Assembly (NCBI GenBank): GCA_010365215.1
Contig: JAAFGT010000018.1
Coordinates: 1-51,516 of the forward strand
Source of the DNA: Acidipila sp.
Lineage (GTDB): Bacteria > Acidobacteriota > Terriglobia > Acidiferrales > UBA7541
Reading direction: 5' to 3'
Length of the DNA stretch: 51,516 nucleotides
Position numbers and translations under genes: made by a program
Part shown: one piece after another, positions 1 through 51,516 of the stretch
Numbering within the stretch: position 1 is the stretch's first letter
Layout: every line of letters starts with the position of its first letter
The notes under the pieces: model-generated
Seen by the model: the letters and a program-made list of their open reading frames with translations, nothing else
What the model was told of the DNA's origin: nothing
The model's database searches: none

Positions 1-730
1 GGGCGTGCCGCGAGCGCGGGCGTGGCTCGGCGCGTGGGAGGCGGAGGCGGGAAGCAGCGCCCGGCGCGGTGCGTTGCTGGAAATAGGCTGCGGGACCGCG
101 CCGTTGCTCGAGGCCGCCGAGGGATATGCGCGGCGCGCGGGCGTGGATATCGCGCTGCGCTGGCTGGTGGTGGCCAAGAAGCGCCTGCAACAGGCTGGGC
201 TGGATCTGCCACTGATCTGCGCGTGCGCCGAAGCGCTGCCATTTCGCGAGCCGCAATTCGATTGCGTGGTATTCGATTCCGCGCTCGAACATGTGCAGGA
301 TCAGGCCAAGACCTTAGACGAGGCGCACCGTGTTTTGCGCGCTGACGGTGTTCTATTTGTGGCTACGCCGAACCGTATGAGTGTCGGTCCCGATCCACAG
401 ACCGGAGTATGGTGCGGGAGCTGGATGCCCAAGAAATTAACCGCGGCCATCGTCCGCCGCCAGGGCGGGATTCCACCTGTGCGGCGCCTGCTGAGCGAAG
501 CCGAACTGGCCGGACTGCTTCGCGGTGCAGGATTCGAGCGCGTCAGCCTTTTCCGTCTACAAATCGCCGAAGCGCAGCGTTCGCGCCTCTCGTCTTTACA
601 GCAAAACGTGTTGCGTCTCTACGAAGCGGGCGCGCGCGTACCCGGGTTCAAACAATTGCTGCAAAGAATTGGCCCGCTGTTGCACGCCGTGGCTCGCAAG
701 GGAAACCCTCTCGGCGCGACTGATCAATGA
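1..730 (+). CDS. Class I SAM-dependent methyltransferase, 5' end cut by window edge
   Basis: A Rossmann-fold methyltransferase. Numbering from the GTG at 5, the SAM-binding glycine motif LEIGCGT lies near residues 25-31, the acidic post-motif GVDIA follows, and a motif-II-like stretch FDCVVFDSALEHV lies near residues 84-96. The frame is open to the left edge, so the true start is probably outside the window and the GTG at 5 is only the first possible start. The stop overlaps the start of the next gene by 4 bp (ATGA), so the two are probably translationally coupled. With a GT39-like and a GT2 glycosyltransferase downstream, a role in modifying a surface glycan or lipid-linked sugar is plausible. 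The substrate cannot be read from the sequence. Confidence 0.8.
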   Translation, partial: GVPRARAWLGAWEAEAGSSARRGALLEIGCGTAPLLEAAEGYARRAGVDIALRWLVVAKKRLQQAGLDLPLICACAEALPFREPQFDCVVFDSALEHVQDQAKTLDEAHRVLRADGVLFVATPNRMSVGPDPQTGVWCGSWMPKKLTAAIVRRQGGIPPVRRLLSEAELAGLLRGAGFERVSLFRLQIAEAQRSRLSSLQQNVLRLYEAGARVPGFKQLLQRIGPLLHAVARKGNPLGATDQ

Positions 731-2298
731 CCCTCGATGCTGAGGTGACGGTCGATGATGAGATGACGCTCGACGACGGCCGATCGTTTCCATGCCGTTC
801 CGGCATCGCTTGGATTCTTCTCGGTGCGTTATTGCTTGGGGCCGGTTCGCTGCTGTATCCGTGGACGGAACGGGATTCGGCTTCGGCGGCCTACATTGGC
901 GCGCGGATTCTGGAAGGCCAGGCGCCCTACCGCGACGCGTGGAACGTTAAAGGCCCGGGGATTAACTTCGCTTACGCGCTCAGCAATCTTTTTTTTGGAA
1001 AAAGCGCCGCGGGACTGCGCGTGTTCGATCTGCTTTGGCAGACTGCGACCGCACTGCTGCTGGCCTTGGCCACGACCCGAATTTATAAGAACGCTTCCAT
1101 GGGCCGCATTGCGGCCCTGGTGTACCTGACCGCATATTTTTCACAAAACTATTGGAACTGGGGAGAGGCTGACGGCTTGCTTTCTTTGCCGCTGGCCATG
1201 GCGTTGTTGTTTGCGGTTCGCGCGCAAGAGAACGAACGATTGCTCTTCTGGATGCTGGCCGGAGTAGGAGTGGGGATTGCTACGCTATTCAAATCACCCT
1301 GGGGATTGTTTGGATTGGCGATTCTGGTTGCGGCGCTGGCGCAAGAGGGCCGGCGAGTGGATCGCGCTGTGCGCAGACCGGCGGCCCTGGCCGCTGGATT
1401 TGGATTGTCGGCTGCCACCGCCGGGATTTATCTGTTCTGGAAAAATGCCCTGACGGATTTTTGGACTACGCAGTTTCTTCTCGCAACGGAATATGTCGCT
1501 CGCCTGCGCGCAGTGGCTTCAGCAAAGTGCGTCATGGCCGCCTTTGTACAGCCGGTCCATACGCCCCTGATCCTGATCGCCGCCATCGGGTTGTGGTCAA
1601 TGGTGACGACTGCAGCGAGTCGAAAGCGTCTTTCCCCGCCGGAATTGCTGCTGCTCGCATGGATGTTTATCGCCGCGTTTACTCTGGTGATGCACGGCGC
1701 TTATTTGGCTTACGACTTCCTGCCGTTCTTTGCTCCTCTGGCGATTCTGTGTGCACCGCCCATTTACGCTGCAGGGAAGGCGGTGCGTGAAAAGCGGCGC
1801 AGCGCTGCATGGCTGGCTTTGGCCGCCCTTGCGCTCGTTGTGCCGGCGAAGAAAATTGGCCAGCACTATGCCGTTGCCGTGAATACACTGCGCGGGCGTG
1901 TAGAGCCCGGCGTTTGGAATACGCTGGGGACTTTTCTGAACCAGCGAACCGCTCCACAGGACAGGATTTTTGTGTGGGGCAACGCGCCGGTGATCTATCT
2001 TTACGCCGATCGCCTGTCGTCCTCGCGCTTCATCCAGACATGGTTTCTGACGATTCCCTGGCGCCACGTGGACTACCGGCCGGTTTTTCTTGCTGAGTTT
2101 GCCGCGCACCGCCCGCGCTATTTTGTGCTACTCAAGGCCGAACCCGAGCAGGGTTGCGCGCCACTGTTCCCGGGATCACAGGAAACTTTCGAGCAGTTTG
2201 CGGCATTGAGGAATATTGTCGCCGAAGAGTACCAGGTCGAAAAAGACGAACCGCTTTTCCGCATTTATCGCCAGAAACAACCGGGGAGCAGTCCGTGA
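727..2298 (+). CDS. Polytopic membrane glycosyltransferase, GT39/ArnT-like
   Basis: A 523-residue integral membrane protein with about ten hydrophobic segments. It has a short acidic cytoplasmic N-terminus and a first membrane helix near residues 30-50. The loop that follows carries the acidic residues typical of C-superfamily glycosyltransferases (the TERDSASAAYIGARIL region near residue 54 onward). The C-terminal 130 residues look soluble and include FVWGNAPVIYLYADR. Family members transfer sugars from polyprenyl-phosphate carriers on the outer face of the inner membrane. The next gene is a GT2 enzyme of the polyprenyl-phosphate sugar synthase type, which could make that donor (inference). 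ATGA overlap with the upstream gene and GTGA overlap with the downstream gene indicate one operon. Confidence 0.75.
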   Translation: MTLDAEVTVDDEMTLDDGRSFPCRSGIAWILLGALLLGAGSLLYPWTERDSASAAYIGARILEGQAPYRDAWNVKGPGINFAYALSNLFFGKSAAGLRVFDLLWQTATALLLALATTRIYKNASMGRIAALVYLTAYFSQNYWNWGEADGLLSLPLAMALLFAVRAQENERLLFWMLAGVGVGIATLFKSPWGLFGLAILVAALAQEGRRVDRAVRRPAALAAGFGLSAATAGIYLFWKNALTDFWTTQFLLATEYVARLRAVASAKCVMAAFVQPVHTPLILIAAIGLWSMVTTAASRKRLSPPELLLLAWMFIAAFTLVMHGAYLAYDFLPFFAPLAILCAPPIYAAGKAVREKRRSAAWLALAALALVVPAKKIGQHYAVAVNTLRGRVEPGVWNTLGTFLNQRTAPQDRIFVWGNAPVIYLYADRLSSSRFIQTWFLTIPWRHVDYRPVFLAEFAAHRPRYFVLLKAEPEQGCAPLFPGSQETFEQFAALRNIVAEEYQVEKDEPLFRIYRQKQPGSSP

Positions 2299-3134
2299 CT
2301 TCCTCGCAGCTCGCCGGCCAAGCCAAAAACCTTGTGGACGTCTCGGTGATATGCCCCTACCACAATGAAGCGGAGATTATCGAGAAGGCTGTGCCGGAAT
2401 TGGGGCGGCAACTGGCCAAGCTCGATGGGAGCTGGGAATTACTGCTGGTGAACGATGGATCGACGGACGGCTCCGACGATATTCTTTTGCGGCTGGCGGT
2501 CGAGAACCCGCGGATCCGGCCACTGGGATATTTCGCGCAACGTGGCCGAGGTTTCGCTCTGCGCGCCGGAATCGAGGCGGCACGCGCCGCGATCGTGGTC
2601 ACCACCGAGCTTGATCTCTCCTGGGGCGCAAACATCGTCCAGGACTTGGTACGGGCCCTGCAAGAAAACCCCGAAGCGCAGATCGTCATCGCCAGCCCTC
2701 ACCTGCCCGGAGGCGGTTACAAAAATGTGCCGGCGGTACGCGTGTGGATCAGCCGTCTGGGCAATCTGGCGATTCGCGACTGCCTGCCGGGAGCGGTGAC
2801 CATGAATACCGGCATGACTCGCGCGTACCGCCGCGCGGCGGTGCAGTCCATGCAACTGGAGGAAGACGGAAAGATTTTTCACCTGGAAGTCATTCGCGCC
2901 GCGGCGAAACAGGGTCTGAAGATAATCGAAATTCCTGCCGTGCTGGAATGGCGGCACTACGGTGAAGGAGAAAACTCCAGGCGCCGCCCGAGCTCGCTGA
3001 AAATCCCGCGTCAGATAAAATCTCACCTGGCCTATCTGCTGCGTGTGAATCCAAAAAAATGTTTAGCGCGCGCCCTCGAGGCTTGCGTTCTTCTGGGGAT
3101 CGCTGCCTGGGTTGTGGCCAGGTGGATTTTCTGA
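2295..3134 (+). CDS. GT2 glycosyltransferase, polyprenyl-phosphate sugar synthase-like
   Basis: A GT-A fold family 2 glycosyltransferase of 279 residues. The N-terminal strand VSVICPYHNEAE and the LLVNDGSTDGSDD nucleotide-binding motif are clear. A TTELDLSW segment occupies the position of the DxD-like site. A hydrophobic segment at the extreme C-terminus (ACVLLGIAAWVVARWIF) suggests membrane anchoring, as in dolichol/undecaprenyl-phosphate mannose synthases. I chose the GTG at 2295 because it overlaps the preceding stop as GTGA, which fits the operon. An ATG at 2154 is in frame but would overlap the upstream gene by 145 bp. Likely product: a polyprenyl-phosphate-linked hexose used by the upstream membrane glycosyltransferase (inference). 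Confidence 0.82.
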   Translation: MTSSQLAGQAKNLVDVSVICPYHNEAEIIEKAVPELGRQLAKLDGSWELLLVNDGSTDGSDDILLRLAVENPRIRPLGYFAQRGRGFALRAGIEAARAAIVVTTELDLSWGANIVQDLVRALQENPEAQIVIASPHLPGGGYKNVPAVRVWISRLGNLAIRDCLPGAVTMNTGMTRAYRRAAVQSMQLEEDGKIFHLEVIRAAAKQGLKIIEIPAVLEWRHYGEGENSRRRPSSLKIPRQIKSHLAYLLRVNPKKCLARALEACVLLGIAAWVVARWIF

Positions 3135-3163
3135 GCGCAGCTAGAGCGAAGGGCGCGGCTGCG

Positions 3164-4207
3164 TCAAGCCGGGAATAAAACCGTGCCGCCGTCCGCGGAG
3201 CTTTGGTAAACCGCGTGGGCGATCTCAACAGCGCGCAGGCCGTCGTGGCCGGAAGCTGCGGGCGTGGCTTGGCCCTGCGCGGCGCGAAGAAAGCCGGCGA
3301 ACTCCTCGATAAAACTTTGCACCACGGTAAAGCGATAGCTCTTCAGCCGCTCTTTAATTTGCAGCGCAGGGAAAAAAAAGCGCTCGCGGCGCATGGGGCC
3401 GCCAGGCTTTTCCGACCAGACGGCGTCGGCATACATGGGCGGGTAGGAAGCGCGAACGCAGCCGCGTGTGCCGTAAACTTCGATGCGGAAGCGATAGCCG
3501 CGCCACTCGCTCCAACTGGCTTGCAGCTGCGCGATGTTGCCGCGCGAATTCCGCAACAGCGCGAAGGCATTGTCTTCGCAGCCCTCGAAGCTCCACACGT
3601 GCCCGGTGCGGAAGCCTTTGACCTCAACCACTTCACCGAGGAAGTAGCGCGTGAGGTCCAGAATATGGATGCCATTATCCACCAGCGCGCCGCCGCCCAT
3701 TACTTTTACATCGTGAACCCAGGCATGCGTGAATTCAGTTCCGCCAGGATGGCCGGCATAACTGCGGATGTGATCGAGCTCGCCGATGCGGCCGGAGTCA
3801 AGAACGCTCTTCGCGGCGGCGATGGCCGGATAAAACCGGTAGTTGAACCCGGTGGCCAGGTGACGTTTTGCCGCGCGTGCCGCTTCGACAATCTGGCGGC
3901 CTTCCTCGGGACTGCGCGCCAGCGGCTTCTCGCACAGCACATGTTTGCCCAGGCGAAAAGCCTCCAGGCACATCGGCGTGTGCAAGGGCGGAGGAGTGGA
4001 GACCAGCACGGCGTCAACGTCGTCGCCCAGCGCGGCGTGCCAGTCGCTTTCGTAGGGCACGCCGTGCTGGGCCGCGAGCGCCTTGCCGCGCGCCGCGTCC
4101 ACGTCGCAAGCACGCACCAATTTCAGGCCGGGCGATTTTTGCAATGCTTCGGCGCGCAGGCCGCCGATTTCTCCGCAACCAATCAGAGCGAAACGCATTT
4201 CATTCAT
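3164..4207 (-). CDS. Gfo/Idh/MocA family NAD(P)-dependent oxidoreductase
   Basis: A 347-residue sugar oxidoreductase. The N-terminal Rossmann motif ALIGCGEIGGLRAEAL binds NAD(P). The family EKP motif (CEKPLARSPEEG) and GFNYRFYPAI follow, and a GGGALVDNGIHILDL stretch forms the catalytic/substrate part of the C-terminal alpha/beta domain. The chosen start is the ATG at 4207 (MNEMRFALIG). The open frame extends to 4291 but the extra residues are low-complexity and Arg-rich. It converges on the GT2 gene (29 bp between stops) and diverges from the DUF1223 gene. It probably oxidises or reduces a sugar or cyclitol; the substrate is not predictable. Confidence 0.88.
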   Translation of the reverse strand: MNEMRFALIGCGEIGGLRAEALQKSPGLKLVRACDVDAARGKALAAQHGVPYESDWHAALGDDVDAVLVSTPPPLHTPMCLEAFRLGKHVLCEKPLARSPEEGRQIVEAARAAKRHLATGFNYRFYPAIAAAKSVLDSGRIGELDHIRSYAGHPGGTEFTHAWVHDVKVMGGGALVDNGIHILDLTRYFLGEVVEVKGFRTGHVWSFEGCEDNAFALLRNSRGNIAQLQASWSEWRGYRFRIEVYGTRGCVRASYPPMYADAVWSEKPGGPMRRERFFFPALQIKERLKSYRFTVVQSFIEEFAGFLRAAQGQATPAASGHDGLRAVEIAHAVYQSSADGGTVLFPA

Positions 4208-4271
4208 AGGCAGCCACAGAGTACCTGAGCGCGGTGCCGCCGGGAAGCGTGATGTGCGCCGGCGGTGTTCC

Positions 4272-4301
4272 TTCGCAATAGGCCGGCGCATCTATTAGGA
4301 T
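4272..4301 (+). promoter_or_regulatory. Possible sigma70-type promoter for the DUF1223 gene
   Basis: TTCGCA at 4272-4277 and TAGGAT at 4296-4301 are separated by 18 bp, about 70 bp before the DUF1223 start, in the divergent gap to the oxidoreductase. The -35 matches the consensus at 4 of 6 bases. Weak evidence on its own. Confidence 0.25.
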
Positions 4302-4368
4302 AAGCCCGAATAGGAAAGAGCCGACGCGAGTAGAGGAAGCAGAAGGGTATGCACGAAACGAGGCGAGA

Positions 4369-5316
4369 ATGAATCGACGAGTATGGCGAGCACTGCTCTT
4401 TGCCGGTGGGATCATTGCGGTCGTGACCGGCGCGCGAGTTTTTGCGGCGCGCCATCCCGCGCGAGCTTCCACTCCGCAGCAGCAGAATTCAGTAACCGGG
4501 CGCGTGCCCGTTCTCGTGGAGCTGTTTACCTCCGAAGGCTGCTCGAGCTGCCCGCCCGCGGATGGATTGCTGGCGCGGCTGGTGGAGACGCAGCCGGTGG
4601 AGGGCGCGGAGGTTGTTGCGCTCGAAGAGCATGTGGATTACTGGAACCGCCTGGGCTGGACCGACCCGTATTCGTCGCCGGTCTTTACGCAACGGCAGGC
4701 AGAGTATTCCGACGCCTTCGGCTTAGAGGGCGCATACACGCCGCAGATGGTGGTCGACGGGCGGGCGGAATTTGTCGGCAGCGATGAGCGTCACGCGCGG
4801 CAGTCCATCGCGCAGGCGGCGCGCGAGAAAAAGAACCGGGTGCAGATCGCTCTTGCGCCGGGCGAACAATCGCCGGATCACATAACGCTCACCGTAAAGC
4901 TGGCGGGCGCTGAAGCGAAAGAAGCGGGCAGGATTATTCTGGCACTCACCGAGGACAAGCTTTCCACCGTTCCCGTGCGCGGAGAAAATTCCGGCCGGTC
5001 ATGGGGGCATTCCTCGGTGGCGCGATTGACCGTACTGCTCGGCGAGCAGAAGCCCGGAGCGGGGGATTTTTCCGCCACTGCGGTAGTGACACTTCCGCCG
5101 GAATGGCGCCGCGAAAATATGCGTGTGGTGGCTTTCGTCCAGGAGCAGAAGACGCGGCGTATTCTCGGCGTGGGCGTGACTTCATTGACGAAGCTGATGA
5201 AGCTGACAACTCCGACACTGCCGGCGACGCTCAGCCCGGGGCGAGCCTCCCTGGACGCAACCGGAGGTACAATGCCGGGAAGCGCATCACCATTGCATAG
5301 TGGAGTAAGCCCTTGA
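4369..5316 (+). CDS. DUF1223 thioredoxin-fold protein, exported or membrane-anchored
   Basis: 315 residues. An N-terminal hydrophobic segment (residues about 8-27) is a signal peptide or anchor. The DUF1223 core follows: VLVELFTSEGCSSCPPAD with a CxxC pair at Cys58/Cys61, then HVDYWNRLGWTDPYSSPVFTQRQ and the GAYTPQMVVDGR segment that resembles the cis-Pro loop of thioredoxin folds. The biochemical role of DUF1223 is not established; a periplasmic thiol-redox function is an inference from the CxxC. The start at 4369 is preceded by a purine-rich GAGGCGAG. The stop overlaps the TTG start of the phosphatase gene by 4 bp, so the two are probably co-translated. Confidence 0.85.
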   Translation: MNRRVWRALLFAGGIIAVVTGARVFAARHPARASTPQQQNSVTGRVPVLVELFTSEGCSSCPPADGLLARLVETQPVEGAEVVALEEHVDYWNRLGWTDPYSSPVFTQRQAEYSDAFGLEGAYTPQMVVDGRAEFVGSDERHARQSIAQAAREKKNRVQIALAPGEQSPDHITLTVKLAGAEAKEAGRIILALTEDKLSTVPVRGENSGRSWGHSSVARLTVLLGEQKPGAGDFSATAVVTLPPEWRRENMRVVAFVQEQKTRRILGVGVTSLTKLMKLTTPTLPATLSPGRASLDATGGTMPGSASPLHSGVSP

Positions 5317-6467
5317 AGATTGAAAAGCCCGGCTGGCTCGAGCAGATGGAAGGCATTCTCGAGACGCTCAACGAGGGCGTGCTGATTACCGACGACTGCC
5401 AGAAAATTCTGTTCGCCAACGAATGCATGGAGGAGCTCACCGGCCTGCAGCGCTCGGAGCTGCTGGGCAGGACGCCGGCATGTTTTTACAAGGGGGCTGA
5501 CCTTTTACCTCTCGAGGAGCAACGCGCGCGAGGGATGGCGGCGGGGCGCAACCGTTTCGAATATTTCATCCCGCGCGATGGTGGCACCGTGCAGCTTCCG
5601 GTGATTATCAGCGCGCGAGAAATCGAAGATCCCGACGGGCGCGTTTTCGCTGTCCTTACCTTCACCGACATCAGTGAACAGAAGCAGGCAGAAGAGCTAC
5701 TGCGCCACGCCAATCAGAAGCTGGAGAAACGCGCGAGTGAAGTGCAGCTCGAGCTGGCGCTGGCCTCGCGCGTGCAGCAGAGCATGACGCCGCAGGGGCT
5801 GCGCTGGGGCGCGGTAAACGTGGAAACCTACTACATGCCGGCGCGCACGATTGGCGGGGATTTCGGCGTGGTCACGGCGCTGCATCATGGGCATCTGGAC
5901 CTGCTGGTGGGGGACGTCTCGGGTCACGGCATCGGCTCGGCGCTGGTGGCCAATCGCATTTACACCGAAACGATGACCCTGCTGAGCCGCGGCTCCGGCC
6001 TCCCAAATCTGCTGAAACGGCTGAACACTTTTGTGCTGGAGGAGATTCGCACCTCCGGCTTCTTTTTCACGCTGGCGGCGGCGAGGCTGGAAGCGGACGG
6101 CAGGCAGTTATTGTTCGCGGGTAGCGGGCACCCGCCCGCGTTTCTGTTGACGCGCGAAGGGGAGTGCCGGCATCTGGAATCGCGCAGCGCGGTGCTGGGG
6201 GCCATCGAGGATGCCGTGGATGCCGATCCAGCGGAGAAAGTCGAGCTGCGGCCGGGGGACCGGCTGGCACTCTACACCGATGGGCTCACGGAAGTGTTCG
6301 ACGCCAACGAACAGATGCTGGGGATCGACGGACTCAGCGAGATTGTCCGCCAGTCCGCGGGCTTGCCGCTGCTCGAGATGAAGAATTCGATTATCGAGCA
6401 GGTGACCGCTTACAGTGAAGAGCCGGCTGAGGATGACCGGTCGCTGGTCCTGGTGGAGATCCACTGA
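5313..6467 (+). CDS. PAS domain-PP2C (SpoIIE/RsbU-like) serine phosphatase
   Basis: 384 residues in three parts. A PAS sensor domain (about 8-121) contains EGVLITDDCQKILFAN and ELTGLQRSELLGR. A helical coiled-coil linker runs about 122-155. A PPM/SpoIIE-type phosphatase domain (about 170-384) has metal-binding aspartates in RTIGGDFG (Asp183), GDVSGHG (Asp201) and the C-terminal EDDRS (Asp374/375). Such proteins dephosphorylate STAS-domain anti-sigma-factor antagonists in partner switching. The STAS protein at 20888 is a conceivable substrate but is unlinked. The start is TTG at 5313, overlapping the DUF1223 stop (TTGA), so it depends on translational coupling. No membrane segment is seen. Confidence 0.9.
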   Translation: MKIEKPGWLEQMEGILETLNEGVLITDDCQKILFANECMEELTGLQRSELLGRTPACFYKGADLLPLEEQRARGMAAGRNRFEYFIPRDGGTVQLPVIISAREIEDPDGRVFAVLTFTDISEQKQAEELLRHANQKLEKRASEVQLELALASRVQQSMTPQGLRWGAVNVETYYMPARTIGGDFGVVTALHHGHLDLLVGDVSGHGIGSALVANRIYTETMTLLSRGSGLPNLLKRLNTFVLEEIRTSGFFFTLAAARLEADGRQLLFAGSGHPPAFLLTREGECRHLESRSAVLGAIEDAVDADPAEKVELRPGDRLALYTDGLTEVFDANEQMLGIDGLSEIVRQSAGLPLLEMKNSIIEQVTAYSEEPAEDDRSLVLVEIH

Positions 6468-6476
6468 GGGCCCCCA

Positions 6477-6502
6477 GGAGCCGGCTCGAAGCCGGCGTTA
6501 CC
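6477..6502. repeat. REP-like palindrome, copy 1
   Basis: An inverted repeat with 7-bp arms (GCCGGCT / AGCCGGC) around CGA, followed by GTTACC. It sits just downstream of the PP2C stop and before the SRPBCC gene. Related palindromes occur at 11416-11442 and 15876-15903, all intergenic. There is no T-run directly after it, so I do not call it a terminator. Confidence 0.55.
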
Positions 6503-6530
6503 GGCGCTGTGGTAAAGTTTTCTCTCCGCG

Positions 6531-6998
6531 ATGCGCATTCTTTCCTTCGCCACCGATATCGAAGCGCCGCTCGACCGCGTATTCGTTTTTTTTGTGCCCC
6601 AGCGGATGACGCTGTGGTACGCGCCGGAGATGGAGACGCATTTTGAAGTACAAGGCGGCGCCGCGGATTTTGCCCCCGGACAAAAAGTACGCATCACCGG
6701 GCAACTGGGCCGGCGCGAAGTGTCGCTGACCGCCGTGGTGACGCGCTATGACTGGATGCGCGCGCTGGAATGGAGGTTCCGCGACGCGTATGGCGTGCGC
6801 GGGCGGCAGTTGTGGCTGCTCGAAGCCACCGCCAGCGGCACACGCGTGCAGATGCGCGAGGAGTACGAGGTGGAGGGAAGACTTTCGAAATTGCTGGAAG
6901 GCGTGCTGATGAAGCCCGCTGTCAATCGTCGCGACCTGCGCATGCTGCAGAACTTGAAACGCCTCGCGGAAGCCAGGCCGGGCGCGCGACGGCCGTAA
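6531..6998 (+). CDS. SRPBCC/START-like ligand-binding protein
   Basis: 155 residues. It opens with ATDIEAPLDRVFVFF, the first strand and helix of polyketide-cyclase/START-like (SRPBCC) folds. Alternating strands follow (VTRYDWMRALEWRF, TRVQMREEYEV) and a long C-terminal helix (residues about 130-150) closes the helix-grip fold. These proteins bind small hydrophobic ligands; no ligand can be assigned. It follows the phosphatase gene by 63 bp on the same strand with a REP-like palindrome between them, and converges on tyrS. The ATG at 6531 is the only sensible start for the conserved first strand. Confidence 0.72.
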   Translation: MRILSFATDIEAPLDRVFVFFVPQRMTLWYAPEMETHFEVQGGAADFAPGQKVRITGQLGRREVSLTAVVTRYDWMRALEWRFRDAYGVRGRQLWLLEATASGTRVQMREEYEVEGRLSKLLEGVLMKPAVNRRDLRMLQNLKRLAEARPGARRP

Positions 6999-7039
6999 CC
7001 CTCTTCTCCTGCCCGGCAATACTTCTAAATCTGAAATGC

Positions 7040-8275
7040 TTATTGCACGATGACGCGTACGAATTTCTTTTTGCCCGCGCGTAGAAGAAATTCGGACGGC
7101 TTCGATAGATCCATCTCCAGCTTGACGTCGTCGGCGCGCTGGTTGTCGATCTCCACTCCGCCCTGTTTGATCAGGCGATCGGCTTCGCTGCGCGATTCGG
7201 AGAGTCCCATTTCCACCAAAAGGACGGACAGGCGCTTGGGCGCGCCGCGGGTCAGCTTTACCACCGGCGAATCTTCCGGCGCTTTACCTTCGCGAAAGAC
7301 GCGGCGAAATTCATCCAGCGCATGTTGCGCGGCGTCGAGACCGTGGAAATCGGCGACGATGCGGCGCGCCAGTTCCATTTTAACGTCCATGGGATGGCCG
7401 TGCTCGGAGCCGGTGCTGCCGCGCAAGGCTGCGAGCGCATCGGGCGCAATGTCAGTGAGCAGCTCGTAGTACGACCACATGCGCTCGTCGGAAATAGACA
7501 TCAGCTTGCCGAACATCTCGCCGGGCGTTTCGGTGATGCCCACGGAATTGCCCAGGCTCTTGGACATTTTGCGCTGGCCGTCGAGCCCCACCAGGATGGG
7601 CATGGTCAAGACCACTTGCTGGGGCTTATTGAACTCGCGCTGAATTTCGCGTCCCATCAGCAGATTGAATTTCTGCTCGGTGGCGCCCAGCTCCACATCG
7701 GCCTCGAGCACCACGGAATCGTAGGCCACCAGCAGCGGATAGAGCAGCTCGTGAACGGAGATGGGCTGATTACCTGCCAGGCGCGAGCGAAAGTCTTCGT
7801 GCTCCAGCATCCGTGCCAGGCGGTATTTTCCGCACAGCCGCACAATATCGTAGCTGGAGAGCTTTCCCAGCCATTCGCTGTTGTAGCGAACTTCGGTTTT
7901 TTCAGGGTCGAGAATTTTGTACACCTGCGCAAGGTAGGTTTTGGCGTTTTCCTGAACCTGTTCGGGCGTGAGCGCGGGGCGCGTCTCGGACTGTCCGGTA
8001 GGGTCGCCGACCAGCGCAGTAAAATCTCCCACCAGGAAAATCGCCGTGTGCCCCAGGTCCTGAAAATGTTTCAGCTTGCGAATCACCACGGTGTGGCCCA
8101 GGTGCAGGTCCGGGGCGGTAGGATCGACACCCAGCTTTACGCGCAGCGGCTTGCCGGTTTTTGCCGATTGTTCAAGCTTGGCCTTCAAGTCCTCCTCGCG
8201 AATTACTTCCGCCGCGCCTTTGCGGAGATAGGCCAGCGGGTCGGCGATGCCATGCGATTTGGAAGCGAGCGTCAT
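7040..8275 (-). CDS. tyrS: Tyrosyl-tRNA synthetase
   Basis: 411 residues, class I aminoacyl-tRNA synthetase charging tRNA-Tyr. The HIGH-type signature is HLGH at 58-61, preceded by KLGVDPTAPDL. The KMSKS loop is at 236-240 (QRKMSKSLGNS). The C-terminal S4 RNA-binding domain is recognisable in LIKQGGVEIDNQRADD. Length and HLGH form fit the TyrZ-like branch of bacterial TyrRS. It is the last gene of the minus-strand block, 17 nt after the purN stop, so it is probably co-transcribed with purN. No T-box leader is possible in that gap. Confidence 0.97.
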   Translation of the reverse strand: MTLASKSHGIADPLAYLRKGAAEVIREEDLKAKLEQSAKTGKPLRVKLGVDPTAPDLHLGHTVVIRKLKHFQDLGHTAIFLVGDFTALVGDPTGQSETRPALTPEQVQENAKTYLAQVYKILDPEKTEVRYNSEWLGKLSSYDIVRLCGKYRLARMLEHEDFRSRLAGNQPISVHELLYPLLVAYDSVVLEADVELGATEQKFNLLMGREIQREFNKPQQVVLTMPILVGLDGQRKMSKSLGNSVGITETPGEMFGKLMSISDERMWSYYELLTDIAPDALAALRGSTGSEHGHPMDVKMELARRIVADFHGLDAAQHALDEFRRVFREGKAPEDSPVVKLTRGAPKRLSVLLVEMGLSESRSEADRLIKQGGVEIDNQRADDVKLEMDLSKPSEFLLRAGKKKFVRVIVQ

Positions 8276-8292
8276 GTCAACGTGTCATCACG

Positions 8293-8898
8293 TCAACTGG
8301 TCATCACGCGGCGGCCGGCAATGTTGAACCGCCCGTCGAGGACCATGCGCACCGCTTCGGTGTAAATGCGATGCTCCTCGGTGAGGATGCGCGCGGTCAG
8401 CGCGTCCGGCGTGTCGTCGTCGCGCACTGCGACCGCCGCTTGCGCGACAATCGGTCCGGCATCGAGATTTTCATCCACAAAATGCACCGTGCACCCGGTC
8501 CACTTTACTCCGTGTTCCAGCGCCTGGCGCTGGGCCTCCAGGCCAGGAAAAGCTGGCAGCAGCGAGGGATGAATGTTCAGGATGCGCTGCGGAAACTGCG
8601 CCACGAACCACCGCGAAAGCAGACGCATATAACCCGCCAGGCAGACCAGATCCACTTTGTATTCCTGCAGCACAGCGGCCACCTGGCGATCGTAGACTTC
8701 GCGTTGCAATCCCTTTGACTGAAGTACACGCGCGGGAATTCCGCGCGCCTGCGCGCGAACGATCCCGGGCGCGCCATCTTGATTGCTGATAACCACGGCA
8801 ATTTCCGCGCCGGGAATCCGCCCCGCGGCACAGCTCTCGGCCAGCGCCTCGAAATTCGAGCCGCGTCCGGAGAGCAGCACGCCGATGCGCCTGGCCAT
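8293..8898 (-). CDS. purN: Phosphoribosylglycinamide formyltransferase
   Basis: 201 residues, the 10-formyl-THF-dependent GAR transformylase (third step of IMP synthesis). Family motifs: VLLSGRGSNFEAL (10-16) for phosphate binding, the catalytic Asn108 and His110 in NIHPSLLP, and Asp146 in ENLDAGPI. The length is normal. It stands apart from the other pur genes, with the plus-strand coiled-coil gene and the selenoprotein candidate between it and purM. It may therefore have its own promoter in 8899-9122; a TTGACG at 9081-9086 (minus strand) with a poor -10 is the best I see there. Confidence 0.96.
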   Translation of the reverse strand: MARRIGVLLSGRGSNFEALAESCAAGRIPGAEIAVVISNQDGAPGIVRAQARGIPARVLQSKGLQREVYDRQVAAVLQEYKVDLVCLAGYMRLLSRWFVAQFPQRILNIHPSLLPAFPGLEAQRQALEHGVKWTGCTVHFVDENLDAGPIVAQAAVAVRDDDTPDALTARILTEEHRIYTEAVRMVLDGRFNIAGRRVMTS

Positions 8899-9011
8899 AA
8901 ACCCGAAACGTTAGCACAGGTCCCACAGGCGGCAAAAGCCGGGGCGGCAGAGTTACTCCGGATGAGCGCACCAGATTCTGCCCAAAATTCGCAGACCAGG
9001 AAATGGAACGC

Positions 9012-9040
9012 TTGCATTCGCGCGACAGGACCACTATTAT
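9012..9040 (+). promoter_or_regulatory. Candidate sigma70 promoter
   Basis: TTGCAT (9012-9017) and TATTAT (9035-9040) are separated by exactly 17 bp, pointing at the coiled-coil gene that starts 83 bp further on. The rest of the 224-bp gap between the divergent purN and this gene shows no tRNA or other RNA structure that I recognise. Confidence 0.45.
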
Positions 9041-9122
9041 TCGCATACCCCAGTCTGGTATCTGACCTGTTCATGGAACGCGTCAACTTTGAGAAAATGA
9101 GGCATTGCACTAGGCTAAGTCG

Positions 9123-9623
9123 ATGCATTTGCCGCTGATCATTCCGCCTGGATACGAGACTGCGGTCCTGCTGATTCTTTTGGCCGTGGTAGCTGCGGTG
9201 GGATTGTGTCTGGCGGCCGCGTGGATGCAGTTCAAGCTTCTCGAGGCGCAGCAGAGGGAGCTTAGCCTGCGAGTAAACGCCCAGCTACGCGACCAGTTCA
9301 GCGTCTTCAACGCGAAACTCAGCGGCCAGATGGTGAAATTCAGGCGGGAGCTGGAAGGCACGGAGCAGAAGCTGGAGGACAGCTTCCAGCGGAAGATGGA
9401 AGTTCTCGATGCGCTGTCGACGGGACTGATGTTGCTGGAACGCAGGCTGGGGCGATTTGTGGATACTCGATCCGTCTCCGGCTTTCTGGAAGACCTTAAA
9501 GAGGACACTCCCGCTTTTGAGATTCTCGATGGCGGCAAAAAGCCGATTGACGACGCCGAGCATTTAAGCGATGAAGATCAGGAACATCCCTCCGGTGAAA
9601 AATCTTCAGCAGTCCATAACTGA
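9123..9623 (+). CDS. Hypothetical single-pass membrane protein with coiled coil
   Basis: 166 residues of unknown function. One strong hydrophobic helix (residues about 14-35) is followed by a charged, heptad-rich helical region (about 36-115) typical of a coiled coil (LEAQQRELSLRV, FRRELEGTEQKLEDSFQRK). The C-terminal tail is acidic (DDAEHLSDEDQEHPSGE). The topology suggests an inner-membrane anchor with a helical domain on one side. It sits between the divergent purN and the convergent redox gene and belongs to neither operon. I recognise no family. A good promoter lies upstream at 9012-9040, which supports it being a real gene. Confidence 0.65.
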   Translation: MHLPLIIPPGYETAVLLILLAVVAAVGLCLAAAWMQFKLLEAQQRELSLRVNAQLRDQFSVFNAKLSGQMVKFRRELEGTEQKLEDSFQRKMEVLDALSTGLMLLERRLGRFVDTRSVSGFLEDLKEDTPAFEILDGGKKPIDDAEHLSDEDQEHPSGEKSSAVHN

Positions 9624-9667
9624 TTCCCTTACCAACCGAAGAACGGGAACGACGCCGCGAAGTCCAA

Positions 9668-10252
9668 TCACGTCCGTGGGGAACGCAAGCCGAAACGGAA
9701 GGCTCCGCGAATGGCTCGCCACCAGTCACCGGGCGAGGCGAGCAGGAAGCGGCGGCGCGGTGAGCGCGGGCCTGAGCCAGCCGCAGGGCGCTGTAAATAT
9801 TCCAGCAGAGCTTTAGCGCCCACGCGATTGAATTCGTCGTCGAGCGAGCTGAATAGAACGCGACGGTCGCGGTCAAAAACCAAAGTCGCCGGAATGGCGA
9901 TCCCGCCTTTTTCATTGCGGGTGATCACGCCCCAAGTCCCGATGACCTCTCTGCGCGTGTCGCAGAGAATTGGAAACGGCAGCTGGTGTTCGCGGCGTAC
10001 CGCATCGGAGCGCACAGGCTCATCAACCGAAAGTCCCGCGAGGTCAAATCCCGCGTCGCGAAAGGCCGCGGCATGGTCGCGATAACCCGCCAACTGGCGG
10101 AGGCACATCGGTCACCAGTGCCCGCGATAAAGAACCAGGACGCGCGGGCGCTCGGCAACAAGTTGAGAGAGAGTGCGCGCCGCGCCAGTCGAATCGCGCA
10201 GCTCGAAATCAGCCACGATCTCGCCGGCTTCGGGGAAGTGTCCGTAGGCCAT
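9668..10252 (-). CDS. Candidate selenoprotein: peroxiredoxin-like (AhpC/TSA) redox protein with UxxC active site
   Basis: A 194-residue thioredoxin-fold protein if the in-frame TGA at 10112-10114 is read as selenocysteine (Sec47). Reading from ATG 10252, the N-terminal part gives MAYGHFPEAGEIVADFELRD and then RVLVLYRGHW. The TGA follows, then PMCLRQLAGYRDHAAAF. The family signature is RGxWCPxCxxQL, so the TGA falls precisely on the first active-site cysteine, with Cys50 as resolving partner. The C-terminal part is a normal Prx-like domain (LSVDEPVRSD, LPFPILCDTRREVIGTWGV, IPATLVFDRDRRVLFS). An in-frame TAA two codons upstream fixes the ATG. A stem-loop suited to SECIS function follows the TGA. 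It lies 50 nt downstream of purM on the same strand. SelA/B/C/D are not in the window. Alternatives: a nonsense mutation or a sequencing error. The start and both protein halves are directly visible; Sec insertion is inference. Confidence 0.8.
10087..10111 (-). promoter_or_regulatory. Putative bacterial SECIS element
   Basis: In the minus-strand mRNA, 11 nt after the UGA, CCGCC (10096-10100) pairs perfectly with GGCGG (10087-10091) around the loop AGUU (10092-10095). The U at 10101 just below the stem could be a bulge, with C10102 pairing to G10086. Bacterial SECIS hairpins lie immediately 3' of the UGA, carry a G-U in the apical loop and often have a bulged U below the upper stem. All three are present here. 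Confidence 0.65.
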
Positions 10253-10302
10253 GGATTTTTAATGCCGGCAGAGCGCCCGGGGCTCATTCGCCTGGCGGCC
10301 CG

Positions 10303-11340
10303 CTACAAGGAAAGCTGGCCGGAATAGCCCACGCGAGGCTTGCCCGTTTCAATGCGTCCGATGCGGAAAAACTTCTCGCGCCGCCGCTTGAGCTCGGATT
10401 CCACTTTCTTCAGATTCTTGGGAGGTACCACCAGAATCATGCCGATTCCCAGGTTGAACGTGCGCAGCATTTCGTCACTCTCGATTTTCCCCAGCCCGGC
10501 CAGATATCCGAAAATGGGCAGCACGGGCCAGGTGCCCAGCTCGATCACCGCCTGAGTGTTGCGGGGCAGTACGCGCGGCAGATTGCCGGTGATGCCGCCG
10601 CCGGTGATGTGCGCCAGCGCCGAAACCCAGCCGCGAGTGACAATCGTCTTGAGTAGTGGCCAATAACAGCGATGCGGCTGCAACAGCTCGGCGCCAATTT
10701 TATTGTGCAGCTCGTGGACGTAGGTGTCGGGCTTGAGCCCAGCCACTTCAAACACCAATTTGCGCGCCAGGGAATACCCGTTGGTGTGCAGCCCGCTGGA
10801 AGGCAATCCAATCAGCACGTCGCCGGGCTTAACGGCGGCGCCATTCAACACTTTGCTGCGTTCCACTACACCGACGATGAAGCCGGCCAGGTCGTACTCC
10901 CCGGGTCCGTACATGCCGGGCATTTCCGCGGTCTCGCCGCCGATCAGCGCGCAACCCGCCAGCCGGCAGGCGCGGCTGGCGCCATCGATGATCTGCTCGG
11001 CCACGGCCGCATCGAGCGTGCCCATGGCCAGATAGTCGAGAAAAAAGAGCGGCTCAGCGCCCTGCGTAAGGATGTCGTTGACGCAATGATTGACGATGTC
11101 GCCTCCGACGGTCGAGTGCACGCCGGTGGCGAAGGCAATCTTGAGTTTCGTGCCCACGCCATCGGCGCTGGAGACCAGCACCGGATTGCGCCAGCGCTTG
11201 CGGTCGAGCGCGAAGAGCGCGCCAAACGAGCCGATGTCGGTGAGCACGCTGCGCGTGAAGGTGCGGCCGGCCAGATGCCGGATGCGCTGCTTCACGCGAT
11301 CGGCTCGGGAGATGTCAACGCCTGCGTCTGCGTAACGCAT
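10303..11340 (-). CDS. purM: Phosphoribosylformylglycinamidine cyclo-ligase (AIR synthetase)
   Basis: 345 residues, the ATP-dependent closure of FGAM to AIR in purine synthesis. Family motifs: YADAGVDI at the N-terminus, DGVGTKLKIAF, VNDILTQGAEPLFFLDYLA and GGETAEMPGMY. The start is ATG 11340, giving the family-typical length and N-terminus. The upstream in-frame extension to 11493 is Arg-rich and has no family similarity. It is downstream of lepB (125-bp gap containing a REP-like palindrome) and upstream of the selenoprotein candidate. Confidence 0.96.
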   Translation of the reverse strand: MRYADAGVDISRADRVKQRIRHLAGRTFTRSVLTDIGSFGALFALDRKRWRNPVLVSSADGVGTKLKIAFATGVHSTVGGDIVNHCVNDILTQGAEPLFFLDYLAMGTLDAAVAEQIIDGASRACRLAGCALIGGETAEMPGMYGPGEYDLAGFIVGVVERSKVLNGAAVKPGDVLIGLPSSGLHTNGYSLARKLVFEVAGLKPDTYVHELHNKIGAELLQPHRCYWPLLKTIVTRGWVSALAHITGGGITGNLPRVLPRNTQAVIELGTWPVLPIFGYLAGLGKIESDEMLRTFNLGIGMILVVPPKNLKKVESELKRRREKFFRIGRIETGKPRVGYSGQLSL

Positions 11341-11415
11341 CAGTATGCGATCCTGCCCTAGGTAATCCTGGTGTAACCCTGTCGCGAGGCGACTGTCGCG
11401 TCTTACCTTTTTTCT

Positions 11416-11442
11416 GCCGCCGGCTGGTGGCCGGCGTTTCCG
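11416..11442. repeat. REP-like palindrome, copy 2
   Basis: A perfect 7-bp inverted repeat (CGCCGGC / GCCGGCG) around TGGTG at 11418-11436, followed by TTTCC, in the lepB-purM gap. It resembles the palindromes at 6477 and 15876. On the transcribed (minus) strand the stem is followed by purines, so it is not an intrinsic terminator of lepB. Confidence 0.5.
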
Positions 11443-11465
11443 AAGACCCCGCGGAGAATCGCAGC

Positions 11466-12134
11466 TTAAAACGGCACGAACAGCCGCTCCCAACGCACCC
11501 GCCCGGGATGCAGGAACACCTGGCCGTAGGCGGCGAAGCGCTGGCGGATGTGTCCTGGCTGCCAGGCGTCGCCGGGCACGTCGAGCGATAGATAAATAAA
11601 TACCGGCGACCCGATGATGGAAGCACGCGGCACGTAACCCCAGAAGCGGCTATCCCAGGAATTATTGCGATTATCTCCCATCACGAAATAAGACTGCGGC
11701 GGCACGATGACCGGCGCGCGGTCTTCCCAGGTATTCGGCGTGTCGGGCAGATAAGGCTCGGCGAGCGGCTTGCCGTTGATCCACACGGCGCCGGAGCGGA
11801 TCTCCAGGCGATCGCCGGGCAATCCGATAACGCGTTTAACGTAATCAGGCTGGTTCGGTACGGGCGGGTGGAAGACGATCATCTGCTGTCGGCTGGGCTC
11901 GCGCCAGAGTGAGTGGTGCCAGCGCGTGAAGGGAACGCCAGCGTCGTAGCCGAAGCGGCTGACCAGAACGTGATCGCCGATCAGCAGTGTGCCCACCATG
12001 GATTCAGAAGGAATCACCCGCGCCTGCACCAGCGTGCCTTCAATAAACAGGAACGCGGCGAGCACCCACAGCCAGCCCAGCGCCTCGCGCTGCAAGCGCT
12101 GGCGAACGGTGGGGTTTTCGCTATTCGTGGCCAC
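11466..12134 (-). CDS. lepB: Signal peptidase I
   Basis: 222 residues, the membrane serine protease (S26) that cleaves Sec/Tat signal peptides. One membrane helix (about 20-38) precedes the catalytic serine in IPSESM (Ser45). The general-base lysine is in YVKRVIGLPGD (Lys100), and the conserved box GDNRNNSWDSRFWG follows. The likely start is GTG 12134, which overlaps the 3' end of purF by 14 bp. The open frame extends to 12461 inside purF, but that part is a shadow of purF. Placement inside the purine block suggests co-transcription rather than functional linkage. Confidence 0.93.
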   Translation of the reverse strand: MATNSENPTVRQRLQREALGWLWVLAAFLFIEGTLVQARVIPSESMVGTLLIGDHVLVSRFGYDAGVPFTRWHHSLWREPSRQQMIVFHPPVPNQPDYVKRVIGLPGDRLEIRSGAVWINGKPLAEPYLPDTPNTWEDRAPVIVPPQSYFVMGDNRNNSWDSRFWGYVPRASIIGSPVFIYLSLDVPGDAWQPGHIRQRFAAYGQVFLHPGRVRWERLFVPF

Positions 12135-13539
12135 GGGTTCCCGCGACTTCGAGCTGCACCAGTTCGGTGGGATACACGCCGGTGTAACAGGCGGTACAGA
12201 ATTTGCTGTCGGTATCTTCAACCGCTTCGCGCAATTTGGGGAGCGAGAGATAGCCCAGCGAATCGGCGCCAATATACTCGCAAATCTCGGGGACGCTATG
12301 TTGCGAAGCGATGAGCTCCTCGCGTGTGGGCGTGTCCACGCCGTAGTAACAGGGCGAGACGGTTGGAGGGCAACTGATGCGCATGTGCACCTCCACGGCG
12401 CCGGCCTCGCGCACCATGCGCACGATTTTGCGGCTGGTGGTTCCGCGGACGATGGAGTCATCCACCAGCACCACGCGCTGGCCTTCCAGCAGTTGACGCA
12501 CCGGGTTGAGCTTGAGTTTTACTCCGAAGCTGCGAATGGCTTGGGAAGGCTCGATAAACGTGCGGCCGATATAGTGATTGCGGATGAGTCCCATGGAAAA
12601 CGGCAGACCGGATTCGTGGGCGTAGCCGATGGCCGCGGGCACGCCGGAATCGGGCACCGGCACCACGATGTCCGCGGGCACAGGATGTTCCTTGGCCAGC
12701 AGACGCCCGAGCCGCTCGCGGCTGCGATTCACCGAGCGGCCAAACACCAGGCTGTCCGGGCGCGCGAAATAGACATGCTCGAAAATGCAGTACTGGTGCG
12801 GCTTGTCCGCGCCGAATTGGATGGATTCCAGGCCGCTGCGGGAAATTCGCAGCATCTCTCCGGGTTCGATGTCGCGCACGTACTCGGCGTCGAGCAGGTC
12901 GAAGGCGCAAGTCTCGGAGGCCACGATCCAGGAGGAACCCAGGCGGCCAAGTGCCAGCGGCCGGAAGCCGCGAGGGTCGCGAATGGCGTAAAGCTCGTCG
13001 CGCGTAAGCAGCAAAAGCGAATAGGCGCCTTCCACCTGGTGCAGCGCGTCGGCGATAGCGCCTGGAAGATTGCGCGCGCCGCTGCGGGCGATCAGATGCA
13101 CCACGACTTCGGTGTCGCTGGTGGTTTGAAATATGGAGCCGCGATGCTCCAGCTTGCGGCGCAGCTCGTTGGCGTTGGTGAGGTTTCCGTTGTGGCCCAG
13201 CGCCATCTTGCCCTTGTTGCAGTCGATGAGAATGGGCTGGGCGTTGATGACCGTGGTTTCACCCGCCGTGGAGTAGCGCGTGTGCCCAATGGCCAGATCC
13301 CCGGGAAGCTGCGCGAGGACGTCAGCGCGAAAAATCTCTTCCACCAGGCCCATGCTCTTGTACACGCGTAGATCCGCGGTGTCGCTGGCGGCGATTCCGG
13401 CTGATTCCTGCCCGCGATGCTGCAGCGCATAGAGTCCGAGATATGTGAGCTTGCTGGCTTCGGGATGGCCAAAGACGCCGACCACGCCGCAGTGGTCGTG
13501 GAAGTGGTCGTCGTCCTGTAGATGGAGTGGCGGATTCAC
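12121..13539 (-). CDS. purF: Amidophosphoribosyltransferase
   Basis: 472 residues, the first committed step of purine synthesis (PRPP + Gln to phosphoribosylamine). A propeptide of 16 residues precedes the N-terminal nucleophile Cys17 (HCGVVGVFGH). The glutaminase domain contains ALQHRGQESAG, and the phosphoribosyltransferase domain has the PRPP loop VLVDDSIVRGTTS. The C-terminal FCTACYTG and upstream cysteines match the Fe-S-cluster-containing (Bacillus-type) PurF. It follows purL by 17 bp and overlaps lepB. Confidence 0.97.
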   Translation of the reverse strand: MNPPLHLQDDDHFHDHCGVVGVFGHPEASKLTYLGLYALQHRGQESAGIAASDTADLRVYKSMGLVEEIFRADVLAQLPGDLAIGHTRYSTAGETTVINAQPILIDCNKGKMALGHNGNLTNANELRRKLEHRGSIFQTTSDTEVVVHLIARSGARNLPGAIADALHQVEGAYSLLLLTRDELYAIRDPRGFRPLALGRLGSSWIVASETCAFDLLDAEYVRDIEPGEMLRISRSGLESIQFGADKPHQYCIFEHVYFARPDSLVFGRSVNRSRERLGRLLAKEHPVPADIVVPVPDSGVPAAIGYAHESGLPFSMGLIRNHYIGRTFIEPSQAIRSFGVKLKLNPVRQLLEGQRVVLVDDSIVRGTTSRKIVRMVREAGAVEVHMRISCPPTVSPCYYGVDTPTREELIASQHSVPEICEYIGADSLGYLSLPKLREAVEDTDSKFCTACYTGVYPTELVQLEVAGTRGHE

Positions 13540-13556
13540 GAGTCTTGTTTTAAGCC

Positions 13557-15857
13557 TTATTGCACGCCCTGTTTTAACCCCAGGGCGCGCTCGAGAGAAG
13601 TGGCCCAGGGCTCGCGCAGGGATTCGAGCCGGGCCGCAACAACCAGCTGGCCGTTATATTGGATGCGGAAATCGCCCTGGGTGACGCTGCCGATGGCGCG
13701 AGCGTTCACGCCATATTGTGCCGCAATCGCGAGGACGCGGGCAAGCGCGGCGGGCGGGCATGTGACCACGGCGCATGCGCCGCGCTCCCCGAACAGCGCA
13801 TATTCCGCGGGTGCGGCGCCTTCGAGAGATACATCGGCGGAAAGACCATGCGCCGCGAAACTTGATTCGGCCAGCGTGACAGCGAGGCCGCCGTCGCTGA
13901 GATCATGCGCGGAGTGAAGACTTTTTTCCGCGGCCAGCGCCACCAGGCAATCGATCAGGCGTTTTTCCGCGGCCAAGTCCACTGCCGGAACCGAGCCCGC
14001 GGAAATACCCAGAAGCGTGCGCGCGTATTCGCTGGAGGAAAACTCGCACTGCAGCAGGTTCACGGCGGACCACGGCGGGCAGCCCTCGAGCAGGACGATG
14101 GCATCGCCGGGCGAGCGGAAGGCCAGCCCCAGAGCGCTGGAGGCGTCGTCCAACAAGCCCAGCACGCCGATTGTTGGCGTTGGAAAGATCGAGCGGCCCA
14201 GCGTCTCATTATAAAAACTAACGTTGCCTCCGGTGATGGGAGTGCCGAGCGCGTTGCAGGCTTCGCCGATGCCGTCGATGGCCTGGCTGAATTGCCACAT
14301 CACCTCGGGCTTTTCCGGACTTCCGAAATTGAGGCAGTTCGTCGCGGCGATGGGACGCGCGCCGGAGCAAGCCACGTTGCGTGCAGCTTCGGCAACGGCG
14401 TGCATGGCGCCGGCGCGGGGATCGATCTGGCACCAGCGGCCGTTGCCGTCGACGCTGAGGGCCAGAGCGCGATTCGTCTCTTTCACGCGAATCACTGCTG
14501 CGTCGCCGGCCTCGGGGTTCACCAGCGTGTTGGTGCGCACCATGTGGTCGTACTGCTCGATGATCCAATGCTTCGACGCGATAGCCGGGGCGGCGAGAAG
14601 TTTTCTAAAATTTTCCGTGAGATTCGCGCCTTCGGCGAGGAACTGCGCCATCGGTGCATCTCGGCGCGCGGCGGGGGGCGCCAGCGGGCGCTCGTACACA
14701 GGGCCTTCTTCCGCTAGCGGGTGCGCCGGAATTTCGGCAACCAGACGGCCGTGATCCAGAATGCGCAGCAGGCCGCCTTCGGTTACGCATCCGATCTCCA
14801 CGGCGTCGAGTTCCCACTTTTTAAAAACGTCGAGCACTTCGCGCTCGCGGCCGCGCTCGGCCACCAGCAGCATGCGCTCCTGCGATTCGCTGAGCATGAT
14901 TTCATAAGGCGTCATGCCGGTCTCGCGCTGCGGCACCCGAGCCAGATCAATCTCGATTCCGGTGGAGCCGCGCGAAGCCATTTCGCACGTCGAGCAGGTG
15001 AGGCCGGCCGCGCCCATGTCTTGAATGGCCACCACCGCGCCGGTGCGCATGGCCTCGAGGCACGCTTCGAGCAGAAGTTTCTCCAGAAAGGGATCGCCCA
15101 CCTGCACGTTGGGGCGCTTCTGCTGCGACTCTTCGGTGAACTCCGCGGAAGCCAGCAGAGACGCGCCGTGAATGCCGTCGCGGCCGGTCTTCGCGCCCAC
15201 GTAGATGACCGGATTGCCGGTGCCGCGCGCGCTGGCGAAGAACAGCTGGTCTTTTTTCGCAATGCCCAGAGCCAGCGCATTCACCAGCGGATTATTCGAG
15301 TAGCACGGCTCGAACTGCACTTCGCCACCCACCGTGGGCACGCCAAAGCAGTTGCCGTACGAACCGATGCCGCGGATAACGCCGTCGAGGATGCGGCGAT
15401 TCCGAAGAACTTCTTCGTGGGTGGCGCCGGCGTTTTCGGTGATGGGCCCGAAGCGCAGCGAATCGAGCACGGCGATCGGCCGCGCACCCATAGTGAAAAT
15501 ATCGCGCAGGATGCCCCCGACGCCGGTGGCTGCGCCCTGGAACGGCTCCACGAAGCTGGGATGGTTGTGCGATTCGATCTTGAACACGGCGCACCAGCCA
15601 TCGCCGATGTCCACCACTCCGGCGTTCTCGCCCGGCCCTTGCAGAACTTGCGCGCCGCGCGTGGGCAGACGCTTCAGGTGAACTTTACTGGACTTGTAGG
15701 AGCAGTGCTCGCTCCACATCACGCTGAAAATTCCCAGCTCGGTGATGTTGGGATCGCGGCCAAGGATTTTCTGCACCCGCGCGTATTCCCCGGGCGTCAG
15801 CCCGTGCTCGGCGGCGATTTCCGGAGTTATTTTTATTTCCGTTTCGAGTACAGCCAT
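13557..15857 (-). CDS. purL: Phosphoribosylformylglycinamidine synthase, large subunit
   Basis: 766 residues, the small-type PurL that makes FGAM from FGAR using ammonia from PurQ. Motifs: [19 protein letters not shown] near the N-terminus, [34 protein letters not shown] and the second-half [15 protein letters not shown]. The two-fold repeated AIR-synthetase-like architecture and length are typical of PurL that works with separate PurQ and PurS. PurQ is immediately upstream (57-bp gap with a REP-like palindrome). PurS is not visible nearby. Confidence 0.97.
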
Positions 15858-15875
15858 GTTGCTCCAATCGAGAGA

Positions 15876-15903
15876 AGAGCCGGCTGCAAGCCGGAGCTAC
15901 AGG
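15876..15903. repeat. REP-like palindrome, copy 3
   Basis: AGCCGGCT-GCA-AGCCGG followed by AGCTACAGG, in the purQ-purL gap. It shares the AGAGCCGGCT...AAGCCGG...TAC layout with the copy at 6477-6502. Confidence 0.55.
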
Positions 15904-15914
15904 AAGAAAAACTT

Positions 15915-16637
15915 TTACGCGGACACGCCCACCTGGCGCACCAGCGTTTCGATCATGGAGCGGAAAATCACTTGCCCGTCGGCGGAGCCCAGCGCGGCTT
16001 CCACCGCGCGCTCCGGATGGGGCATCAAGCCGGCGACGTTGCCTTCGCGATTGGAGATGCCGGCAATGTTGGCGATGGCCCCGTTAGGATTTCCCGCAGC
16101 GTCATCGCGGCCATCGGGGCGGCCATCGGAGGTGGTGTAACGGAAAATTATTTGGCCATTGCGCTCCAGATCGGCCAGCGTCGCCTCATCACAGAAATAA
16201 CTGCCGTCGGAGTGCGCGATGGGAATTTTTAGAATTTGTCCGGGCGTGGCGGCGCAGGTGAACGGCGTTTCGGTGTTCTCCACGCGGATGTGCACGTGGC
16301 GGCAGATGAAGCGCAGGCCGTGGTTACGAAGAACCGCGCCGGGGAGCAGGCCCGCTTCCAGCAGCATCTGAAATCCATTGCAAACGCCCAAGACCAGGCC
16401 GCCGCCGCGCGCAAACTTTTCCACGGCGCGCATCACCGGCGAAAACCGCGCGATCGCACCGGTGCGCAGGTAGTCGCCGTAGGAGAAGCCGCCCGGCAGA
16501 ATGATGGCGTCAAACCCATTCACCTGCTGGGACTGGTGCCAGATGAATTCGACCGGTTGCTTCAGCACCGTGCCCAAGGCGTGGTGCGTGTCATGGTCAC
16601 AGTTGGACCCTGGAAACACAACGACGCCGAATTTCAT
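15915..16637 (-). CDS. purQ: Phosphoribosylformylglycinamidine synthase, glutaminase subunit
   Basis: 240 residues, class I (triad) glutamine amidotransferase supplying ammonia to PurL. The N-terminus is [14 protein letters not shown]. The nucleophile Cys86 sits in [11 protein letters not shown], and the catalytic His-Glu pair is in [11 protein letters not shown]. The length is slightly above the usual 220-230. It is preceded by a 101-bp gap from glmU on the same strand. That gap is too small to hold purS and shows no convincing promoter. Confidence 0.97.
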
Positions 16638-16738
16638 AGTTCAATTTCCCCTCAACTGAATTCTACCACGTCGCTCCCTGCTTCCCTTGCGGATCGCGGC
16701 AAAAACTGAAGGGCCTTCTACGAACGCGTGAAGTTCCA

Positions 16739-18205
16739 CTACTTTCTTTTCTTGGCTTTTTTCATGGCAGGTTTGACGGCGGAGTTCGCGCCCAGCTTTT
16801 CTGCGGATTTTGCGCGGCGTTCGGCGGCCCAGCGGGGCTTGGTGGTTTGGCGCGCACGCGCTATGCCCAGCGCGTCGGCCGGAACATTCTCGGTGATGGT
16901 GGAGCCGGCGGCGACATACGCGCCGTCACCGACCTTGACCGGCGCCACAAGTTCCGTGCCGCTGCCGATAAAAACACCGTCGCCGACGGTCGTGGGATTT
17001 TTGCTGACCCCGTTGTAATTGCAGGTGATGGTACCGGCGCCGATGTTGCTCTCGCGGCCGATGGTGGCGTCGCCCAGGTAAGTGAGGTGCATGGCTTTGA
17101 CGCCCTCGCCGATTTTGCTTTTCTTCACCTCCACAAAATTTCCCACACGGGCGCGCGCGGCAAGCTCCGCCCCTTCGCGAATGTGCGCGAACGGGCCGAC
17201 CATGGTATCCGGTCCCAGGCGGCTCGCGGAGATGATGGAATACTCGCGAACGGTGACGCGGTCATCGAGCACCGCGTCGGTCAGTACGCTGCCGCTGCGG
17301 ATGGTGCAGCCCGTGCCGATACGCGTGGAACCGAGAAGCTGCACGCCCGGTTCGATCACCGTGTCGGCGCCGGCTTCCACCGCGGGATCGATCAGCACGG
17401 TCTGCGGAAGATAAATGGTCACTCCGGAATCCATGAGTGTGCGGCGCTTGCGTTCGCGGAAAATGCCGTCAACCTCGGCCAGATCGGCGCGCGTGTTGCA
17501 TCCCAGCACCTCCTGCGCATCAGCCGCGATTTCGGCGTGGACGCGCTGGCCGCGCTGATTCAACAGCGCGACACAGTCGGTGAGGTAAAGCTCCTTGTGG
17601 GCATTTTCGGGCTGCAGCTCGCCAAGACAGGGCCACAGCGGCGTCAGAGTAAACGCGTAGACGCTGGAATTGATCTCGCGGATGTCGCGCTCCGCTTCGG
17701 TGGCCGATTTTTCCTCGACGACCGCGGCGACGCAGTCCGCCATCTTGTCGCCGGCTTCGCAGCGAACCACGCGGCCATACCCGAAGGGATCTTTCACCAC
17801 TGCGCTCAGCAGCGTGGCGGCTGCGGAGCCCGAGCGGTGGGCACCCGCCAGCGCTTGCAAAGTTTCCGTGCGCACCAGCGGCGCATCGCCCGGAATCACC
17901 AGCGCATATTTCGCTTTGCCAGCGGTGAGCGCAGCGCGCGCCACTTGCAAGGCGTGCCCCGTGCCGCCTTGCGGTTCCTGGACGATAGCCTTGGCGCCGA
18001 GCGGCTCGACGATGGCACGTACGGCATCGGCCTGGTGCCCCACAATGACGAAAATATCGCGCGCGCCCAGGGGAATGCACGCGCGCACAACGTGTTCAAT
18101 GAGCGGCCGGCCACCGGCGCGGTGCAGCACTTTGGCTAGCTGCGAGCGCAGCCGCGTGCCCTTGCCGGCGGCGAGGATAACGATGGCGAAGTCGCTTAAC
18201 GGCAT
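16739..18205 (-). CDS. glmU: Bifunctional GlcNAc-1-P uridyltransferase / GlcN-1-P acetyltransferase
   Basis: 488 residues. The N-terminal pyrophosphorylase domain has LAAGKGTRL followed by KVLHRAGGRPLIEHV. The C-terminal left-handed beta-helix acetyltransferase has hexapeptide repeats and the NFVEVKKSKIGEG, HLTYLGDATIG and NIGAGTITCNYNG signatures. It makes UDP-GlcNAc for peptidoglycan, lipid A and surface glycans. The tail is Lys/Arg-rich (KPAMKKAKKRK). lpxC lies 91 bp upstream on the same strand, so both envelope-precursor genes may be co-expressed. Confidence 0.96.
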   Translation of the reverse strand: MPLSDFAIVILAAGKGTRLRSQLAKVLHRAGGRPLIEHVVRACIPLGARDIFVIVGHQADAVRAIVEPLGAKAIVQEPQGGTGHALQVARAALTAGKAKYALVIPGDAPLVRTETLQALAGAHRSGSAAATLLSAVVKDPFGYGRVVRCEAGDKMADCVAAVVEEKSATEAERDIREINSSVYAFTLTPLWPCLGELQPENAHKELYLTDCVALLNQRGQRVHAEIAADAQEVLGCNTRADLAEVDGIFRERKRRTLMDSGVTIYLPQTVLIDPAVEAGADTVIEPGVQLLGSTRIGTGCTIRSGSVLTDAVLDDRVTVREYSIISASRLGPDTMVGPFAHIREGAELAARARVGNFVEVKKSKIGEGVKAMHLTYLGDATIGRESNIGAGTITCNYNGVSKNPTTVGDGVFIGSGTELVAPVKVGDGAYVAAGSTITENVPADALGIARARQTTKPRWAAERRAKSAEKLGANSAVKPAMKKAKKRK

Positions 18206-18296
18206 ACCTGCCTATTCTCGCCGCTTGCGGATGATTTGCAAAGGGAGGTGACGCGGAAACGGCCGAGCGCCCGGCGGAGATTTACAAATGAAAAAA

Positions 18297-19199
18297 TCAC
18301 CAGGCGGCAGCCGCGCTGGCACGCTCCGCCGGCAGGTTTTCAGCCATGACGTCGTCGGTGGCTTCGGTCCAGAGGTGCGGGTCGGCCAGAAGGCGCGTGA
18401 CCAGTTGCGTGTGCATCGCGTGTCCTGCTCTGTGAGCTACTACTTCTGCTTTTAGCGGACGGCCCACCAGGGCGAGATCCCCAATCAGATCCAGCGTCTT
18501 GTGGCGGGCGAATTCGTCGGGGAAGCGCAGCGGCGGGTTGGTAACTCCTTTGGCGTCCAGGACGATGGCATTTTCGAGCGAGCCGCCGCGTATCAGTCCC
18601 ATGGCGCGCAGCTTGTCAAAATCCGCGGTGAAGCCGAAGGTGCGGGCCGGAGCCAGCAGATGACGGAATGTTTCGCGGTTGACCACGAGCTCGGTCTCCT
18701 GGCGGCCGATCGCGGGATGCGGAAAATCGATCAGGCAGCGCACGCGAAATTCGCGGGCCGGATAGATGCCGATGCGGCGGTCACCGTCGGAAAATTCCAG
18801 GGCCTTACGAACGTGCAGGTAGCGCCGCTGGCGCCGTAACGTCTGGATGCCGGCGGCCGAAAGCATTTCGATAAAAGGCTGCGCCGAGCCGTCCAGGATG
18901 GGAACCTCCAGAGCGTCCAAATCCACGTAACAGTTATCCACCTGGCAGGAGTAGAGCGCGGCCAGCAGATGCTCGGTGGTCGACACCAGGACGCCCTTAC
19001 GCATAAGGCTGGTGGCATAGCTCACTCGGGCCACGTTGCGCACATGAGCTTCGATCTCGAAATTGCTCAGGTCCGTGCGGCGGAAGACGATACCGGTATC
19101 CGCCGGGGCGGGCAGGAGCCGAAGGTGGCCTTTTACCGCCGTGTGCAGGCCAACTCCTTGAGTCTCAACGGCTTTTCGTATTGTCGTTTGGAAGGGCAT
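18297..19199 (-). CDS. lpxC: UDP-3-O-acyl-N-acetylglucosamine deacetylase
   Basis: 300 residues, the zinc amidase catalysing the committed step of lipid A synthesis. Key residues by family: Glu76 and His77 in STTEHLLAAL, zinc ligands His77, His233 and Asp237 (HKTLDLIGDLAL), and the general acid His260 (RAGHAMH). The DGSAQPF motif is present. Its presence shows a diderm, LPS-making organism. The AT-rich region upstream (19200-19320) holds a palindrome and a TATAAT box. Confidence 0.97.
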   Translation of the reverse strand: MPFQTTIRKAVETQGVGLHTAVKGHLRLLPAPADTGIVFRRTDLSNFEIEAHVRNVARVSYATSLMRKGVLVSTTEHLLAALYSCQVDNCYVDLDALEVPILDGSAQPFIEMLSAAGIQTLRRQRRYLHVRKALEFSDGDRRIGIYPAREFRVRCLIDFPHPAIGRQETELVVNRETFRHLLAPARTFGFTADFDKLRAMGLIRGGSLENAIVLDAKGVTNPPLRFPDEFARHKTLDLIGDLALVGRPLKAEVVAHRAGHAMHTQLVTRLLADPHLWTEATDDVMAENLPAERASAAAAW

Positions 19200-19250
19200 A
19201 CTGCGGCACTAAGGGCACTTCATCCGCCAAAGGTTAAGAATATAAACACC

Positions 19251-19270
19251 TTGTAATTATCGAGTTACAA
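19251..19270. promoter_or_regulatory. 20-bp palindrome, candidate operator upstream of lpxC
   Basis: TTGTAA-N8-TTACAA, a perfect 6-bp inverted repeat 52 bp upstream of the lpxC start, in the most AT-rich stretch of the neighbourhood. A perfect TATAAT on the minus strand lies at 19305-19310 but has no recognisable -35. The arrangement would place the palindrome between promoter and gene. No regulator can be assigned. Confidence 0.4.
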
Positions 19271-19397
19271 TGCAAGTAATCGACGGAGCGTATCAATAGT
19301 GGTAATTATACAACACTATCTGTGGTTGGAGTGTGGCACGGGGAGTTCGCGCACGCTAAGTCACTTGCGCTTAGCGGGTCCGGTGACGGTCAAAGCT

Positions 19398-20309
19398 TTA
19401 GCGTGAAAACGCTTCGGGAAACTGCAGGGGAGTGCCGCGCTCTTCGTTCATGCTCACGGTGGCGGCAATATCCAGATCGGCAATCACTAATCCGCGACGC
19501 ACGCCATCGCGCGTAATGTACGTGATCCGCCCGCCGCCCTGGGTAAATGCGACGGCAAACAACAGCCCCCCATCTCGCCGAACCAGCACGAAATCTACTG
19601 CGTCATGCGACGGCTCGACGGGCTGGGCAACCACCGGTGTTTCCACTGAAGGAGCGCGACCGCGGTCGGGATATTGATCGGCCACCGGGGCGGCCTGGGG
19701 CACCACGATAATCGTAGGCTGCGAAGCCTCCGCAGCGCTCTGCTCGAAGCTGGGGTAGATACCTGGAAAGAAATTGGGTAAGAAACCGATGGCTGGCGGC
19801 GACTCGCGGCGGATGTCGCGCAGCAAAGCTAACTGATGCTGGGTAACCGGATCGATTAGGGCACGCACCCCCGCTCCGGAATTTATGGCTGCGAGGTGCG
19901 CGAAATCGAAACCCTGCCCCGGAACGGAGAAACCGCTGAAGCCGTCATCGAACCCTGAGGCGAAGCCCTGAGACAGGACGATTACGCGCGGGGCGCGGGA
20001 GCCCGTTGATGTGCTGAAAGCCGCATTCTGCGTGGAAGGCATGCGGTGAGCCGAACTTCCGCCTTGGCCGAAGACGGGCTGAACGGCTACGGGCCTTGCG
20101 GCCGGATGAACCGCCACGGATCTTGATTCCACGGCGAGTGGGGGCGCAGCGGGTCCACGACTCTGCGCGATCGCTACGGAAACATTAAACACGGTGGAAA
20201 GAACAAAAATAAGAAAGAGGAACATGGCAGCGCCAAAACCCCTAGCCAAGATGCTCGGAGGAGCCGGAAAGATTTCTCCGCTGACAACCGGATTCAAGAC
20301 GTCTTCCAT
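19398..20309 (-). CDS. Hypothetical protein with N-terminal membrane helix, acidobacterial type
   Basis: 303 residues, no recognised domain. A hydrophobic segment (about 28-48) ending in SVAIAQS suggests a signal anchor or an uncleaved signal peptide. The middle is rich in Ala, Pro, Ser and Gln. The last 60 residues look folded and resemble a small beta unit (DFVLVRRDGGLLFAVAFTQGGGRITYITRDGVRR, broken here: VLVRRDGGLLFAVAF then ITYITRDGVRRGLVIADLD). From memory this C-terminal motif recurs in Acidobacteriota proteins of unknown role. It is 198 bp upstream of lpxC on the same strand. Confidence 0.6.
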   Translation of the reverse strand: MEDVLNPVVSGEIFPAPPSILARGFGAAMFLFLIFVLSTVFNVSVAIAQSRGPAAPPLAVESRSVAVHPAARPVAVQPVFGQGGSSAHRMPSTQNAAFSTSTGSRAPRVIVLSQGFASGFDDGFSGFSVPGQGFDFAHLAAINSGAGVRALIDPVTQHQLALLRDIRRESPPAIGFLPNFFPGIYPSFEQSAAEASQPTIIVVPQAAPVADQYPDRGRAPSVETPVVAQPVEPSHDAVDFVLVRRDGGLLFAVAFTQGGGRITYITRDGVRRGLVIADLDIAATVSMNEERGTPLQFPEAFSR

Positions 20310-20549
20310 GATTAGCCTCGGCGCTTAGGTGACCGCTGCGTCAACCGCCGCGGCCCTCTTCACTTAGAAGCATTCTACTCCTGCGGGGGTTACCTGCCTA
20401 GCCGGTGTGCAGTCCAAGCTGCTTGGCGAGGCGCGCCCTTTAAGTCGGTTACCCGTTCAGCTTTCCGCCGGCCTCCGCGGTGCATAGCGCTAAAAGAATC
20501 CTCTAGCGCTTTCCGGCCGGGGCTGGTTGTGTTATAAACGACGGGCCTG

Positions 20550-20720
20550 ATGGATCGCCGGGCGGCTACGGACGAAAAGAAAGAGACGCGGGGAATGCAA
20601 AAAATCTCCGCAGTTCCGTCGGAGTTCTGCCCCCGGTGCTCGGCCCACCTGGAGCCGTTGCGCTGCAAGATGGTTTGCAGCCGTTGCGGCTACTACATGT
20701 CCTGCTCGGACTTTTACTGA
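20550..20720 (+). CDS. Small zinc-ribbon protein (56 residues)
   Basis: A short gene with four CxxC-type cysteine pairs or singles: CPRC, CK, CSRC and the C-terminal YYMSCSDFY. The layout CPxC-x8-C-x3-CxxC resembles a zinc ribbon, and the GYYMSCSDFY tail is reminiscent of a conserved small-protein family I have seen in Acidobacteria and relatives; function unknown. The ATG at 20550 gives 56 residues; an internal ATG (Met16) would give a 41-residue core. A TATAAA at 20533-20538 is close upstream. It is followed by the STAS gene on the same strand. Confidence 0.7.
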   Translation: MDRRAATDEKKETRGMQKISAVPSEFCPRCSAHLEPLRCKMVCSRCGYYMSCSDFY

Positions 20721-20806
20721 GTCTTATGGGCAGTATCACTGGGAATGGCGTATCCCGCGGAGCAAGTTATTGCGTAATTTTCGTGGGATATCCGACAGGC
20801 AGGGTT

Positions 20807-20815
20807 TGATACAAT
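20807..20815 (+). promoter_or_regulatory. Extended -10 promoter for the STAS gene
   Basis: TGATACAAT (TGn-TACAAT) about 73 bp before the GTG start. No matching -35, as is common for extended -10 promoters. Confidence 0.4.
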
Positions 20816-20887
20816 CAGTCTGAATATCGGCAGACTTAAAAATTTGGCGTAGCAAAAGCCACCGTAAGGGAAGAGGAGGTTCGAGAC

Positions 20888-21235
20888 GTGCCACTCAAAA
20901 TTGCCAGCCGTGAAATCGACGGCATCACCGTGTTGCAGTTGGAAGGCCGCATCGTGCTCGGCGAAGAATCAAATGCCCTGCGCGAGCGCGTGAAGAGCCT
21001 GCTGGCCACCCAAAAATTCAAAATCGTCATGGACATGGGTGGCGTCACCTATATTGACAGCGCCGGCCTGGGCACTCTGGTAGCCGCCTTCCACAGCGCG
21101 CGCAATCAGGGCGCCGTGCTGAAGCTCTCCAACCTGGGACAAAAATTCCAGGAAGTGCTTCAGGTCACCAAGCTGCTCACCGTCTTCGAAGTGTTTGATT
21201 CGGAGGCTGCGGCCATTCAGAGCTTCGCGAAATAA
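20888..21235 (+). CDS. STAS-domain anti-sigma-factor antagonist
   Basis: 115 residues forming a single STAS domain. The phosphorylatable serine is Ser58 in the signature YIDSAGLGTLVAAF. Such proteins bind an RsbW/SpoIIAB-like kinase when unphosphorylated and free a sigma factor; PP2C phosphatases reactivate them. A PP2C phosphatase is at 5313 but no kinase or sigma factor is in the window. The start is GTG 20888, fixed by a very strong Shine-Dalgarno AGGAGGT at 20874-20880, 7 nt upstream. High expression is likely. Confidence 0.93.
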   Translation: MPLKIASREIDGITVLQLEGRIVLGEESNALRERVKSLLATQKFKIVMDMGGVTYIDSAGLGTLVAAFHSARNQGAVLKLSNLGQKFQEVLQVTKLLTVFEVFDSEAAAIQSFAK

Positions 21236-21258
21236 CCTTTCCAATTTTTAGTAACGCC

Positions 21259-21308
21259 GCGGCGCCTGAATCCATTCCCACCGTCCGGGAGCTGGGGACT
21301 GGCGCCGC
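21259..21308. terminator. Candidate hairpin between convergent STAS and DUF1015 genes
   Basis: GCGGCGCC (21259-21266) is perfectly repeated in inverse at 21301-21308, with a partly self-complementary 34-nt loop. It lies between two convergent stops. A T-run (21332-21336) follows only 24 nt later, so intrinsic termination is uncertain. Confidence 0.3.
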
Positions 21309-21361
21309 AGGTTCTTCCGAGGGCCCTGCCGGTTTTTCAGTCTCGCTGATTTCATCGCAGT

Positions 21362-22735
21362 TTACTCAAGTCGATAGATGGTGATCCCACTGAGCAGTTT
21401 GGGGTAGAAGTCCGTCGATTTTTGCGGCATAACCTGGCCCGATAGCGCTAAGGTGCTCACCTGCTCGGCGCGCACGGGATTGAGCAGGCAGGCCATTTGC
21501 GCCTCGCCGCGATCGACGGAAGCTAGGCACTGCTCCATTCCCCGTTCGTAGGACACAAATTTTCCCCGCTCCACATCTTCCGGGGTTACGCCCATCCCTC
21601 GCTCGAGAATCAGGCGGTGCAGGATGACCACGTCGAGTTGATGAAGCGCCGGGGCTACGTTCGGCAAGAGTTCTGCCAGGTCTGCATCGCTCTTCAGACG
21701 AAATAGATAAATGGCCCCGCTCCCGGCGGTCTGCCCCCCGGGGTAAATTCCGATGGCCCGCCGCGTGGTGGCTTCGCTGCGGCCGGTGCTTGCCGTGTCG
21801 TGACCAGCAAGGTCGCGGCTGAATTCCTCCCTGGCCATGACGCGCTCCGCGTCACTGGCAAACGGATAGGCGTACCACTCGAAGAAAGGCTCAACCGCGC
21901 GGCGGAATTTGTGAAAATCGAAATTGGGAATTCCGCTCACCAGGCGGTGAGTGGGAAGAACGGTGAGCCCGGCGCTGTGCAGGGGAAAAATGGTCATCAT
22001 CACTTTTTCGTGCGCGGCGTCAGGGCCGGCGGAGGGATTTTGTTTTCTGCACTCATCGCGGTAAGCCAGCGCGGTCTCGTAGCGATGATGGCCATCGGCG
22101 ATCACCAGTTTTTTGGTTTCCATTCCGGCCACGAATTGGGCCACGGCGGTCGCGCTGGTTACCAGCCACAATTTGTGGACCACGCCGAGCTCGTCGGTGA
22201 CCTCCACGATGGGCGCCGCCTTGGCGTGGCGCTCGACCAGCGCATCCAGGTGGCGCTCGCGATCCGGGCAAAGCATGAAGAGCTGACCGGTGTGCGCGCG
22301 GGTGTGGCGCAGCAGCTCGAGCCGGTCTTTCTTGGGCCCCGCGTGGGTCAGCTCATGGCGGAAGACAACACCCGCGGAATAGTCTTCCACGCGCCCCAGC
22401 GCGATGAATCCTCGACGCACGTGGCGGGCTGACGCGCCAGGCAGGGAGTACTCCTGAAAATAAACGTAGATTGCGGGTTCCGGGTCGCGCTGCAAAATGC
22501 CGCCGGAGATCCAATCCTCCAGCGCCTTGGCCGCGCGCGTATAAACATTGTTGGCAGGCGTGTCGCTCTCTTCCGCGCGGCCCTTTTCGACGCGTATCAA
22601 ATTGTGCGCATCAAGCTGGTAATAGCGTTCCTGCATCTGCGGAGTGATTTTGTCGTAAGGCTGGGTGAGCACGTGCGAGAGGTCCACGCGTTCCGGGTTG
22701 TAGCGGTAGGCGCGAAAGGGGAAAATCTGGGCCAT
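21362..22735 (-). CDS. DUF1015 family protein
   Basis: 457 residues. DUF1015 hallmarks: the N-terminal IFPFRAYRYNPERV and LTQPYDKITPQMQERY, the central RLELLRHTRAHTGQLFMLC, and the nucleotide-like VIADGHHRYETALAYRDE. The family is widespread but biochemically uncharacterised; it is sometimes named as a putative HTH or kinase-like protein without proof. The start is ATG 22735. The frame stays open to 23329, but that part is the antisense of the HAD phosphatase gene. It diverges from the HAD gene with about 105 bp between starts. Confidence 0.88.
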   Translation of the reverse strand: MAQIFPFRAYRYNPERVDLSHVLTQPYDKITPQMQERYYQLDAHNLIRVEKGRAEESDTPANNVYTRAAKALEDWISGGILQRDPEPAIYVYFQEYSLPGASARHVRRGFIALGRVEDYSAGVVFRHELTHAGPKKDRLELLRHTRAHTGQLFMLCPDRERHLDALVERHAKAAPIVEVTDELGVVHKLWLVTSATAVAQFVAGMETKKLVIADGHHRYETALAYRDECRKQNPSAGPDAAHEKVMMTIFPLHSAGLTVLPTHRLVSGIPNFDFHKFRRAVEPFFEWYAYPFASDAERVMAREEFSRDLAGHDTASTGRSEATTRRAIGIYPGGQTAGSGAIYLFRLKSDADLAELLPNVAPALHQLDVVILHRLILERGMGVTPEDVERGKFVSYERGMEQCLASVDRGEAQMACLLNPVRAEQVSTLALSGQVMPQKSTDFYPKLLSGITIYRLE

Positions 22736-22840
22736 TGTTTCCCTCGAAGAAGCTGGTAAGGCTGGCGATGCAGCCTTCATAGTAGCAGTCGCGCGCCGCG
22801 CTTCCGCGAATTTTTCCATGAACTGGTAGAATGTACGCTG

Positions 22841-23530
22841 ATGAATTCCACACCTCCGGCAAAGAATTTCCCCGGCGTGCGCCTGGTCATCTTTGACCTC
22901 GATGGCACGCTGATCGATTCCGCGCGCGACCTGATCAACGGCGTCAACGCCATGCGCGCGGCTTTCCAGTTGCCGCTGCTCAGCGACCGCACGGTGATGA
23001 GCTTTATCGGCAACGGCGCGCGCGATCTGGTGCGCCAGGCGCTTGCCGATGGCCACTCCGACGCGTTGCTGGACGATTCCGTGATCGATCGCGCGGTGCT
23101 CCACTTCCGCAAGCACTACGCCGCGCATCTGCTCGATAACACACGTCCCTATCCCGGGGTGGTCGAAGCGCTTGACGGGTTGAAAAGCTTGCCGCTGGCC
23201 GTCCTCACCAACAAGCCTTTGCGGTTTGCAATGCCGATCCTGCAAGGATTGAATCTCGCCGGCCGGTTCCGCCGGGTTTATGGAGAAGATAGTTTTGCCA
23301 CGAAGAAGCCCGATCCGGCGGGGATGCACGCGCTACTGCTCGAGTTTGGCGCGGCGCCGGGCGAGGCGTTGATGGTAGGCGACGCGGAGATTGATGTGCT
23401 CACGGCTCGAAATTCCGGAACCTGGATGTGCGGCGTCACCTACGGTCTGTCCAGCCACAGCCTGGTTGAATACCCGCCCGACCTGCTGGTCGACAATTTG
23501 CTCGAACTGCTGCCCGCCCTCGGAATCTGA
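22841..23530 (+). CDS. gph: HAD-family phosphatase, phosphoglycolate phosphatase-like
   Basis: 229 residues. HAD motif I is VIFDLDGTLID with Asp19 (nucleophile) and Asp21. A helical cap domain follows. Motif II is LAVLTNKP, the motif III lysine is in FATKKPDP and motif IV is MVGDAEIDVLTA. Gph removes 2-phosphoglycolate, for example from DNA repair. Substrates of this subfamily vary, so the specific name is tentative. The ATG at 22841 fits the family N-terminus. Confidence 0.82.
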   Translation: MNSTPPAKNFPGVRLVIFDLDGTLIDSARDLINGVNAMRAAFQLPLLSDRTVMSFIGNGARDLVRQALADGHSDALLDDSVIDRAVLHFRKHYAAHLLDNTRPYPGVVEALDGLKSLPLAVLTNKPLRFAMPILQGLNLAGRFRRVYGEDSFATKKPDPAGMHALLLEFGAAPGEALMVGDAEIDVLTARNSGTWMCGVTYGLSSHSLVEYPPDLLVDNLLELLPALGI

Positions 23531-23560
23531 GCGCCGCTCGCGGTCGTCAATCCGGTCCTC

Positions 23561-23608
23561 GCGATTTCGTTTGCGATTTCGTTTGCCATTTCGCTTGCCA
23601 TTTGTTGA
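23561..23608. repeat. 12-bp imperfect tandem repeat, four units
   Basis: Units GCGATTTCGTTT, GCGATTTCGTTT, GCCATTTCGCTT and GCCATTTGTTGA run without gaps. The last unit overlaps the candidate -35 box (TTGACT, 23605-23610) of the tricorn gene. Confidence 0.7.
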
Positions 23609-23634
23609 CTTCGCCCAATCCCGCAGAATAGGAT
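23605..23634 (+). promoter_or_regulatory. Candidate sigma70 promoter for the tricorn protease gene
   Basis: TTGACT (23605-23610) and TAGGAT (23629-23634) with an 18-bp spacer. It predicts a leader of about 120 nt before the GTG at 23761. Confidence 0.4.
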
Positions 23635-23760
23635 TGCACGCACGTGCCTCGCGCCGCATGGGGTGTGCGCAAGGACCGCTCAGACGATTCCTGGCAACCG
23701 CAAAGCGCCGGCAGCCGTCATACTTCTTATGCCAAGGCAATGATTCTCGGGGAGGAAACT

Positions 23761-26700
23761 GTGTTCAATCGTTTCAGGCTGTCGCGTTTTGCAGGCGTAT
23801 GTGGATTGGGAATGCTTGGTTTGTTTTTCGCCGCCACCGGCGCGAATGCACAGTCCAGGCCGCTGCGTTTTCCCGACGTACACGGCGACCGCGTGGTCTT
23901 CAGCTACGGCGCCGATTTGTGGACGGCATCCACTTCGGGCGGAGCTGCGCGGCGCCTGACCGCGCACCCGGGCATCGAGTTTTTTGCGAAGTACTCTCCT
24001 GACGGTAAATGGATCGCCTTCACCGGCCAGTACGACGGCGACGAGCAGGTGTACGTTATCCCGGCCGAAGGCGGCGAGCCGCGCCAGCTTACTTTCTATC
24101 CTGCTCACGGGCCCTTCGCGCCGCGGCACGGCTATGACAACCAGGTTTTTGGCTGGACGCGCGACGGCAAATCGGTGCTGTTCCGCTCGCGCCAGGACGC
24201 TGGGGCGGTGTACACCGGCCGGCTCTTCACCGTGCCGGTCGAGGGCGGCCTGCCCACGCCATTGCCCATGCCGGAGTCCGGTGCGGGTGCGTATTCGCCG
24301 GACGGCAAAAAAATCGTCTACTCGCCGCAGTTCCGGGATTTCCGGACGGAAAAGCGTTATGAAGGCGGCTGGGCCAACCGGCTTTACATTTACGACCTGT
24401 CCAACGCGCACGCCGAGCTGATCACCCACCACGTGCGCGCCGATCGCGACCCGATGTGGATCGGCGAAAAGATTTACTACAGCTCCGATCGCGACGGTAC
24501 GCTCAATCTTTATACTTACGATCCCGCCACCAAGCAGAGCACCGAGCTCACCCACAGCACGCAGTGGGACGTCCGCTGGCCCTCCGCGAGCTCAGGCAAT
24601 GACGCGCAGATCGTCTACGAGCTCGATGGCGAGCTGCAAATCTTCGACACGCGCACGGGACAGGATCGCAAACTCTCCATCGAAGTTTCCGACGACGCCT
24701 TGAGCCGCAGGCCCGCGCGCGTTTCCGCGGCGCACCAGATCGAAGATTTTGACGTCAGCCCCAAAGGCGAGCGCGTGCTGTTTACTGCTCGCGGCGACAT
24801 CTTCACCGCGCCGATCGAGAAGGGTCCCACGCGCAATTTGACGAACTCCTCGAACGCCCACGAAACCTGGGGGCGCTGGTCCCCGGATGGACGCAGGATC
24901 TCGTTCATCTCCGACCGTACTGGGGAAGAAGAGGTCTACGTCATCAACCAGGACGGGACGGGCGGGCTTGAACAACTGACCACCAACGGGCACGCCATGC
25001 GTTATTCGCCCGAATGGGCTTGGGACAGCAAGAAACTAGCCTTCAGTGACAAAGACGGAAAACTTTTCGTGGTCAACATCGACGACGAAAAGCTGACGGA
25101 AATTGCCTACAGCAGACGCGGCGAAATCCGCGACTACGTGTGGTCGCCGGACAGCCGTTACGTGGCCTTCTCCATGCCCGAGGAGAACGGCAACCGTTCG
25201 CTGCACATCTGGAGCGCGGTCGACGGTCAAACGCACCGGGTCACCGATGGCTACTTCAATGCGTATGGGCCGTCGTGGGACCCGGATGGAAATTATCTAT
25301 GGTTTCTCAGCGATCGCGAATTTGCGCCGCAGCTGGGCGGCATCGAGCTCAACTTTCTTTCGAGCCGCTCCTCCGGGCTCTTCGCTATGGCGCTGCGGCG
25401 GGACGTAAAGAATCTTTTTCCCCTGGAGAGCGACGAAGTCGCCATCGAAGGCGAGCCCGCAAAAGAGGGAGCCACGGACCCGGAGGCCAAACCGGACGCC
25501 AAACCCGACGAGAAGAAAAAGGACGGCGCCAAAAAGAAAGACGAGTCCAAGAAAGATGAAGTGAAAAAGGACGACTCCAAGAAGGAAGAGCCTAAGCGCA
25601 AGGAAAAAGAAGCCTTCAGGATCGATTTCGATGGCCTGGCCCAGCGCGTGGTGCGCGCGCCGGTTCCTGCCGACAATTATAGCGGTGTATTCGCCACCAA
25701 GACCGGGTTGATCTACGCGCGCGGCGGCGAATTCTTTTTGGGACGCGACGTTTCACAAGCTTCCCTCTACATCTTCAACTTTAAAGACCGCAAGGAAACG
25801 CAGATCACCGAGAAGTCCGGAACATTTGCGGTTTCCTCGGATGGAAATAAGGCGCTGGTGCGGCAGGACGACGAGTTCAAACTTTACGATCTGCCAGCGA
25901 AGGGCAAAGACCCGAAGGCCGTTTCCACCGCGGGCCTGATGGTGGATCGCAATCCTGGACAGGAGTGGACGGAAATTTTCGAGGAAGCGTGGCGGCGTTA
26001 CCGGGATTTCTACTACGTTCCCAATATGCAGGGTTACGACTGGAAAGCGTTGCACGATCAATACAAGCCGCTGGCCGAGAAAGTCGCTCACCGCTCCGAC
26101 CTGAATTATGTAATCGGGGAGATGATCGCGGAGCTGAGCACCGGCCATTCTTACATCGAGGGCGGGGATTACCAGATTCCTCCGCGGCCACGCGTGGCGC
26201 TGCCGGGGGCGCGGTTTACTCTCGATGCCGCATCGAACCGCTACCGCATCGCGAAAATATTCCACGGGCAGAATGAAGAGGAGCGTTACCGCTCACCCCT
26301 CACCGAAGTGGGTGTCGACGTCCATGAAGGCGACTACGTACTGGCCATCGATGGGGAAGAGCTCACCGGCAAACAGAATCCCTATCAGATGCTGCGCAAT
26401 AAAGCCGACCGCAACGTGCAATGGACCGTAAACAGCAAGCCCACCATGAATGGCTCGCGCATCATCAGCTACAAACCGATCACCAGCGAAGCCGATCTGG
26501 TGTATCTGGACTGGGTGACAAAAAACCGCGACAAGGTCACCAAGATGACCGGCGGTCGCGTGGGCTACATCCACATTCCGGATATGGGCGCCAACGGCTT
26601 GCGGGAATTCATCAAGAATTTTTATCCGCAGATTCGCAAGGAAGGCATGGTGGTGGACGAGCGCGCCAACGGTGGAGGCTTCGTGTCGCAGATGCTGATT

Positions 26701-27186
26701 GAACGGTTGCGGCGTGAACTGCTGGGCACCGGCTTTTCCCGCAACGACATCAGCACGCAAACGTATCCCGGGACCGTCTTCTACGGCCACCTGGTATGCC
26801 TGCTCAATGAGACCTCGGCGTCGGACGGTGACATTTTCCCATATATGTTTCGCAAGGCTCATCTAGGGCCGCTGATCGGAAAGCGCTCGTGGGGCGGCGT
26901 GGTGGGCATCACCAGCCACGGCCCCCTGCTCGATGGCGGCGTTGTCTATGTACCCGAATTCGCCACCGCCGACGACAAGGGTCAATACGTAATCGAAGGC
27001 CACGGCGTGGACCCCGATATCGAGGTGGAAAACGATCCGGCTTCGATTATCGCCGGCCGCGATCCGCAACTCGAGCGCGGCGTAGAAGAAGTAATGAAGA
27101 AAATCAACGCGGAACCGAGGGTTCTGCCCCAGCGCGCCACCGCTCCGGTGAGGAATCGCCGCGCGGAGTTACCGCCCACACCGTAA
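23761..27186 (+). CDS. Tricorn protease homologue (S41), exported
   Basis: 1141 residues. A cleavable signal peptide (1 to about 30, ending GANAQ) marks export, unlike the cytosolic archaeal tricorn. Beta-propeller repeats of the TolB/WD type fill about 35-540 (YSPDGKWIAF, WSPDGRRISFISDR, WSPDSRYVAFSMPE). A Lys/Asp/Glu-rich low-complexity linker lies about 565-616. A second propeller part follows, then the core domain with His796 (STGHSYIEGGDY), a PDZ-like region (VHEGDYVLAIDGEELTG), and the serine nucleophile motif ETSASDGDIF near 1018-1027. HGVDPDIEVENDP near the end matches the tricorn C-terminal region. The GTG at 23761 follows GGGAGGAAACT, an excellent ribosome site; an ATG at 23740 is an alternative. 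Role: degradation of peptides in the periplasm (inference). Confidence 0.93.
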   Translation: MFNRFRLSRFAGVCGLGMLGLFFAATGANAQSRPLRFPDVHGDRVVFSYGADLWTASTSGGAARRLTAHPGIEFFAKYSPDGKWIAFTGQYDGDEQVYVIPAEGGEPRQLTFYPAHGPFAPRHGYDNQVFGWTRDGKSVLFRSRQDAGAVYTGRLFTVPVEGGLPTPLPMPESGAGAYSPDGKKIVYSPQFRDFRTEKRYEGGWANRLYIYDLSNAHAELITHHVRADRDPMWIGEKIYYSSDRDGTLNLYTYDPATKQSTELTHSTQWDVRWPSASSGNDAQIVYELDGELQIFDTRTGQDRKLSIEVSDDALSRRPARVSAAHQIEDFDVSPKGERVLFTARGDIFTAPIEKGPTRNLTNSSNAHETWGRWSPDGRRISFISDRTGEEEVYVINQDGTGGLEQLTTNGHAMRYSPEWAWDSKKLAFSDKDGKLFVVNIDDEKLTEIAYSRRGEIRDYVWSPDSRYVAFSMPEENGNRSLHIWSAVDGQTHRVTDGYFNAYGPSWDPDGNYLWFLSDREFAPQLGGIELNFLSSRSSGLFAMALRRDVKNLFPLESDEVAIEGEPAKEGATDPEAKPDAKPDEKKKDGAKKKDESKKDEVKKDDSKKEEPKRKEKEAFRIDFDGLAQRVVRAPVPADNYSGVFATKTGLIYARGGEFFLGRDVSQASLYIFNFKDRKETQITEKSGTFAVSSDGNKALVRQDDEFKLYDLPAKGKDPKAVSTAGLMVDRNPGQEWTEIFEEAWRRYRDFYYVPNMQGYDWKALHDQYKPLAEKVAHRSDLNYVIGEMIAELSTGHSYIEGGDYQIPPRPRVALPGARFTLDAASNRYRIAKIFHGQNEEERYRSPLTEVGVDVHEGDYVLAIDGEELTGKQNPYQMLRNKADRNVQWTVNSKPTMNGSRIISYKPITSEADLVYLDWVTKNRDKVTKMTGGRVGYIHIPDMGANGLREFIKNFYPQIRKEGMVVDERANGGGFVSQMLIERLRRELLGTGFSRNDISTQTYPGTVFYGHLVCLLNETSASDGDIFPYMFRKAHLGPLIGKRSWGGVVGITSHGPLLDGGVVYVPEFATADDKGQYVIEGHGVDPDIEVENDPASIIAGRDPQLERGVEEVMKKINAEPRVLPQRATAPVRNRRAELPPTP

Positions 27187-27196
27187 AGAAAACCGC

Positions 27197-28138
27197 TTAC
27201 ACCTTCGCGTAGGTGGAGGCGTACCATTCCCAGGTGCGCCTCAGGCCTTCTTCAAAATCTACCGACGGGATGTAGCCAAGCTTCTGTTTGGCCAGGCTGA
27301 TGTCCGCCTGCGAGTGAAGAATATCGCCGAAGCGCGCCGCTTCGTATTTCGCGCGCGCCGCTCGCCCGGAAATTTTTCCAAGCAGCTCCAGCGTCTGATT
27401 CAGGGTGAAGCGCGCACCCGTGCCCACATTGAAGACCAGTCCGGAGATGCCGGACGTTTCCGCGGCGCGCAGCGTGGCATCCACGACGTTCGCCACATAG
27501 GTAAAATCGCGAGACTGCTCGCCATCCCCGAACACCACGGGAGGCTTGCCTTCCAGCAGCGCGGTGGCGAATTTGGAGAGCACGCCGGAATAGGGCGAGC
27601 TGGGATCCTGGCGCGGACCGAACACGTTGAAGTAACGCAGCGAAACATTTTCAAGACCGTAGCAGCGCCCGAACACCTGCCCATAAATTTCGCCCACCAG
27701 CTTGGTAACTCCGTAAGGCGAAATCGGCTGTGCCTCCATCGATTCCACTTTGGGCAGCGTGGGCGTTTCGCCATACGCCGAAGACGATGCGGCGAATACC
27801 ACGCGCTTCACTTTGGCATCCCGCGCGCCCACCAGCACGTTGAGCGTGCCGTCGATATTCACGCGATTCGTTTCCACCGGGTCGCTCACCGAGCGCGGCA
27901 CCGAGGTCCGCGCGGCCAGGTGGATGACCCGGTCGGCGCCGCGGAAGGCCGCCTGCACGTTCTCCGGCTCGCAAATACTGCCGCGCGCGATTTCCAGCGG
28001 GCCCCGCGCGGAAGAAAGATTCTCCTCCTTGCCGCTCGAGAAATCGTCCAGCACCACTACGCTTGCGCCGCGGCGCAGCAGTTCTTCCACAATATGCGAT
28101 CCGATAAAACCCGCACCGCCCGTTACTACGACGCGCAT
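27197..28138 (-). CDS. NAD-dependent epimerase/dehydratase, GalE-like
   Basis: 313 residues, extended short-chain dehydrogenase. The Rossmann motif is VVTGGAGFIGSHIVEELL, followed by LDDFSSGKEENL. The catalytic pair is YGVTKLVGE (Tyr-x3-Lys) with the upstream AASSSAYGE serine. FNVFGPRQDPSSPYSGVL is typical of UDP-glucose 4-epimerase-like and UDP-glucuronate-modifying enzymes. It probably interconverts nucleotide sugars for the glycan locus to the right. It converges on the tricorn gene with 10 bp between stops. The start is ATG 28138. Confidence 0.88.
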   Translation of the reverse strand: MRVVVTGGAGFIGSHIVEELLRRGASVVVLDDFSSGKEENLSSARGPLEIARGSICEPENVQAAFRGADRVIHLAARTSVPRSVSDPVETNRVNIDGTLNVLVGARDAKVKRVVFAASSSAYGETPTLPKVESMEAQPISPYGVTKLVGEIYGQVFGRCYGLENVSLRYFNVFGPRQDPSSPYSGVLSKFATALLEGKPPVVFGDGEQSRDFTYVANVVDATLRAAETSGISGLVFNVGTGARFTLNQTLELLGKISGRAARAKYEAARFGDILHSQADISLAKQKLGYIPSVDFEEGLRRTWEWYASTYAKV

Positions 28139-28321
28139 TGTTCGCCTTTGTCCGCTCGGGGATTCTAGTTCACGACGGATGGAAGTGATTTTCGTCGGAT
28201 GGCCGCCACGCGCGTTACACTGCGCAGCAGCCGGCAACTCGCTTTCCCGTCAATTTAACTATATCCTGTGCGCGCGGCACCGGGCAAGAATACGAAATTC
28301 AGGTGCTTCCGAGGCAACACC

Positions 28322-29371
28322 ATGGCGGCTCGCCGCCTTCACACATTTGTGGGCATCCCACTGCATTTACGAGCGTTCCATTTGAGTATCCCCCCTTTTG
28401 AAGCTGGCCCCCCCCGGCAGATCTCAGCTCTGGCGCGCTTGTGCAGAAGAGCTGCGGCTTGGACGTTGCGCCGGAGTCTTCTCGGTCTGGCTGCTCTGGC
28501 CATGATGTGGGGCATGGTTCACAGCATGTCCGGCCATGTGCTCGCCGCGCAGCAGACCCCCGCCCCGGCGCCGCGCAAGCGGCGGCCGGCCAAGGCTCAC
28601 GCCGGCAAAAAAGCCACGTCGATGCCGCAACCCCTGGTAGTCGCGATGCCCTTTCATCCCGGCGAAGTGCTCGAGTACGCCGCGCAGTGGAATAAATTTG
28701 TAACCGCTGCGACCATCAACCTGAAGGTTATCGCACGCAGCGGCTTCTACGGACGCGACGCGTGGCATTTCCAGGCCATTGCGCGCACCCTCGATCCCGT
28801 CCGTCTTTTTTATCCCTTGGACGACCAGTTTGATTCCTACACCGACGCCGGTTCTCTGGCCAGCCTGCAGTACGAGGCCTACATCCGCGAGCAGAAAAAA
28901 GAATCAAACCTGGTGGTGCCCATGGCCAGCGCGCCCCCTGCGGCGAAAGAGACTGCCAAGGGACGGGCGAAAGCGGGAACCGCCACTCCGAAGGCTCCTG
29001 CTCCTCCGCTCATGCGCGGCGACACCCATCTGTACATGGTGCTGCCGGGTACCCGCGATCCACTCGGGCTTCTTTACACTCTTCGCGCGCACGACTGGCA
29101 GGCCGAGCCGTCGCCGCATTTTCCGGTTTTTGACGGCCGGCGCTTTTACGATGTGGCCGCGCAAAAGGAATCGGGTGGCGTCGATGTAGTGGTTGCCGCG
29201 GGAAATTACCACGCGACTCGCGTGGCCTTGCGCGTGTTCGAGTCAGGCAAGGAAATGAAGAATGTGAAGTTCTGGGTCAGCCTGACGCAGGACGCGGCGC
29301 ATACACCGGTACTGATCGAAGCGGAAGTTCCCTTTGGGACGGTACGGGTGGAATTAACGTCAATCCGGTAA
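28322..29371 (+). CDS. DUF3108 domain protein, exported
   Basis: 349 residues. A long N-terminal region ends in a hydrophobic signal segment (about 60-78, SLLGLAALAMMWGMVHSM) followed by a basic Pro/Ala-rich linker. The DUF3108 domain begins at PFHPGEVLEYAAQWNKF and continues through WHFQAIARTLDPVRLFYPLDDQFDSYTD, with the repeated beta strands of the family to the end. DUF3108 proteins are periplasmic or outer-membrane-associated and uncharacterised. Start choice is uncertain: ATG 28322 has a weak GAGG upstream, 28268 is also open, and later ATGs (28503, 28506) would give a classical signal peptide. Confidence 0.75.
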   Translation: MAARRLHTFVGIPLHLRAFHLSIPPFEAGPPRQISALARLCRRAAAWTLRRSLLGLAALAMMWGMVHSMSGHVLAAQQTPAPAPRKRRPAKAHAGKKATSMPQPLVVAMPFHPGEVLEYAAQWNKFVTAATINLKVIARSGFYGRDAWHFQAIARTLDPVRLFYPLDDQFDSYTDAGSLASLQYEAYIREQKKESNLVVPMASAPPAAKETAKGRAKAGTATPKAPAPPLMRGDTHLYMVLPGTRDPLGLLYTLRAHDWQAEPSPHFPVFDGRRFYDVAAQKESGGVDVVVAAGNYHATRVALRVFESGKEMKNVKFWVSLTQDAAHTPVLIEAEVPFGTVRVELTSIR

Positions 29372-29449
29372 GCCGCACAGTTCCGCCGTAAACCAATTGC
29401 TGCGTCGGCTGCGTCGTCGGCGCGCCTGAATCTTTCACCAGCCTGAAAC

Positions 29450-30076
29450 TCAGGAACCTGCCGCGCGAATCTGTTCAACGATCGAGCAGACAATATGCCC
29501 GATGGTGATGTGCGACTCCTGAATTCGCTGCGCATCGCGCGACGGCACGTTGAGAAGCAGGTTCACCACGGACCCGAGTGCTCCCCCGGTTTCCCCAGTC
29601 CACCCAGCAACGAACGCGCCGCGATGCCGGCCGGCTTCGGCGCCGCGCAGAATGTTGGCGCTCGTTCCGCTGGTAGAAAGTGCAATCAGAAGATCCCCCG
29701 GGACCACCAGCGCTTCGATCTGCCGCGCAAAAATGTTTTCAAATCCGTAGTCGTTGGCCGCCGCGGTGAGCACGGAGGTATTGACGGTCAGCGCCAGCGC
29801 GGCAAGTGCGGGCCGGTCATCGCGCAGGCGCACAACAAACTCCGCGGCCAGGTGCTGGGCGTCAGCGGCGCTGCCTCCATTGCCGAACAGAACAATCTTG
29901 CCGCCTGCGGCCAGCGTGGCCGCGGCGCGCTCGGCAAGCTGGGCGATGCGCTCTACCAGCTCTGCTGAAAAGGCACTCTTCACCCGGCAGCTTTCTTCGA
30001 GCTGCGCGCGAACTACGGCGGCGTAAGTACTTTTCCGGGAACCGGCGGGGGAGGAGGAGGAAGCTTTCAATGGCAC
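29450..30076 (-). CDS. SIS-domain isomerase, GmhA-like (sedoheptulose 7-phosphate isomerase)
   Basis: About 208 residues. The SIS signature GGKIVLFGNGGSAADAQHLAAEFVVR and LLIALSTSGTSANIL are diagnostic of GmhA/DiaA proteins. GmhA makes D-glycero-D-manno-heptose 7-phosphate for LPS core or S-layer glycans. The C-terminal IQESHITIGHIVCSIVE fits. There is no good ATG: I place the start at GTG 30076, just after the upstream stop (30081). The open frame to 30118 would overlap the dehydrogenase. No HldE or GmhB is in the window, so heptose synthesis would need genes elsewhere. DiaA is the alternative. Confidence 0.82.
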   Translation of the reverse strand: MPLKASSSSPAGSRKSTYAAVVRAQLEESCRVKSAFSAELVERIAQLAERAAATLAAGGKIVLFGNGGSAADAQHLAAEFVVRLRDDRPALAALALTVNTSVLTAAANDYGFENIFARQIEALVVPGDLLIALSTSGTSANILRGAEAGRHRGAFVAGWTGETGGALGSVVNLLLNVPSRDAQRIQESHITIGHIVCSIVEQIRAAGS

Positions 30077-30080
30077 GATC

Positions 30081-31436
30081 CTAGCAGCGCACAATCTTGT
30101 GGTGATTGCGCGTAACACGTTTGGTGGCGTTGCGCGTATCCACCACCAGCGGCGCCGCGTCCACGATGGCCTGGTAATCGTAGCTGGTATGGTCCGTGGC
30201 GATCAGCACGGCGTCGTAGCCGGCCAGCGCCTTGGGCGTCAGCTCCACCGACTTCATCTGCGAGTAGTCGTAATGCCGCATCTTGTGCAGCTGCGCGAAG
30301 TACGGATCGTTGTAGTCCAGCGCCGCGCCGCGCTCCAGCAGCAGCTGCATGATCTTGAGCGAAGGCGATTCGCGCAGGTCGTCCACATCCTTCTTATAGG
30401 CCACGCCCAGCATCAGCACGCGCGAGCCTTTCAGGCTTTTCTGGCGGTCATTGAGCGCCGCAGCCAGTGAATCCACTACATGATACGGCATGGAGACATT
30501 GATCTCGCCGGCCAGCTCGATGAACCGCGTGCTGAAGTCGAACTCGCGCGCTTTCCAGGAGAGATAGAACGGGTCCACCGGGATGCAGTGCCCACCCAGG
30601 CCGGGTCCGGGATAAAACGGCATGTAACCGAACGGCTTGGTGGAGGCGCTGTCGATCACTTCCCAGATGTCGATGTTCATGCGATTGCACAACAGCTTAA
30701 GCTCGTTCACCAGTGCAATGTTCACGCAGCGAAAAATATTTTCAAGCAACTTGGACATTTCCGCGGCTTGCGTGGAGCTGACCTCCACCACCCGCGCCAC
30801 CACTTGGGTGTAGAGCGCCGCCGCGGCGCGGCGGCTGGGCGCGTTGATGCCACCCACCACTTTGGGAATCTGCGAGAGCGAGAAATTCTTGTTGCCGGGA
30901 TCCTCGCGCTCCGGCGAAAACGCCAGATAAAAATCGGTGGCCACGTCTTCGCGGTCGCGCTCGCGAACCACGGGACAGCGCAAGCCGCTTTTTTCCAGGA
31001 TCGGCAGCACCAGCTCTTCCGTAGTGCCGGGATAGGTGGTGCTCTCCAGCACGATCAACTGGTCGCGTTGCAGGTGCGGCCCGATGGAGAGAGCCGTCTT
31101 CTCCACGTAGCTCAGGTCCGGCTCGCGCCGCTCGTCGAGCGGAGTAGGCACGCAGATCAGCATCGCGTCGCGCGTAGCCACCTGCGAGAAATCCGTGGTG
31201 GCCGAGAACAGCCCGGACTTGACGTATTCGGCGATTTTTTCCGCAGGAATGTGCTGGATGTAAGACTTGCCGGCGTTGAGCATGCTTACCTTGACGGGGT
31301 CGGTGTCAAACCCCACCACGGAATGCCCTTTCTCGCAGAAGCGCAGCGCCAGCGGCAGGCCCACATAACCGCAGCCGACAATACCGACGCGTATACCTTG
31401 GCCCGAAAAAAAATCAGGTTTGCGCTGCGTGGCCAT
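30081..31436 (-). CDS. Nucleotide-sugar dehydrogenase (UDP-HexNAc/UDP-glucose 6-dehydrogenase family, WbpA-like)
   Basis: 451 residues. The N-terminal NAD-binding motif is GIVGCGYVGLPLALRFCEKGHSV. LESTTYPGTTEELV and FYLAFSPEREDPG are typical of the UDP-N-acetylhexosamine dehydrogenase branch. The catalytic Cys284 is in GLGGHCIPVDPFYL, and a C-terminal UDP-binding domain ends with ATDHTSYDYQAIV. It oxidises C6 twice to give a uronic acid donor for the surface glycan. Substrate choice (UDP-GlcNAc, UDP-ManNAc or UDP-Glc) cannot be fixed by eye. The start is ATG 31436. Confidence 0.9.
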   Translation of the reverse strand: MATQRKPDFFSGQGIRVGIVGCGYVGLPLALRFCEKGHSVVGFDTDPVKVSMLNAGKSYIQHIPAEKIAEYVKSGLFSATTDFSQVATRDAMLICVPTPLDERREPDLSYVEKTALSIGPHLQRDQLIVLESTTYPGTTEELVLPILEKSGLRCPVVRERDREDVATDFYLAFSPEREDPGNKNFSLSQIPKVVGGINAPSRRAAAALYTQVVARVVEVSSTQAAEMSKLLENIFRCVNIALVNELKLLCNRMNIDIWEVIDSASTKPFGYMPFYPGPGLGGHCIPVDPFYLSWKAREFDFSTRFIELAGEINVSMPYHVVDSLAAALNDRQKSLKGSRVLMLGVAYKKDVDDLRESPSLKIMQLLLERGAALDYNDPYFAQLHKMRHYDYSQMKSVELTPKALAGYDAVLIATDHTSYDYQAIVDAAPLVVDTRNATKRVTRNHHKIVRC

Positions 31437-31482
31437 CAAGCTCCCGGGCACTGCATCTGTGGCAGATAAAAAACGAAAGGCG

Positions 31483-31510
31483 ACTATAGCAGGAATTCCC
31501 AGCCCGCAAA
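31483..31510 (-). promoter_or_regulatory. Candidate promoter for the nucleotide-sugar dehydrogenase operon
   Basis: On the minus strand, TTTGCG (31505-31510) is followed by a 16-bp spacer and TATAGT (31483-31488). This gives a transcript start about 40 nt before the ATG at 31436. Confidence 0.35.
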
Positions 31511-31596
31511 AGCCGCGCCGCGCACCATGTTTCCAGACGGATTTCAGTTGCCGTCAGGGCGGTGTTCAGGGAAACTGGCACGCTGCGTGACGCCAC

Positions 31597-32445
31597 GTGA
31601 GGCCACGTGACGCGAACGCTGCGGCGGCGAAGCCCGGGAGCGCGCGTCTCGTGACTTTCTTGGTTCTTGTGATTGGACTCGGCGTCGGCCTGGTGGTGGG
31701 CCTCATGGGTGTAGGCGGCGGCATCGTTCTGGTGCCGGCGCTGGTTTACCTGCTTGGTTTTGGGCAGCATCTGGCACAAGGGACCTCGGTTTTCCTGCTG
31801 TTAGGGCCTACCGGGCTGGGCGCCCTGCAACGCTACTGGAAAAAAGGCCACGTGGACGTCCGCGCTGGCCTGGTCTGCGCTGGGGGATTTTTTGTCGGTG
31901 GTTATTTTGGCAGCCTTGCGGCGCTGCGTATCCCACCGCGCGACCTGGAAATGATTTTCGGCGTTTTCCTGATAGGCTCATCGATGCTCCTGCTGCGCCG
32001 TCGCGAGGCGCAACCCGCGCAGCCCGGCGCCCAGGGAGCCCCGGCTCAGGAAGAAATAACCACCAAGCACGCGCGCGCGCGGTGGATAGGAATCTTTGCC
32101 GTGGCCTGCGGCGTGGGCGTGATGGGCGGCCTGCTGGGCGTAGGCGGGGGCATTCTATTGGTGCCCCTGTTGATTCTATTGTTTCGCTTCGACCAGCACC
32201 GCGCGCAGGGCACCAGCCTGGTTTCTCTGGTGCTGCCCACCGGCCTTCTCGCGTTCCTCAACTACAATCATGTCGGTGATGTCAGTTGGCGCGTTGGTCT
32301 GTTGCTGATTCCCGGAGTGTTTCTTGGAGGAATCCTCGGTGGACGCCTGGCGCAAAGGCTGTCCCCTGCGCTGTTGCGCAATGTTTTTTCAGCATTTCTG
32401 TTCACACTGGGTGGCAGCCAGGTGTTCTTAGCGTGGCGGCGTTAG
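31597..32445 (+). CDS. TauE/SafE family membrane transporter
   Basis: 282 residues, eight or so membrane helices arranged as two homologous halves. Each half opens with the family glycine motif: GLMGVGGGIVLVPALVYLLG and GGLLGVGGGILLVPLLILL, followed by AQGTS in both. A charged cytoplasmic loop (about 133-160) joins the halves. TauE/SafE proteins export sulfite, sulfoacetate or similar anions; the substrate here is unknown. The annotated start is GTG 31597; GTG 31651 directly before the first helix is an alternative. It is a plus-strand gene inside the minus-strand glycan locus. Confidence 0.88.
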   Translation: MRPRDANAAAAKPGSARLVTFLVLVIGLGVGLVVGLMGVGGGIVLVPALVYLLGFGQHLAQGTSVFLLLGPTGLGALQRYWKKGHVDVRAGLVCAGGFFVGGYFGSLAALRIPPRDLEMIFGVFLIGSSMLLLRRREAQPAQPGAQGAPAQEEITTKHARARWIGIFAVACGVGVMGGLLGVGGGILLVPLLILLFRFDQHRAQGTSLVSLVLPTGLLAFLNYNHVGDVSWRVGLLLIPGVFLGGILGGRLAQRLSPALLRNVFSAFLFTLGGSQVFLAWRR

Positions 32446-32540
32446 CAGTACATCTCTCCTCTGGATAGTTTTCCCTCCCAGCAGCCTTCGTTACGTAAGC
32501 GGCCAGAATACAAAACATATTTGGCACTGATCGTGCGGTG

Positions 32541-34133
32541 ATGCATAAGGTCGTCGAGAGTTTTACTTTCGCCGGGCGATTCAGGCGCGAGAGAACAAGG
32601 TTAACGGAAACATTCAGGTCCAAAATGGCATTCCAAGATACATTTTTCCCAAGTCGGCATCGACACGCAATGGGAGCCGGCTCCGTGCTAAGCGCCTCAA
32701 AAACTAAGGCGGTAGATGTGCCTGCTCCCAGTCTCCTGCGCAATTGGGTCAGGCGCGCGGCGCTACTCTGCCTCACGCTGGCTCTTTTGGCTTGCGCGGA
32801 GAGCGCCGCACGCCGCGGCGTAGCCGAGTGGTTTTATCACCGGCAAACCGTCGAGGGAATGCGCCTGGCCGTGCGGTGGAATCCCCAAAGTGCCAGCTAC
32901 CGCGCGGGATTGGCGGACGCGCTCGAGAGCTCCACTCTTGAGGTCGACCTGCGCGAGGCAGTGAGCCTCAACGAGCAAGCCACACGACTCGAGCCGCAAG
33001 GCGCGCAATACTGGGCGCGCCTCGGCGCAGCTTACGAGGCTGATGGACGCCCAGCCGATGCCGCGCGTTCCTACCGCACGGCCGTCGAGCTTTTTCCCCG
33101 CTCCCCGCAGATGAACTGGCTGCTTGGAAATTTTCTGTTACGCCAGGACGACACCGCGCGGGCGCTAACCGCCTTTCGCCATGTGGTCGCAGGCTCTCCC
33201 GCCATGCGGCGTGCCACTTATCAGACCGCCTGGGGGGCCACGGAAGATTCCGCGCAGATACTCGCCGCGATGATTCCCTCGCGGGCCGAAGTTTTGGCCG
33301 ATTATCTGCAGTATCTGGTCGACACCCGCCGCCTGGATGCTGCGCGCGAAGTATGGCGCAAACTGCTGGACGGCGGATTTCCGCTGCCGCCCGGCGGAGC
33401 TCTTCGCTATGTCGACGCCGTACTCGCCGAGCAGCGCAGCGCGGATGCCATCGCTGCGTGGCAAGCACTGGCTGTGCGCGAGCCCAATATCTACGCCACC
33501 GAACATCGCCCGCAGAATTCTCAAGGTGCTCACGGCGCGATGATCGAGCCCGGCGGCAACCGGGTGACCAATGGGGGCTTCGAATTTGAAGTGCTGGGCA
33601 GCGGTCTCGATTGGCGCATCGCGCCGGCCGACGGCGTCACCACTCGCGTGATGGCCGAAAACGCCTTTGCAGGCGCGCGCTGCCTGGAGCTGGATTTCGC
33701 CGGAACACACAATGTTGAATATTCCCACGTCTTTGAATTGGTTCCTGTGGAACCGGACACCGGCTATCTCTTCACCGCTCGCGTTCGCACACGGCAGATT
33801 TCCAGCGATCAGCGCCCGCGCTTCATTCTCCGCGACGCCCGCGACGAACGCTTGCTGCGCGTGGAGACCCCCGCAGTGCCCGTCACCAGCGATTGGACCG
33901 AGCTGCGCATGGAATTTCGCACCGGCCCGGCGACGCATGTCATCGACCTCCGGCTGGTACGCTCGCAAAGCCGCAAGTTCGATGGGCGCATCAGCGGCAC
34001 ACTGTGGATAGACGACGTGCGCATGATCGCGCTCGACGCTACCGCGCGAGTTGCCGCCCGCCACGCGCCGGCACGGCCGTCGGCGCGGGAACCCACGCCA
34101 GGCCCAGCAACGCTGCGAAAATCAGCGCGTTAG
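32541..34133 (+). CDS. TPR protein with C-terminal carbohydrate-binding-like domain
   Basis: About 530 residues. A hydrophobic helix (LLCLTLALLACAESAA, residues about 73-88) is an anchor, possibly a lipobox (LLAC). Then come TPR-like helices (LGAAYEADGRPADAARSYRTAVELFP, NFLLRQDDTARALTAFRHVV as separate repeats) up to about 320. The C-terminal 200 residues begin NRVTNGGFEFE and continue as a beta-sandwich resembling CBM/DUF642-type modules. It probably works with the convergent O-antigen ligase gene. The start is unclear: ATG 32541, 32625 and 32670 are all possible. The last 95 bp overlap the 3' end of the ligase gene on the other strand. Confidence 0.7.
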   Translation: MHKVVESFTFAGRFRRERTRLTETFRSKMAFQDTFFPSRHRHAMGAGSVLSASKTKAVDVPAPSLLRNWVRRAALLCLTLALLACAESAARRGVAEWFYHRQTVEGMRLAVRWNPQSASYRAGLADALESSTLEVDLREAVSLNEQATRLEPQGAQYWARLGAAYEADGRPADAARSYRTAVELFPRSPQMNWLLGNFLLRQDDTARALTAFRHVVAGSPAMRRATYQTAWGATEDSAQILAAMIPSRAEVLADYLQYLVDTRRLDAAREVWRKLLDGGFPLPPGGALRYVDAVLAEQRSADAIAAWQALAVREPNIYATEHRPQNSQGAHGAMIEPGGNRVTNGGFEFEVLGSGLDWRIAPADGVTTRVMAENAFAGARCLELDFAGTHNVEYSHVFELVPVEPDTGYLFTARVRTRQISSDQRPRFILRDARDERLLRVETPAVPVTSDWTELRMEFRTGPATHVIDLRLVRSQSRKFDGRISGTLWIDDVRMIALDATARVAARHAPARPSAREPTPGPATLRKSAR

Positions 34134-35316
34134 CGGGCAGGCGAAGATTGAAATCCGCCAAACTGTGAAAGCCCAGGGCGATGATCCCGCTGGCTGCGCC
34201 CAGCAGGTAGTAGGAATTGCGATCTGCAAGATTCCGCCTGGCGAACGCCAGCGCCCGCGCCACCACGCCCGCGACAAGAATAACCAACAGCAATGCGCCG
34301 GGAATCCCGAACTCCGTAGCCAGCTCCAGATAATCGTTGTGGGCATGTTCCACCGCAAACTCAAGCTCCGTGGCTTGCACCTGCGGGTAGATATGTGGAA
34401 AAGCTCCCCACCCGGCGCCAAAAGTCGGCCGGGCCGCCACCAGTGCTGCGGTTTCCCGCCAAAGAGTAATTCTCGAGCCGTAATCTATCGTCACGTGCCG
34501 GAACCGATCCACCATCGGCGCCGCGCCAATCCACAGCGCCAGCAGCGATGCCGCTACCAGCACGCCGGACACCGTCGCCAGCCGGATCCCGCGGCGCCGC
34601 CCTCTTGCGGAAACGATCCACACGCCTGCGGCCACGGCTGCTCCGGCTGCGGCGCTGGCCATGCCCATGCGCGAATGCGAAACAAAAATCCCCGCGGCCA
34701 GCAGCAGCGCCAGCGCCGCGAAAAAAATCGCCGCGGCGTAGCCGCCATCCTCGTCCGAAGAATCGGCGCGGTCCCAGTTCCAGGCCGCGGATACCAGCGC
34801 CAGGGGCAGGGTCATTTCCAGGAGCCCGGCGAAATGATTCGGGTTTACGTAGGTACCGGTAGCCTGCGACCGGTAATAGATTTTTTCTATCCCTAGAATC
34901 TCCTGCCATCCGGCCAGTTGCTGCGCCAGGCCGTACACGGCTTCCGCCACGCCCAGCGTGATGAGCAGCCCACACAGGCGGGCGCGCGCGGAGGGAGCCA
35001 TTGCCAGCGCGGCGGTGAGCGCAAAAGCGGCAGGGTAAATTAGAAAATCCGCGATCGGTCCGTGGGCGCGTTCGCCGTTTATTTGCAGCACAATCGCCTG
35101 CATCACCAGAAAAGCCGCCAGCACAGCAAGCCACTTCCATGGCAGCGCAGCGAATTCCTCCGGCACAAGCCAGACGGCCGCGGCGGTTAAAATAAATATG
35201 GTGAACTGCACGCCCGCCCACACCAGCCACTGGGTGCCGCCAAAGGCGATCGCCGCGACCGGCAAACAGGCCAGCAGCCCGGCTTCGAGAACTCCGCGGC
35301 CCTGGCGATTTTTCAT
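34039..35316 (-). CDS. O-antigen ligase/polymerase family membrane protein (Wzy/WaaL type)
   Basis: 425 residues, about ten to twelve membrane helices. The family's large periplasmic loop is visible around FRHVTIDYGSRITLWRETAALV and FGAGWGAFPHIYPQ, followed by the hallmark HAHNDYLELATEFGIPG (Wzy_C motif). It joins or polymerises undecaprenyl-linked glycan units on the periplasmic side. The ATG at 35316 lies 1 nt after the fcl stop (35318-35320), so it is co-transcribed with gmd and fcl. It overlaps the TPR gene tail-to-tail by 95 bp. Confidence 0.88.
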   Translation of the reverse strand: MKNRQGRGVLEAGLLACLPVAAIAFGGTQWLVWAGVQFTIFILTAAAVWLVPEEFAALPWKWLAVLAAFLVMQAIVLQINGERAHGPIADFLIYPAAFALTAALAMAPSARARLCGLLITLGVAEAVYGLAQQLAGWQEILGIEKIYYRSQATGTYVNPNHFAGLLEMTLPLALVSAAWNWDRADSSDEDGGYAAAIFFAALALLLAAGIFVSHSRMGMASAAAGAAVAAGVWIVSARGRRRGIRLATVSGVLVAASLLALWIGAAPMVDRFRHVTIDYGSRITLWRETAALVAARPTFGAGWGAFPHIYPQVQATELEFAVEHAHNDYLELATEFGIPGALLLVILVAGVVARALAFARRNLADRNSYYLLGAASGIIALGFHSLADFNLRLPANALIFAALLGLAWVPAPTAVPARGGRQLAR

Positions 35317-35317
35317 T

Positions 35318-36310
35318 TTATTGCCCGGACAACCTGGCAATCGCTTTCAACGGCCCGGCCACCGGCGAGGAGCCCGCCAGATGATTCTCGTACCATCGGA
35401 TGGTCTGGGCCAGCCCCTCGCCAAGCCTGGTGCCCGCCTCGAAGCCGAACTCTTCGCCGGCGCGGCTCGTTTCCAGACAGCGCCGCGGCTGTCCATCCGG
35501 TTCCGAAGCATCCCAATCGATCACGCCGGTGAAGCCGCTCAGTTCAGCAATCCTCTCAGCCAGCGCGCGAATCGTGATTTCCTCGCCCGTGCCCAGATTC
35601 ACGGGCCCGGCGCGATCATAGCGCCGGGTGGCCAGAAGAATCGCCTCCGCGGCATCGTCGACATATAGAAATTCGCGCGAAACCTCTCCCGAACCCCACG
35701 CGGTAATGCGCGGCTCGCCGTTCTTGCGGGCTTCCACGCACTTGCGGATCAGTGCGGGAATCACGTGCGACGTTTCCAGATCGAAGTTGTCGCCCGGACC
35801 ATATAGATTTACCGGCAGCAAATAGATTCCGTTGAAGCCGTATTCCTGGCGATAGGCCTGGAGCTGCACCAGAAGCATTTTCTTCGCCAGTCCGTAAGGC
35901 GCGTTGGTTTCCTCCGGATAGCCGTTCCACAGATCTTCTTCACGGAACGGCACCGCGCAGTATTTCGGATATGCGCAGACCGTTCCCAGGCAGACGAATT
36001 TTTCCACGCCGGCGCGGTGCGACTCCTCAATCAGCTGCATCCCCATGATCGCGTTGTCATAGAAAAAGCGTCCCGGATTCTTGCGATTGGCGCCGATGCC
36101 GCCCACCACCGCGGCCAGGTGAATCACGACGCTCGGGCGGGTCTGCTCCAACAGGCGGGCCACCGCGGCCGCGTCGCGAAGGTCGAACTCGCGGCTGCGC
36201 GGCGCGATAATCTCCCGGCACCCTCGCCCGCGTAGTTTTTGCACCAGCACGGTTCCCAGAAAACCGGATCCACCGGTCACCAGCACGCGCTTGTTCTCCC
36301 AGTAGCTCAT
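35318..36310 (-). CDS. fcl: GDP-L-fucose synthase
   Basis: 330 residues, the bifunctional 3,5-epimerase/4-reductase converting GDP-4-keto-6-deoxymannose to GDP-L-fucose. The NADP-binding motif is [41 protein letters not shown] is characteristic, and the catalytic Tyr-x3-Lys is in [33 protein letters not shown] is a strong family signature. It is 80 bp downstream of gmd, completing the two-step GDP-fucose pathway from GDP-mannose. Confidence 0.95.
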
Positions 36311-36389
36311 GGCTTATGTGTTCCTCCGGGTTGCGCCATGCGTGCCGCCACGCTGCCATGGAATTGGGGATATTTTGTCCCGTCGCTCT

Positions 36390-37493
36390 TCACCTCGCAT
36401 GGCTCTCCGAACCGTGGCCTGCTGCGGCGTGCAGCGCCTGGGTCACCGCGGTTTCCCAGCGGTGCCATTCGCCAAAATGTTTTCGCAGGATTTTTTCGCC
36501 TTCGCCGATGGGCGTGGCGCCGATGGCTTGCAGATCAGCATCCACCATAATGCGCACCAGCTCGCGGAACTGGATCTGTGGCTGCCAATCCAGCTCTTTG
36601 CGCGCCTTGGTGGCGTCGGCCAACAGGAATTCCACTTCGCAAGGCCGCAGATAACGCGCGTCCAGTTCCACCCACTCCCGCCAGTCCAGGCCGGCGTAAC
36701 CGAAAGCCTCCTCCACAAACTCCCGCACGCTGTGGGATTCTCCCGTGCCCAGCACATAATCGCCGGGCTGGTCCTGCTGCAGAATTCGCCACATGGCTTC
36801 CACATATTCCGGCGCATAACCCCAGTCGCGGCGCGCGTCCAGGTTGCCCAGAAAAAGCTTTCCGCCTCGGCGATGGCGGATACGCGCTACCGCTCGGCTG
36901 ATTTTCCGCGTAACGAAGGTCTCGCCGCGCCGCGGGCTTTCATGATTGAAAAGAATTCCATTCGAGGCGTGCATCCCGTACGCCGCGCGGTAGTTCACCG
37001 CCATCCAGTAGGCATAAAGTTTCGCCACCCCGTAGGGGCTGCGCGGCTCGAATCCCGTGCGCTCGTTTTGCGGCGGCGGTGCGTTGCCAAACATCTCCGA
37101 CGAGCTGGCCTGATACACCCGCGCCGCCACTCCGCTCGAACGCACTGCTTCGAACAGCCGCGTGGCGCCCAGCCCGGTAATGTCGCCGGTATATTCCGGC
37201 AGATCGAAACTCACGCGCACGTGGCTCTGCGCTCCCAGGTGATAAATCTCTTCCGGGCGCAGGCTGTAGATCAGGCTGGTGATCTGCTCGCCCATCCCCA
37301 GGTCGCCATAGACAAGGTGCAGCCGCGCCTGCGGATTGTGCGGATCTTCGTAAATGTGCTCGAGCCGCCCGGTATTAAACGTGCTCGCGCGGCGAATGAT
37401 GCCGTGCACCTCATAGCCTCGCGCCAGCAGAAATTCCGCGAGGTAAGATCCGTCTTGCCCGGTAATCCCGGTGATGAGAGCGCGTTTCGGCAT
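36390..37493 (-). CDS. gmd: GDP-mannose 4,6-dehydratase
   Basis: 367 residues. It opens with [19 protein letters not shown], then [18 protein letters not shown], both diagnostic of Gmd. The catalytic region includes [33 protein letters not shown] and [20 protein letters not shown]. It converts GDP-D-mannose to GDP-4-keto-6-deoxy-D-mannose. It is the upstream partner of fcl. A 292-bp gap separates it from the WcaI-like gene. Confidence 0.97.
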
Positions 37494-37785
37494 GATTTTG
37501 ATCTGCGTCTTATCGTAGGTTCTGTGCTGTGCTGCGTACTGCTCTCCGTACTTGGGCTAGCCCCAGCGCCAGGGCGAGCCTTACGGCGCCGCCGGTTCCC
37601 TGGCAAGCAGCGCGGGGGCGCATAGACCACCTTGCACACAGGCGGCCACTTTGGGGGATATCAGTTGCAGGTTTGCTGCGGGTGGGTCGCGCTTAGTCCC
37701 GTCGATGTTCAATTTGTGGTCTGGCAGAGCGAGAACCGCTCACAGCCGAAAAGGGAGCAGTTCCAAAACAGGATTTTCGAGCGTT
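37494..37785. other. Intergenic stretch between the WcaI-like gene and gmd
   Basis: 292 bp with no supported gene. I see no tRNA, no clear sigma70 promoter and no JUMPstart/ops-like element. A frame open on the plus strand from 37632 runs into the antisense of the glycosyltransferase and has no recognisable protein. It may simply be a long leader for gmd-fcl. Confidence 0.5.
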
Positions 37786-39102
37786 TCATTTCCGGTTTTG
37801 GCGCGGTACTGCGGTCATGCCTGCAGGGTCGGGTATCTGAGACTTGGTTCCTATCCTGTTCCCGCCGACAGCATTCAGTGCGCGCTCAAAACGGGCGAGC
37901 AGTGGCTCCCGATCGAAATTGCATTCCGCATACCGCCGGCCGTCACGTCCAAATTTCTCTGCCTGCTCACGATTCGATTTCAGTTGTAGGACGGCGCTGG
38001 CCAGCGCGGCAGGGTTTTCGGGCGGAACCACCAGGCCGCAGTCCGCGCGGTCCACAGCGCGTGCTGCTTCGCTGTCATGGGCCACCGCGGCCACCACCGC
38101 GCGTCCCGCGGCCATGTAGGTAACCAGCTTCGATGGAATCACCATATCGATTACCTGCGCCGACTGATTCACCAGCAGCACGTCGGCCGCGGCCAGCATA
38201 TTCGGGAGCAGCTCCCTCGGCTCGAGCGGAAGAAATCTCACGTTTTTCAGGCCGCGGCTAACGGCCAGTTCCTCCAGGCGATTCTTTTCCGTTCCGCCGC
38301 CCACCAGGCAAAACACGATGGCAGGGTCGCTGCGCAGCACGGCAGCCGTTTCCATGACGTTTTCGAGCTTCTGCTTCGCGCCCATGTTGCCGGTGTGCAG
38401 TACAAGAAAATCATTTTCGCGGATCTGGTGGCGTTTCCGGAAATCTCCCGCGCCGCTTCCCGCGCCAATCACCCGCGTATCCGTCCAGTTGGGCACCACC
38501 ACCAGCTTGCTTTCCGGAACGCGCTTGCTCAGAAGATTTTCCCGGAACCCTTCGCTGATCACAAAGATCGCTGAGGCGCGGCGGTAGAGAAATCTTTCCA
38601 TTTTGCGCGCCATGGCAATGGCCATGGGATTACGCAACATTCCCAGCGCTACGGGAAGATCGGGAATCAGGTCCTGAAGATGCAGCACCAGCGGCACGCG
38701 GTTCTTGAGCGAGAGCATCCAGCCCGCCATGGCTGCCTGCAACGGCGGCGAGACGGCCAGCACCACATCGACATTCCCGATGGGCAGTCCGCGCAGCGCC
38801 GTGGCTACGCCAATCGAAGTGTCGAAAAGAATTCGCCGCAAGGTGGTGCGCCGCGGCGGCACGTAAATGGCCCCGCGATAGACCTGAATTCCTGCGCGCG
38901 TCTCCTCCATCCACCACTTGCCGCGATACTCTGGCGGCACTCTCCATTCCGGATAGTGCGGCAGCCCGGTGACCACCGACACGCGGTGCCCGCACCCTGC
39001 CAGGTACTCGCACAGTTCGGTTTCGAGCGGAGCGATACCCGTGCGGTCGGGCGCGTAAGCACCGCTCACCACTAGAATGTGCTTCACCGGTTGCCCGGTC
39101 AT
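37786..39102 (-). CDS. GT4 glycosyltransferase, WcaI-like
   Basis: 438 residues, GT-B fold. The N-terminus ILVVSGAYAPDRTGIAPLETEL and VTGLPHYPEWRVPPEYRGKWW match the WcaI/WbuB branch of colanic-acid-type fucosyltransferases. LVLHLQDLIPDLPVALGML follows, and the GT4 C-terminal domain has LHTGNMGAKQKLENVMETA and a PSKLVTYMAAGRAVVAA acceptor/nucleotide motif in place of the usual E-x7-E. With gmd and fcl next door, transfer of fucose is a reasonable guess (inference). Confidence 0.85.
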   Translation of the reverse strand: MTGQPVKHILVVSGAYAPDRTGIAPLETELCEYLAGCGHRVSVVTGLPHYPEWRVPPEYRGKWWMEETRAGIQVYRGAIYVPPRRTTLRRILFDTSIGVATALRGLPIGNVDVVLAVSPPLQAAMAGWMLSLKNRVPLVLHLQDLIPDLPVALGMLRNPMAIAMARKMERFLYRRASAIFVISEGFRENLLSKRVPESKLVVVPNWTDTRVIGAGSGAGDFRKRHQIRENDFLVLHTGNMGAKQKLENVMETAAVLRSDPAIVFCLVGGGTEKNRLEELAVSRGLKNVRFLPLEPRELLPNMLAAADVLLVNQSAQVIDMVIPSKLVTYMAAGRAVVAAVAHDSEAARAVDRADCGLVVPPENPAALASAVLQLKSNREQAEKFGRDGRRYAECNFDREPLLARFERALNAVGGNRIGTKSQIPDPAGMTAVPRQNRK

Positions 39103-39210
39103 TTTGTGATTCCCATCTTCATTCCAGCTTTCCTGCCTTCATTCCTGATCGGAAATAGTGCTCCTGCTCACCCTGCTGCTGCGAAGGAAATTGCGCGCGC
39201 GATAAAACCT

Positions 39211-40101
39211 TCAAGGCCGCGCGGAATGCGCCTGGTCTTTCCAGGCTACCGCGCGCAGAGAATTTCCCCACCGTCCGAGGAATAGGTTCACCACGTGGAA
39301 TCCGGCGCAGAACAGCCAGTACAGCGGCGCTTTTTCGAATCGACGGTAAATGCGGTGCGTCCACGATTGGTAGTAGATCAGGTTGCGTTGGAATCGCCAG
39401 TCGCGCAGGCCGCACGAGGCGAATAGCGCTTCGAGCTTGTCTTTCCGCAGCCGGTAGACGTAGTTGCCGGCATCTTCGTATTCGCCGGAGAGACCGAGCA
39501 TCACCGAGAACTTGGTTAGCGCTGCGTCGGCCGGCTCGGCCACTACCACCGCCAGGCGCGCCACGCGCAGCATCTCGCGCACGCCGTTGTAAGCCTCGGG
39601 AAGATGGTGCAGACCATCATGCACAAAGACGATGTCGAAGGAAGCATCGGCAAACGGCAGCCGCTCCGCATCTCCCACCAGCAGGCTGTAGTCAACGCCG
39701 TAGCGGCGCGCCCGCTCGCCCGCCCGCTCGATTGCTTCCGCGGAAATATCCAGCGCCACCACGCGCAGCCCGTGCCGCGCCAGAATCTCCGATTCCATTC
39801 CCGATCCGCAGCACACCACCAGCGCCGCGCGGCCGGCCAGCCCGCCGGGCAGGCGCGTCTGCAGTTGGTCGAGCACCCAGCGGAATTTGCGCTGCAGAAG
39901 AAATCGCACCGGACGCGGATAGCAGCGCGGCCGGGAAATCTCTTCTTCCTGGTCAATCTGCTCGCGATAAAAATCGAGTTGCGAGGCCAGCTCGCCGGCG
40001 GCATCGCGGCCGGCGGATTTTCGCGTCGCGTTGGTTTGCATATCTTTGGTTTGCGTATCTTCTGTTTGCGTTTCTTCTATTTGCCGTTGATGGCCGTTCA
40101 T
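39211..40101 (-). CDS. Class I SAM-dependent methyltransferase with repeated hydrophilic N-terminus
   Basis: 296 residues. SAM motifs: ALVVCCGSGMESEILARHG, VVALDISAEAIERA, GDAERLPFADASFDIVFVHDGLHHL. The C-terminal 80 residues are aromatic and basic (YQSWTHRIYRRF), possibly membrane-associated. The N-terminal 25 residues contain three 5-residue repeats of the form [E/K][E/D][T/M]QT, encoded by a 15-bp tandem repeat. It lies 32 nt downstream of a GT4 gene in the glycan operon, so O-methylation of a sugar or lipid-linked intermediate is likely but unproven. Confidence 0.85.
   Translation of the reverse strand: MNGHQRQIEETQTEDTQTKDMQTNATRKSAGRDAAGELASQLDFYREQIDQEEEISRPRCYPRPVRFLLQRKFRWVLDQLQTRLPGGLAGRAALVVCCGSGMESEILARHGLRVVALDISAEAIERAGERARRYGVDYSLLVGDAERLPFADASFDIVFVHDGLHHLPEAYNGVREMLRVARLAVVVAEPADAALTKFSVMLGLSGEYEDAGNYVYRLRKDKLEALFASCGLRDWRFQRNLIYYQSWTHRIYRRFEKAPLYWLFCAGFHVVNLFLGRWGNSLRAVAWKDQAHSARP
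40033..40077. repeat. 15-bp tandem repeat, three units, in the methyltransferase gene
   Basis: Codes for EETQT-EDTQT-KDMQT (residues 9-23). The units are imperfect. The unit length is a multiple of three, so copy-number change would not shift the frame. Confidence 0.7.
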
Positions 40102-40133
40102 CGCTATTCCTTTTTCTTGTGCCGTGACCGCGC

Positions 40134-41396
40134 TCAGACGGAAGCCGCAACTCGGGAAGTTGCCATTCCACGGCGGCGACTGGACCGCTCGATCATTTTT
40201 TCGTATACCGCCAGGATTTGACGGCCCACCGCGCTCCAGGGAAACCGCGCCAGCGCCAACTCCCGCCCGCGCCGCCCCATCTCCCGCGCCGCTTCAGGAC
40301 TCTCGAGTATTTTCCGCAGTGCCGCGGCAGCCGCGTCGTCGTCGCACGGCACCACCAGCCCGGCCCGGGCCCTCTCGACTTCCGGCCAGATATTCACGCG
40401 GTCGGAGATAATGACCGCAACGCCCGCAGCCATCGCTTCGGCGACTGCCTGGCCAAAGTTCTCCGTGTACGAAGTGAGCATCATCACCGCCGATCCCTGC
40501 AGCAGCGCCACGCGTTCTGCGCCCGCTACGTTGCCCGTAAACGTGGCGCGCTCGAGCATTCCCGCATCGCCCAGCCAACGGCGGATTTTTTCCCCATAGC
40601 CGTCCCCGTCCGGACCGGCCAGCACCAGGTGAAGGTCGTTCTGTTCCCGCGCCACCGCGCAAAAAGCCGCCACCAGAATGTCCAGGCCCTTCTTGAAATT
40701 GAGCCGCCCAAAGTAGGTCACCAGGCGCCGGCCGCGCCACTCCGGATACTTTTCGCGGAATTCGTGCCGCACGCCTTCGCTCGGGCCGGAAAAAAATATT
40801 TCTTCTACTCCCACGTCCACGATCACCGAGGACGGACCGTTCCCGGCGGGATCGTCGAGATGGGCCAGCTCCGGCGCGTCGCGCGACAACTTCAGCTCTT
40901 CGGCGGAATTGAACATAACCGCAGCCGCTCCGGCGAAAATCGTTGGAAGAAAACACCGCGAGTAGGCCGCTTTGCGCAGCGCATGATGCGTGCGGAGAAA
41001 TGGATCGAGCGAACCGTGCGGATGAATCACGTAGGGCACGCCAGATTTCCGGCAGTAGTGCGCTGCGGCGGCAGTCGGAAATCCGTATAGCGAATAGATG
41101 TGCGCGACGTCGAAGGATGAGGCGGTCTTACGCAGCGCGCCGGCCAGCGGTGGCGAAAACTTGTAGAGCGGAGGAAAACTCCACGCGTGGAAATAGTGCA
41201 GCCGCACGCCGCGGATGGGCGGCCCGTCGAGCGGAAGGTTCACGGGAACATCGAGCCGCCCGCCGCCATCCGCGTCCGTCGAGTAGATAGCCGTTTCGTG
41301 GCCGCAGCGCGCGAACTCACGGCACATCGCCGGGCAGGCCACCGAAGGCCCGCCGTACCGCGGCGCCAGGCTCTCCACCACTTGCAGGATTTTCAT
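40134..41396 (-). CDS. GT4 glycosyltransferase
   Basis: 420 residues, GT-B retaining glycosyltransferase. The N-terminal domain has ILQVVESLAPRYGGPSVACPAM and VIHPHGSLDPFLRTHHALRK, typical of a branch of exopolysaccharide GT4 enzymes. The C-terminal domain has VTYFGRLNFKKGLDILVAAF and LTSYTENFGQAVAEAMAAGVAVI, the latter carrying the E-x7-E motif. The start is ATG 41396, 13 nt after the upstream stop. The open frame to 41429 overlaps the previous gene and is not needed. Confidence 0.92.
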   Translation of the reverse strand: MKILQVVESLAPRYGGPSVACPAMCREFARCGHETAIYSTDADGGGRLDVPVNLPLDGPPIRGVRLHYFHAWSFPPLYKFSPPLAGALRKTASSFDVAHIYSLYGFPTAAAAHYCRKSGVPYVIHPHGSLDPFLRTHHALRKAAYSRCFLPTIFAGAAAVMFNSAEELKLSRDAPELAHLDDPAGNGPSSVIVDVGVEEIFFSGPSEGVRHEFREKYPEWRGRRLVTYFGRLNFKKGLDILVAAFCAVAREQNDLHLVLAGPDGDGYGEKIRRWLGDAGMLERATFTGNVAGAERVALLQGSAVMMLTSYTENFGQAVAEAMAAGVAVIISDRVNIWPEVERARAGLVVPCDDDAAAAALRKILESPEAAREMGRRGRELALARFPWSAVGRQILAVYEKMIERSSRRRGMATSRVAASV

Positions 41397-41409
41397 TGCT
41401 GCCGGCTCC

Positions 41410-43638
41410 TCACTCCCCGCGCTGCGCAAAGCTTTCGGCCATCACTTTATTCTCAGCTTCCTGATTGCGGACTTCGGCCGATCCGCGAAAACTCCGCGAA
41501 GGAACCGCCAGCACATTCCGGGTCTCCACCTTTTCGCCGGCGATCCAGCCTTGCCACGAGCTCAATGCCCGCATTTCGTAACCAAGCTGCGAAAGAATTC
41601 CGGGAGCCTGGGCCACATGGTCCGCGCCCCACAACTCCATGACCAACACCGGGCGATGCGTGCGCAGCGTGCGCCTCATGCCGCGCAGGCAGAGCAGCTC
41701 CGCGCCTTCGACGTCCATTTTGATCAAGCCCAAGCGCGCAATCGCTAGACGTTCGCAAAACGCATCGAGTTCGACGGTCTGCACTTGGATCGATTTTTGC
41801 GGCAACATTTCGCGCATCGACCGCCCGTGGCCTCCCGTTGCTAGGCAGGCCAAGCCATCGAAGACGCCGCCGTATTTGAACTCCGCCGAACCTTCGTGGT
41901 CGGAAACGGCCACTCCATGCAGGGTCACGTTGCTTAGCCGGTTCAGGCGCAAGGTTTCTTTCAGGCAGGTCACATTTTCCGGCACCGGCTCGAAGGCATG
42001 CACATGACCCGTCGCGCCGCATAATTTCGAGAGCCGCAGCAGGTGATGACCTGCGTTCGCTCCAATATCGAATACCGTCATTCCCGGACGGCAGTACTCC
42101 TCGAATACGGAAACAATTTCCGGTTCATACTTTCCCAGGGCGAATTCGAAATCCGCTTCGCAGAACTGGCCGTACTTCACCGCGCCGGCCAATTCCCCTT
42201 TTCTCACTGTTACCGTTCGGGTTTTTGGGTCGTACACCATTCGCCGGTAAATCGCGCGTACCAGCCGGCGGTAGACTTCCGGGCTGCGACCCGCGGGCAC
42301 GATGCGGTGCGCCCACCGCCGCAGCGCCCGCAGCACCGATTCGAGGCGCGCAACCGCGCCCGTCGCTGGTGAGCCGTGATCGCGCTTCGGATTCTCCTTG
42401 CGTGGCGCTGCCGCGGCGGCTACTGACTGCTTTGGAGTGTCTGTCACCGGGGATCTCTGCAAGTACGCCGGTTGGGGCAAAACACGTTCGCCGGCGGCTT
42501 GCTGGAAAATTTCAAGATAGCGCGCGGCAACCGCATCCCAAGTGTAGCGATGCAGCGCAAAGCCCCGCGCCCGCGTTCCAAGTTCCCGACGAAGAATGGA
42601 AGATTCCAGCAGCGCCCGCAGCGCCTCCGCCAGACTTTCTACGCTGCCCTCCGCGCACACCCAGGCGCCCGGTCCGGCAACCTCCGGTATTGCGCCTGAA
42701 GAAGAAACCACCGAGGGAATCCCCAGCAGCATGGCTTGTGCCAGCGCCAGGCCGAATTGCTCTTTCCATACCGGGGTTGCATAAGATGACAGGACAAAAA
42801 TATCCATGCAGCGCAGATAGCGCGGCACATCGCCCTGCGGCACCGCAGGCACGTGGACGATTCTTCCGGGAAAATGCGTCATCCACCGGCTACGAATCTC
42901 GTTTTCGAGCGGCCCTGAGCCCACCAGCAGCAGTTTCCATGGATGGGCCGGGAGACGCTCGAGCGCCTGCAAGAGCAGCGCAATGCCCTTTTCCGGTACC
43001 AGGCGGCCGGCGTAGCCCACTACCAGGCCCCCCGCCAGCCCCAGTTGCCGCCTGAGGTTTACTTCCATCCCTGGCTCATGTTCCGCCGGATCCACGCCGA
43101 ATTGCGGCGCCACCGCGGTGCGGCCGGTAAAATTTTCGCGCTCGCGCAGCAGGCGTTCGGCTTCTTGATTTCCACATACGATGGCCGACACCTGGCGGCG
43201 GGTAACCCTGCGCAGCAGGCGCTTGGCGGTGCTGAGCGGAAATCCGCGGCGGCGCAGCAAATTGTCCCAGGTAAATACGGTCAACGCGGCCTGCGGGCAG
43301 AACGCGGCGCGGAGTGCCACAACTTCCTGGGTAATCAGCGCCTGCGGTTCTTCTTCCACATGGATCGCGTCGGGCTGAAATTCGCGGAGCAATAACCCCA
43401 GGCGCAGCGGATCGAGTAGGTAGGTCATGTGGGAAGTGGAAAGGCCGCTCCCGAGTCCCTGCACTTCGCGGGAGTCGAGCGCGGGATGAACCTCGCAATA
43501 GCGCATGCCAAAAGGATGGGCCATCCGCCGCGGCACTACGATGCGTATTTCAAGAGCGGGATGCAGGCGCTTGAGCGCTACATACTTCTCCTGGTAATAC
43601 GGCTGGATCAGCGGATGCCCCACCACCACGAGCCTCAT
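41410..43638 (-). CDS. Two-domain protein: GT4 glycosyltransferase fused to FkbM methyltransferase
   Basis: 742 residues in one uninterrupted frame. Residues 1 to about 365 are a GT4 glycosyltransferase (VVVGHPLIQPYYQEKYVAL; VVGYAGRLVPEKGIALLLQAL; YATPVWKEQFGLALAQAMLLGIPSV with the E-x7-E-like site). A low-complexity linker follows (about 380-420, Ala, Pro and Lys-rich). Residues about 430-742 are an FkbM-type SAM methyltransferase (TVFDIGANAGHHLLRLSKLCG; AFEPVPENVTCLKETLRLN; LIKMDVEGAELLCLRGM). Coupling of sugar transfer and O-methylation in one chain fits a capping or modifying step. The ATG at 43638 matches the glycosyltransferase N-terminus. Confidence 0.88.
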   Translation of the reverse strand: MRLVVVGHPLIQPYYQEKYVALKRLHPALEIRIVVPRRMAHPFGMRYCEVHPALDSREVQGLGSGLSTSHMTYLLDPLRLGLLLREFQPDAIHVEEEPQALITQEVVALRAAFCPQAALTVFTWDNLLRRRGFPLSTAKRLLRRVTRRQVSAIVCGNQEAERLLRERENFTGRTAVAPQFGVDPAEHEPGMEVNLRRQLGLAGGLVVGYAGRLVPEKGIALLLQALERLPAHPWKLLLVGSGPLENEIRSRWMTHFPGRIVHVPAVPQGDVPRYLRCMDIFVLSSYATPVWKEQFGLALAQAMLLGIPSVVSSSGAIPEVAGPGAWVCAEGSVESLAEALRALLESSILRRELGTRARGFALHRYTWDAVAARYLEIFQQAAGERVLPQPAYLQRSPVTDTPKQSVAAAAAPRKENPKRDHGSPATGAVARLESVLRALRRWAHRIVPAGRSPEVYRRLVRAIYRRMVYDPKTRTVTVRKGELAGAVKYGQFCEADFEFALGKYEPEIVSVFEEYCRPGMTVFDIGANAGHHLLRLSKLCGATGHVHAFEPVPENVTCLKETLRLNRLSNVTLHGVAVSDHEGSAEFKYGGVFDGLACLATGGHGRSMREMLPQKSIQVQTVELDAFCERLAIARLGLIKMDVEGAELLCLRGMRRTLRTHRPVLVMELWGADHVAQAPGILSQLGYEMRALSSWQGWIAGEKVETRNVLAVPSRSFRGSAEVRNQEAENKVMAESFAQRGE

Positions 43639-43714
43639 GGCACGCGTTCCTTTTGCCGGCGTTCTTGTGCGCACGCTGGCGCGGGCTTTTCTCGGGTCGC
43701 GCAGGCCGGCACCT

Positions 43715-44467
43715 TCAACGTTTTTTACCTTCGACGCAAACTCCCGCGCCGCCGAGCACTCGCCCTTCGTCCTCGACCTCGGCGATGCCCGCGATGTCGC
43801 TCTCCAGGAATCCCTTCTCGGCAACCTCCACGAAACCGGCCTGTTCCATGCAGAAGATCAGAGAGTCGGCGTCATACATCCATTTGTGGGAATGGAAGTC
43901 TTTCCACACTTTGTAGAATTTAAATACGGCGCTCCCATTCACTGGTTCGGGGCTGCGGAACCCTAATCTTTCGTTCAGGCGATCCGCCGCGGCCATGTTG
44001 TGCCGGTGCCGGTTGCCGTTTTTTTCGTGGAGATAATCCGTAGCCATCGAAAACAGGTCGGGGACCACCAGGCGGAGCACCCCGCCTGCGCGCAGGACTC
44101 TCCTGCATTCGGAAAGAAGCTGTTGCGCCTCGGTGCGGAAAAGATGCTCGAAAACATGCGAAGCATAAATCGCGCCGAGAGAGTTTTCCGGGAAGGGCAG
44201 CGGCTTCCTGAGATCATGGACGATAGGCTTTACCTTCCAGATCGCGCCTTGATTGCTTTCGTTGATTACTCCCACGGTCTCGAGCGCTTTGCGGAGATGG
44301 GGATGGTGAGCGAACCAGGCGTTCCACGAACCGTCGAGATTCAGCCAAGTGGATGGCGCATTCGGCCCGCAGCCCAGATTGAGTTTTTCCGAGGGAGCGA
44401 GAGTCATCGGCTTTCCGGCTGTGGCCCCACGCTCGCCCACCAGACTGATTTTTGCCGTCGTACTCAT
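43715..44467 (-). CDS. SAM-dependent methyltransferase
   Basis: 250 residues. It starts with a short N-terminal extension, then KLNLGCGPNAPSTWLNLDGSW, the form of motif I seen in many glycan-cluster methyltransferases. LRKPLPFPENSLGAIYASHVFEHL is motif II, followed by RVLRAGGVLRLVVPDL. The ATG overlaps the stop of the polymerase gene by 4 bp (ATGA), so it is translationally coupled to it. The substrate is unknown; a sugar of the surface glycan is likely. Confidence 0.88.
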   Translation of the reverse strand: MSTTAKISLVGERGATAGKPMTLAPSEKLNLGCGPNAPSTWLNLDGSWNAWFAHHPHLRKALETVGVINESNQGAIWKVKPIVHDLRKPLPFPENSLGAIYASHVFEHLFRTEAQQLLSECRRVLRAGGVLRLVVPDLFSMATDYLHEKNGNRHRHNMAAADRLNERLGFRSPEPVNGSAVFKFYKVWKDFHSHKWMYDADSLIFCMEQAGFVEVAEKGFLESDIAGIAEVEDEGRVLGGAGVCVEGKKR

Positions 44468-45960
44468 AGAGCTGCCTTATCCCCGGATCCGGGTGGGCCG
44501 TCGAGGCTGGGAAGCTTGGCCAGAAGTCCCGCAAACATCCAAAAATAAACGTTGAGAGGATCCAGATCGATAAACGAGCCTTTAAAGCTGTAGATCGTGA
44601 GCGCGATCAGAAACGCCACCAGCGTCGCCGCGCACGTGCGCAGACCCGTATCCAGCATTTTTTTCTGCGCCTTCCAGCCCTGCCAGATCAGCGCGGCGAA
44701 CAGCACCCAGACCAGCAGCAGACCCAGCACGCCCAGCTCAAAGGTCACCTTGGCGTAGTAATTTTCGATGGAGATGAACAGCTCGGGCCTGCCAATGGCG
44801 TACCGCGCCGCGCCCGTGTTCGTTCCCGTGCCGCTGCCCAGTGGAGAGGAGGTGATCGCCTGCAAGAGTCCGCCGTAAGCGGTATCCTCCGCGTACAAGA
44901 CAAAAAGGAAAGCAATGTGATCGTAAAGCGATGCGGCTATGACCCGCGAGATCGCTATGGTTATTCCGGCCGCCGCGGCGACATACACGCCCACGCGAAC
45001 CGCCCCGCCGAATCCGCGGTCGAGACCATACATCAGCGCCAACAGCAGCGGCACAAAGACGAACGCGGCGCGCACGCCCGAAAGCAGGGCCGCCACGACC
45101 GCGACCACCAGCATCCACTGTGCGAAGCGCCGCCAGCGCGGCGAAGGATCCATTCGACCCAGGGCGTAGCATGGCGCCATCATGGCCAGAGTGAAACTGA
45201 AGAACTGCGCGACGAATGAGAAGGTGGAAGGAATTCGCTGAATCCATCCGCCGGCGACATCGAAGTGCGTGAATTCCTGCGTCGCCGTCTGCGCTGCCAC
45301 GCCGTAGATTGCTTCCATTACCGTGCGATAGTCGAACATCCGCGCCAATACATACTCCACGATGCCGAAGGCGCACGGGACCACCGCCATGACTACCAGC
45401 AGCCGCAACAGAAAAATTACGTCGCGCCGCTTGGTGACCAGCGCGGCGGTGAGTGGGTACAGCGGAATATAGAACAGCCAGACCTTTGCCCCGATTAGCG
45501 CCACCAGGTACGAGCCCACTCCGGGGTTGAGCATCTGCAATAAAACCAGCAGGATAAAACTGCCCATGAGCATAGCTGGAAGGCGTCCTATGGTTGGAGG
45601 CGAAGCGCGTTTCAGAGTGCGCGCTCCCAGATATCCGATATAAGCAGGAATTACGAACAACCAGTCTTTGTAGAGCACAGGGTTTAAACCTGGCGCCCCG
45701 CGCCACGGATAAAAAACCAGGGTCAGTAGACCGCAAAACGGGAGAAAGATGAGCAGCCCATAAATTCCCCGCTCCCAGCGCGCCAGAATCATGAAATAAA
45801 ATGTGACCAGGGCCAATACCGCCACGGCAAGAAGGCCCCATCCCAGCACGATCAACCAGGCGGCGGCAGCACCAACCACCGTCGCTAACAACAGTGGAGC
45901 GGTCTGCTCGCGGCGCAGTCCAATGCCTCCGAGAAAGCCTGCATGGCTAGCAGTCGACAT
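44464..45960 (-). CDS. Second O-antigen ligase/polymerase-like membrane protein
   Basis: 498 residues with about eleven to twelve membrane helices, starting at residues 26-60. A short basic loop follows RWERGIYG. A long periplasmic loop lies between the late helices and contains ITSSPLGSGTGTNTGAARYAI, where Wzy_C proteins have their G-rich motif, and then ENYYAKVTFELGVLGLLLVW, similar to the HNxYL-like region. It probably polymerises or ligates the lipid-linked repeat unit. It overlaps the upstream GT4 gene by 14 bp and the downstream methyltransferase by 4 bp. Confidence 0.78.
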   Translation of the reverse strand: MSTASHAGFLGGIGLRREQTAPLLLATVVGAAAAWLIVLGWGLLAVAVLALVTFYFMILARWERGIYGLLIFLPFCGLLTLVFYPWRGAPGLNPVLYKDWLFVIPAYIGYLGARTLKRASPPTIGRLPAMLMGSFILLVLLQMLNPGVGSYLVALIGAKVWLFYIPLYPLTAALVTKRRDVIFLLRLLVVMAVVPCAFGIVEYVLARMFDYRTVMEAIYGVAAQTATQEFTHFDVAGGWIQRIPSTFSFVAQFFSFTLAMMAPCYALGRMDPSPRWRRFAQWMLVVAVVAALLSGVRAAFVFVPLLLALMYGLDRGFGGAVRVGVYVAAAAGITIAISRVIAASLYDHIAFLFVLYAEDTAYGGLLQAITSSPLGSGTGTNTGAARYAIGRPELFISIENYYAKVTFELGVLGLLLVWVLFAALIWQGWKAQKKMLDTGLRTCAATLVAFLIALTIYSFKGSFIDLDPLNVYFWMFAGLLAKLPSLDGPPGSGDKAAL

Positions 45961-47314
45961 GGTGTTCCTTCTCCGCCGGTGAAGTTACGCTGCGGGAAGA
46001 CGGGCTCGCTCCCGGCGTCCAGGCGTGCGCACATTCTGGGACGGAGTGTGTGCCACCGAGAAGCGCGTGAAAGAGTTTCGCTACTCGCCTCTGGTACGCC
46101 GACCAGGTGAATTCCTCTGCGCGTTGACGCGCCCGCCGGCCCATCTCTTCTCGAAGCTGGCGATCCTGGTAGAGAAGCAGGATTTTCTCTTTAAGCGCCT
46201 CCACATCGCGAATCGGCACGATGAAACCCTCGATGCCGTCGCGCACCACCGAGCCGCAATTGGGCGTGGCGATTACCGGCAGCCCGGAGGCCAGCGCCTC
46301 GTAAGTGGCAAGAGCGGAACCCTCATGCAACGAGGGATAAACGAAGATGTCAGCCCGCTGAAAGTAGCTTTGCACTTCGTGCTGGGGAACACCGCTGACA
46401 TGGGTAAAAACTTCTCGGTATTCGCGCAAGCCTTTGCTGCTCCCCACCACGCCCCCCACCAATAACAGCTCAGAACCGGGCAGACGCAATTGTTTGAACG
46501 CTTCGAGGAGATACCTGATGCCTTTGCGCTGGCTCAACTGGCCGACGAAGAGCACGCGGAAGACTTTTTCATTGCGCCGCTCCCCGGGCTGAAACCTCTC
46601 TATATCCACTCCGTATGGCATGAGCGCGATACGAGCCGGTTCCACTCCAATGTTTATCAGGCTCTGGCGCACATAATCAGAGGCCGCGAGAACGTGGTCA
46701 GCCAGCAGTGGTTCCTCGCTGCATTCCTCCGCTAGACCATTTGCGCCGCGGGCCTCCCAGCTATCGGCGAACTTTGGATACCGTTCTCTTTCTTCAGAGG
46801 AAATTTTCATTCCGGCACTGACATGGGCGATGCTCTGGTCGAGCACGCAGAGCATTCCCAACGCCTTCGCTCGCTTAAACGTCTGGCGTGCGCAGGTGTC
46901 GTAACACACCACAGCTGCCGCACTGTGCCGCTCCAACTGTCCCGCTACCCAGCGATCAAAGCGGTAATTCCGCGAGCGCAGCAGGGCGTCAGAAAAACGC
47001 TGCAGCGGACGAATGCGGTTCGAAGCCACAAAGAGAAGCTCCAGAGCTGGATGCGTGCACACGTTCTCCGGCGCTAGGCCGGGCTGGAATCTTCGCAGGA
47101 ATTCGCGTTCGAGCGCGGCTCGCGCGCCGCCGGGCAAGATTCGCATCGCGCGGGCCAGTGGCCCCTGGGGCTTGTAGTAAACCCCGGTCATTTGACGGCA
47201 CAGCAATCCGGCTTCCTGCAGCGCCAGCGCCGCTTCAAAGGAATGCTGCTTGCCCGGGTTCGCCAAGAGCACACTGCGGCGGCTGTGAGCTGCCTTGTAC
47301 AGGTCAGGCCGCAT
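45947..47314 (-). CDS. GT4 glycosyltransferase
   Basis: 455 residues. The N-terminal domain (SVLLANPGKQHSFEAALALQEAG) belongs to a GT4 group with a long N-terminal half and a VVCYDTCARQTFKRAKALG helix. The C-terminal domain has RVLFVGQLSQRKGIRYLLEAF, ADIFVYPSLHEGSALATYEALASGLPVIAT (E-x7-E) and a PIRDVEAL tail. The start is placed at ATG 47314, overlapping the upstream methyltransferase by 11 bp. The sugar transferred is unknown. Confidence 0.9.
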   Translation of the reverse strand: MRPDLYKAAHSRRSVLLANPGKQHSFEAALALQEAGLLCRQMTGVYYKPQGPLARAMRILPGGARAALEREFLRRFQPGLAPENVCTHPALELLFVASNRIRPLQRFSDALLRSRNYRFDRWVAGQLERHSAAAVVCYDTCARQTFKRAKALGMLCVLDQSIAHVSAGMKISSEERERYPKFADSWEARGANGLAEECSEEPLLADHVLAASDYVRQSLINIGVEPARIALMPYGVDIERFQPGERRNEKVFRVLFVGQLSQRKGIRYLLEAFKQLRLPGSELLLVGGVVGSSKGLREYREVFTHVSGVPQHEVQSYFQRADIFVYPSLHEGSALATYEALASGLPVIATPNCGSVVRDGIEGFIVPIRDVEALKEKILLLYQDRQLREEMGRRARQRAEEFTWSAYQRRVAKLFHALLGGTHSVPECAHAWTPGASPSSRSVTSPAEKEHHVDC

Positions 47315-48173
47315 GGTGTCCCCTGGGTACCTCGGCGGGCTTCGACGCGGGCTTCTGCGCAACTAGCAGAATGCGAAAAGCATGGCCCACCGTGGCGGCC
47401 AGCCATTTCCATGGAGGTTGCTGAGCCCATAAAATGGAAAATCCTGTTCGCCGCACCAACTCCTCCAGGCGGGGCGTCCAGAAACGAAAAGGATGACAAA
47501 TCACCGCGAGGGTTTCCTTGTCGCGTCGGCGAGAGTAAACGTGGAACTTCAGCAGGCTAGCCAGAGAGACCGTGTCACAACTCAGCAGAAAATACCCTCC
47601 AGGTTCGAGGATGCGATAGATCTCTCGCAGGACGGCAGGCGGATCTTGCACGTGGTCCAGCACGTTATAACTGGCCACCACGGCAGCCGAGCCGGAAAGA
47701 ATTGGAATCTCCTCCCCCCGGGCCTGCAGGTGGGCATACTTTTCCCAGCAGGCTTGAATCAGAGCCGTCATCGGTCGCGGCAAGTGATCTGGGAAACGTA
47801 TTGCCGGCAGCGGATCAAGCCCCACGAGCGGGCCGGTTGTGTTTAGAAAATGCAGAACGCCCACGCCCAACGGACCAATGCCCACTTCTACTTTCAGCCC
47901 GTCGCGCCGTCCCAAGTCCGGTACTGCCTGTTCGGCAAGGACCAGCGCTGCAATTTTTTCGGCGAGAATACGGCTCTGTTCGCCGAGCGCGCTCTGCGCG
48001 CCATTCCAATAGCGTGTCTCCCCGCTTTGTGCCAGCCGCCAGCGAGCTCTTTCGACCGAATCCACTTTACCCACGCTGAACCATGGCTTCTGAGTGCCAA
48101 GAGAGATATCAGCCACATCACACCGCCTTTGCTTACAATTGCAATCCGCTGCGCGTGCGCCGAGATTTACCAT
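47304..48173 (-). CDS. SAM-dependent methyltransferase
   Basis: 289 residues from ATG 48173. VEVGIGPLGVGVLHFL is motif I, GLDPLP the acidic loop, and SAAVVASYNVLDHVQDPPAVLREIYRILEPGGYFLLSCDTVS the core of the fold (two motifs in series). The N-terminal 19 residues are Cys- and Arg-rich and unlike the family. A GTG at 48116 with a GGCGG ribosome site is a good alternative start. It lies 24 bp after the beta-helix gene in the same operon. Probable glycan or lipid-head methylation. Confidence 0.85.
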   Translation of the reverse strand: MVNLGARAADCNCKQRRCDVADISLGTQKPWFSVGKVDSVERARWRLAQSGETRYWNGAQSALGEQSRILAEKIAALVLAEQAVPDLGRRDGLKVEVGIGPLGVGVLHFLNTTGPLVGLDPLPAIRFPDHLPRPMTALIQACWEKYAHLQARGEEIPILSGSAAVVASYNVLDHVQDPPAVLREIYRILEPGGYFLLSCDTVSLASLLKFHVYSRRRDKETLAVICHPFRFWTPRLEELVRRTGFSILWAQQPPWKWLAATVGHAFRILLVAQKPASKPAEVPRGHHAA

Positions 48174-48197
48174 ACTAGGTGCCCGTTATGCGGGACG

Positions 48198-49889
48198 TCA
48201 GCGTCCCATCGCAATGGAACTGATGATGTAGGTCTTTCCAGCCACAGGTGTACCCTGAAAGGTGATCTCATTCGTCGTGTCCGTAGGGGCTTCCGTCAGC
48301 GCGGTGACTATCCCCGAGCCGCCCACCATCTTACTGACGGTGATCGGAGCGTTTGTCCAAGTTCCGTCGTGGAATGAGAGAGTAATTGTAGGATTAGCGG
48401 CCTGTCCGGTACCGCTGCTGTTTACGGTGATCTGCCAGGCCTGGTCCGTGCCGGTAACCGAAGTTACTGTGGATGTGGTGCCCCAGCCCGCAGACAACGT
48501 AAAGTCTGCAGCCAGTAGCGCCGTTCCCTGGCTCGCGCGCAACCGCTGGACCTGAAGCAGCTTGGTGAATGTAATGGGAAGCTGCTCGGCGAACGTTGCG
48601 CTTGCCGTTGCTCCAGCTGCGGCGGGGTAAGGGCTGTTGGACAAGCGCACATCCCCGGCCAACAGGTATGCGGCAGTTTGCCCATTCATCTGCGCATTGT
48701 CTACGACACACTGGCCGGTGCAGTTCATGTTGACCGCGTACTTGAACTGCGTGCCATTGCCGAACAGCCCGGTCAGCGAGAATCCGCGCAGTTTGCCGAA
48801 AACATTTTCGACATGAACGCCATCGTAGCGATTCGCTGCGCTGGGGTTATCAAAGATTTGCAGATTACGTACGGAAACTCCGCCCGGTGAGATCATCTTG
48901 AACCAGAAGGCGTCGTGGGCAGGAGTGGAAATCTGAATGTTATCGAAGACGGTGGAAACCATCTGCTGCGTCGCGGTGAAGTGGTCGGCCTCGACCCAGA
49001 TGCCCTTGGTGCCGCAATTCTGGAAGAACGAATTGGTGACTGCCGCATTCTCGTTCGTTCCCGGCAGAGTCTCCCCATTGTTGAACACCCCTATGCGCAG
49101 TGCCGCGCCTCCCGATGCGTTTGTGAAGACGCGGTTAATATGAAACCTGCCGGACATCGAGGTCAGCTCAATCGCATTCCCCGTTTGGCTCTCCAGAAAC
49201 AGGTCTTCCAAAAGCCATCCAGGAACGTCCGTGGTGGCCGCGTTGCCGCGGCCCTTGATGGCCTGAGCCCCGCCTTCAATGCGCAGGTTGGTGATGGCTC
49301 CATTTTCGGCGGGAGAAGTAATCTGGATGACCGGCCCCGCGCTGGTCGAAGTAATGCGCGTGTGCCGGCTGTTCAGTCCCTGCATGGACGATCGCGTGGC
49401 CAGGTTGAAGCCAGGGTTGGCGCCCGTGGTTATCGCTCCGTAAAACCACAGCAGCAGCGTTACCGGTTTACCGTCGTTATTTCCACTGGTCGCGCCTGTG
49501 AATCCCACGTTGATCGTAGTTGCGCCTAGTGCCAACGGCCGGGTGACGATGACCACGCCGCCACCCGCAACCGTGGAGTCGCCCGGTAGAGCTTCGGCGT
49601 CATTGATGGCGTTCTGCAGACCAGCGGCCGTAAGGGGATAATTAGTTCCGTCCACCCAGAAAATGCTGTTGGCGCCGCCAGAGGTCAACTCCTTCGAGAT
49701 TGTAGCGGCGTCAAGCGCAGGCCACGACGTAGCTCCCCACCTGGACCAGTGTCCGCCTGCGGAAACTCCCCGGGTGGGACGCAGAAAAGCAGCGAACAGA
49801 AAGGCGCAGACGACAAGTGCCGCCACGCGAGCGTGTTTTAGAGCGCTTCCATGGCCACATGCCGGGGCGCTACCGGTTGCGCCGCTCAT
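48198..49889 (-). CDS. Secreted right-handed beta-helix (pectate-lyase-like) protein
   Basis: 563 residues. A signal segment (about 22-42, AALVVCAFLFAAFLRPTRGVSA) directs export. The next part (NYPLTAAGLQNAINDAEALPG, then GGGVVIVTRPLAL) resembles the start of pectate-lyase/tailspike beta-helix domains. Asn/Thr/Gly-rich coils follow for over 300 residues (GAITNLRIEGGAQAIKG, SFFQNCGTKGIWVEAD, GVSVRNLQIFDN). The C-terminal 100 residues are a beta-rich Thr/Ser module. It may bind, trim or organise the polysaccharide made by this locus; catalytic residues are not evident. The ATG at 49889 overlaps the flippase stop (ATGA). Confidence 0.75.
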   Translation of the reverse strand: MSGATGSAPACGHGSALKHARVAALVVCAFLFAAFLRPTRGVSAGGHWSRWGATSWPALDAATISKELTSGGANSIFWVDGTNYPLTAAGLQNAINDAEALPGDSTVAGGGVVIVTRPLALGATTINVGFTGATSGNNDGKPVTLLLWFYGAITTGANPGFNLATRSSMQGLNSRHTRITSTSAGPVIQITSPAENGAITNLRIEGGAQAIKGRGNAATTDVPGWLLEDLFLESQTGNAIELTSMSGRFHINRVFTNASGGAALRIGVFNNGETLPGTNENAAVTNSFFQNCGTKGIWVEADHFTATQQMVSTVFDNIQISTPAHDAFWFKMISPGGVSVRNLQIFDNPSAANRYDGVHVENVFGKLRGFSLTGLFGNGTQFKYAVNMNCTGQCVVDNAQMNGQTAAYLLAGDVRLSNSPYPAAAGATASATFAEQLPITFTKLLQVQRLRASQGTALLAADFTLSAGWGTTSTVTSVTGTDQAWQITVNSSGTGQAANPTITLSFHDGTWTNAPITVSKMVGGSGIVTALTEAPTDTTNEITFQGTPVAGKTYIISSIAMGR

Positions 49890-51516
49890 GCTGGTACCGT
49901 CAGGTGGAATTTTTTTGCCACGGCGTTGCCGGCCCAGTGCATATACTTCGCGCAAGCCAGCGCTTCGGGAATCTGCAAGATCAGGCAAGCAACCGCAAAC
50001 AGGCTGCCGCCTGCCAGCAAACCTCCGGCGATCTCCACGAAGGCGGAAAAAGGCTCTGGCAAGCCCACGACCGCAAGCAGCAGGCTGGTCTGCCGTATTA
50101 TGCCTGCCGAGGCAGCCGCGAGCGCCACCAGGCGTAGCGTGGAAGGCAGAATTTCGGCCCAGCGGAAAGCTTGCGAGCGCCGGCGCAATACTTCGAACAA
50201 AATGAAAGCCACCACCCAGGTCACTACCGGCCCGGCCAGCCCCATCAGCCCGGCGATTCCCGCGCGCTGCTCAGCCACCCCGCAGAAGGCGGTAAGCAGC
50301 GCGGCGCCGGCCATCTGCGCCAGCATGGGCACGTGCGTCTTGCCCAATGCGTACAGCATTTTTTCCATGGTGGAGTAAGCGGCGAATCCCGGCGCGGCCA
50401 GCAGCAGCAGGCCGAACAGGCGCGCCGCGGTGGCCGCCGCCTCGGCGGAAAATGCGCCGTGCAGGAAGAGCACAGTCACGAGCGGTGTGCGCAACACCGC
50501 AAACCAGCAGGCCAGAGGAATAGAAAGAAACAGCGACATGCGCAGCGCGCGCGTGCAGATCTCGCGGAATTCGCTGCCGCCGGAGCCGAAACGCGCTTCC
50601 GCAAATCGCGGGAAGAGCACGGTGGAGAGCGACAGCGGAACCAGCAGCGTGAGCCAGCCCATCTTCCACACATAGCCGAATTCCGCCAGGCTGCCCGACG
50701 GCAGACGGGAAAGCGCGCGATTGAGCGCCACGCTTCCACACTGCATCACCAGCACCATGCCCAGCAGAGGAAGCGCTAGAAGCAATGCCCGGCGCACGCC
50801 GGGATGGTTGGGATCCAGCCGCCACGGAAAGCGCACTTGCTCGCGGCGCATCAGCGGAATGAGCCGGCTGAGATACAGACCCAGTCCAAACATCGTGGAG
50901 AGCAGCACGCTGCAGACCAGTGCAGCCGCTCCCAGCGTTCGGCCCAGCGCCAATATCCCGGCCACCAGAAATAAATTATTGCCGAGCTGTACGGCCGGTG
51001 GCAGCCAGAAAATCTTCCGGGCATAGAAAATGCCCGCGGCTACGCCGCCCCACACCATCGGCGCATAGGCCAAAAGGAACCAGCGCAGAAACATCGCTGT
51101 AGCCGCGCGGCCTTCGCCGGCAAGCCCCGGCGCCAGCAGATCCACCATCCTTCCCGCCCAGACAAATGCCGCCAGCGAAAAAAGCAGCGCGGGAACGCTG
51201 AGCAGGTTGGCCAGCGACAGCGCCACGTGCCACCCCTCGGCTTCCTTTCCCGCAGCGCGGTATTCGGTCAGCAGCGGAACAACCGTGTGCGGAAGAATCT
51301 GCGAGACAAACAGCTGCTGGCCGAAAGTGAGCAGCAAAGCGGCGACGCGAAACGCATCTACCGTTGGCGATGTGCCAAAACGCCACGCCAGCGACACCTC
51401 GAACGCCAAGCCGGCCGCAGGACTGGCCAGCGCCAGCATGCTCAATAGGGTGGTGGCGCGCGCAGCGGCGTGCGCCGCAGCCGGCGCCCCTGGCGGGAGG
51501 CGTGCCGCGCGCAGGC
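49886..51516 (-). CDS. MurJ/Wzx-like lipid-linked glycan flippase, 5' end beyond window
   Basis: Polytopic protein (about 540 residues visible) of the MATE-like MVF/MOP flippase superfamily with about fourteen membrane helices. Signature segments: LAWRFGTSPTVDAFRVAALL, SQILPHTVVPLLTEYR, YALGKTHVPMLAQMAGAALLTAF. These match the MurJ branch more than classical Wzx. The first possible start is TTG 51445, but the frame is open to the edge and the upstream codons (ARATTLLSMLALAS) continue the family N-terminus, so the gene is truncated. Placed in a polysaccharide locus, it most likely flips the undecaprenyl-linked repeat rather than lipid II (inference). Confidence 0.82.
   Translation of the reverse strand, partial: LRAARLPPGAPAAAHAAARATTLLSMLALASPAAGLAFEVSLAWRFGTSPTVDAFRVAALLLTFGQQLFVSQILPHTVVPLLTEYRAAGKEAEGWHVALSLANLLSVPALLFSLAAFVWAGRMVDLLAPGLAGEGRAATAMFLRWFLLAYAPMVWGGVAAGIFYARKIFWLPPAVQLGNNLFLVAGILALGRTLGAAALVCSVLLSTMFGLGLYLSRLIPLMRREQVRFPWRLDPNHPGVRRALLLALPLLGMVLVMQCGSVALNRALSRLPSGSLAEFGYVWKMGWLTLLVPLSLSTVLFPRFAEARFGSGGSEFREICTRALRMSLFLSIPLACWFAVLRTPLVTVLFLHGAFSAEAAATAARLFGLLLLAAPGFAAYSTMEKMLYALGKTHVPMLAQMAGAALLTAFCGVAEQRAGIAGLMGLAGPVVTWVVAFILFEVLRRRSQAFRWAEILPSTLRLVALAAASAGIIRQTSLLLAVVGLPEPFSAFVEIAGGLLAGGSLFAVACLILQIPEALACAKYMHWAGNAVAKKFHLTVPA

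Follow-up and report, generated by a model that had tools for sequence, protein, structure and literature searches.

Prx-like proteins that carry selenocysteine (Sec) in a UxxC motif within an AhpC-TSA domain (PF00578) form a listed predicted selenoprotein family (PMC13188914, PMC9312934, PMC2398784). Peroxiredoxins lost the N-terminal Cys of the CxxC motif, and have an Arg where thioredoxins have a cis-Pro (PMC2757866). In Acidobacteria, four known selenoproteins from three families were recorded in 2006 (PMC1794560), and three selenoproteins were reported for one acidobacterial genome in 2025 (PMC12013277). Here we analysed an acidobacterial DNA stretch of 51,516 nucleotides (the window), in which a peroxiredoxin-like gene with an in-frame TGA had been proposed to encode a hidden selenoprotein. 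The original prediction regarded UxxC Prx-like selenoproteins as a class already known, in agreement with PMC13188914 and PMC2398784.

A conserved in-frame TGA and its probable decoding

The gene occupies 9668..10252 on the minus strand. Its frame runs from the ATG at 10252-10250 to the terminal TGA at 9670-9668 with one interruption only, the TGA at 10114-10112, and comprises 194 residues if this codon (residue 47) is decoded. The coordinates predicted for a continuous frame are therefore exact, and the Pfam AhpC-TSA match (residues 10-132, 8e-25, 87.6 bits against a cut-off of 26) spans the TGA. The in-frame TAA that was said to precede the start is present at 10261-10259, three codons before the ATG. 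As was also anticipated for ordinary gene calling, the one frame found by a standard ORF search is 9668-10108; it begins at Met49, past the TGA, and lacks the redox centre. No signal peptide was evident by eye. Past the AhpC-TSA domain, the product continues into a C-terminal tail (approximately residues 160-194, 9671..9775, minus strand) that is common to the subfamily and contains a helix at residues 174-187 in the AF2 model.

Relatives of the window gene, collected at E < 1e-40 from the 151 genomes searched, are 44-50% identical to it over the alignment. Among the matches listed, 11 relatives from independent genomes have one TGA each, always at the Sec47 codon (10112..10114, minus strand), so that TGA stands there in all 12 aligned sequences. 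All 12 encode UxxC, the motif around the TGA in the relatives being RG-x-W-U-[PA]-x-C and that of the window gene W-U-P-M-C. When 396 genomes from across the phylum were searched with a profile, two further relatives with the same TGA emerged, L078 and L080 (for L080, the TGA was read only from the stop count and the alignment), and no subfamily member with Cys scored above 200 bits. Because the same single codon recurs in the 11 relatives from independent genomes and in these two more, chance or sequencing error does not account for it, and the question of whether homologues keep the TGA is answered in favour of the prediction. Among remoter Prx-like relatives many have Sec and a few have Cys (L088, L039 and L045), and the Cys of these three sits at the W-[U/C] position, i.e. 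aligned with the in-frame UGA. A single-protein scan of genome contigs returned one distant Sphingomonas match only, and plasmid searches returned only distant peroxiredoxins.

The two sides of the TGA have evolved alike. Identity at the three codon positions is 0.69/0.76/0.40 upstream and 0.66/0.74/0.37 downstream. Three close relatives compared in pairs give dN/dS of 0.03-0.19 upstream and 0.11-0.18 downstream, values that all lie well under 1. Both measures bear out the earlier reading of family sequence in the same frame on either side. A value of 0.87 upstream of the UGA for L034 versus L078 was discounted, since this ungapped comparison crosses a one-residue indel.

A hairpin of the bacterial SECIS type, UCCGCC-AGUU-GGCGGG, is predicted at 10086..10101 on the minus strand, inside the region (10060-10120) in which such an element was to be sought. 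It is present in 12 of 12 aligned genes with a 6-bp stem, an apical AGUU loop and a spacer of 16 nt from UGA to loop, and its values (spacing 16, 4-nt loop with G at position 2, 6-bp stem, -9.3 kcal/mol) fall within every bSECIS constraint of PMC13188914. Across the 12 genes all pair cells are paired (72/72), with five further pair types; covariation amounts to one double change, C-G to G-C in L031, and 48 of 500 shuffles reach as much. The free energy is ordinary for such GC-rich sequence (z -0.31; synonymous resampling of the window gene, p 0.1) and was for that reason dropped as SECIS evidence; synonymous constraint and the fixed offset were used instead. Mean codon identity is 0.89 over codons 51-55, which form the hairpin, compared to 0.41 at 48 other conserved residues. 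Codons so nearly frozen indicate that the RNA is constrained, and not the protein alone. Furthermore, in several paralogues with different residues here (NSELR), the hairpin loop is still found at the same offset.

The genome of the window (G000; 4.1 Mb, 98% complete) has all four genes of the machinery whose presence had been named as a check. The tRNA-Sec has a UCA anticodon and scores 58.8 bits, where the gathering score is 47, and the family matches reach 545 bits for selA, 366 bits for selB and 366 bits for selD. The selD gene has one in-frame TGA of its own, whose context, AG-U-AAK, agrees with UxxK, the motif that PMC13188914 lists for Sec-containing selenophosphate synthetase. Of the 151 genomes searched, 125 have selA above cut-off. 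Among the AhpC/TSA matches listed, a TGA is present in 106 of 127 from selA-bearing genomes and in 0 of 14 from complete genomes without selA (Fisher p 3e-10, matches being counted without correction for shared ancestry). Six of the matches listed carry a TGA although no full selA match was seen in their genomes; these genomes are less complete, and the pattern is as expected if selA is merely unassembled there. Separately, the selA of G004, G038, G063, G065 and G141 gives a two-piece family match in a single frame, a pattern that a short insertion around model positions 140-160 would produce.

Given the conserved TGA, the sel set, the SECIS-type hairpin with its frozen codons and the selA association, the window gene very probably encodes a selenoprotein, with putative Sec at residue 47. 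SelB and the Sec-tRNA(UCA) would insert selenocysteine at the UGA, with the hairpin that closely follows it as their guide. Any lone in-frame TGA could instead be a sequencing error or the nonsense mutation that turned a CxxC gene into a pseudogene, and broader relatives with Cys do exist; this explanation is exceedingly improbable and was rejected given a TGA that is identical in the 12 aligned genes and two more relatives and is conserved across genera, purifying selection on either side of it, and the frozen hairpin codons. A changed genetic code or a suppressor, with UGA read as some other amino acid, would leave the frame open just as well under any UGA-sense code. Here the genome has a UCA tRNA-Sec with the full sel set, the tRNA-Trp found has a CCA anticodon, family members terminate at TGA, TAA or TAG near the same place, and broader homologues have Cys at the position; we give this reading next to no credence, and a changed code was rejected. 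It is also very unlikely that the UGA serves regulatory readthrough, with a short 46-residue or an internally started protein as the main product and the long form as a minor one. Sec insertion is generally incomplete, and in the window gene an internal ATG (Met49) opens a frame of 146 aa, but residue 49 is Phe and not Met in most relatives, and the residues upstream of the TGA are as constrained as the remainder.

A thioredoxin-type active site on a peroxiredoxin fold

The AF2 model of the selenoprotein (pLDDT 86) has a peroxiredoxin fold, with a structure match of Z 21.6 to 5epf (BcpB). The active site was mapped by profile alignments to five solved peroxiredoxins. In these alignments Cys50 (10103..10105, minus strand), which closes the UxxC motif, is paired with the peroxidatic Cys, a residue that is Ser in one chain of the five, and Sec47 is paired with the Thr/Ser three residues ahead of it. 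An invariant Arg43 (10124..10126, minus strand) stands at the Pro of the PxxxTxxC motif, and an invariant Pro121 (9890..9892, minus strand) at the catalytic Arg (AhpE R116). Thus, the protein has the canonical peroxiredoxin fold but neither the PxxxT/SxxC motif nor the catalytic Arg. Taken with the changes described for peroxiredoxins in PMC2757866, the placement of Sec47, Cys50 and Pro121 points to a UxxC centre of thioredoxin type carried by a peroxiredoxin scaffold. The original prediction had put the TGA at the catalytic cysteine, and this holds in the sense of a thioredoxin CxxC; it does not hold in the peroxiredoxin sense, since Sec47 aligns with Thr/Ser rather than the peroxidatic Cys and an invariant Pro takes the place of the catalytic Arg.

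With Sec47 at the Thr/Ser, Cys50 at the peroxidatic Cys and Pro121 at the catalytic Arg, a thiol/selenol-disulfide oxidoreductase appears likelier than a true peroxiredoxin, judging the role from these residues only. In the mechanism that we predict, and consider reasonably probable, Sec47 would be the exposed, low-pKa attacking residue and would form a mixed selenenyl-sulfide with a disulfide substrate, reaction with a peroxide being less likely. Cys50 would then resolve this intermediate to an intramolecular Se–S bond, and a cellular thiol reductant would re-reduce it; we infer the attacking role of Sec, the substrate and the reductant alike. The selenoprotein could also be a true thiol/selenol peroxidase, in which Sec47 or Cys50 attacks a hydroperoxide and the other residue resolves. 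Its fold is that of a peroxiredoxin with best matches of the BcpB/AhpE/PrxQ types, Sec is suited to peroxide chemistry, and two peroxiredoxins of the TxxU type are encoded in this genome as well. However, three of the four peroxiredoxin signature residues are replaced, invariantly (Pro by Arg43, Thr/Ser by Sec47 and Arg by Pro121), which makes a peroxidase possible but rather unlikely, and disulfide exchange remains our preferred activity.

Genomic neighbourhood and distribution

The purM gene (AIR synthase; 10303..11493, minus strand) lies 50 nt upstream of the Sec gene on the same strand, and a scan for a promoter-like site between the two, which is weak evidence, found none; they are presumably co-transcribed. 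The same order of purM and then the peroxiredoxin-like gene is found in G002 (L056), G045 (L057) and G053 (L060), with purF, purN and tyrS also in the same arrangement in G053. The adjacency that the prediction had singled out is thus confirmed in four genomes, which represent three genera, though most relatives have other neighbours, namely moaA, mraZ together with ychF, or unrelated genes. Since the purM-linked members do not group as a single clade, their linkage to purM could go back to the ancestor of the subfamily. The subfamily also has a patchy distribution, with members of different families nested among one another, which suggests transfer. A conceivable but doubtful reading is that this Sec-only subfamily, with its peroxiredoxin fold, thioredoxin active site and conserved C-terminal tail, ancestrally followed purM directly within the purine block and moved patchily from one bacterial family to another; its redox function would then be linked to purine synthesis or to the regulation of it.

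Other features were observed around the members. Among the close relatives L053-L055 (G049, G069 and G047), moaA is upstream of the Sec gene in L053 and L055, and a DUF6644 gene is just downstream of it in L054 and L055. In the window, a 166-aa frame at 9123-9623 on the plus strand lies between the Sec gene and purN, convergent with the former; it has no Pfam match, and the related loci gave no match to it at 1e-8.

At least five candidate Sec genes are present in the genome of the window, i.e. selD, the window gene, L068, L065 and L067. L068 (G000:C41:11005-11394) is a second UxxC gene (SADW-U-PFC). The frame around it encodes a long protein whose start resembles a signal peptide and which contains DUF5818, a Sec-bearing AhpC/TSA domain and a DsbD_N domain. 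Among the matches listed, many related genomes have frames of 440-500 aa with a single TGA. L065 (G000:C16:114896-115273) and L067 (G000:C83:37923-38306) are peroxiredoxins of the known TxxU type, with the TGA at the peroxidatic position (TSGU and TPGU). A check for formate dehydrogenase-type genes (PF01568) gave two matches, neither with stops.

Such Sec genes are truncated by ordinary annotation, and the called start of the window gene falls past the active site. The truncation is systematic in the lineage, where selA exceeds the cut-off in most genomes searched and most of the AhpC/TSA matches listed for selA-bearing genomes have a TGA. The subfamily is also a simple system in which to ask why a CxxC-type centre on a peroxiredoxin scaffold retains Sec at its first position.

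Comparison with described selenoproteins and peroxiredoxins

The closest described proteins are the Prx-like thiol:disulfide oxidoreductases (PF00578, UxxC/UxxU; PMC13188914 Table 1, PMC9312934), named 'Prx-like 1' in PMC2398784. The window gene has in common with them the AhpC-TSA domain, Sec in UxxC, a downstream bacterial SECIS and Cys homologues in the wider family. Unlike that class at large, the window subfamily is a group of its own, with members 44-50% identical to the window gene, has a C-terminal tail and, in some genomes, the purM neighbourhood, and no Cys member of it was found. All 12 members match the SelL-related redox protein model NF040769 (NCBIfam) weakly (best E 2e-15), the window protein scoring 30.5 bits against a curated cut-off of 120; it also stays under the cut-off with each NCBIfam model that it matches. 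BcpB, AhpE and PrxQ (5epf, 1xvw and 4gqc) share the fold of the window protein, with Z of 20-22 for 5epf and 1xvw, but have Thr/Ser and Arg where the window family has Sec47 and Pro121. The Sec peroxiredoxins with TxxU listed in PMC13188914 resemble the window gene in domain and in the use of Sec; in these, Sec replaces the peroxidatic Cys, whereas in the window family it stands three residues earlier. Unless they are described in Haft and Tolstoy 2025, what is new is the Sec-only subfamily, its C-terminal tail and the purM neighbourhood in four genomes. In summary, the window gene belongs to a known class, within which its subfamily is distinct.
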